A stretch of DNA of 36,405 nt from Nitrospirota bacterium. Its GTDB lineage: Bacteria; NPL-UPA2; JAADIA01. The DNA lies in NCBI GenBank assembly GCA_013151555.1, contig JAADIA010000002.1, positions 1 to 36,405 on the forward strand, in the 5' to 3' direction. The translations under genes were made by a program, and so were the position numbers. The notes beneath the pieces are model-generated. The model had not been told where the DNA came from. It saw only the letters and a list, made by a program, of their open reading frames with translations, and made no database searches. Positions 1-36,405 of this stretch are shown here, one piece after another; within the stretch, counting starts at the first letter, position 1; the number at the start of each line of letters is the position of its first letter.

Positions 1-1259
1 CTTCCTAATTCCTGTAAATTATCACCGCCCCCGGTAAGTCCGAACCTTCCCGTCTCCATAGAACGAATTGCTTTTTGCAGGGCCTCTTTAAAGGTCCTCC
101 CGATAGCCATAGCCTCACCTACGGATTTCATCTGGGTAGTCAATACCCGGGAGGCCTGAGGAAATTTTTCAAATGTCCAGCGGGGATATTTTACCACCAC
201 ATAGTCAATGGTAGGTTCAAAAGAAGCCGGAGTCTCCCTGGTAATATCGTTGGGAATCTCATCCAGGGTGCATCCTACTGCCAGCTTGGCGGCAATCTTG
301 GCAATAGGAAACCCGGTCGCTTTAGAAGCCAGGGCAGACGAACGAGACACGCGGGGGTTCATCTCAATTACTACCAGGCGCCCATCTTCCGGATTTACGG
401 CAAACTGGATATTGGAACCACCGGTCTCCACTCCGATCTCCCGGATAATAGCAATTGCCGTATCTCTCATGAATTGATACTCTTTATCCGATAATGTCTG
501 TGCCGGCGCTACCGTAATGGAATCTCCGGTATGAATACCCATGGGATCAAAATTTTCAATTGAGCAGATGATTACTACATTATCTTTAAGGTCACGCATA
601 ACTTCCAGTTCATATTCCTTCCAGCCAATTACCGATTCCTCAATCAAGACCTGCCCAATCCGGCTTGCGTCAATGCCTCTGGCGACAATTTCCTTTAACT
701 CCTCAATATTATAAGCAATCCCCCCACCGGTACCGCCTAAAGTATAAGCCGGTCGGACAACAACCGGGTAACCTATCTCCCGGGCAATGCCGACCGCTTC
801 CTCAACCGAATAAGCGGGACAACTTTTAGGCATAGGCAAACCAATCTTCTCCATGGCTTCTTTAAAAAGGATCCGGTCTTCAGCTTTTTCAATCGCTTCC
901 AGCTTGGCACCAATCAATTCCACCTTAAATTTATCCAGGACTCCTTTCTTGGATAAAGCCACCGCCACATTCAGTCCTGTCTGCCCACCCAGGGTAGGAA
1001 GCAAAGCTTCCGGTCTTTCAATTTCGATAATTTTCTCCACTACCTCGGGAGTAATCGGCTCTATGTAGGTATACTTAGCCGTCTCCGGGTCGGTCATAAT
1101 GGTAGCCGGGTTCGAGTTTACCAGCACTATCTCGAATCCTTCCTGCTGCAATGCCTTGCAGGCCTGGGTTCCTGAATAATCGAACTCACAGGCCTGGCCG
1201 ATGACAATAGGACCGGAACCGATGATTAGGATTTTTTTTATGTCAGTTCTTTTGGGCAT
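1..1259 (-). CDS. carB: Carbamoyl-phosphate synthase large subunit, N-terminal 419 residues (cut by window edge)
   Basis: This is the ATP-grasp synthetase subunit that makes carbamoyl phosphate from bicarbonate, ATP and ammonia passed on by CarA, for pyrimidines and arginine. Reading the minus strand from ATG at 1259 gives [20 protein letters not shown], then [29 protein letters not shown] and [10 protein letters not shown], all hallmarks of the first CarB half. The frame stays open to base 1, so about 650 residues lie outside the window. There is no purine-rich Shine-Dalgarno just upstream of the ATG (the local sequence is GCTAAAAACC), because the upstream DNA is an AT-rich word repeat. carA lies upstream in the same direction but is separated by a four-helix-bundle gene. 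Confidence 0.95.
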
Positions 1260-1267
1260 GGGTTTTT

Positions 1268-1440
1268 AGCTTATAGTGTTGAGTTGTAAGTATTAAGTTA
1301 TAAGTTATAAGTATTAAGTATTAAGTTATAAAGATTAAAACATTAAAGACTAAACACAAAGACTAAACATAAAGACTCAATATAAAGACTCAATATAAAA
1401 ACTCAATATAAAAACTTGGTTTTAAGTTGTTAGTTTTTTA
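1268..1440. repeat. AT-rich short-word repeat between carB and the four-helix-bundle gene
   Basis: The stretch is built from degenerate words. The first part repeats TTAAGTATTAAGTTATAAG-like units (about 1287-1335). The second repeats AAAGACTAAACA and AAAGACTCAATATAA units (about 1345-1415). The first part is the reverse complement of the array at 1782-1824 on the other side of the small gene, so the gene is bracketed by facing arms. The last codons of the small gene (CTA ACA ACT TAA) run into it. Confidence 0.8.
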
Positions 1441-1781
1441 TATAGGCCTGTTAACATTTTGCCTACTTCATCACATAATAAATTTAACCGACCAAACTCA
1501 TCTTCTTTAAAATAATTCAGATCAAATGATAAGAGGACGCTGTATTTTGTCTCCTCTAGAGAACCCTCTGCTACATTTACAAAACGGGCAAAGTCCTTTT
1601 TGCCTCTTCGTTTATATCCTTCCACCAGATTGGTTGCTACTGAACTCGATGACCTTCTTAATTGTGAGACAAGACCAAATCTTTCTTCATCCGGAAACAT
1701 TTTTGTTGTCCTGTAAATCTCCAAAGTTAACTCATGGGCCTTTCGCCAAACCTTTAAGTCTCTAAATGTTTTAGTTTTCAT
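1422..1781 (-). CDS. Four-helix-bundle protein (23S rRNA IVP / S23 / Avd-like family)
   Basis: This 119-residue basic helical protein has the family's typical features: FRDLKVWRKAHELTLEIYR at the N-terminus, FPDEERFGLVSQLRRSSSSV in the middle, then VATNLVEGYKRRG and FVNVAEGSLEETKY. Members occur inside intervening sequences of 23S rRNA genes, as free-standing genes, and as the related Avd accessory proteins of diversity-generating retroelements. The biochemical role of the free-standing forms is not established, and I see no reverse transcriptase or rRNA nearby. The gene sits between carA (26 nt upstream) and carB, flanked by inverted AT-rich word repeats, and has no recognisable Shine-Dalgarno (the sequence before the ATG is GAATTAAGTATT). 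It looks like an insertion into an ancestral carAB operon. Confidence 0.85.
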   Translation of the reverse strand: MKTKTFRDLKVWRKAHELTLEIYRTTKMFPDEERFGLVSQLRRSSSSVATNLVEGYKRRGKKDFARFVNVAEGSLEETKYSVLLSFDLNYFKEDEFGRLNLLCDEVGKMLTGLYKKLTT

Positions 1782-1824
1782 AATACTTAATTCTTATAAC
1801 TTAATTCTTAATACTTAATACTTC
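1782..1824. repeat. AT-rich word repeat joining the carA 3' end to the four-helix-bundle gene
   Basis: On the plus strand the array repeats TTAATACTTAATTCTTATAAC-like words. It is the inverted counterpart of the array at about 1287-1335. It overlaps the carA terminus: the carA codons AGT ATT AAG TAT TAA (SIKY-stop) are themselves the repeat word. Confidence 0.8.
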
Positions 1825-2902
1825 GTTTCATGATTTCCACAAACTCATGAAACAAATACTTAGCATCATGCGGTCCGGGAGAAGCTTCAGGATGATATTG
1901 AATCGAAAAAAGAGGATGTTTTTTATGCCGTATTCCCTCTATAGTCTGGTCATTTAGATTTACATGGGTTACTTCCACGTTCTTATCCTGCAGAGATTTT
2001 ATATCAACGGAAAAACCGTGATTTTGAGAGGTAATACTCACCTTCCCCGTGGCTAAATCTTTTACCGGCTGATTGCCTCCCCGATGACCGAATTTGAGTT
2101 TGTAGGTTTTCCCCCCCAGGGCCAGGCCCAGTATCTGATGTCCCAAACAGATGCCCATAACCGGCATCGGTAATTGCGCACTTATTATCTTTTTCACGGT
2201 TTCGGTGAGATAAGGAACTCCTTCCGGATCTCCCGGGCCATTAGAAAGCAATAGCCCGTGGGGGGCCATTTTGAGAATCTCTTCCGGTTTTATGGAGGCC
2301 GGGGCAACGGTTACCCGACAATCGGTTTTAGCTAATTCCCGGAGGATATTACGTTTGACCCCGCAATCAATAACCAGGACTTTGTATTTTCCCTTATTAT
2401 TCCAATCATAGACCTTCTCGCAGGTAACCTCTTTCACTAAATCCCGGCCCACCAAACCGGGAGAATTCTGCGCTTTTTCAATCAAGCTCTCTTCATCCAG
2501 ATCTTCCGTAGAGACAATTCCTTTCATCGCTCCCGCACATCTTATATGCCTGGTTAAAGCCCGGGTATCTAAACCTTCCACCCCGAGAATATTGTTTTCT
2601 TTTAAAAATTCATCCAGGCTCTTTTGGGCCCGATAGTTACTGAATACCCGGCTGCATTCCTTAACAATAAATCCTTCCACCTGGGGTTTGCCCGATTCAA
2701 AATCCTCTTCATTCACACCATAATTTCCTATTAAGGGATAGGTCATAGTAACTATCTGCCCGCAATAGGAGGGGTCGGTAAGTATCTCCTGGTAGCCCGT
2801 CATACTGGTATTGAAGACCACTTCTCCCGTCCGCTCACCCGTAGCGCCGAAGGCTCTGCCGGTAAATATTCTTCCGTCCTCCAAAGCAATCACTGCCTTC
2901 AT
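1808..2902 (-). CDS. carA: Carbamoyl-phosphate synthase small (glutaminase) subunit
   Basis: CarA hydrolyses glutamine and channels ammonia to CarB. The 364 residues have the usual length. The N-terminal CPSase domain includes LEDGRIFTGRAFGATGE and NTSMTGYQEILTDPSYCGQI. The class I amidotransferase domain has the nucleophile Cys252 in GICLGHQ, the oxyanion segment LLLSNGPGDPEGVP, and His337/Glu339 in SIQYHPEASPG. The ATG at 2902 follows the hydrogenase maturation protease by 36 nt, so it may be read through from the hydrogenase operon. The final residues (SIKY) and the stop lie within an AT-rich word repeat, which suggests that the C-terminal tail was replaced or extended by it. The active site is intact. 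Confidence 0.97.
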   Translation of the reverse strand: MKAVIALEDGRIFTGRAFGATGERTGEVVFNTSMTGYQEILTDPSYCGQIVTMTYPLIGNYGVNEEDFESGKPQVEGFIVKECSRVFSNYRAQKSLDEFLKENNILGVEGLDTRALTRHIRCAGAMKGIVSTEDLDEESLIEKAQNSPGLVGRDLVKEVTCEKVYDWNNKGKYKVLVIDCGVKRNILRELAKTDCRVTVAPASIKPEEILKMAPHGLLLSNGPGDPEGVPYLTETVKKIISAQLPMPVMGICLGHQILGLALGGKTYKLKFGHRGGNQPVKDLATGKVSITSQNHGFSVDIKSLQDKNVEVTHVNLNDQTIEGIRHKKHPLFSIQYHPEASPGPHDAKYLFHEFVEIMKRSIKY

Positions 2903-2938
2903 TTACACTCCCCGCCTATTCCTGCGTTTTCTTTTCCG

Positions 2939-3409
2939 CTAACCCTTACAGCACAACCCGTCTTTATTCTCCTTGATCCGGGCCAAGATATCCGGAAAAC
3001 TTTCTAAAACCTCGACGGACAATTCCTGACCGTAAGATAAATTCCCGGGCTGAATACCGATGATATATACTTTGCTCTTTATCTCGAGCATCTTAGACAA
3101 TCTCGCCAGGTCTTTTAAAGACAAACTATGGCTGGAAACTCTGTTTTTATCTACCGGTAAATTTATATCTTCCAGGGCAAATAACTTTACCTTACCTACC
3201 TCGGCGCCAAAATCAACGGCATCAATTATAAAAGTGACCGCATATTCTTTGATATAATTCAAGATATCAATACTTTTCGTAGCAAACTCGAGAAAATCAA
3301 AGTTCCGCAGGCTTAATCTTTCTTTTAAATATCCCAGCGCTTTTATTCCCACACCATCGTCGCTGCGCAAGGTATTACCCACGCCGGCAATCAAATACCG
3401 CTCAGGCAA
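2939..3409 (-). CDS. [NiFe] hydrogenase maturation endopeptidase (M52/HyaD family)
   Basis: This family trims the C-terminal peptide of the [NiFe] large subunit after nickel insertion. The 156 residues show GVGNTLRSDDGVG at 9-21 and IIDAVDFG with Asp63, which with His94 in SSHSLS match the nickel-sensing acidic and histidine residues of HybD-type proteases. IIGIQPGNLSYG is also typical. The gene overlaps the end of hydA by 8 nt and is the last gene of the hydrogenase block, so it is very probably specific for HydA, whose uncleaved C-terminal extension is present. An odd cysteine pair ends the protein (GLCCKG). A general (multi-substrate) protease is possible but less likely given the overlap. 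Confidence 0.95.
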   Translation of the reverse strand: MPERYLIAGVGNTLRSDDGVGIKALGYLKERLSLRNFDFLEFATKSIDILNYIKEYAVTFIIDAVDFGAEVGKVKLFALEDINLPVDKNRVSSHSLSLKDLARLSKMLEIKSKVYIIGIQPGNLSYGQELSVEVLESFPDILARIKENKDGLCCKG

Positions 3410-4745
3410 AATTTACCTCCAGCAAGTGGGTAGAACATGATATGCAGGGGTCATAGGCCCGAGCCAGCATTTCTAATTCCAACTGTACTTGTTCTTTTGA
3501 CTTTTCAGCAACAAGTTCGGGAACTATCTTTTTCATATCATCCTCCAGGTTAAACAGGTTCTGACCGGTAGGAATGATACAGTTTGCCCGTTTGATAATT
3601 CCGTGTTTATCCACAGTATAATCATGATAGAGCGTCCCGCGGGGTACCTCCACCGCCCCCACACCCCGGCCGGGATTTACCCGAACCGGCCGTTTTTCCT
3701 GTACGGGCCAGGAGGTAACCAGAGAAGCTTTCTCATCCAGGCCTTTATCCAGCAGACGGTCTATTATATTTATGGATTCTTCCAGACAATGCCGCCACTC
3801 AACCACCTGAGCCAGAGTATTCAGGTAAGGATTATGGCAAGGGGGTTTCAAGCCAAGTTTCCCGGCGGCTTTTTTTGCCTCCGGATGGAGAAATTTAAAG
3901 TTGTTATTGAAACGCGCCAGCGCTCCTACCGTGTAGGAGTTATCACGAATAGAGGAAAACTTTGCCGTGGAATAAGCGCGAATGAATTCATTCACCAAAG
4001 TTAAGTAATCCTGGGGGTCCGTGCTTTTTTCAGTAGAACTCACATAAATGTTTCCATTCAGATACGCATACTTTCCCGGTTGCTTCAAAGAAACATATTG
4101 AGTAGCCCGTTGAAATTCCGGGAGCTTCAGCGTGCCAAACACTTCAATGGTTGTCTCATAATCTTTTCTGGACTCAATCATCAGCTTGCGGATTTTAGCC
4201 AGGTTTTTCTCGCTCGGAAGTTTGGTAAGTCCTCCGATGACATAGCTGATGGGATGGACATGCCTGCCCGCTAAAATCTCACTCATATAGTCCGACATTT
4301 TCTTCATTCGCAAAGCTATATCAATGACCTTACGATGGGTTTTAATCAGGGGGAAAATACTCTTCACTCCCAAGAGGTCCGGGGCTACCAGGATATAAAA
4401 ATGCAGCAGGTGACTATCCATCGTCTCCGCGTGTAAAAGCAGTTCCCGGAGCATTACAGTCTGCGGACTCGGTTTAATGCTCAAAGCCGCTTCGGCGGCT
4501 TTTATGGAAGCCAGGCTATGCCCGCAGGCACATATCCCACAAATACGGCTGGTTAAATGCTGCGCCTCGTAGATAGAGCGTCCCACCAGCATGGATTCAA
4601 AAAAACGCGGCGACTCGATTACTTCAAAACGGCAATCGCTTAACTGGCCGTTCTTAATCTTGACGATAATATTTCCGTGACCTTCTACGCGAGTCAGATA
4701 TTTTACTTCTATGTTCAGGTTATCTTTTTTTGATTTCTTGGTCAT
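3402..4745 (-). CDS. hydA: Group 3b [NiFe] hydrogenase large (alpha) subunit
   Basis: This subunit carries the Ni-Fe active site. The start chosen is ATG at 4745, preceded by GGAGGGGAAAAAT, and gives 447 residues. An upstream in-frame ATG at 4796 lacks such a site. The proximal ligand motif is RICGICACGHS (Cys69, Cys72, His76). The distal motif is DPCISCSTH (Cys434, Cys437, His440), followed by a seven-residue tail expected to be removed by the adjacent M52 protease. The N-terminal YLTRVEGHGN is the L0 motif. The start lies inside the 3' end of hydD (26-nt overlap), consistent with translational coupling. The partner genes make it a cytoplasmic NADP-linked sulfhydrogenase-type enzyme. Confidence 0.95.
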   Translation of the reverse strand: MTKKSKKDNLNIEVKYLTRVEGHGNIIVKIKNGQLSDCRFEVIESPRFFESMLVGRSIYEAQHLTSRICGICACGHSLASIKAAEAALSIKPSPQTVMLRELLLHAETMDSHLLHFYILVAPDLLGVKSIFPLIKTHRKVIDIALRMKKMSDYMSEILAGRHVHPISYVIGGLTKLPSEKNLAKIRKLMIESRKDYETTIEVFGTLKLPEFQRATQYVSLKQPGKYAYLNGNIYVSSTEKSTDPQDYLTLVNEFIRAYSTAKFSSIRDNSYTVGALARFNNNFKFLHPEAKKAAGKLGLKPPCHNPYLNTLAQVVEWRHCLEESINIIDRLLDKGLDEKASLVTSWPVQEKRPVRVNPGRGVGAVEVPRGTLYHDYTVDKHGIIKRANCIIPTGQNLFNLEDDMKKIVPELVAEKSKEQVQLELEMLARAYDPCISCSTHLLEVNFA

Positions 4746-5487
4746 ATTTTTCCCCTCCGCAGGCAGAATACAGACTAAACTTAGCAAGCATCTCATCCAG
4801 TTTCAATCCGTACTTATCCAGAATATCTCTTTGCGCATCTACAGCCGGATTATCCACAAGTCCCCGGCAAGAATAACAGATATTATTGTTATTAATACAC
4901 CACGAACCACATCCGGCACGCGTGACCGGCCCCAGGCAATCCTGCCCTTTCTGATACAGACAGACATTCTCATTCATTTTACATTCCATACATACCGGGT
5001 AATTGGGCATATCGTATTTCTTACCGGCCAAGATACATTTAAAGACCTCGGCTACCTCGTTTAAATGCACCGGGCATCCCTGAATATAGTAGTCGACCTT
5101 AATAAAACAATCAATCGGTTTTACCGGCAAGGTTTCGAAGTTCTTGCCTTTGTCTCCGTAAACACGGTGCTGGGCTATCCCGGGAGGATTAAGGTTCTTA
5201 ACAGCATTAACCCCGCCAATGGTAGCACAAGCTCCCAGGGCCACAATTGTTTTTGCCTGCCGGCGAATTTTAACCAGACGTTCAATATCATGCGGGGTGG
5301 AGACTGAACCTTCTACTACAGCCACGTCATAATCATTGCGTCTTTCGCTTGTTGCTTCCCGGAAATTGACGATCTCTATATGCTCCAGCAACTCTACAAG
5401 AACAGTGTTCAAATTCACTATCTGCAACTGACAACCCTCGCAATCCGTAAAATCAAAAAAAGCAAATTTTGGTTTTTTATTCTTCAC
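4720..5487 (-). CDS. hydD: Group 3b [NiFe] hydrogenase small (delta) subunit
   Basis: This is the electron-transfer subunit that binds iron-sulfur clusters next to HydA. The GTG start at 5487 has GGGGGAGG upstream and forms a GTGA overlap with the hydG stop. It gives 255 residues. Visible motifs are FDFTDCEGCQ (Cys16, Cys19), VEGSVSTPHD, LGACATIGG and QGCPVHLNE, followed by a cysteine-rich C-terminal half (CMECKMNENVCLYQKGQDC, RAGCGSWC, CYSCRGLVDNP). This matches soluble group 3 small subunits, which lack a Tat signal and membrane anchor. Earlier in-frame starts would run deep into hydG and are rejected. Confidence 0.94.
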   Translation of the reverse strand: MKNKKPKFAFFDFTDCEGCQLQIVNLNTVLVELLEHIEIVNFREATSERRNDYDVAVVEGSVSTPHDIERLVKIRRQAKTIVALGACATIGGVNAVKNLNPPGIAQHRVYGDKGKNFETLPVKPIDCFIKVDYYIQGCPVHLNEVAEVFKCILAGKKYDMPNYPVCMECKMNENVCLYQKGQDCLGPVTRAGCGSWCINNNNICYSCRGLVDNPAVDAQRDILDKYGLKLDEMLAKFSLYSACGGEKYDQEIKKR

Positions 5488-6332
5488 AGTGCCTCCCCCA
5501 GGGTTCTGAGATCCCTGTATTTGAATACCGGCCCTTCCTGGCAAACGTATATCCCGTTTATCTGGCAATGTCCGCATTTACCCAAACCGCATTTCATCCG
5601 CCGCTCGAGCGAAAGAATTATTTGCCGGTCAGGAATACCTTTCTTCAACAGTTCCTTAATTACGAATTTATACATTACCGGCGGTCCTACTACCACCGCA
5701 TAGGTACGCATAGGATTCAAGGTAACTCCCGGGATAAGATTGGTAATCAAACCGATATTCCCTTTCCAATCCGGGTCAGCTTTATCCACGGTGCATTGAA
5801 ACAAGATATCTATATGCCGGCCCCATTGTTCCACCTCATCGTTAAACAACATATCTTCAGGGCTTTTACAGCCTAATAATATCTGTACCTCTCCAAAGTC
5901 TTTTCTCTGATGCATAATGTAGCGGATAAGCCCTCTTAAAGGAACAATGCCCAGTCCCCCGGCAATAATTAAAATATCATTTCCAAAAAAATCATCTATG
6001 GGAAACCCCTTGCCGAAAGGACCGCGCACCCCGATAAGGTCGCCTTTTTTCAAATTATGTAAAGCCCCGGTCAGAGAGCCCACGTTTCTTACCGTTATTT
6101 CAAAATAACCTTTATCGGTCGGTGAAGAACATAGAGAAATCGGCGCTTCTCCGGACCCGAATATGGAAATCTCCATAAACTGACCCGGCACATAATCAAA
6201 CTCGGCGTTTCCTTTCAGCCGCAAGCGGAAAAGTTTTTCCAGGGAAGTATAAGGCTTTACCGCTATAATCTCCGCCGGCAAAGTCCGGTAAGGTGAATAC
6301 GGTATTATTTTTTTAAATTCCGATTGAAACAT
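5484..6332 (-). CDS. hydG: Group 3b hydrogenase gamma subunit, FAD/NAD(P)-binding reductase
   Basis: HydG links the hydrogenase to NAD(P)H. The 282 residues follow the ferredoxin-NADP reductase-like fold. The FAD-binding part includes VPGQFMEISIFG and ISLCSSP (about 48-71). The nucleotide-binding part is ILIIAGGLGIVPLRGLIRY (about 120-138) and VVVGPPVMYK (213-222). A C-terminal [2Fe-2S] motif has Cys248, Cys253, Cys256 and Cys264 (MKCGLGKCGHCQINGIYVCQ). The gene overlaps hydB by 20 nt and hydD by 4 nt, so all four subunits are tightly coupled. It resembles PyrK-type electron-transfer subunits, but the context assigns it to the hydrogenase. Confidence 0.94.
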   Translation of the reverse strand: MFQSEFKKIIPYSPYRTLPAEIIAVKPYTSLEKLFRLRLKGNAEFDYVPGQFMEISIFGSGEAPISLCSSPTDKGYFEITVRNVGSLTGALHNLKKGDLIGVRGPFGKGFPIDDFFGNDILIIAGGLGIVPLRGLIRYIMHQRKDFGEVQILLGCKSPEDMLFNDEVEQWGRHIDILFQCTVDKADPDWKGNIGLITNLIPGVTLNPMRTYAVVVGPPVMYKFVIKELLKKGIPDRQIILSLERRMKCGLGKCGHCQINGIYVCQEGPVFKYRDLRTLGEAL

Positions 6333-7365
6333 TTCTGTGCTCCTTTATTAAATCATTAACGGTTTCTGTTAAGTTTATTTTTGCCATACAGGTACGACTG
6401 CAACGCCCGCATCCGGTACAGAAGTAACGGTTGAATTTATCTATGGGATATTTGAATTTGCGATAATAACGGTGCCTTTGTCTACTGACCCGGCCGGGAC
6501 GAAAATCTTCTCCTCCGGCCACGCGGGCAAAGTCATCCATCTGGCAGGAATTCCACCACCGGTAACGCAGACCGTCGTTTAAGTTCAAATCCAACTCATC
6601 TTTAACATCAAAGCAGTAACAGGTCGGGCAGACCGTAGTACAGTTTCCACATCCTACGCAACGCTTACCCACATCATCCCAAACTCCGCTTTCGCTCAAC
6701 TTGGAAAAAACGGTATAGACTTCCGTAAGTTGCCCGATAAATTCTTCTTTAAAAACCCTTTCCTTATTTTTGCGAAGGGAATCCAGCAAGTTCCTGTCCG
6801 CCTGGGTGCATTTCTTGATGTAGGAATGTCCCTGGAGGATATCTTCACCCTTTTGAGAGTTAAGATGAATGATATAGCTGCCTTTAATCTCGGTAAGCAT
6901 AATATCGTATCCCCCCCGGGGTACGTGATTACCCATAGACACACAGCTTGCGTGTTTATCACACGGTTTAAGACACTCGATTCCCACAGTAGTCATGCGG
7001 TCTTTACGATTAATATAGTTCGGGTCAAGAGGGTCTTCGCGAAAGACAACATCCATACATTGTATACCGGCTAGGTCACAGGTATGTACCCCGAAGAGAA
7101 CAAACTCCTCAAATTTTTGGATGGCCTTTGCCGTCTCAAATGGTTTTATGCTGAATTTAAGCAACGATTCTTTCTGGGGAAAATAGTATTTTTTGGGCGG
7201 CAATATCGTGGAGATATAATTCAAATCAAGTTCGGATGAATCCTTGATAGGTCTAAAGACATGAGTATTTTCTTTTCTTTTCGGAGCATAGACCTTACCA
7301 TGCTTTTTTAGCGAATCAACCCATTTATAAAAATCCTTCTTACTTATTTTTACATATCTTTCCAT
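6313..7365 (-). CDS. hydB: Group 3b hydrogenase beta subunit, two [4Fe-4S] clusters
   Basis: HydB relays electrons between HydG and HydD. The 350 residues carry two ferredoxin-type cysteine sets, Cys236/239/242/246 (RCVGCGNCTTVC) and Cys316/319/322/326 (FCTGCGRCSRTC), as in Pyrococcus HydB. The extra cysteines at 96, 103, 131, 135 and 141 (GVHTCDLAGIQC, ECLKPCDKHASC) are also typical of the family. The ATG is preceded by AAAGGAGCGGAT. It is the first gene of the order hydB-hydG-hydD-hydA, the canonical group 3b arrangement. It begins 86 nt after the PEP carboxykinase stop, so it may share that transcript. Confidence 0.94.
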   Translation of the reverse strand: MERYVKISKKDFYKWVDSLKKHGKVYAPKRKENTHVFRPIKDSSELDLNYISTILPPKKYYFPQKESLLKFSIKPFETAKAIQKFEEFVLFGVHTCDLAGIQCMDVVFREDPLDPNYINRKDRMTTVGIECLKPCDKHASCVSMGNHVPRGGYDIMLTEIKGSYIIHLNSQKGEDILQGHSYIKKCTQADRNLLDSLRKNKERVFKEEFIGQLTEVYTVFSKLSESGVWDDVGKRCVGCGNCTTVCPTCYCFDVKDELDLNLNDGLRYRWWNSCQMDDFARVAGGEDFRPGRVSRQRHRYYRKFKYPIDKFNRYFCTGCGRCSRTCMAKINLTETVNDLIKEHRNVSIGI

Positions 7366-7419
7366 ATCCGCTCCTTTCAGATAAGGTTAAGGGCCCAGGG
7401 CCACATAAGACCTCTTTCA

Positions 7420-7444
7420 ATTCGGGGGCAAGACCCCTGCGAAT
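7420..7444 (-). other. Hairpin between PEP carboxykinase and hydB
   Basis: On the minus strand ATTCG and CGAAT pair perfectly, enclosing AGGGG and CCCCC segments around a short TCTTG loop. No T-run follows, so it is not a standard terminator. It could stabilise or process the mRNA between the two genes, or be a palindromic intergenic element. Confidence 0.5.
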
Positions 7445-7451
7445 CCAACTA

Positions 7452-9344
7452 TTACGGGGTTTCCTGACCTCGGAATACAGACGGAGGAACATAATCTCCG
7501 TACTTTGCCCCGGCAATTTCCAATCTCTCTTTCTGTTCTGCGAGAACATTGACCAAAACCTCAGGGGTATCAGATACCTTTCTCGTGTATACTTCGGTGA
7601 TTCTTTCGATTTTAGCAAGGTTTTCCGGAATCCTTAAAGTAAACTGTTTCAGATAATCATCCTCGGGATAATCCTTATCAAGGACTTCTGCAAACAATCT
7701 TTTGAGGTCTTCGTATTGAGGAACATAACCGGTGGGAGTTTTAATCGCTTCCACATCCCGGTTAATACGAAGCTCCATCCATTTAATCCAGACCCGTTTA
7801 TCCTCCATAGCCGTCAAATATTTCCCCCCTTTATCCTTGAGGAAGTAATTAACCGAAAAAATTGAGGGAGGAACATCTACGCCTTCAACAAACTTAAGGT
7901 GATTATCAATATATTTACCAAGAGGGATAGAAACAAAATCAATGTTAGACATAGGGTTTAATTGCCGCACCCCTTCTTTTCCTAAAGTTGCCGCCGTGGT
8001 CTCCGATTCCAGAGAAGCACCCATTGTTATTACTCCATGAACCCAGTCAAACGCTTCCTGCACGGGAGGACAAATACTGGAATCTCTACCTCCATAAATT
8101 ATCCCCTTCGTCTCCACGCCTTCAGGGTTGTCTAATTCCGGGTCAACATTTTTAAGAGCATAAAGGCTGACCGTATAGCGGGCATTCTTATGAGCATGGG
8201 GAATATCATTACCCTGAAAATCTTTTTTTCCTTTGTACCACTGGCCGGAATAATTGACTCCTCTTTCGGGTATTTCTCTCCCCCCTCCCAGCCAGTAAGG
8301 AATCCCTTCCTCAGATACCAGAACATTGGAGAAAATTACCTCTCCCGGAGAAGTCAGGGCTTCCCAGATTGCCGGGTCATCCTTGGGATTAACATCCCTT
8401 AGAATTCCAAATATGCCCCCCTCAACATTGACAGCATAAATCTTCCCTTTTTTCTTTCTCAAGTAAGCTATATCGTCGCCAACAATAGTTTCACCTTTCA
8501 GCATCGCCGTTGAAGTTTTTCCGCACGTACTGGGAAAAGCCCCGGCAAGGTATGATATCCTTTTTCCCGGACCGTGAATTCCCATAACCAGCATATGCTC
8601 TGCAAGCCATCCTTCCTGGGATGCTTTGCGAACGGCCAGCCGCAGAGAAAGCTTCTTAAGGCCAACGGTATTGCCGGCATACTGAGTATTTATACTGTAA
8701 ACTATTGCTTCCTCCAGGTCAATATATATTCTTCTTTTATCGACATTCTTACTAACCCCTTTCTCCAGAACTCCGGCACTATGCACATACCTAAAAAACC
8801 GGTTGGTACTACCCATTCTCTTAAGCTGTTCGTATCCCCTCCGATAAAGAATATATTCCGAATGCGCCACATAACTTGAATCGGTTATCTGAACACAGGG
8901 GAGAGAGAACTCAGAATTTGTCGGCCCCAGGCAGAAAAACAACACATACATCTCCCTGCCAGCCATAATATTTTTAAAATATCCGGATATTTCCTCCAAC
9001 CCCTCCTGCTTATCTACCGTGTTAAGCGAAGCTCCCAAATCAGTGTCTCCGGGAAGAAGATACTTGGTGTTTGCCTTATCTCTCGCCTGATCATTAACGC
9101 CATCAAAATGTATAGTATGCCCTTCTATGGCAAGTTTTCTCTCCTCTCCATTCTCTAAAGATTTGTTTCTTATATACTGTCTATCATCTTCAGAATCATT
9201 GCAAACATAAACAGAACCGGGATGACAAAGTTTTACATATTTTTCCACAAAATCAAGAACTCCGGGATTGTTCAACGCTACCAACTTTTTGTAGTTTTCT
9301 TCGCTGCATTTAGCCTTAAGCAATGTAACAGCTTCCTCTTCCAT
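7452..9344 (-). CDS. pckG: Phosphoenolpyruvate carboxykinase (GTP)
   Basis: This enzyme interconverts oxaloacetate + GTP and phosphoenolpyruvate + CO2 + GDP. The start chosen is ATG at 9344 with GAGGGAG upstream; it gives 630 residues, the normal size of GTP-type enzymes. The kinase loop AGAFPSTCGKTSTAM holds the reactive Cys274 and Lys276. The second metal/nucleotide motif is VGDDIAYLR (about 289-297). SEYILYRRGYEQL and GSTNRFFRYVHS belong to the substrate-binding half. It precedes the hydrogenase operon by 86 nt. Upstream lies a ~300-nt leader with a terminator-like hairpin. The sequence alone does not tell whether it works in the gluconeogenic or the carboxylating direction. Confidence 0.95.
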   Translation of the reverse strand: MEEEAVTLLKAKCSEENYKKLVALNNPGVLDFVEKYVKLCHPGSVYVCNDSEDDRQYIRNKSLENGEERKLAIEGHTIHFDGVNDQARDKANTKYLLPGDTDLGASLNTVDKQEGLEEISGYFKNIMAGREMYVLFFCLGPTNSEFSLPCVQITDSSYVAHSEYILYRRGYEQLKRMGSTNRFFRYVHSAGVLEKGVSKNVDKRRIYIDLEEAIVYSINTQYAGNTVGLKKLSLRLAVRKASQEGWLAEHMLVMGIHGPGKRISYLAGAFPSTCGKTSTAMLKGETIVGDDIAYLRKKKGKIYAVNVEGGIFGILRDVNPKDDPAIWEALTSPGEVIFSNVLVSEEGIPYWLGGGREIPERGVNYSGQWYKGKKDFQGNDIPHAHKNARYTVSLYALKNVDPELDNPEGVETKGIIYGGRDSSICPPVQEAFDWVHGVITMGASLESETTAATLGKEGVRQLNPMSNIDFVSIPLGKYIDNHLKFVEGVDVPPSIFSVNYFLKDKGGKYLTAMEDKRVWIKWMELRINRDVEAIKTPTGYVPQYEDLKRLFAEVLDKDYPEDDYLKQFTLRIPENLAKIERITEVYTRKVSDTPEVLVNVLAEQKERLEIAGAKYGDYVPPSVFRGQETP

Positions 9345-9510
9345 AACAATGGTCTCCCTCTTCGGTAAAAGCACTTATCTGGTTCGCTTTTGCTCCCTGT
9401 TCCTCCCGGTCCGACTAAAGCAGGAAAAGCCTTCCGGGAATCCCTTCCCTAATAACCCCTGAAATCATAGCAACATAAATAAAAAAACTTTTCTGCGTTA
9501 CCATACTTTT

Positions 9511-9576
9511 AAAAAAAGCCAACATCATCCCCTTACTCCCTTCCATAAGAGAAATAGAAGATACTGATGTTGGTTT
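9511..9576 (-). terminator. Terminator-like stem in the leader of PEP carboxykinase
   Basis: On the minus strand the arms AACCAACATCA and TGATGTTGGC (9 bp of perfect pairing plus flanking A-T and G-T pairs) enclose a 37-nt loop and are followed at once by seven T. It could end transcription from the V4R gene, or act as an attenuator if the promoter at 9649-9675 is real. The long loop lowers confidence. Confidence 0.55.
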
Positions 9577-9648
9577 ACTGAACAACAATCCCTTCTGAAT
9601 TCAGGGATCCTTACCTTAGTATTCCAGGATATTATTTCTTGCTGATAT

Positions 9649-9675
9649 ATTCTATCACGGAAAAAATTCAGTCAA
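9649..9675 (-). promoter_or_regulatory. Candidate promoter for PEP carboxykinase
   Basis: On the minus strand: TTGACT, a 15-nt spacer, then TAGAAT preceded by TG one base upstream (extended -10, TGATAGAAT). The predicted start near 9642 leaves a leader of about 300 nt before the ATG at 9344. The spacer is short, but the extended -10 compensates. Confidence 0.5.
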
Positions 9676-9766
9676 CTACTTTATTCTCTCATGAATTTGT
9701 TTCTAAGTCTTGACCTAATGTAAAAACAATAATACTATAAATAAACTTTGTTGTCACTATCTTCGC

Positions 9767-10282
9767 TTAGGAGGTTTGTTCTATCTTGACTTCAAACCGG
9801 CAGATCCCTGCTCCTGTTGCCCAACAATCTATTTCTTTGACCGTAGGCATCACTTTCAAGAAACTGGAAAGAAGCCCGGCAATTAGTCCTTCATCCCAAG
9901 CACATTTGGTCTCGCCGTCTACGGAAACCCCGGAACAGTCCAGGTCTTCAGAAATTGTCAGCAGAAACCTCATTTTTTTCTCATCGGCCTCTTCCACTTT
10001 AAAAATTCCTACCTTAAGGTCGTTAAAAATAGTATCGACTTTTATCATTAAATCAGAGAAATCGGTGACCTCCCCAACCAAATTCAGAAAAACCTCTTGT
10101 CCCGCTAATTTTCCAGCGGCGACAAATATCTCTCGGGATTTCTCCTTGCCTAATTGAGAATTAAGGACTTGCCGCAGGGTAAAGTATAACAAGCGATAGG
10201 CAGAAACATTCGTCCAGGATCCCAAAGTCGGCCTTCCTTGTTCAATATTTCCAAGATCTCCCCACTCGAATCTTTCCTTCAT
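9767..10282 (-). CDS. V4R (4-vinyl reductase) domain protein, small-molecule sensor type
   Basis: The 171 residues form one V4R domain. The diagnostic C-terminal part is DLDCSGVSVDGETKCAWDEG, then GLLSSFLKVMPTVKEIDCWA and TGAGICRFEVKI. Conserved Cys residues and the GxxxCxF ending match V4R domains, which bind metals or small hydrophobic ligands and are found in chlorophyll biosynthesis (BchJ), XylR/DmpR-type activators and archaeal homologues. The ATG at 10282 has a strong GGAAGGAGGGG site. A longer in-frame reading would run through the tRNA-Asp gene and is rejected. No fused output domain is present, so its partner is unknown. A promoter lies 71 nt upstream. Confidence 0.85.
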   Translation of the reverse strand: MKERFEWGDLGNIEQGRPTLGSWTNVSAYRLLYFTLRQVLNSQLGKEKSREIFVAAGKLAGQEVFLNLVGEVTDFSDLMIKVDTIFNDLKVGIFKVEEADEKKMRFLLTISEDLDCSGVSVDGETKCAWDEGLIAGLLSSFLKVMPTVKEIDCWATGAGICRFEVKIEQTS

Positions 10283-10593
10283 GATTCCCCTCCTTCCCAA
10301 GTTGTTTTTTTTAATCCAGGTCCATTTTTCCCAAGACCTGTTTAGACCTCTATTTATAGCATTTTCGTTTACCCCTCGCAAGTAATATCTTCCCGGTTCT
10401 TTTCTTAACTTTACAATTCTTTGTTTTTTTCGCTTGCCAGAAGCTGCTTGAGAAAAATTCTCCGGGGAAAAATTATGACAAGGAAGGGGGGCGGCAAAAT
10501 AAAATTTTGCTTGGGTCGTCACGGGAACAACCGGGGAAAAATCGATACCCGGAAGTTTGAAAAGAAGAACCCTCGGGCAGGGAAAACAAAAAA
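10283..10593. other. 311-nt intergenic region upstream of the V4R gene
   Basis: The region between tRNA-Asp and the V4R gene has no supported CDS. It holds the V4R promoter (10353-10381). Immediately downstream of tRNA-Asp on the minus strand a T-rich tract (TTTTTTGTTTTCC) could help end the tRNA transcript. I see nothing else in it. Confidence 0.6.
10353..10381 (-). promoter_or_regulatory. Promoter of the V4R gene
   Basis: On the minus strand: TTGCGA, a 17-nt spacer, then TATAAA with an extended TGC just before it (TGCTATAAA). The predicted start near 10346 gives a 5' leader of about 60 nt ending in a strong Shine-Dalgarno. Confidence 0.65.
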
Positions 10594-10669
10594 TGGCGGG
10601 GCGGACGGGACTCAAACCCGCGACATCCGGATCGACAGTCCGGCATTCTATCAACTGAATTACCGCCCC
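10594..10669 (-). tRNA. tRNA-Asp (GTC)
   Basis: The 76-nt cloverleaf has acceptor arms GGGGCGG/CCGCCCC, anticodon stem CCGGA/TCCGG with loop CTGTCGA (anticodon GTC), T-loop GGTTTGAGTCC, discriminator G and an encoded CCA (10594-10596). It lies 86 nt downstream of tRNA-Val. Confidence 0.95.
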
Positions 10670-10709
10670 TCTATATTTGGAGAATAACTCGAGATTGTTA
10701 ACTGCTAAT

Positions 10710-10738
10710 ATCTTATTACAATTCCTCAAAAAAGGCAA
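10710..10738 (-). promoter_or_regulatory. Possible promoter for tRNA-Asp
   Basis: Minus strand TTGCCT, 17-nt spacer, TAAGAT, about 40 nt upstream of tRNA-Asp. Each hexamer matches consensus at four of six positions. Read-through from the Leu-Val transcript is the alternative. Confidence 0.3.
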
Positions 10739-10755
10739 GGAAAATATATAAAAAA

Positions 10756-10829
10756 TGGGCGGTACTGGGTTCGAACCAGTGACGTCTACCTTGTAAGGGT
10801 AGCGCTCTCCCAGGCTGAGCTAACCGCCC
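10756..10829 (-). tRNA. tRNA-Val (TAC), CCA not encoded
   Basis: The 74-nt cloverleaf has acceptor arms GGGCGGT/ACCGCCC, D arm TAGCTCAGCCTGGGAGAGC, anticodon stem CTACC/GGTAG with loop CTTACAA (anticodon TAC) and T-arm CTGGTTCGAACCCAG. The 3' end is discriminator A followed by TTTTTT rather than CCA, so CCA must be added after transcription. It directly abuts tRNA-Leu with no spacer. Confidence 0.95.
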
Positions 10830-10916
10830 TGGTGCCGGGAGCGGGACTTGAACCCACACAGGATTGCTCCCACCAGCCCCTCAAGCTGGCGTGTCTGCCA
10901 ATTCCACCATCCCGGC
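10830..10916 (-). tRNA. tRNA-Leu (GAG)
   Basis: The 87-nt class II tRNA has a long variable arm (GGTGGGAGCAATCCTGTG region). Acceptor arms are GCCGGGA/TCCCGGC. The anticodon stem CCAGC/GCTGG holds loop TTGAGGG (anticodon GAG). CCA is encoded (10830-10832) and its final A is immediately followed by the first G of tRNA-Val. It is first in the tRNA transcript, about 20 nt downstream of a consensus promoter. Confidence 0.96.
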
Positions 10917-10936
10917 GCGGCGATATTAATAAGCTT

Positions 10937-10965
10937 ATTATAGGATGATGGCTACTACATGTCAA
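10937..10965 (-). promoter_or_regulatory. Consensus sigma-70-type promoter of the tRNA operon
   Basis: On the minus strand TTGACA, exactly 17 nt, then TATAAT: a perfect match in both hexamers. It sits about 20 nt before tRNA-Leu and is the strongest promoter seen in the window. Confidence 0.9.
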
Positions 10966-11039
10966 GACGATTTTTCCTCGCTATTTTTCCCTCACTAAGA
11001 TCCCTCACTAAGAAAATAAAGGTGCATTCCGCAAAGTTA

Positions 11040-11048
11040 TGCTATAAT
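11040..11048 (+). promoter_or_regulatory. Extended -10 promoter of the helicase gene
   Basis: TGCTATAAT at 11040-11048 is a perfect extended -10; no convincing -35 is seen. Transcription would start near 11055, the A of the chosen ATG, giving a leaderless mRNA. There is no Shine-Dalgarno before that ATG, which agrees. Confidence 0.65.
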
Positions 11049-11054
11049 ATAGTC

Positions 11055-12998
11055 ATGCAACTGGACAGATTTCAAAAAGAAGCTATCGGACATATCAAGG
11101 CCGGGCATTCCGTTCTTGTGTCCGCTCCCACGGGGTCCGGCAAAACTCTCATCGCCGAACGGGCTATTGAAGAATGTATGGACAAAGGTTTAAGCGCTAT
11201 CTATACCTCCCCCGTAAAAGCTCTCTCCAATCAAAAGTTCCGCGACTTCTCCCGGCTCTATAAAGATAAAGTGGGGATATTGACCGGGGATGTCAGCCTC
11301 AATCCTCAAGCCCGGATATTAATAATGACCACAGAGATATTCCGCAACCGGCTTCTGGAACAATCCCAAAAGGTAGACAATCACGGCTGGGTAATCTTTG
11401 ACGAAATTCATTATCTTGATGATCCGGAACGAGGCACAGTCTGGGAAGAGTCCATAATGCTTCTCCCCCCGCATCTTAAGATCCTTGCCTTGAGCGCTAC
11501 CGTACCCAATGTCAGGGAGATGGCTGCCTGGATCTCATCTATCCACCGGACTCCCCTGCATATAGTGGAGGAAAAAAAACGTCCTGTTCCTTTAAAACTG
11601 TTCTTTCAATGTAATAATAAGATAGTGGACGATATAAAAGAGCTGAATAGATTCCGCTCATGTTTTTCCCGGGAGCAGAATGATTTCCGCCCGAGGAGAA
11701 GACGCTCCTCAGGAAGACAGCATCTCTACCCCGGGAATAGATTGACTACCCTGATAAATTATCTCAGCGAAAAAGACTATCTCCCTTGTATCTATTTCTC
11801 CTTTTCCCGGAAACGTTGCGAAAAGCTTGCCAATGAACTCGGGCATTATAACTTCCTGAACAATGTTGAGCAAGAGAAAATAACCTCTCTATTCAATTCC
11901 CTTGTGGAGCGTTTTGACTTAGCTCAAGAACGTTCCGTCCTCCGGATGTATGACCTGGTAATCCGCGGCATAGCCTTCCATCATGCGGGGATGTTACCTA
12001 CATTAAAAGAAGTGCTGGAGAGACTTTTTACCAGCCGGCTTATCAAGGTGATGTTTACTACGGAGACTTTTTCCCTGGGGATAAATATGCCGGCTCGAAG
12101 CGTAATATTTGATGAGCTAAGAAAATATCATGGCACCTACTTCGGCGAACTTCGGGTAAGGGATTTTTATCAGATGGCCGGGCGGGCCGGAAGAAGAGGA
12201 ATGGACGATTGTGGTTACGTATTCTCTCGAATCAATCCTCATTTCACCACAATAGAGAAGATAAATCATATTATTTTCGGGAGTCCGGAAAAGGTCACCA
12301 GCCAGTTCAACAACACTTACGCTACCATTCTTCACCTTTATGAAAGATTGCAGGAAGAACTTTTTGCAACTTATCCTCGCTCCTTCCATTACTTTCAATC
12401 AGATGCCAGAGGAAGAAAAGAAGCCGAAGAACTTCTCGGAAGAAAGGTTGCTCTTCTGAAGGAAATAGGCTATATCTCTGAAGGAGCTCTGACCGAAAAA
12501 GGGCATCTGGCTTCTTATCTTTACGGATACGAACTTCCCCTGGTAGAACTTTACCATCGAGGGCACCTCGAAAAACTTTCCCCTATCGGGTTGAGCATCC
12601 TCATCTCCAGCCTTGTTTTTGAACCTCGCCGGAATCAAGATTCTCCAAAACTTTCCCGAACAGCAAAGCACATTAAAGAGATTGCCAGAATTAATTCCCA
12701 CCATATATTCAGTCTGGAAAAGAAGTTTAAGGTCCGTCCTTACTCAAAAAGGCCGCATTTCCACGCTGCTCCGGCTATCGAGGCATTTTCCAAAGGAATG
12801 GATTTCTCGGAGCTTTACACTATAACAGATATAGATGAAGGAGAACTGGTAAGAATTTTCAGAATGGTTATCCAGGTCCTGAGAGAACTCTCCCAGGCAC
12901 CTACTATAACAGGCACCCTAAGACAGAAGGCCCAAAAAGCTATAGGTTTAATTAACCGTGATTTTATCGATGCGGAGAAAGAACTTCGCGAGAGTTAA
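11055..12998 (+). CDS. Ski2-like DExH-box RNA helicase with DSHCT domain
   Basis: This 647-residue superfamily 2 helicase belongs to the Ski2/Mtr4/HelY group, which unwinds structured RNA during decay or maturation. Visible motifs are APTGSGKT (24-31), TSPVKALSNQKF, FDEIHYLDD (DEIH at 116-119), LSATVPN (about 147), FHHAGMLP, TTETFSLGINMPAR and QMAGRAGRRGMD. The C-terminal third matches the DSHCT domain (EKGHLASYLYGYELPLVEL and later GELVRIFRMVIQVLRELSQA). It is shorter than eukaryotic Mtr4. An in-frame ATG at 10959 would overlap the tRNA promoter, so I prefer 11055 at MQLDRFQKEA. It is the only major plus-strand gene and stands alone, converging on the amidohydrolase with overlapping stops. 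Confidence 0.9.
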   Translation: MQLDRFQKEAIGHIKAGHSVLVSAPTGSGKTLIAERAIEECMDKGLSAIYTSPVKALSNQKFRDFSRLYKDKVGILTGDVSLNPQARILIMTTEIFRNRLLEQSQKVDNHGWVIFDEIHYLDDPERGTVWEESIMLLPPHLKILALSATVPNVREMAAWISSIHRTPLHIVEEKKRPVPLKLFFQCNNKIVDDIKELNRFRSCFSREQNDFRPRRRRSSGRQHLYPGNRLTTLINYLSEKDYLPCIYFSFSRKRCEKLANELGHYNFLNNVEQEKITSLFNSLVERFDLAQERSVLRMYDLVIRGIAFHHAGMLPTLKEVLERLFTSRLIKVMFTTETFSLGINMPARSVIFDELRKYHGTYFGELRVRDFYQMAGRAGRRGMDDCGYVFSRINPHFTTIEKINHIIFGSPEKVTSQFNNTYATILHLYERLQEELFATYPRSFHYFQSDARGRKEAEELLGRKVALLKEIGYISEGALTEKGHLASYLYGYELPLVELYHRGHLEKLSPIGLSILISSLVFEPRRNQDSPKLSRTAKHIKEIARINSHHIFSLEKKFKVRPYSKRPHFHAAPAIEAFSKGMDFSELYTITDIDEGELVRIFRMVIQVLRELSQAPTITGTLRQKAQKAIGLINRDFIDAEKELRES

Positions 12999-13693
12999 CC
13001 ACTACAAGCTTTCCGGAAGGCTTTCATGATTTTCCGGCTCAGGTGATCGGCCTTTTTTTCCGGATGCCACTGGAGGCCAAGCACGAATTTCCTCTCCTCA
13101 TGTTCAATGGCTTCCACCCCTCCATCCGGGGCAACGGCGCTAACCTGTAAACCCTCACCCAGCTCTTTTACCGACTGGTGATGAAAGCTGTTTACTTCTA
13201 TGGAATCAACTTGAAATAAGTGGTGCAGTTTAGTTCCTTCCCGGAGATAGACGGAATGGTTTCCTTTCCGGTGAGAGAGAACATCTTTCCCGGGAGATAT
13301 ATCCTGATAAATAGTCCCGCCCTGAGCAACGTTGAGAAGCTGGAGACCATAACAGATAGCCAGGAGAGGTTTATTTCCGGCCAGGGCTCTATGAACCAAC
13401 TTCAGGTCATCCTTAACCCGGAGGTCGGGAACAAGTTCCAAAGATTCCTTGAGAACCTCTCCATAGAAACGAGGATGGATGTCTTCTCCTCCACTAACTA
13501 AGAGCCCGTCTAAACGGTCCATTATTTCTTCTTCGACATCCTCCTTTTGAGTAAAGGGCAGGAGGAAAGGAATCATTCCGTTTTCCTCTATCAAACGCAC
13601 ATAATCAAGGTCCAATGTTTGATGCCAGTGGTTAGGGTCCCCTTCTTGCAGTTCCAGACCGGTAGAGATTCCAATAACAGGCTTCGTCGCCAT
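12995..13693 (-). CDS. Class I glutamine amidotransferase-like hydrolase (peptidase C26, PuuD-like)
   Basis: The family includes gamma-glutamyl-GABA hydrolase and related enzymes that cleave gamma-glutamyl amide bonds. The 232 residues contain IGISTG, GLLVSGGEDIHP (62-74), the nucleophile elbow LAICYGLQLLNVAQGG with Cys114, and the catalytic pair His210/Glu212 in LQWHPEK. Tyr replaces the Arg common after the cysteine in PuuD (CRG), so the substrate may differ. The ATG at 13693 shares its first base with the stop of the upstream deacylase (TAATG) and has GGAGAGG ahead of it. The gene ends by overlapping the helicase stop by 3 nt. Context suggests processing of unusual peptides or gamma-glutamyl compounds. 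Confidence 0.88.
   Translation of the reverse strand: MATKPVIGISTGLELQEGDPNHWHQTLDLDYVRLIEENGMIPFLLPFTQKEDVEEEIMDRLDGLLVSGGEDIHPRFYGEVLKESLELVPDLRVKDDLKLVHRALAGNKPLLAICYGLQLLNVAQGGTIYQDISPGKDVLSHRKGNHSVYLREGTKLHHLFQVDSIEVNSFHHQSVKELGEGLQVSAVAPDGGVEAIEHEERKFVLGLQWHPEKKADHLSRKIMKAFRKACSG
13006..13023. other. 18-bp imperfect palindrome at the convergent gene ends
   Basis: AAGCTTTCCGGAAGGCTT pairs with itself apart from one T-G pair on each side. It lies within the 3' end of the amidohydrolase gene, about 8 nt after the helicase stop. With no T-run and no loop, its role is uncertain. Confidence 0.4.
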
Positions 13694-15264
13694 TAATCTT
13701 TCCCTCTCCTGATAACCCGGCCCGGAAGTCTGCCGGAACAACTTCCTTGTTCAAAGACGATTCCCCCATTAACAATGGTATAATCGATTCCCACCGGAGA
13801 AGAAAAAGGGTCTTCATAAGTAGCTTTATCAGCAATGAGGGAAAGATCAAAGATAACCAAGTCAGCATAGTAACCTTTCCGGATTTCTCCTCTTTCTTTC
13901 AAGCCCAGCCTCCGGGCTGGCCGGGAAGTCATGCTGGAAATGGCTTCTCCCAACTTTAAAATCTTGCCTTCCCGGACGAATTTCCTTAAAAAACGGGGAA
14001 AAGTTCCCAAAGCTCGGGGATGGGGCCGGCCGTCCTGGGGATGATTCAGGTAAAGGGAACTATCGGAACCAATCATAGAGAAAGGTTGAGTTAACACTTC
14101 TTTCAGATTATCATCCGACATGGAAAAGAAGATAGCGCCGATATCCGTTTCTTCTTCCAAAAGAAGGTCAAAGAGAACTTCAAAGGGGTCTTTGCCTCTC
14201 TGAATAATAATTTCGTCCATTCTCTTCCCTTCCAGTTGTTTGTTCCCAGCGACAGAGGAAAGCATTATCCGGTGCCATTTATCAAGGGAAGGATAAAATT
14301 TCTCGATTTCCCGGGAAATTTTCCTTCTGAGCGCCGGGTCTTTCAACCGTTCCAACTCCTTCCACCGTCCCCCCTCCTGAACCCAAAGGGGAAGAATGGT
14401 ATCCAGGTCTGTAGAAGAAGCCGTATAAGGATAACGGTCGGCGGTAACATCCAACCCCTCCTCTCCCGCCTCCCGTATTATCCTGATAACTTTCTTCAAC
14501 TTCGGCCAATTTGCCTCCCCGGCCGCTTTTAAATGAGAGATATGAAGTTTCACTCCCGACCGGCGGGCAATAGTTATCGCTTCCTCGACAGCTTCCAGAA
14601 GATGCTCTCCTTCCCCTCTTATATGAGTGGAATAGAACCCTCCTTCCCGGCCAACAGTTTCACACAGCTTTATCAACTCCTCTTCCGTAGCGAAACATCC
14701 CGGAGGGTAAATTAAACCGGTAGATAAACCGAAAGCTCCTTCCTCTAAGGCAGAAGCAATCAGGTCTTTCATTTCTTTAATTTCTTTGGCCCCGGCCGGC
14801 CGGCTGGTTCCTCCCAGCAGAGAAACCCGCACATTATTCTGTCCAATCAAAGGAACAAAGTTTATCCCTAATCCTTCCTCCAATCTATCCAGGTATTCTC
14901 CGAAGGTGGACCAATCAACACAAAGGCCATATTTCCGATAACTTTCCTGTAAATGTTTTTTCATCTTCCCTAAGAGAGGAGCTCCCGACAGACCACAATT
15001 GCCGCCCACTTCCGTAGTCACTCCCTGTCTCACCTTACTCTCTGCCCGGCGGTCAAGCAGCAACTTAAAATCCGAATGCCCGTGCATATCGATGAATCCC
15101 GGGGAGACCACCTTGCCGGTAGCATCAATAACCTTCCCCGCCGGACCGGGAACAATTTTCCCTATTTCAACTATCTTCTCCCCGCTTACGGCCAGGTCAA
15201 GTATCTCCCCTTCTCCACCCCGACCAGCAAAAACCAGTCCGTTTTTTATTAGTAAATCATACAT
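13693..15264 (-). CDS. N-acyl-D-amino-acid deacylase (D-aminoacylase family)
   Basis: This family hydrolyses N-acyl-D-amino acids, or N-terminal acyl/D-residue bonds, to free D-amino acids; it belongs to the amidohydrolase superfamily. The 523 residues from ATG 15264 show MYDLLIKNG, then the metal site DMHGHSDFKLL (His61, His63, Asp65), TTEVGGNCGLS with metal-bridging Cys90, YSTHIRGEGEHLLEA, KLHISHLKAAG and the late GSDSSL aspartate. The end (SRPARRLGLKERGEIRKGY, then ADLVIFD) is typical of the family. Its stop overlaps the C26 hydrolase start, so the two are coupled. It follows the Opp permease genes, which could import the substrates. The exact acyl substrate cannot be told from sequence. 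Confidence 0.92.
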   Translation of the reverse strand: MYDLLIKNGLVFAGRGGEGEILDLAVSGEKIVEIGKIVPGPAGKVIDATGKVVSPGFIDMHGHSDFKLLLDRRAESKVRQGVTTEVGGNCGLSGAPLLGKMKKHLQESYRKYGLCVDWSTFGEYLDRLEEGLGINFVPLIGQNNVRVSLLGGTSRPAGAKEIKEMKDLIASALEEGAFGLSTGLIYPPGCFATEEELIKLCETVGREGGFYSTHIRGEGEHLLEAVEEAITIARRSGVKLHISHLKAAGEANWPKLKKVIRIIREAGEEGLDVTADRYPYTASSTDLDTILPLWVQEGGRWKELERLKDPALRRKISREIEKFYPSLDKWHRIMLSSVAGNKQLEGKRMDEIIIQRGKDPFEVLFDLLLEEETDIGAIFFSMSDDNLKEVLTQPFSMIGSDSSLYLNHPQDGRPHPRALGTFPRFLRKFVREGKILKLGEAISSMTSRPARRLGLKERGEIRKGYYADLVIFDLSLIADKATYEDPFSSPVGIDYTIVNGGIVFEQGSCSGRLPGRVIRRGKD

Positions 15265-15507
15265 AATAAGTTGCAAGTTAACAAGTGCTCCAGTGCTCCA
15301 GTTAAGAAAAAAGATCAAAAAGATAACTGCTCATGATTGAGTGTTCCAATACTCAAGAAAGTGAAAAGGAAATTCCGATACAATCAAGTTAACAAGTGCT
15401 CAGGTTAAAAAAATAGTTTACAAGTGCTTGAGTGCTCCAGTGCTCCGGTTAGAAAAAGAAGTTTGTAACTGGAGCACTTGTTAACTGGAGTACTGGAGCA
15501 CTATATT
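15265..15507. repeat. AGTGCTCC word repeat with 18-bp perfect inverted arms
   Basis: Words such as AAGTGCTCCAGTGCTCCAG recur at 15276-15303 and 15414-15449 on the plus strand. The inverted form CTGGAGCACTTGTTAACT recurs at 15465-15502. AGTTAACAAGTGCTCCAG at 15276-15293 is an exact inverted copy of 15469-15486. The whole deacylase-oppC gap is made of this material, with AAGAAAAAAGATCAAAAAG spacers. I see no CDS in it. Confidence 0.9.
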
Positions 15508-15508
15508 T

Positions 15509-16414
15509 TTATATTTTCTCCCCTCTCAACTTTGGGTCAAGAGCGTCGCGCAGGGCATCGCCAAAGATGTTAAAAGCCAGGATAATGAAAAACATGGCCA
15601 GGATTGCTCCCACGAATTGCCACCAGACGCCGCGGCTCAGTTCTTGTTGAGCATCAGCAATCATCAATCCCCAACTGGGTTGCTTCTCCACCCCCAGTCC
15701 CAGGTAGCTCAGGATAACCTCGGTTTTGATAGCGGCAGGAAATCTCAAAGAGAAATTTATAATAACAAGGTGAAAAACATTGGGCAGGATATGCCGGAAC
15801 ATGATGCGAAAAGATCCTGCCCCCAAAGCCTTTTCCGCCTGGATATATTCCCTCTCCTTATGCTTAAGGAACTCTCCTCTCATCACCCGGCAGATACCTA
15901 CCCAGGAGGATAACCCGATAGCAACATAGATAGCGCTTATCGCGCTTATTCGACCCTTCAGAACATAAGCTATCGTTATGATAAGAAGGAGTTCGGGGAT
16001 GGAAGCTACCGTGGAATAGAACCAGACGATGAGCTCATCAATGCGTCCCCCATAATATCCGGCCAGACTTCCGAAGAGAATGCCTAAGGGAATAGCAATG
16101 AGAGATGTCACCAGGCCGACCTTCATGGAGATATTGGAACCATGAATGACTCTCTGGAAGACATCCCGGCCCATATGGTCGGTCCCCAAAAGGTGCTGCC
16201 CGGAAGGAGGAAGATACCTTTGGACAAAATCCGTCTTCTGATAATCAGGAGCGATCAGATTAAATTGAGACAGGATAGCCACACCACTATAAAGAAGAAT
16301 GATGAGCAGGGCAAAGAAGGATATCTTGTCCTTTCTCAATCTGCCGCAGGCATCCCTCCATAGGGACTGACCGGTCGGGAGATTCCCTAATTGATTCTTT
16401 CTATCATCTGTCAT
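15509..16414 (-). CDS. oppC: Oligopeptide/dipeptide ABC transporter permease (OppC/DppC)
   Basis: Inner-membrane permease of a peptide importer. The 301 residues show an N-terminal segment (ISFFALLIILLYSGVAIL), a periplasmic loop with FVQRYLPPSGQHLLGTDHMG, RDVFQRVIHG, four to five further membrane helices and the ATPase-coupling loop REYIQAEKALGAGSFRIMFR. The start is uncertain. ATG at 16414 (MTDDRKNQLG) falls inside a short word repeat (ACAGATGACAGATGATAGAAAG) at the oppB-oppC junction and has only GGAAG 12 nt upstream. Longer in-frame starts would run into oppB. The repeat seems to have supplied the first codons. Confidence 0.93.
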   Translation of the reverse strand: MTDDRKNQLGNLPTGQSLWRDACGRLRKDKISFFALLIILLYSGVAILSQFNLIAPDYQKTDFVQRYLPPSGQHLLGTDHMGRDVFQRVIHGSNISMKVGLVTSLIAIPLGILFGSLAGYYGGRIDELIVWFYSTVASIPELLLIITIAYVLKGRISAISAIYVAIGLSSWVGICRVMRGEFLKHKEREYIQAEKALGAGSFRIMFRHILPNVFHLVIINFSLRFPAAIKTEVILSYLGLGVEKQPSWGLMIADAQQELSRGVWWQFVGAILAMFFIILAFNIFGDALRDALDPKLRGEKI

Positions 16415-16436
16415 CTGTTTTCTATCTTCCGTGTGC
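16396..16436. repeat. GACAGATGATAGA word repeat at the oppB-oppC junction
   Basis: Minus-strand words GAAGATAGAAAACAGATG and ACAGATGATAGAAAG overlap the oppC start codon. They resemble the GACAGAAAACAGAAGACAG array at 24680-24712. Confidence 0.6.
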
Positions 16437-17417
16437 TCAGCGCAATCTGACCCGGGGATCGACCCAGGCATAGCAGATATCGGAAAGCAGGTTGGCAAAA
16501 ACATAGAGGACCGATCCGATGAAGACGAGCGCTTTCATCACCGGAAAATCCGAAGACAGGAAGGCATTAATAAACATATCTCCCAATCCGGGAATGCCAA
16601 AAAATCTTTCCAACAAAAGAGAGCCGGTGTAAAGGAAAGGAAGAGCAATGACCAACACGGTGATGATCGGGATGAGGGAGTTTTTCAAGATATGCTTGAA
16701 GAGCACCGCTTTCTTATTCAAGCCTTTAGCAAAGGCTGTCCTTACATAATCCTGTTTAGTCTCATCAAGCATAACCGTCCGGAAAAATCTAATGTTGGAA
16801 CCGAGACCACTAATGACCCAGATAAGACCGGGCAACACCAGATATTTAAGGCCCGCAAACCCTCTCGCATAGCCGTGAATGGGAAACAACTTCAGCTTAA
16901 AAGCCAGAATGTACTGACCCCCGATTATATAAGCCAGCATGCTCACGCTCATTCCGGTAATACTTAAGATAACCAGGGACTTATCAATAAAAGAATTGCG
17001 ATAGAAAGCGCAAAAGAGAGCGATACAGATTCCCAACAGCGACCCGAAGATAAAGGCAGGCACCATAAGGCTAAGAGAGGGACCGAGACCATCGAGGAGC
17101 ATTGTGGATACCTTCTGCTTGGTGCTATAGGAACGGCCAAAGTTCAAGGTGACAATCTGCTTCAGGTAGAAGACGAATTGCGAGTCAAAAGCCGCCTTAA
17201 GATTTCCCTTCTTCAAAGCTTCCCCATTGACAAAGAGAGGCTTATCAAATCCCAACTGGTGTTCGATATCCTTTATTACCTCCTCTGTGGCATGTTTACC
17301 CGCCAGCACCTCAGCAGGGTTACCTCCGGCGATATGAAAAAGAAGAAAGGTGATTAAAGCTACTCCAAAGACGATAGGGATAATATATAGCGTCCGGCGG
17401 ATAATGTATCTCAACAT
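16437..17417 (-). CDS. oppB: Oligopeptide/dipeptide ABC transporter permease (OppB/DppB)
   Basis: Inner-membrane partner of OppC. The 326 residues begin MLRYIIRRTLYIIPIVFGVA, the standard OppB first helix, followed by a periplasmic region with GFDKPLFV and TLNFGRSYST. Five further helices include SLMVPAFIFGSLLGICIALF and VLVIALPFLYTGSLLLERFF. The coupling loop is KQDYVRTAFAKGLNKKAVLF, and the protein closes with YAWVDPRVRLR. It begins 1 nt after the oppA stop and ends about 22 nt before the oppC start, so the three form one unit. Confidence 0.95.
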   Translation of the reverse strand: MLRYIIRRTLYIIPIVFGVALITFLLFHIAGGNPAEVLAGKHATEEVIKDIEHQLGFDKPLFVNGEALKKGNLKAAFDSQFVFYLKQIVTLNFGRSYSTKQKVSTMLLDGLGPSLSLMVPAFIFGSLLGICIALFCAFYRNSFIDKSLVILSITGMSVSMLAYIIGGQYILAFKLKLFPIHGYARGFAGLKYLVLPGLIWVISGLGSNIRFFRTVMLDETKQDYVRTAFAKGLNKKAVLFKHILKNSLIPIITVLVIALPFLYTGSLLLERFFGIPGLGDMFINAFLSSDFPVMKALVFIGSVLYVFANLLSDICYAWVDPRVRLR

Positions 17418-17418
17418 C

Positions 17419-19227
17419 TTAGTCTTCCCCTACCCTACTTCGCCTTAGTTTGGTATCTATCTTATAATACTTGTACAGATTATAACCGACATCGTGAGGT
17501 TTGAAATTCTTCAACCAGTCATACTTGAGGGTATAAGAGAGAGGATAGGTACCGAAAATCCAGGGACATTCTTCCATAACAATATCCGCCATCTTTTCAT
17601 AAATCCTTGTCCTTTCCGGAGAATCAGGCATGGTCTTTATCTTATCGTAAAGTTTATTAAATTCCGGGTTGTTAAAGTTCGAGTTGTTGGGACCGGGTGA
17701 AGAATTAGGCCCATAAAAAAGCTGCAGGAAATTTTCAGCATCGGGATAATCCGCTACCCAGGCCAGGCCGAATATTTGCGCTTGCCGCTTGCGAACCTTT
17801 CCCAGGAAAGCCGGCCAGGTATTATAGGTAACATCCACTTCGATTCCCAACTTTTGCATATCATCAATAAATAAATCCGTCCTCTGCCTGTTAGTTATAT
17901 CACTACCGGCGGCCTCATAAGTCAATTTTAATTGTTTACCATTCTTATCTTTTCCCCCGGGATATCCGGCCTTTGCTAACAACTCTTTAGCTTTGTCCAG
18001 GTCAAATTTCCGGTAAGGGTTAACCTTACCTTTTTCATAACCTTTTATGCCGGGAGGAATAGGACCGATAGCAGGGATAAGCCTATTATTGAACATTTTT
18101 ACCACCCGGTTTTCATTGTAAGCCAAACTTATAGCTTGCCGCAGGAGTTTCTCTTTGAAAAGAGGATCGTCCATATTAAAGGATATGTAATTTACCTGCA
18201 GGAGAGGACGCTTCCAGAGTTTTATTCCTTTCGCTTTTATTGCAGACGTCAACTCCCGGTCTGTTCCGATGGCGGAATCGAAGTTATCTTTTGGTATTCC
18301 CGATATATCCAATCGTCCATTCATAAACTCCAGCCACATGGGTTGGTCCTCGAGGATTATCCTCATCTCTATCCGGTCGAGGAAAGGAATTCTCTTTCCG
18401 GCATCATCCAAAAGTCCTAACTCTTTATCTCCTTTCTCCCCTACTGAGGGATAAAACTCCTTCCGGAATTTAGGGTTTTTCACTAAGACAACCTTTGAAC
18501 CCCGGGTCCACTCTTTTAATTTAAAAGGACCCGTTCCCACCGGATGGTTAATAATCTCATCTCCATAATATTCTACCGCTTCCCGAGGAACGGCCGCCGT
18601 ATAGGACATAGTGAGAACATAAAGGAGTTGAGGATAAGGTTCTTTCAACTTAATCTGGAGAGTATAGCGGTCAAGGGCTTTCAGACCTTCCACCTCCAGG
18701 TTATAATCAGTCTTGCCTTTCTTTTTCCTGGACATCTCCCGAAATTTGTCCAGCCCTTTGATACGGCCACTAAAAATCCACCACCCTGTTGATTGGTTAT
18801 CAAAATCGGCCAAGCGTTTAAAGGAATAAACAAAGTCCTCGGCAGTGAGCTCTCTCCCCTTGCCCCCGGTATCCGTAAAAGCAGGGTCGTCCTGAAAATA
18901 GACGCCCTTTTTTATTTTAAAAGTGTAAACCAACCCGGCCTTCGACACCGTAGGCATCTCTGCAGCCAGGCAAGGTTCCACTTTATAAGGACGTTCCAGG
19001 TAGGCATATTGCAAAAGGGGTTCATATATCTGGGAAATAACCAGGTTCGAGACCACATCGGAAGCCTGGGCGGTATCGAATCCCTTTACCTTGGCAGGCA
19101 GGGAACGATAAAAGACCATCCCCTTATTTGCCTTTTTTGTTTCCCCTTCTTTCTTGCCGCACCCGATCAGAGCCGAGAGGACAATGCCGAGGGTCAGGAG
19201 CATTATTACCTTTGTATGAGTTTTCAC
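17419..19227 (-). CDS. oppA: Peptide ABC transporter substrate-binding lipoprotein (family 5)
   Basis: Binding protein that captures peptides outside the membrane. The 602 residues begin with a lipoprotein signal (LGIVLSALIGC, lipidated Cys23). The SBP_bac_5 core includes AEDFVYSFKRL, YTLQIKLKEPYPQLLYVL, HPVGTGPFKLKEWTRGSKVV and KAKELLAKAGYPGG. The start is GTG at 19227 with AGGAGAG seven nucleotides upstream. It is longer than many DppA proteins because of inserts around 150-180 and 260-285. Specificity (di-, oligo- or murein peptides) cannot be read from the sequence, but the neighbouring D-aminoacylase suggests D-residue peptides as one candidate. Confidence 0.94.
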   Translation of the reverse strand: MKTHTKVIMLLTLGIVLSALIGCGKKEGETKKANKGMVFYRSLPAKVKGFDTAQASDVVSNLVISQIYEPLLQYAYLERPYKVEPCLAAEMPTVSKAGLVYTFKIKKGVYFQDDPAFTDTGGKGRELTAEDFVYSFKRLADFDNQSTGWWIFSGRIKGLDKFREMSRKKKGKTDYNLEVEGLKALDRYTLQIKLKEPYPQLLYVLTMSYTAAVPREAVEYYGDEIINHPVGTGPFKLKEWTRGSKVVLVKNPKFRKEFYPSVGEKGDKELGLLDDAGKRIPFLDRIEMRIILEDQPMWLEFMNGRLDISGIPKDNFDSAIGTDRELTSAIKAKGIKLWKRPLLQVNYISFNMDDPLFKEKLLRQAISLAYNENRVVKMFNNRLIPAIGPIPPGIKGYEKGKVNPYRKFDLDKAKELLAKAGYPGGKDKNGKQLKLTYEAAGSDITNRQRTDLFIDDMQKLGIEVDVTYNTWPAFLGKVRKRQAQIFGLAWVADYPDAENFLQLFYGPNSSPGPNNSNFNNPEFNKLYDKIKTMPDSPERTRIYEKMADIVMEECPWIFGTYPLSYTLKYDWLKNFKPHDVGYNLYKYYKIDTKLRRSRVGED

Positions 19228-19284
19228 TTTTTTCTCTCCTTTTCTCAGCAGACAATTTAAACTGCGGATTTAGCGAATTGTCAG

Positions 19285-19428
19285 AGATTTTAGACTTTAG
19301 ACCTGAAATATAAACCTTAGACTGAAAACATCAGACCTTTCATCATTTAGTGTTCACTCCGGGTTCTGTTTTCCATTTTCCATCTTTTAGTCTATGGTCT
19401 ATAGTCTCTTGTCTGTGGTCTGCATTTG
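19285..19428. repeat. TTAGACC/GGTCTA word repeat with facing halves (oppA-oppF gap)
   Basis: The left half (19285-19342) repeats TTTTAGACTTTAGACC, CCTTAGACTGAAAAC and CAGACC. The right half (19386-19426) carries the reverse complements TTTTAGTCTATGGTCTATAG, TCTTGTCTG and TGGTCTGCA. The right half encodes the last residues of OppF (QMQTTDKRL). Confidence 0.8.
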
Positions 19429-20400
19429 ATTTCCCTGATATAAATGACATGCCGTCGTATGGTTATTCCCCTGCTTCTGCAACCGGGGTTCTTCCTTTTT
19501 ACATCTGTCCATCACCTGAGGGCAACGGTTATGAAAACGGCATCCCCGGGGAAGATGAATAGGGCTGGTGATATCCCCTCTGAGCATCAGGTGTTCCTTT
19601 CTCCTTCGGGGATCGGGAATGGGCACGGCAGAAAGTAGCGCCTGAGTATACGGATGAAGAGGGTGAGAGAAAAGTTCCCGACAACCGGCCCTCTCCACAA
19701 TCTTCCCCAGATACATGACCGCTACTTCATCGCTGATATGTTTCACCACACTTAAATCATGAGCAATGAAGAGATAAGTTAATTTCAATTTCTCCTGAAG
19801 GTCCTGCAGAAGATTAAGAATCTGAGCCTGGATAGAGACATCCAGCGCCGATACCGGTTCATCGGCAATAATAAGTTCAGGTTCAACCGCCAGGGCTCTG
19901 GCTATCCCTATCCTCTGCCTCTGACCACCACTGAACTCATGAGGGTAACGGTTCATATGCTCAGGCTGGAGACCAACCAGATACAAGAGTTCAGCTATCC
20001 TCTCCCTTCGCTCATTCTTTCTGACCAGATGATGGATGGAAAGCACTTCCCCCAGCATCCCTCCTACAGTCATCCGGGGATTTAAAGAACCATAAGGGTC
20101 CTGAAAGATTATCTGCATCCGCTTTCTTAAAGAACGAAGTGCTTTTCTCTTTAGTTCAAATACCTTGATACCTTCAAAATACACTTCTCCCGAAGTAGCT
20201 TCGAGCAACCCGAGAAGAACTCTCCCAACCGTCGTTTTCCCACTGCCGCTTTCTCCTACCAATCCCAGGGTTTTCCCCTTTTCGATTTCAAAACTGACGC
20301 CATCTACAGCATGGACAAAGGATTTAACCGAGGAAAAAAGTCCCTCGCGCACGGCAAAATACTTTTTTAAATTTGTAACCTGAAGAAAAGAATCAGACAT
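19399..20400 (-). CDS. oppF: Peptide ABC transporter ATP-binding protein (OppF/DppF)
   Basis: Cytoplasmic ATPase of the importer. The 333 residues from ATG 20400 ([15 protein letters not shown]) have Walker [10 protein letters not shown] (49-57), the Q-loop [12 protein letters not shown], signature [15 protein letters not shown], Walker [13 protein letters not shown] and the switch AHDLSVV. The C-terminal oligo/dipeptide domain has the expected cysteines ([16 protein letters not shown] and ACH). An in-frame ATG at 20430 is less likely. The final nine residues (QMQTTDKRL) and stop are encoded by the adjoining word repeat, so the natural C-terminus has been altered, outside the conserved domain. 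Confidence 0.95.
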
Positions 20401-20412
20401 GAATTTCCTTAA

Positions 20413-20526
20413 CAACAGGCACTGAGGCACAAAGGCACAGAGTTAAAAAAACCTAAGAAAACTGCAAGTATTGTTGGTCCTTATTTTTTCTTTGTGCCTT
20501 TGCTACTTTGTGCCTTTGTGCCTGTC
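20413..20526. repeat. AGGCACAAA/TTTGTGCCT inverted word repeat (oppF-oppD gap)
   Basis: The left half 20415-20443 reads ACAGGCACTGAGGCACAAAG then GCACAGAG. The right half 20490-20525 reads TTTGTGCCTTTGCTACTTTG then TGCCTTTGTGCCTGT, its reverse complement with small changes. The two could form a long hairpin in the opp mRNA. The right half encodes the end of OppD. Confidence 0.88.
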
Positions 20527-21488
20527 TTTATATAACAAGCAACATAGTGACCTTCCTCCACCTCCCGGAGAGAAGGAAATTCCTGCAAACATCTTTTTTC
20601 CCGGAATTGGCATCGGGACTGGAAACTGCATCCAGGAGGCAAATCAATTAAATCAGGGACCTGACCCTCAATCACATCCAATCTAACCTGGTCCAGCTCC
20701 AGGTGCGGAAGACACTTTAACAGTCCCTGGGTATAAGGATGCCGGGGTTCAGCAAACAGCTTCCCTACCGGAGCCGATTCGACGATCCTGCCGGCATACA
20801 TGATTACTACCCGGTCAGCCATTTCCGCAATCACTCCCAGGTCATGGGTAATCAGAAGGATAGACATCCCAAACTTTTTCTGCAAGTCTTTCAGTAAATT
20901 CAGAATCTGAGCCTGAATGGTAACATCTAAAGCCGTAGTCGGCTCATCGGCAATGAGGAGTGACGGGTGACAGGATAAAGCCATAGCTATCATAGCCCGT
21001 TGTCTCATTCCCCCGCTTAATTGGTGAGGATAAGAACGGAATCTCTCCCGGGGAGCAGGCATCCCTACTATTTTCAGTAATTGGAGCATCCATTTCCGGG
21101 TCTCCGCCCGGCTCATCTTCTCATGCACTATTATCGCTTCCATTATCTGATCTCCGATGGTAAAAACAGGATTGAGAGAAGTCATCGGTTCCTGGAAAAT
21201 CATGGAGATATCTTTTCCCCTTATCTGTCTCATCCTTCCTTCATCGAGCGTTAACAAATCCTTTCCCTTGAACTCAATATTTCCTTCAACAATCTTTCCC
21301 GGAGGTGAAGGAAGAAGACGAAGAATTGAGAGGGCAGTAACGCTCTTACCACATCCGGACTCTCCCACTAATCCCAGAGTCTCGCCCTCAGCTATCTTTA
21401 AATTTATTCCCTCAACTGCCTTGACCGTGCCGGCGTCAGTAAAGAAATATGTTTTTAGATTATTTATCTTTAGTAGATTCTTTGACAT
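20481..21488 (-). CDS. oppD: Peptide ABC transporter ATP-binding protein (OppD/DppD)
   Basis: Partner ATPase of OppF. The 335 residues have Walker A GESGCGKSV (42-50), FQEPMTSLNPVFTIG, signature LSGGMRQRAMIAMAL, Walker B LLIADEPTTALDVTIQ and THDLGVIAEMADRVVVMYAG-like switch residues (here VVIMYAG). The C-terminal domain has PPGCSFQSRC and KRC. The ATG at 21488 lies inside the 3' end of the upstream M16 gene (29-nt overlap) with GGGAAG ahead. The last 14 residues (TGTKAQSSKGTKKK) are a translation of the GGCACAAAG word repeat and have no counterpart expected in the family; the conserved domain ends just before them. Confidence 0.95.
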   Translation of the reverse strand: MSKNLLKINNLKTYFFTDAGTVKAVEGINLKIAEGETLGLVGESGCGKSVTALSILRLLPSPPGKIVEGNIEFKGKDLLTLDEGRMRQIRGKDISMIFQEPMTSLNPVFTIGDQIMEAIIVHEKMSRAETRKWMLQLLKIVGMPAPRERFRSYPHQLSGGMRQRAMIAMALSCHPSLLIADEPTTALDVTIQAQILNLLKDLQKKFGMSILLITHDLGVIAEMADRVVIMYAGRIVESAPVGKLFAEPRHPYTQGLLKCLPHLELDQVRLDVIEGQVPDLIDLPPGCSFQSRCQFREKRCLQEFPSLREVEEGHYVACYIKTGTKAQSSKGTKKK

Positions 21489-22785
21489 GGGACTTCCCGG
21501 GCAGAATGGCTCCCAAGGTATAATAGGTGAGGTATTTTCGGGCTATTTTTAGAACATCTTCTTTGGTCACTGAGGCAATAAGTTTGGGATATTCGTCAAC
21601 AAACCGGTAGCCCGGGCCCAGCAACTCATATTGGCCCAGGAGAGAAGCCTGGCCGGCATTGCTTTCCTGGCTCATAATGAAGGTTCCCCGGAGATAGGTC
21701 TTGGTTCTCTTCAGTTCCTCATCCTTCACCAACTCGCTCTTAATTCTTCCCATCTCGGAGAGTATTCCCTTACGGGCAAGCTCAAACTGCTCAGGTCTCG
21801 TGCCCATATAATCAGCATAGAAACTGGGACCTACCCGGGGAACATAAAGGGAACCTATCTGATAAGCTAAACCTTTCTTGTCCCTTAACTCCACAAATAA
21901 CCGGGAGTCCATAGACCCGCCGGTGACCGCATTTAGAACCTGCATAGCGGTAAAATCCGGGCTGGTAATAGAGGGAGCGCTATATCCTAACACCATCCAG
22001 GCTGTTTGACTTTCCCGTTCCCGGATAGCTTCTCTCGACCGGGAGGCCGGAGAGAAAATAGCTTCCGGGGGAGAAGGAATATCCCGCCGGGGCAACCTTC
22101 CGAACCGGCGTTTGATTCTCCCGATAACCGCAGAAGAATCGAAATTTCCGACCAGGGAGAAGACCAGGTTATTGGGAACATAGTAAGTCTTATAAAAATC
22201 CAGAACGGATTTCCGGGTAAACCGCTTCACGGTTTCCGGATAACCCAGGCGCGGTTTGTGGTAAGGATAGTTCTGATAATAAGTTTCCTGGAAGAGGTCA
22301 AAAGTGCTGGCCAGCAGTTGGTCCCGGCGAGAGGCAATCCGCCGCAGAAGAAGTGCTTTTCCCTGGGCCACCTTATCCTCGGGAAAGGTAGCATTCTGTA
22401 AAATATCGAAGAGAACGTCCAGCCCGACATCCAGCCCTTCACGGGTAACAAGCAGAGATATGTTTCCATAATCCTTCTCCGCCGCAGTGGATATCCGGCC
22501 GCCTACTGATTCAATCTCCGTAGCTATCTGGACCGCCGTCCGAGTATCCGTCCCTTTGAGGAGCAAACTCTGAAGGAGAGTAGATAATCCGGCCTGTTCA
22601 TCGGTTTCATATCTTGTCCCCATTCTCAGATAGACCTGGACTGCAACGATATCATTGGTCCGGGATTCTTTGCTCAGGATGGTTAAACCGTTGGCAAGAA
22701 CATCCTTCTTCACGGGAGCAGCAAACGTTTCCCCAAGTAAGGTAATAGCTAAAATAGAGAGAAATAAGATAAGTACTTTACGCAT
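21460..22785 (-). CDS. M16 peptidase homologue lacking the zinc motif (probable non-catalytic partner)
   Basis: The 441-residue protein has a signal peptide (VLILFLSILAITLLGETFA, cleavage near AFA-AP is plausible). The M16 N-domain is recognisable (VLANGLTILSKES, VQVYLRMGTRYE), but the zinc motif HxxEH is replaced by LSTLLQSLLLKGT at about 67-79, so it cannot bind zinc in the normal way. The C-domain keeps GGSMDSRLFVELRDKKGLAY, including the Arg and Tyr that contact substrate in two-subunit M16B enzymes. It lies 67 nt after an intact M16 gene, matching active/inactive heterodimers of this family. It overlaps oppD by 29 nt. Confidence 0.9.
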   Translation of the reverse strand: MRKVLILFLSILAITLLGETFAAPVKKDVLANGLTILSKESRTNDIVAVQVYLRMGTRYETDEQAGLSTLLQSLLLKGTDTRTAVQIATEIESVGGRISTAAEKDYGNISLLVTREGLDVGLDVLFDILQNATFPEDKVAQGKALLLRRIASRRDQLLASTFDLFQETYYQNYPYHKPRLGYPETVKRFTRKSVLDFYKTYYVPNNLVFSLVGNFDSSAVIGRIKRRFGRLPRRDIPSPPEAIFSPASRSREAIRERESQTAWMVLGYSAPSITSPDFTAMQVLNAVTGGSMDSRLFVELRDKKGLAYQIGSLYVPRVGPSFYADYMGTRPEQFELARKGILSEMGRIKSELVKDEELKRTKTYLRGTFIMSQESNAGQASLLGQYELLGPGYRFVDEYPKLIASVTKEDVLKIARKYLTYYTLGAILPGKSHVKESTKDK

Positions 22786-22852
22786 CTTCCGTCCTTTTAA
22801 AAGTCCCTCTTCGGGAAAGAAAGGTAAGGAAAAACTTAGAATTTTACTTCTT

Positions 22853-24298
22853 TTAAGGATGCTCTATCTTTAAAGGCGCGGCCGGTTTCCTGGGCACGAT
22901 AGCACAAAGGGTATAGTTGTTTCCCCGGGCATACTTGCTCATTACCCTCTTGATATCCGCAACGGTTACTTTATCTATTTCCTGAACATAAACCAGGGCA
23001 TCCTTTGCTTGAGCAATAGTTTCATATCGCCCCAGGGTAGCAGCCATGGCTGCATCCGTTTCATTGGAAAAAGCAAAATCGGCTTTGAGCATCATCTTTG
23101 CCCTTTTCAACTCCTTCTCCGAGATCGGCTCTTCCCGCATCTTCCCGACTTCCTCCAACACCTCAGTCTTCACCCGTTCAAAGTTCTTCGGAGAAAAGAC
23201 TGCCTGCACGGCAAATACCCCAGCTTCCTTTAAGGGCCAGATCCAGGCACTAACTGAAGTTACCAGTCCTTCTTTCTCCAGCAACCTCTGATAAAGCCGG
23301 GAGCTCCTTCCCCCTCCCAAAATAGTTGAGGCCACATCAAGAACATAAACTTCTTTCATATTGGCTCTGCCGTAATCAGGGAAACCGAGGAGCATATAAG
23401 TTTGCTTTACATCTTTCTCGAAAGTCTTTTCCCGAATCTTTTCTTGGGGGATGAAGGTAAAGTGGGCTAATCTCGACTTCACCTGAGGGTCCGGCTTAAA
23501 ATCACGGGTGGCTTCCTTAATCTGGGTTATAACCTCATCCGTATTTATATTTCCGACCACCACCACAGACATGTTGTTAGGCACATAAAAATTTCTTTTG
23601 TACTTAAGTAACTCCCGGCGGCCTATCCCGTCCAGAGTTTCTTGTGTCCCCAGCACCGGTTGAGCATAAGGGGTACCCTTGAATATCTCCGCCCGGAATT
23701 CGTTAGATAATTTATTCAAAGGGATATCCTCACTGCGGTCAATTTCTCTCTTGACAACCTCTCTTTCCTTATCTACCTCCACAGGGGGAAAAACGGATTT
23801 GGTCAGGGCATCAAACAATATATCGAAGGCAGTGGAAAAGTTTTCACTGGGGACAACTACATAATAGCTCGTGTATTCTACAGAGGTAAAAGCATTGTTA
23901 TAGCCGCCCAATCCCTTTATAATCCGGTCCATATCGCCAACTTTTCTTCTCTCCGTTCCTTTGAAAAACATGTGTTCATAAAAATGCGAGATTCCCATGA
24001 TTTTCGGGTTCTCGTTCACCGAACCGGTATTCACCCAGAAATAGACGGCCACAATAGGCGTGCTGTGAACTTCTTTAACAATTACAGTGAGTCCATTATC
24101 GAGAACCTTCTTGGTGAAAGGAGCCAGGGAAGAATACGACTGGTCCGGGTTCTCTATAAAAGAACGGAGCCCGGAACATCCTGAAAGCATAAAGAGGAAT
24201 ATAAAAAATAAAAAACCCCAACTGGAAGTTGAGGTTATTCTTCTAAAATAAGTCTTAATTTTATCGACCTTTTTCCGATGAGCCCGGTATTCCCTCAT
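22853..24298 (-). CDS. M16 zinc peptidase (insulinase/processing-peptidase family), lipoprotein-like
   Basis: The active-type partner has HFYEH at 105-109 (GISHFYEHMFFKGT), a downstream glutamate in EREVVKREI (about 178-185), GLGGYNNAFTSVEYT, and the C-domain motif GGGRSSRLYQRLLEKEGLVT. The N-terminus has a hydrophobic segment ending in LSGCSG (Cys41), which suggests a lipoprotein facing the periplasm. From ATG 24298 it is 481 residues; this start overlaps secG by 38 nt and has AAAGGA upstream. A start at 24361 is possible but runs deeper into secG. Likely role: degrading peptides outside the cytoplasm in concert with the importer. Confidence 0.92.
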   Translation of the reverse strand: MREYRAHRKKVDKIKTYFRRITSTSSWGFLFFIFLFMLSGCSGLRSFIENPDQSYSSLAPFTKKVLDNGLTVIVKEVHSTPIVAVYFWVNTGSVNENPKIMGISHFYEHMFFKGTERRKVGDMDRIIKGLGGYNNAFTSVEYTSYYVVVPSENFSTAFDILFDALTKSVFPPVEVDKEREVVKREIDRSEDIPLNKLSNEFRAEIFKGTPYAQPVLGTQETLDGIGRRELLKYKRNFYVPNNMSVVVVGNINTDEVITQIKEATRDFKPDPQVKSRLAHFTFIPQEKIREKTFEKDVKQTYMLLGFPDYGRANMKEVYVLDVASTILGGGRSSRLYQRLLEKEGLVTSVSAWIWPLKEAGVFAVQAVFSPKNFERVKTEVLEEVGKMREEPISEKELKRAKMMLKADFAFSNETDAAMAATLGRYETIAQAKDALVYVQEIDKVTVADIKRVMSKYARGNNYTLCAIVPRKPAAPLKIEHP

Positions 24299-24662
24299 TA
24301 CCAGATGTCCTTTCCCCCTGCTTCTTCTCCCCACTTTTTTCGCCGGGTAGCTTTGGCGCAACCTTCTTTATCAATATGGACTTCTCTGATTTTCCTTCCG
24401 TCCCCATCTTATCAACTATTGATCTTTTCGAGTGTCCCATGAAGATAGCCAAAGAGATAGAGGTAATCATAAAGATAATAGCTAAAACGGTAGTCATCCG
24501 AGTGAGAAAATTTCCTGTTTGTACTCCGAAGAGGCTTTGTCCCATTCCTCCTCCCATACCAAAGACATCGGCAAATCCTGTTCCCTTCCCGGACTGGATA
24601 AGAACAGCCCCGATGAGCAGCAAAGAGATAACCACATGAATAACGATGAGGATAGTAATCAA
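24261..24662 (-). CDS. secG: Preprotein translocase subunit SecG
   Basis: Accessory subunit of the SecYEG channel. It has two membrane helices (ILIVIHVVISLLLIGAVLIQ and TTVLAIIFMITSISLAIFMG) with the conserved linker SGKGTGFADVFGMGGG and LFG between them. The start is TTG at 24662 with AGGAGG eight bases upstream. A charged low-complexity tail (SGEKKQGERTSGNEG) extends beyond the second helix to 133 residues, longer than minimal SecG. The gene follows tpiA in the common gap-pgk-tpiA-secG order. Confidence 0.95.
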   Translation of the reverse strand: MITILIVIHVVISLLLIGAVLIQSGKGTGFADVFGMGGGMGQSLFGVQTGNFLTRMTTVLAIIFMITSISLAIFMGHSKRSIVDKMGTEGKSEKSILIKKVAPKLPGEKSGEKKQGERTSGNEGIPGSSEKGR

Positions 24663-24679
24663 TTTTTCAACCTCCTAAA

Positions 24680-24746
24680 AGACAAACGACAGACGACAGA
24701 AAACAGAAGACAGAAAAAAACTGACGTTGGACTTTAGTCTTCTGAC
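24680..24746. repeat. GACAGAA word repeat (tpiA-secG gap)
   Basis: Plus-strand words GACAAACGACAGACGACAG, AAAACAGAAGACAG lead to a short reverse-complement tail (AGTCTTCTGACTTCTTG). It resembles the array at the oppB-oppC junction. Confidence 0.65.
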
Positions 24747-24752
24747 TTCTTG

Positions 24753-25508
24753 TTACCCGGCTCCTTGAACAATTCCCACAAAAGAATCTGCTTGAAGACT
24801 GGCTCCTCCCACCAGGGCACCGTCAATATCCGTTTCGGACATCAAACCGGAGATGTTATCCGGTTTCACACTTCCTCCATAGAGTATCCTGACCCGGGAA
24901 GCAACTTCCTCACCGTAGAGCCCGGTTAAGAGCCGTCGAATATGACTATGGACTTCATTCGCCTCTTGAGGAGTAGCCGTTTTTCCCGTTCCTATAGCCC
25001 ATACCGGTTCATAGGCAACAACTATTTTTAAAATTTCTTCCTTCTTCAACCCGGTCAGGCCTTCTTTAATATGACTCTCTACCACAGAAAAAGTCCTGCC
25101 GGCTTCTTTTTCTTCCAACCTTTCTCCCACACAAACAAGAGGAGTTAAATCAAACTTGAGAGCTGCTTTTACTTTCCGGTTAACCGTCTCATTGGTCTCC
25201 CCGAAAAACTGCCTTCTCTCTGAATGCCCGATGATAACAGATTGACATCCGATTTCCTTTATCATCGGAGCAGAAATTTCTCCCGTATAAGCGCCTTCCT
25301 CCTCCCAGTATATATTCTGAGCTCCCAATCCGATATTGCTTCCTTTAACAACTTTGCAAGCTGCTTCCAAAGAAGTAAAAGGAGGACAGATAATTATATC
25401 GACCTTGTTTTCATTCTTCAGTTTATCCTTGAGAGCCCCGGCTAATTCTTCTGCCTGGGAAGCAGTCTTATTCATTTTCCAATTACCGGCAATTAAAGGT
25501 TTACGCAT
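24753..25508 (-). CDS. tpiA: Triosephosphate isomerase
   Basis: Interconverts dihydroxyacetone phosphate and glyceraldehyde 3-phosphate. The 251 residues hold AGNWKMNKT (Lys11), IIGHSERR (catalytic His), the catalytic Glu in VAYEPVWAIGTGKTATPQ and the phosphate loop ILYGGSVKPDNI with DGALVGGASL. The ATG has AGGAG seven bases upstream. A strong GC-rich hairpin stands about 20 nt before that site. Confidence 0.98.
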   Translation of the reverse strand: MRKPLIAGNWKMNKTASQAEELAGALKDKLKNENKVDIIICPPFTSLEAACKVVKGSNIGLGAQNIYWEEEGAYTGEISAPMIKEIGCQSVIIGHSERRQFFGETNETVNRKVKAALKFDLTPLVCVGERLEEKEAGRTFSVVESHIKEGLTGLKKEEILKIVVAYEPVWAIGTGKTATPQEANEVHSHIRRLLTGLYGEEVASRVRILYGGSVKPDNISGLMSETDIDGALVGGASLQADSFVGIVQGAG

Positions 25509-25530
25509 ATTTTATCTCCTAATAACTTAA

Positions 25531-25545
25531 GCCGCCTGCGGCGGC
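25531..25545. other. GC-rich hairpin just upstream of the tpiA ribosome site
   Basis: GCCGCC-TGC-GGCGGC is a perfect 6-bp stem with a 3-nt loop in an otherwise AT-rich gap. It has no T-run. It could mark an RNA processing or stability site between pgk and tpiA. Confidence 0.55.
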
Positions 25546-25660
25546 AATAGGCACAGAATTAAAAAAACAGAATTAATTGCTAAGTTGTAAATCAAACTTT
25601 TATTGCTTCTCAATCCTTAATTTTTAATACTTTGTGCCTTTGTTACTTTGTGCCTATCTT
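25546..25660. repeat. AGGCACA/TGTGCCT word repeat (pgk-tpiA gap)
   Basis: The left part has AATAGGCACAGAATTAAA (25546-25563). The right part has CTTTGTGCCTTTGTTACTTT and GTGCCTATC (25630-25658). ATAGGCAC (25547-25554) and GTGCCTAT (25650-25657) are exact inverted ends. The words match the oppF-oppD array. TCAATCCTTAATTTTTAATAC in the centre matches the TTAAGTAT and CCTTAAT families. Confidence 0.8.
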
Positions 25661-25668
25661 TTAAAATA

Positions 25669-26853
25669 TTACTTATCATTAAGGGCGGCAAGCCCGGGAA
25701 GCACCTTTCCTTCTAAAAATTCCAGGGAAGCGCCTCCTCCCGTAGAAATATGGGTAAAATTCTCGGAGAGACCCAGGTTAGCGATAGCTGCTACGGTATC
25801 TCCACCTCCAATGATGGTAGTCGCTTCCATCCCGGCAAGGAGCCTGGCAATAGTTTCCGTTCCCTTAGCAAAAGGAGCCATTTCAAAAACTCCTAAAGGT
25901 CCATTCCAAAGAACGGTTTTTGCTCCTCGAAGAACCCGGCTAAACTCTTCCCGGGTTTTTTCTCCGATATCCATGCCTTTCCAGCCGTCAGGAATTTCCT
26001 CGCCTTCGGTAACTTTTACAGCCGCTTCTTCGGAAAACCCGTCCGCAATAATATGGTCAAAAGGCAAAAGAAAGAGAGCCCCTTTTTCTTCCGCTCTCCT
26101 TAATAAATCTCCGGCCAGCTCCACCTTATCTTCTTCAACCAAGGAATCCCCCACATCTTTGCCCTTAGCTTTCAGGAAGGTGTAAGCCATTCCTCCCCCA
26201 ATGATAAAACTATCTACCTTATCCATAAGGTTCTCGATGACCCCGATCTTGTCCGAGACTTTTGCTCCTCCCAGAATAGTTATGAAAGGTTTCGCAGGAT
26301 TTTCCAAAGCTTTGCCCAGATATTCTATCTCTTTCTCCATCAACAACCCGGCTGCCGCAGGGAGAAGCCTGGCGACCCCTTCGGTAGAGGCATGCGCACG
26401 ATGAGCAGTGCCGAAAGCATCGTTAATAAAAACTTCTCCCAGCCCGGCTAACTCCTGAGCAAATTTTTCATCGTTCTTCTCCTCCTCCGGATGAAACCTG
26501 AGATTCTCTAAGAGAAGGACTTCTCCCACCTTTAAAGCTTCTACTTTCTCCTTGACATTGGTCCCGATACAATCATCAACCTTTTTAACTTCTTGCCCCA
26601 ACAGTTCGGAAAGCCTTCTCGCTACGGGAGTCAACCGCATCGATTCGACAACTTCCCCCTTGGGACGGCCAAGATGGCTCATAAGAACCAACCTGGCTCC
26701 TGCTTGTAAAGCATAATCGATAGTCGGCAAGGCTGCCCTTATCCGGGTATCATCAGTAATATTTCCGGCCCCATCAAGGGGTACATTGAAATCAACCCGC
26801 ATCAGAACCCGTTTTCCCTCAAGGTCCACATCCCTGATTGTCTTTTTCTTCAT
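25669..26853 (-). CDS. pgk: Phosphoglycerate kinase
   Basis: Transfers phosphate from 1,3-bisphosphoglycerate to ADP. The 394 residues include [35 protein letters not shown], the hinge region [14 protein letters not shown] and the C-terminal nucleotide site GGGDTVAAI. It closes with [16 protein letters not shown]. The start has GAGG eight bases upstream. It is flanked on both sides by word-repeat gaps but has intact ends. Confidence 0.98.
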
Positions 26854-26867
26854 AACTTAACCTCGTA

Positions 26868-27089
26868 TAACATTTCTTATAACCAAGCAAGTTAATGACC
26901 AATAACCAAATTACAATAACCAAATAATAAGCAATGACCGAATCACTAATAACCAAACAAGGTTTTAATCTTAATGACGAGAATTTTCTTCTCTTGGTTA
27001 TTATTTATTGGTGTTTGGAGCTTATTTGATGTTTGATACTTGATTATTGATTATTTATCCTCTTACCGCATTACTTTTACTGGTTCTGA
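26868..27089. repeat. AATAACCA/TTGGTTATT word repeat (gap-pgk junction)
   Basis: The left half 26877-26960 repeats ATAACCAAGC, CCAATAACCAAATTACAATA and ACTAATAACCAAAC. The right half 26992-27050 carries the inverse (TTGGTTATTATTTATTGG, TTGATTATTGATTATT). A further stretch (TACTGGTTCTGAGTTACCGG) meets the last gap codons. ACTAATAACCAA (26945-26956) recurs exactly at 31324-31335. Confidence 0.8.
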
Positions 27090-27090
27090 G

Positions 27091-28095
<1,005 letters not shown>

Positions 28096-28181
28096 TCAAC
28101 CTCCCCCTTTTTATGTTTTTGGCAACTTCAATCAGTCTCATTAAGGGCAACACTTCTGTGACACCCTATTTGACAGAGGCC

Positions 28182-28223
28182 ATTATATTTTGCAAGGATA
28201 ACATGTCCCTTTATCCTAGTCAA
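28182..28223 (-). promoter_or_regulatory. Overlapping promoters for the gap operon
   Basis: On the minus strand two arrangements overlap. TTGACT, 17 nt, TATCCT with an extended TG (28195-28223). GGGACA, 16 nt, TATAAT (28182-28209). Starts would fall roughly 80-95 nt before the gap ATG. Confidence 0.6.
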
Positions 28224-28372
28224 GAAATTTTTACCGTATCTGCTCTCTTCTCATCTTGTTCAACCCACTCTGAGACTTAAAGGGTTATCCTACATACTGT
28301 TAATTCTCCCCCAATCCCCAGGCTTTTCTCGAGTAAATTTCCGGGTTTGGCAATAACTCAAGGCCCTGCCGG

Positions 28373-29482
28373 TTAGATAACAAGAATATCCGGCCGCTCC
28401 CATTGCAGACCGTCATATTCGACCGTCAGCATTGGCCAATTCGGAGTATTAGAAATAATCTCTGTCTTATCTTGAAGAGCTATAATAGTATCCTCCGACT
28501 TGGTCCCGGTAATGGAAGGATTCCAGGCAAAAGCTTGCTGGAGTTGAACTGTCCGTTTCTCTTCGGGAATTGCTTTGTAATCACGACCGGCATAGCCGGT
28601 TGGACCTCCCTGATGATGCAACCTCCATTCTTCGGAAAAGCCATTATCAAGATAAGCCTGAACTCCTTTCGCAAAAATATCTCCTACGGCTCTCCCCGGA
28701 CGGGTATTAGCTATAAAAGCAGCATCCACTTTGACTACGGCTTGATGCTTTTCCCGCAAAGCTCCCGCTATCTTACCAAAATGAATAAATCGAGTCAGAG
28801 AAACAATCAAACCCCACTTCCGGCCACACACAACGACCATAGCATACTTATTAACTCTCTTATCCGTAGGAATGGGATGGCGAAATTTCTCTATGCGTTC
28901 ATCAGCAGCAACCAGAAGAACAATAGGAACAATCCCCTGCCCTAAAAGCTCTTCAGAAAGCCGTCCGGCAATCTCTTCTTCCTTATCTCCTCCTCTTATC
29001 CTTCCACAGACTTGCCCCAAAGCTTCGGAGGTTTTTATTCCTACCCAACGATATCTCTTCATCTCCTCTTCCGTAAGAGAATAACGCAGCTCGGCAATCT
29101 TATCACCAACAATTTTTGTTCCCGGAAAGCCATCGTCAGAAGCAACTTTCATTCCTGAGGTCAATTCCCTGATAATATCGGTCTTTCTCTCCTCCTCGTA
29201 CCAGGGATAATCTCTTACCTCAAAACCTTGACTCGCCAGTTCCTCCTCTTCTTTAAGACGAAGAGATTCGATATTATCAGCAATCAAATATTTCTTCTTA
29301 TCCCTGGTAATAAGGATGCTCCCCACTCCCGTCTCAGAAGCTATCACGACATGATTATCTCCTCCCGCTGTCAACCAGGCAAAGTTATTCTGTTTGCTCA
29401 AAAGAAGAGCTCCCAGTTCATTCTCCTGCAAAAATTTCCTTATCCTTACTTCTTTCTCTCTTATTTCTTCCTGTTTGCTCAC
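28373..29482 (-). CDS. M24-family (creatinase/Xaa-Pro aminopeptidase fold) homologue with lost metal ligands
   Basis: The 369-residue protein has the creatinase N-domain (FLQENELGALLLSKQNNFAW, KKYLIADNIESLRL) and a pita-bread C-domain. Two metal-binding aspartates expected in a D-A-G...D-I-T pattern are replaced in MVVVCGRKWG and LIVSLTRFIHFG by Cys and Ser. The histidine survives in RLHHQGGPTGYAGRDY. The glutamate of the usual EPG is Asn in AFAWNPSITGTKSEDT, while the later Glu is kept. It is therefore not an ordinary dimetal aminopeptidase. It may use metal-free chemistry as creatinase does, or bind rather than cleave substrates. It stands alone, with about 280 nt on its 3' side. Confidence 0.85.
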   Translation of the reverse strand: MSKQEEIREKEVRIRKFLQENELGALLLSKQNNFAWLTAGGDNHVVIASETGVGSILITRDKKKYLIADNIESLRLKEEEELASQGFEVRDYPWYEEERKTDIIRELTSGMKVASDDGFPGTKIVGDKIAELRYSLTEEEMKRYRWVGIKTSEALGQVCGRIRGGDKEEEIAGRLSEELLGQGIVPIVLLVAADERIEKFRHPIPTDKRVNKYAMVVVCGRKWGLIVSLTRFIHFGKIAGALREKHQAVVKVDAAFIANTRPGRAVGDIFAKGVQAYLDNGFSEEWRLHHQGGPTGYAGRDYKAIPEEKRTVQLQQAFAWNPSITGTKSEDTIIALQDKTEIISNTPNWPMLTVEYDGLQWERPDILVI

Positions 29483-29881
29483 GGTTATGCCCCCCTATTT
29501 TTACATCCTATCATACTTCTCTTTAATCATCAAACGTAAAAATACAGCCAACTCATTATAGATTTATTGTATATAAAGGACGGGGAAAATCACATCTTCA
29601 GCCTTGCTTCATGCTTCGGCAAATCTTGAGTTAGAGCCTCTTCTTAAATAGCCCTGGAAGGAATAAGGAAAGAAAGGAAGATTACCTTTGTTTGCGGATA
29701 ACTTCTCCGCGCTTCTTCCGAGAGGAATAGATACCCTTTTTCAGCCTGCCCCGGTATTGGGAGAGCATCAGGGTTTGTTGATTATCTAAATGTCACGGGC
29801 TGCAGAAGCCGCTCGGAGGGCACCCCGGAATTCAAGGGATATTCTTTAACAAGGCCGGAGCCCGCTTACCGATTCATGTTC
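29483..29881. other. 399-nt intergenic region, possible decayed DNA
   Basis: No intact gene is supported. A plus-strand frame at 29667-29789 ends PAPVLGEHQGLLII-stop, which recalls the C-terminus of CaiB-type CoA-transferases but lacks everything before it. GCGGATAACTTCTCCGC (about 29694-29710) forms a small hairpin. On the minus strand CCCGCT and AGCGGG pair across the end of the regulator gene. I could not match any part to 6S, SRP, tmRNA, RNase P or a known riboswitch. Confidence 0.4.
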
Positions 29882-30214
29882 TCAGCGGGAACCGTAAATA
29901 ATTTTAGCAATCTCTGCCACCTTCAGGATTTCCTTCCGGCTCTTCCCCTCGACATTCCGGTAAAGCTCCTTTAAGGCCTCCTCAGAGGTGGAAATGTCTT
30001 CCGGACGAAAATCGAAGAGGTCTCTAACTTCTACTTTCAAGGCAGAAGCAATCTTTTGCAGAGTAGGCAAGCGAGGAGTACGATGGCCTCGCTCTATCGT
30101 TCCAATACAAGCCTCGGAGAGATTAGCTCTTTCAGCCAACCGGGCCTGAGTAAGACTCTTAGTTTTCCGCAAATCTCTGATTCTTTTTCCTAATTGCTGG
30201 GATAAACGACTCAT
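29882..30214 (-). CDS. XRE-family helix-turn-helix regulator
   Basis: A 110-residue DNA-binding protein. The Cro/C1-type helix-turn-helix covers about residues 8-62: LGKRIRDLRKTKSLTQARLA, then NLSEACIGTIERGHRTPRLP and TLQKIASALKVEVRDLFDF. A short helical tail (ALKELYRNVEGKSRKEILKV) could mediate dimerisation. It follows accD by 112 nt in the same direction and precedes a gene-poor stretch. Its operator and targets cannot be identified; accD or its own promoter are the simplest guesses. Confidence 0.9.
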   Translation of the reverse strand: MSRLSQQLGKRIRDLRKTKSLTQARLAERANLSEACIGTIERGHRTPRLPTLQKIASALKVEVRDLFDFRPEDISTSEEALKELYRNVEGKSRKEILKVAEIAKIIYGSR

Positions 30215-30326
30215 AATAATTTTACTCTATCACCTGGGTTTACTAAATACCATATACATAACGTAAGTATCGGGGAATTTTTTATTGACGGCATAACCCC
30301 ACCATCCCCGCTACTAAAAACTTACC

Positions 30327-31205
30327 CTAATCTCCTTCGGATAAGCATGTTTCTAAAGAAGGTTTCTCAAGAAAAGAAATAATAGTCGCTAATCTCTCCT
30401 TTAGATCCTTTCTCGGGATGATCATATCAATAAGACCATGTTTTAACAAGAACTCTGCTCTCTGAAACCCATTTGGAAGCGATTCCCTAATCGTTTCCTT
30501 AATTACCCGGGGCCCAGCAAAACCAATCAAGGCTTTTGGCTCAGCAATAATAATATCCCCCAAAGATGCATAACTGGCAGCTACTCCTCCCATCGTAGGA
30601 TCAGTGAGTAAAGAAATAAAGAAGAGTCTCTCTTCAGCTAATTTAGCTATTGCCGCACAGGTCTTAGCCATCTGCATGAGAGAAAACATCCCTTCATACA
30701 TTCGGGCTCCTCCTCCCGAACCGGAGATGCTCAAGAAAGGTAACCTTTTCTCTATAGCCTGTTCAATAGCCCGGGTAATCTTCTCCCCGACTACCGAGCC
30801 CATGCTGCCCATAATAAAGTTAGCATCGGTAACAGCAACAATGAGATGATGCCCCTGCAAATAACCTTCTCCGGTAATAACAGCTTCAATTAATCCGGTT
30901 TTCTTTTGCTCTTCCCTCAATTTCTCTTCATAAGATATCACCCCTTGAAATTTGAGGGGATCGACCGAAGACATATTCCGGTCATATTCCTGAAAACTTC
31001 CTTCATCCAGGAGAAAAGAAATTCTTTCCCGGGCTCCAATACGGAAGTGGTAGTCACATTTAGGACAAACTTTTAGATTTTCTTCCAACTCCTTATTATA
31101 GATTATCTCCCCGCAATCCCGGCACCTTGTCCACAGACCGGAAGGCATCTCTTTCCGGGAAGGAGAACCGGCAACTGTATATTTTGGTTTCCTGAACCAG
31201 ACCAT
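30327..31205 (-). CDS. accD: Acetyl-CoA carboxylase carboxyltransferase subunit beta
   Basis: AccD works with AccA to move CO2 from biotin to acetyl-CoA, the first step of fatty-acid synthesis. The 292 residues have the N-terminal zinc ribbon (Cys28, Cys31, Cys47, Cys50 in RCRDCGEI and KVCPKCDYHF) and the crotonase-fold core (LIVAVTDANFIMGSMGSVVG, SISGSGGGARMYEG, DPTMGGVAASYASLGDIIIA, FAGPRVIKETIRE). It starts with the usual MVWFRKPKY. Only a weak AAAGG site precedes the ATG. accA, accB and accC are not adjacent; the next genes are a regulator and, upstream, a methyltransferase. Confidence 0.96.
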   Translation of the reverse strand: MVWFRKPKYTVAGSPSRKEMPSGLWTRCRDCGEIIYNKELEENLKVCPKCDYHFRIGARERISFLLDEGSFQEYDRNMSSVDPLKFQGVISYEEKLREEQKKTGLIEAVITGEGYLQGHHLIVAVTDANFIMGSMGSVVGEKITRAIEQAIEKRLPFLSISGSGGGARMYEGMFSLMQMAKTCAAIAKLAEERLFFISLLTDPTMGGVAASYASLGDIIIAEPKALIGFAGPRVIKETIRESLPNGFQRAEFLLKHGLIDMIIPRKDLKERLATIISFLEKPSLETCLSEGD

Positions 31206-31317
31206 AAAAAACCTTTGACCGCAGCGTAGTCTACCAACACCTTATGGCAGGAAGTCACAGAGACAAAACTCATCAGATCCTGATTTACATTGATGAATAC
31301 AATGGATAAACCAGTAA

Positions 31318-31350
31318 ACGGGAACTAATAACCAATCACTAATTAGAATC
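31318..31350. repeat. Short ACTAATAACCAA word array upstream of accD
   Basis: GGAACTAATAACCAATCACT and AATTAG share the exact 12-mer ACTAATAACCAA with the gap-pgk junction 4.4 kb away, and the words also occur there in AATCACTAATAACC order. Confidence 0.5.
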
Positions 31351-31401
31351 CGGGGAACTCCTTAGCCCCTTTTCTTGCTCATACCCATACTACATATTTT
31401 A

Positions 31402-32457
31402 TCATTCATTTATATCTTCGGTCATTTCTTCAGACAGTTTAACAGTCAACTCAATTACCCGGTCAGCAAGTTCTTCAGAAAGTGTTCCCAACCCACAGCT
31501 CGGGGTTATTAGAGAAGATTTTAAGAGAGATTTTTGGGAGATGCCTTTTTTTTCCAGCAAACTCATCCTCTCTTTTAAAGAAATCTTTATCTTATCTAAA
31601 TCTAACGAAAGCACCTCTTCAGAGCTGGGCACAACTCCCCACGCCAACATGCCGCCACGGTTTAAAAACGCCTTAATTTCCTCAGGATAAAGCGACAGAC
31701 TTTCCGAATAATTATAAGCGTCAAAACTTATAATATCTGCGTTAGTCTTTGCCAGAATCGACCAATCGGTATTGCCGCAACAATGAATGCCACAAATAAC
31801 ATCATATTCTTTAAGCGCATTGATGATTTCATTGAGCTTGTTTATAACGCTGCTTGCATCAATAACAATATAGGAAGAACCTATCGAAGTGAGGTATGGT
31901 TCATCTATAAAAATTATTATCCGGGAATCTTTTACCTTTTTTTTAAGTTCCGATACTTGCCATAGGACCTTCATTGTCAAAAGTTTTAAAGCTGCATCTG
32001 ACAACTCTGCATTATAAAAAATAGCCTTATTCTTCTCATCTGTAACTGACAACCCAAAACTTACCGGCCCAATAATATGGCCTTTCACAAAATTAATCTC
32101 CGGGTAATCAGATAAGTTCACCTCTTTCAAAAAATGTGCCAGGCCCTGGGCATAATCAGATGAAATGGCAAAATATTCCAAATCCTTATTGAGATAATGC
32201 TCGTAAAATTCAACCAATTGAGTCTCTAATTCCCCGGAAGTATTAACATATATTTTTCTTGCCTCCTCATCTACTACAACCCCGGGCAACTTTTCAGAAA
32301 ATTGCACATACATGTTTTCTTTAAAAGACCTCTTTGAGAGTTGCGGCCAGAAAGGGATATGTTTAAAATGTGACAAAATTTTGTCACAGGCAAACGGGAC
32401 ATCCTTATACGGAAGGCTGCCGATTCCTGTAGCCATAAAAGCTCTTTTTACTTGCAT
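31402..32457 (-). CDS. UROD/MetE-like methyltransferase (core-MetE type)
   Basis: The 351 residues resemble the catalytic half of cobalamin-independent methionine synthase and related methyltransferases. It begins ATGIGSLPYKDVPFACDKI. Zinc ligands are probably in GIHCCGNTDW, in the acidic IIIFIDEPYL and in SLITPSCGLGTLSEELADR. The N-terminal folate-binding half of full MetE is missing, as in small archaeal and anaerobe versions that take methyl groups from a corrinoid or folate protein. The start at 32457 has GGGGTGA six bases upstream. It lies 51 nt after thyX, giving a two-gene one-carbon unit. Base use here is more AT-rich than in the surrounding genes. The methyl donor and acceptor are unknown. 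Confidence 0.8.
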   Translation of the reverse strand: MQVKRAFMATGIGSLPYKDVPFACDKILSHFKHIPFWPQLSKRSFKENMYVQFSEKLPGVVVDEEARKIYVNTSGELETQLVEFYEHYLNKDLEYFAISSDYAQGLAHFLKEVNLSDYPEINFVKGHIIGPVSFGLSVTDEKNKAIFYNAELSDAALKLLTMKVLWQVSELKKKVKDSRIIIFIDEPYLTSIGSSYIVIDASSVINKLNEIINALKEYDVICGIHCCGNTDWSILAKTNADIISFDAYNYSESLSLYPEEIKAFLNRGGMLAWGVVPSSEEVLSLDLDKIKISLKERMSLLEKKGISQKSLLKSSLITPSCGLGTLSEELADRVIELTVKLSEEMTEDINE

Positions 32458-32484
32458 CTCAAATCACCCCGGTAAAAACACTTC

Positions 32485-32505
32485 ATGTTTTATCCATTAA
32501 AACAT
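32485..32505 (-). other. Hairpin right after the thyX stop
   Basis: Minus-strand ATGTTTT and AAAACAT (7 bp, 7-nt loop) lie 4 nt after the thyX stop and 28 nt before the next ATG. The low GC content makes a terminator doubtful; it may modulate read-through into the methyltransferase gene. Confidence 0.35.
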
Positions 32506-32508
32506 TTG

Positions 32509-33237
32509 TCATTCTTTTATCGGATATCTACCACAGCTAAACTTTTCTCCTTCCGGGCAATATCCCAGCCAATCGCATTTCGTGCTTCTATCACCAAAAA
32601 TCGAAGGGAGCTTCTCCTGTACAATATGAAGCATCTTATAAGCAAGTTTACTTATTTCCCACTGTGCTCGTGTACAACAGCGAACTTTAAAAAAATGGAT
32701 AAGCTCTCTGGCATTCATCGTTACCACTATCTTCGTTTCACATGCTCCAGGCAACAAAAAGCGTACATCTTGATTTGTCTGCTCACCTTCCAATCCTTGC
32801 TTCTTCAAGAAATTAATCATCTTTGTGTAAAGCTCCTGGGTCGAACGCATATGTTCTATAAAATAATCTTTTAATTCATCATGCTTCTTGACAAGCGGGG
32901 GAATTATATAATCAAAATCATCTTCTTTAACATACCGCTGACTCTGTTGAGAATAAGAAGCAAGACGATGCCGCACAAGTTGGTGCGTAAGCACCCGGGA
33001 TACCCCTTCGATGGCAAAAGTAAAATTGACATGCTCCAGTGGGCTCTCGTGACCCGAGGCAACAATACGCCGCACAAAATCTTCCTGCTTTTCTTGCGAA
33101 ACAGTTCCATCTATGCTTTTAGAATAGATATCCCCTGAGAATTTTGCCGAATAACACTGTTTACAAGCAGCATAGACAACTGATACAGGATTAGAAGTCA
33201 TACTTAGAAGTTTCACATTTATCTTTTTTTCTGCCAC
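32509..33237 (-). CDS. thyX: Flavin-dependent thymidylate synthase
   Basis: ThyX makes dTMP from dUMP using methylene-tetrahydrofolate and FAD/NADPH. The 242 residues contain the signature RHRLASYSQQSQRY and flanking VLTHQLVRHR, with HESPLEHVNFTF and a late NARELIHFFKVRCCTRAQWE. The GTG start at 33237 is chosen because AAAGGAG lies six bases upstream; longer readings run through that site. The C-terminus is cysteine-rich (KCDWLGYCPEGEKFSCGRY), as in several bacterial ThyX proteins. It probably shares a transcript with the downstream methyltransferase. Confidence 0.96.
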   Translation of the reverse strand: MAEKKINVKLLSMTSNPVSVVYAACKQCYSAKFSGDIYSKSIDGTVSQEKQEDFVRRIVASGHESPLEHVNFTFAIEGVSRVLTHQLVRHRLASYSQQSQRYVKEDDFDYIIPPLVKKHDELKDYFIEHMRSTQELYTKMINFLKKQGLEGEQTNQDVRFLLPGACETKIVVTMNARELIHFFKVRCCTRAQWEISKLAYKMLHIVQEKLPSIFGDRSTKCDWLGYCPEGEKFSCGRYPIKE

Positions 33238-33376
33238 AACATTCTCCTTTCGACACAATTAAATAACCCCTCAGGGTGTTCTTTAGTATCACCGAGGAGA
33301 GAGTATGAGAAGTTAGAGCTAACAACTTTATTTTAATTTACTACTCCTTCTTCTTTCTGTCAACTTTTTTCCAAGT

Positions 33377-34882
33377 TTATCTCAAGGCTCTCTTCAAGAC
33401 TTTCCCGATTGGCGTCCGGGGAAAGTCTTTTCTAAACTCCACATAACGGGGAACCTTATAGTTAGCTATTTTGCTCTGACAGTAGCTGATTACTTCCTCC
33501 CGGCTCATTTCCTCTCCCTCCCGTAAAACGACGAAAGCTTTCGGAACCTCCCCCCGTAACCCATCGTGAAGAACTCCCACCACCGCGGCCTCAGCAATCT
33601 TAGGGTGAGTATAAAGAACATCTTCTATCTCCCGGGGATAGACATTGAATCCCGCCACATTCACCATATCCTTCTTTCTATCCAAAATGTAAAAATATCC
33701 ATCTCTATCTTTCTTCCCAATATCTCCCGTATGGAACCAACCATCCTTGATAGCTTCTGCCGTAGCTTCCGGCTGATTGAGATAACCCTTCATTACATTG
33801 GGACCCCGGACGACAATTTCGCCTATCTTTTCCGGAGGAAGATATTTTCCCTCTTCATCGACAATCTTCATTTCCACGCCAGGGACAGGAAGACCGATAG
33901 AGCCCGGTTTACGCTTTCCTCCAATGGGATTAACAGAAGTAACCGGAGAACATTCCGTCGGCCCGTCCCCTTCATAGATAAGAACCTTATATTTGGATTC
34001 AAAAGCATGCATCACTTCGACCGGGAGAGCCGCCCCTCCCGATATAGCTAAACGCCAGGAACTAATATTATACTTCGCCGGAGAAATATTAGCCAGGACG
34101 GCATACATGGGAGGAACCCCGGAAAAGATAGTCACCCGGTGTTCGGCAATAGCACGAAGGACATCCCCGGCGACAAACCCCTTCATAATTACCATCGTTG
34201 AGCCAAAGGAAAAGGGAAAGAGCATATTAACTGTAGCGGCAAAGGCATGAAAAAGAGGTAAGACACAAAGCATTACTTCCGGAGAAACGGATTTAAAAGC
34301 TTCTTTAATAGAGGCAACATTGGAAAGAAGATTATTATGAGTAAGCATGGCTCCCTTTGAACGTCCCGTTGTCCCCGAGGTATAAAGAATAGCAGCCACA
34401 TCATCTGCCTCTTTACCTCTATCAAGAGCAGGCTCATTAATCGGCTGTCCTTTCTTCAATCCTACATAAGAGACATCCCTTAGCAACCATCTTTTATCAA
34501 AAATGACCTTATGTTTTAAATGAGGCAGCGCGGGAGAAATCTTATTCAATATTTCCCTAAAAGAAGATAAAGTGAGGACCAAACGACTCCGGGAATTGCT
34601 AAGAATATACTTTAACTCACCCTCCTTAAACATAGTATTTAAAGGAACTACAGAAGCTCCCGCTTTCAAGATAGCAAAATAACTGATGACAAATTCCGGC
34701 GAATTGTTAAGAAGAACAGCAACCCGGTCACCCGGCTTAATTCCCAAATGAATAAGTCCGTGAGCCAACCTGTTTGCTTCTTGATTGAGAGCTCGATAGG
34801 TTAGTTTTTTCTCTCCGCAGATGAGAGCGATATTCTCTGAATATCTCTGGCTACTCTCCGCAAGCATCCTTCCCAAATCCAT
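33377..34882 (-). CDS. AMP-dependent acyl-CoA synthetase (long-chain fatty acid-CoA ligase type)
   Basis: Activates a carboxylic acid to its CoA thioester through an acyl-AMP. The 501 residues have the P-loop LYTSGTTGRSKGAMLTH, the A5 region YEGDGPTECSPVTSVNPI, GWFHTGDIGKKDRDGYFYIL, DRKKDMVNVAGFNVYPREIE and the catalytic lysine near the end (PIGKVLKRALR). The A5 motif reads EGDGPTECSP where long-chain ligases usually have YGLTE-like sequence, so chain preference is uncertain. ATG 34882 is preceded by GGGAGG; the earlier in-frame TTG is not used in this model. Confidence 0.93.
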   Translation of the reverse strand: MDLGRMLAESSQRYSENIALICGEKKLTYRALNQEANRLAHGLIHLGIKPGDRVAVLLNNSPEFVISYFAILKAGASVVPLNTMFKEGELKYILSNSRSRLVLTLSSFREILNKISPALPHLKHKVIFDKRWLLRDVSYVGLKKGQPINEPALDRGKEADDVAAILYTSGTTGRSKGAMLTHNNLLSNVASIKEAFKSVSPEVMLCVLPLFHAFAATVNMLFPFSFGSTMVIMKGFVAGDVLRAIAEHRVTIFSGVPPMYAVLANISPAKYNISSWRLAISGGAALPVEVMHAFESKYKVLIYEGDGPTECSPVTSVNPIGGKRKPGSIGLPVPGVEMKIVDEEGKYLPPEKIGEIVVRGPNVMKGYLNQPEATAEAIKDGWFHTGDIGKKDRDGYFYILDRKKDMVNVAGFNVYPREIEDVLYTHPKIAEAAVVGVLHDGLRGEVPKAFVVLREGEEMSREEVISYCQSKIANYKVPRYVEFRKDFPRTPIGKVLKRALR

Positions 34883-34946
34883 AACATTCCCTCCCAAAAA
34901 GTTGCTGAGCAGGATCCCCCATTTCCAGGGTTCGATAATTTATCTT

Positions 34947-35507
34947 CTAAAGCTTCTCATTTAAACCCTTGCGCCCGCCTCCTTGAACCTTTTCAAGATA
35001 AAGTTTTCGAATGCAATCAAAAACTTCCAGATAGTTTTCTGTTTTGTAATCAGGATAAGTCCATTCCCAGGAACGGAAACTCTTTTTAGTATATCGCAGG
35101 GTAACTTCCCCGTAGATACCTCTCCCCAGATAGAGACGATGCTGATAGTTCTTGGTAGTAGCCAAAACCAATTTAGCTTCTTCAAGATAACCAGGATCCA
35201 AATTTATTTGACGCCGGAGAGAATCGGGATAAAGAAACTTCGCTTCCAAATTATTGGTAAATATTTTTATGTTTGCTATCTCTCCGGGATCAACGAGCTT
35301 TTCAAAACTGATAAATTTCCTTTTTAAGTTCTCGCCCAGCTCCTTTCCATAGTAGTCAGTATAGGTAAAAGGGATAATTCTACTTTCATAATCAATTGCC
35401 CCAAACTTTTCAGAAAGTCTTTCCTGAACCTGTCGGAACAATTCAATTTTCGCAGAAATCATCCCGACTACCAATTTTACCGGCAAAGGAAGTTTCACTT
35501 CACCCAT
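34947..35507 (-). CDS. DUF4416 family protein
   Basis: The 186 residues match DUF4416, a family of unknown function widespread in anaerobic bacteria. Recognisable parts are LPVKLVVGMISA, IIPFTYTDYYGKELGENLKR, FISFEKLVDPGEIANIK, INLDPGYLEEAKLVLATTKN, YQHRLYLGRGIYGEVTLRY and WTYPDYKTENY. No signal peptide or membrane helix is seen. It lies between coaX (upstream, 91-nt gap) and an acyl-CoA synthetase; this gives no clear functional clue. Confidence 0.9.
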   Translation of the reverse strand: MGEVKLPLPVKLVVGMISAKIELFRQVQERLSEKFGAIDYESRIIPFTYTDYYGKELGENLKRKFISFEKLVDPGEIANIKIFTNNLEAKFLYPDSLRRQINLDPGYLEEAKLVLATTKNYQHRLYLGRGIYGEVTLRYTKKSFRSWEWTYPDYKTENYLEVFDCIRKLYLEKVQGGGRKGLNEKL

Positions 35508-35598
35508 AGCTATACACCTGATACTATAAGAAACAGAGTGTAAGTATGTTTTTTTAAGCTTTTCATTTGCCCCCTTGAATCTTTGACTCCCTGAGCCC

Positions 35599-36354
35599 TT
35601 ATTTCTTCAAGTTTCTCTCATAGAGAACCTTCAGTCCTCTCAAAGTAAGGAAAGGAACTATTTCATCTATAGTCCTTGATTCAGAAGCTATCAGTTCAGC
35701 CCAGCCACCGGTAGCTATCACTCTGGCACGGGGAGAAAATTCTTTTTTCACTCTCTTTACCAATCCATCTACCAGTTCGGCAAAACCATAGATGATTCCC
35801 GACTGCATACTTTTTACCGTGTTTTCCCCTATCACCCTCTCCGGTTTAGCTAACTCGATACGGGGAAGAAGAGCTGTCCTTTCAAACAAGGCTTCTACCG
35901 AAATACCTATGCCGGGAGCAATAGCTCCTCCCAAATAATCTCCTTCGCCCGAAAGAGCACAAAAGGTAGTGGCGGTTCCAAAATCAACAATGATTACCGG
36001 ACCTTTATAAAGATGATGAGCAGCAGCAGCGTTGACTATCCTATCGGCTCCCAGCTCTTCCGGACGAGGATATTTTATAGAGATACCTGAATCCATTCCT
36101 GTTTCAACTATCATAGGAGAAATATGCAGGTATTTCTCACTCATCTTCTGGAAAGTCTTCAAAAGAGGAGGTACTACCGAGGAAACAATTATTCCTTTAA
36201 TCTTTCGGGAACCAATGAGAGTAGAAAGAAGAATCCCATACTCATCAGCGGTCTTCCCTCTATCAGCAGAAAGACGCCAATTCTCAATGAGTTCTTCCCC
36301 TCTGAAAATTCCCAGGACAATAGTCGTATTTCCAATATCTATAGCCAATAACAT
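35599..36354 (-). CDS. coaX: Type III pantothenate kinase
   Basis: Catalyses the first step of coenzyme A synthesis. The 251 residues have the ASKHA-fold phosphate loop LLAIDIGNTTIVLGIF, the EELGADRIVNAAAAHHLY motif, the second phosphate site IIVDFGTATTFCALS and GGAIAPGIGISVEALF. The ATG at 36354 is preceded by GAGGGTGG. Type III enzymes are not feedback-inhibited by CoA and need a monovalent cation. Its neighbour acyl-CoA synthetase uses CoA, but no operon is proven. Confidence 0.96.
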   Translation of the reverse strand: MLLAIDIGNTTIVLGIFRGEELIENWRLSADRGKTADEYGILLSTLIGSRKIKGIIVSSVVPPLLKTFQKMSEKYLHISPMIVETGMDSGISIKYPRPEELGADRIVNAAAAHHLYKGPVIIVDFGTATTFCALSGEGDYLGGAIAPGIGISVEALFERTALLPRIELAKPERVIGENTVKSMQSGIIYGFAELVDGLVKRVKKEFSPRARVIATGGWAELIASESRTIDEIVPFLTLRGLKVLYERNLKK

Positions 36355-36380
36355 TATTCCACCCTCTAAGAAAGAAGTTG

Positions 36381-36405
36381 CTTTACTTAATCCTTAATCC
36401 TTAAT
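36381..36405. repeat. TTAATCC word repeat at the window edge
   Basis: CTTAATCCTTAATCCTTAAT runs off the right edge. The word recurs in the pgk-tpiA gap and resembles the carA-carB arrays. Confidence 0.5.

Follow-up and report, generated by a model that had tools for sequence, protein, structure and literature searches.

Does the leader of the PEP carboxykinase gene (pck) of this Nitrospirota bacterium attenuate transcription? A sequence-only reading of the 36,405-nt stretch that we analyzed (the window) had suggested that it might. Upstream of the gene, that reading saw a TTGACT/extended -10 promoter, a small hairpin, a stem with seven T, and about 170 nt more before the ATG, and it compared this order to riboswitch or protein-controlled attenuation. 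We find that the leader probably does contain a terminator. On the other hand, in sequence comparisons the T-run and much of the sequence after it resemble a scattered repeat of which a degenerate copy would lie here. With about as much doubt as confidence, we favor a lineage-specific long 5' UTR that bears this repeat and a constitutive, partly effective terminator.

The start of pck at ATG 9344 agrees with the starts of its orthologs in two genomes of the same order, G001 and G004. Three tRNA genes and a V4R-domain gene precede pck, and the 422-nt gap between the V4R gene and pck contains every part named in the sequence-only reading (Table 1). Directly 3' of pck, on the same strand, are genes for a 4Fe-4S protein, an FAD/NAD oxidoreductase, a 20-kDa-type subunit, and a NiFe hydrogenase large subunit. 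These four genes of the NiFe-hydrogenase type adjoin pck (3402-9344, minus strand), and together with it they are perhaps one transcription unit.

Table 1. Features at the pck locus, in coordinates of the window.
Feature	Position	Strand	Basis or remark
GTP-type PEP carboxykinase gene (pck)	7452..9344	-	Pfam PF00821, PF17297
Ribosome-binding site GAGGGAGA and spacer before pck	9345..9360	-	sequence, by eye
Degenerate, 3'-truncated copy of dispersed repeat	9382..9518	-	BLAST, nhmmer
Open frame through hairpin and repeat, unsupported as a gene	9415..9585	-	56 codons from TTG, 43 from ATG 9546
C + T7 tract, also left edge of repeat copy	9511..9518	-	T7 = 9517-9511
Terminator-like hairpin, 22 pairs in three helices	9519..9573	-	folding, shuffles
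Small hairpin ATCCCT/AGGGAT	9588..9608	-	inverted repeat; region folds at chance level
Promoter-like site TTGACT-15-TGA-TAGAAT, extended -10	9649..9675	-	score 12.5, highest in the gap
Promoter-like site GTGACA-17-TATTAT	9729..9757	-	score 11.5, second highest in the gap; also listed by the automated scan
V4R-domain protein gene, upstream of pck, same strand	9767..10282	-	gene call, Pfam

The stem with seven T is present, and the hairpin (9573-9519) is bigger than had been described: 9 pairs, a 3-nt bulge, 6 pairs, a 2x2 loop, 7 pairs, and a tetraloop. Its folding energy is -22.5 kcal/mol (z -3.85), which was equaled by none of 200 shuffles. The stretch 9573-9511 is a stable hairpin that is followed directly by a U-tract, as in an intrinsic terminator, and 166 nt lie between the T7 and the ATG. 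(An automated terminator scan, with a loop limit of 8, omitted this hairpin.) Longer stretches around the hairpin stand out less: the fold of 9508-9645 has a z of -1.93, with 7 of 200 shuffles as good, and the fold of the whole 301-nt leader has a z of -1.62, with 6 of 100 as good. A stem of at least 9 pairs followed by T6 arose in 15 of 2,000 shuffles of the leader.

The order of promoter, hairpin, U-tract, and gene is also present on the minus strand. The expected promoter was recovered at 9675-9649 as the top-scoring site in the gap; a TG lies one base before its -10, and its RNA would start near 9642. When the 422-nt gap was put through 1,000 dinucleotide shuffles, 2.7% of them reached 12.4 with their best site and 0.3% reached 11.4 with their second-best, so this site and the one at 9757-9729 are rare as a pair (0.3%). 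Sites that score higher (12.6 and 12.9) are found at 2 of the 24 other starts that we compared. Both of the top sites are upstream of the main hairpin, and below it no promoter-like site has a sigma-70 score above 5.3.

What could decide whether the hairpin forms? The small hairpin is where it was said to be, but the putative sensor region around it (9642-9574, 69 nt) folds at chance level, as 41 of 200 shuffles fold as well (z -0.78). In the whole window, Rfam models match only the three tRNAs, and no riboswitch, T-box, or other cis-element; within 9300-9800 there are two matches, both far below the gathering score, and by E-value, too, nothing exceeds chance level. The sequence-only reading had not recognized a known riboswitch class either. 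Without the terminator, the best fold of 9645-9508 is at -26.0 instead of -35.9 kcal/mol (9.9 weaker), and the best fold of the whole leader is at -76.4 instead of -82.4 kcal/mol (6.0 weaker), so we did not find an antiterminator of similar stability. By eye, GATTGTTG might pair with CAACATC, and TGG..TACT with AGTA..CCA, but we rejected these as antiterminators because the terminator-free folds are 6 to 10 kcal/mol weaker. As for a leader peptide, the stretch from 9645 to the main hairpin contains neither ATG nor GTG, and the only frame across the hairpin that we examined starts with TTG and runs through it. This frame has no match in Pfam and no tblastn match in plasmids. The 43-codon version looks hydrophobic, and we considered but rejected a small membrane protein; besides the lack of Pfam or plasmid matches, the equivalent frame in the homologous DNA of genome G003 differs and stops after 22 codons.

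The T-run and 81 nt or more of the leader belong to a repeat, which accounts for them without regulation. When the leader was compared to 60 genomes (its own included) with BLAST, there was one match outside of the window at E <= 0.001: 9517-9436 is 77% identical to G003:C26:7678-7760 (E 8.6e-11). At this threshold, leader DNA matches 1 of the 59 other genomes, and only through the repeat part. The copy in G003 lies directly behind a pair of genes that we take, from their translations alone, to be cas1/cas2-like; pck was not found in G003, whose genome is 69% complete. With the G003 copy as the query, 7 of the phylum's 9 genomes have matches at E <= 0.001, many of which are partial and cover just the final 34 nt of the query. 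A profile of seven other copies (G003:C26; C30, C49, C5, C57, and C79 of G000; and G004:C155, with the window excluded) was searched with nhmmer and matches the window at 9518-9382 with E 2.1e-14, while the next match in the window has E 0.92. Since the G003 copy had been picked by a search with the window, we reran the profiles without it. The match was then 9516-9436 at E 2.5e-10, or, if one more copy was removed, 9516-9436 at E 1.4e-10 or 9517-9382 at E 1.2e-10. By these alignments, the assignment of 9516-9436 as the core of the repeat is firm; the extension to 9382, which two of the four profiles reached, is less so. The window's copy is without the repeat's 3' module. It is homologous to copies at unrelated loci, as a dispersed repeat of the phylum should be, and since the profiles match from 9516-9518 on, the T-run is the left edge of a truncated copy.

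Other copies of the repeat also tend to have T-rich left ends (at least 5 T in the preceding 12): 11 of 12 copies do at up to 2 substitutions and 17 of 20 do at up to 3 substitutions, as compared to 96 of 392 AAGTAT sites in a sample of the genome. These counts span several genomes, include weak matches, and exclude the window, whose own end has 4 substitutions. At L144/L216, in the same genome, a strong terminator lies behind a frame that, by eye, is presumably CspA-like, and the left end of a repeat copy follows at once. So a hairpin, a T-run, and the repeat occur together at least twice. Most of the repeat copies listed have no hairpin before the left end, so the link between hairpins and the repeat rests on two cases.

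We found no support for a conserved RNA structure in the repeat itself. RNAalifold on six copies gave -1.69 kcal/mol and 0 compensatory pairs, the named helices were no better than shuffles (their covariation score was reached by 215 of 500, and the third helix is poorly placed on the alignment, with 6.7% paired), and the copies match no Rfam family. We also considered whether the 3' module regularly supplies a -35 box and rejected this, as only one case had a -10 hexamer with 5 of 6 matches at the right distance. Two copies are placed like leaders, each behind a promoter-like site that we identified by eye: a nearly full one, in the sense direction, before cysS (L136, G000:C30, 807-603, minus strand), and one before a YqeY-family gene (L156, G004:C155, 1475-1550). 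G003 has a frequent 31-34-nt repeat module (GAAATGAGGAGCGAAGCGACGAATTTTCTTG and variants) that is often near contig starts (e.g., C6:20-53, C55:21-54, and C113:19-52), as if repeats broke the assembly.

Conservation of the stem had been set beforehand as a test, and at the distances available it is absent. None of eight ortholog leaders, six from the same phylum and two from other phyla, has a hairpin like 9573-9519. In G001 and G004, pck is separated from the upstream frame by 84 and 65 nt, without a hairpin, and there is also none before pck in G005-G008 (same phylum) or in G026 and G035 (other phyla). Upper leader DNA (9700-9508) has no match better than E 0.038 elsewhere in the 9 genomes of the phylum, its own included. 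Because none of the 59 other genomes is of the same genus or family, these results would be no different for a regulated attenuator of recent origin.

Terminator-like hairpins of other sequence precede pck in 2 of the 20 contig loci that we scanned. One is behind a tRNA-like sequence (L004) and the other is behind another frame, 49 nt before the start of pck (L038). In L038, which encodes an ortholog from Aerophobetes, the strong hairpin is at 1449-1498 and its T-run ends about 20 nt before the start; this hairpin could either attenuate pck or terminate the upstream gene. The 20 loci, out of 80, were scanned for 450 nt upstream of pck (308 nt for L005). We left out L007 and L017, which have about 100 nt of upstream sequence; L023 and L025, in which the gene is cut; L020; and the 55 loci L026-L037 and L039-L081, which have 31-36% identity.

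How common are intrinsic terminators in this genome? Our sample was the window plus 40 stretches, or 663 kb of the 1.81-Mb assembly, and it was not random, as several contigs were chosen for their repeat copies. An initial, permissive scan had many matches in shuffles too, so we used stricter scans. The 119 kb that are intergenic by a mechanical gene call contain 13 stems of at least 9 pairs followed by T6, as compared to 2.6 in shuffles. In the first 308 kb, coding sequence included, there were 10 versus 5.5 in shuffles for at least 9 pairs and 15 versus 12.0 for at least 8 pairs. Intrinsic terminators thus exist in this genome but are few. There are 16 intergenic stems of at least 8 pairs, and 6 of them are in a leader-like place: the next start on their strand, by the mechanical call, is 142-168 nt away, and the last stop on that strand is more than 100 nt back. 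The pck hairpin is among these, 144 nt from GTG 9374, which the mechanical call took as its start, and 174 nt from ATG 9344. By eye, at least one of the intergenic stems (L216:6029) seems to mark the end of a gene.

Some other leaders deserve mention. Upstream of ilvD (PF00920; L197, G000:C18, 4035-3635, minus strand), a promoter-like TTGACA at 4035 is followed by a 41-residue peptide that is rich in Leu, Val, and Ile (MQNLLSLLLPVNQVVILLVCLPLILLVKDGIVGREKRFVMF), by an antiterminator-like GATAGTGGG segment that is complementary to the CCCACTATC of the terminator, and by that 13-bp terminator at 3814-3786. A further promoter-like TTGACA-17-TATAAT lies below the terminator (by eye). From its sequence, this looks like leader-peptide attenuation. 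On the minus strand of L212 (G000:C82, about 19190-18910), a hairpin with a T-run and an 8-bp base stem follows a promoter-like site (by eye); there is no Rfam match, and 142 nt separate the hairpin from a gene that, judging from its first residues, is presumably cbiM. In L202 (G000:C40, 11900-12193), a promoter-like site (by eye) and a short frame precede a strong hairpin (z -4.07) that ends in T8, and the next gene, which has no Pfam match, begins after 163 nt; L202 also contains a fluoride riboswitch (17061-17124).

Under the explanation that we favor, RNA polymerase would start at 9757-9729 or 9675-9649. About 70 nt into the second transcript, it would make the strong hairpin and then seven U, where a fraction of the transcripts would end. 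The remaining transcripts would read through the decayed copy of the repeat into the ribosome-binding site of pck, with nothing regulating the choice. The T-rich left edge of the repeat may have supplied a U-tract beside a pre-existing hairpin, or a terminator may already have been there, with the repeat landing at its T-run. Besides the lack of close relatives and the mere two cases that link hairpin and repeat, several points count against this reading: it leaves the origin of the hairpin unexplained, the whole-leader fold without the terminator is weaker by only 6.0 kcal/mol, and the 6 of 16 terminators in a leader-like place could mean real attenuation. A bolder version, which we consider decidedly improbable, is that a repeat with a T-rich left edge inserts behind hairpins, creating or maintaining intrinsic terminators there, as in the pck leader and at the end of the cold-shock-like gene, and would be a mobile source of new attenuators for the lineage.

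Alternatively, the hairpin could be a regulated attenuator of pck, with a protein, a small molecule, or the translation of a short frame deciding whether it forms. The order of the parts, the promoter-like sites that are significant as a pair, the strength of the hairpin, and the enrichment of terminators in the genome sample would all fit, the ilvD leader suggests that attenuation exists in this genome, and the genome has a fluoride riboswitch. Against it, there is no match in Rfam, the sensor region folds at chance, no competing fold comes within 6 to 10 kcal/mol, the ortholog leaders of the phylum do not have the hairpin, and a short frame would have no ATG or GTG to start from between 9645 and the hairpin. 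We find regulation of this kind rather doubtful. It also seems unlikely to us that the hairpin ends another transcript, either the tail of the V4R and tRNA genes or an independent RNA, some 130 nt long and with its own promoter, while pck is expressed from a downstream promoter that is invisible to a sigma-70 score. The V4R gene is on the same strand and ends upstream at 9767, a promoter-like site and the terminator do frame an RNA-sized unit, and the terminators that precede pck at two orthologous loci can be attributed to a tRNA-like sequence or a frame lying upstream. However, the 193 nt from the V4R stop to the hairpin is long for a gene-end terminator, and it includes two promoter-like sites; the best promoter score downstream is just 5.3, and a search of the phylum's 9 genomes gave nothing better than E 0.038 for such an RNA. 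Finally, the hairpin and T-run could be a chance or decayed structure with no effect on transcription. Given about 2.6 expected and 13 seen in 119 kb of intergenic DNA, roughly one in five such stems may be due to chance, and the T-run here is explained by the repeat. Yet none of 200 shuffles folds as well as this hairpin (z -3.85), and we view this explanation as very improbable.

If the pck leader truly terminates transcription, then the flux into gluconeogenesis would be set in part by read-through at a repeat-assisted site. Our results are also a warning that leaders with a promoter, a hairpin, and a T-run that are spotted by eye can be assembled from the edges of repeats. Closely related leaders are needed before attenuation is called.

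How does this leader compare to known systems? Like intrinsic leader terminators and attenuators, it has a promoter-like site, a hairpin, U7, and then the gene. Unlike attenuators, it shows no conserved sensor in the genomes compared, no antiterminator of similar stability, and no leader peptide with an ATG or GTG before the hairpin. Among the matches listed from our literature search, no title concerned an attenuator of pck. Within the same genome, the ilvD leader has a similar layout (a promoter-like site, about 220 nt, a terminator, 150 nt, and the start codon), but we saw nothing in the pck leader like its Leu/Val/Ile-rich peptide or its terminator-complementary GATAGTGGG. As for the repeat, two core strings of 15-16 letters were not found in the literature text that was searched. 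REP-type palindromic repeats of the GTAG and CGTC families are described as dispersed palindromic units that are often extragenic (PMC3733652). Our repeat resembles them at this general level. Unlike the REP-type repeats as described there, the longest copy of our repeat is about 190 nt and contains several inverted repeats.
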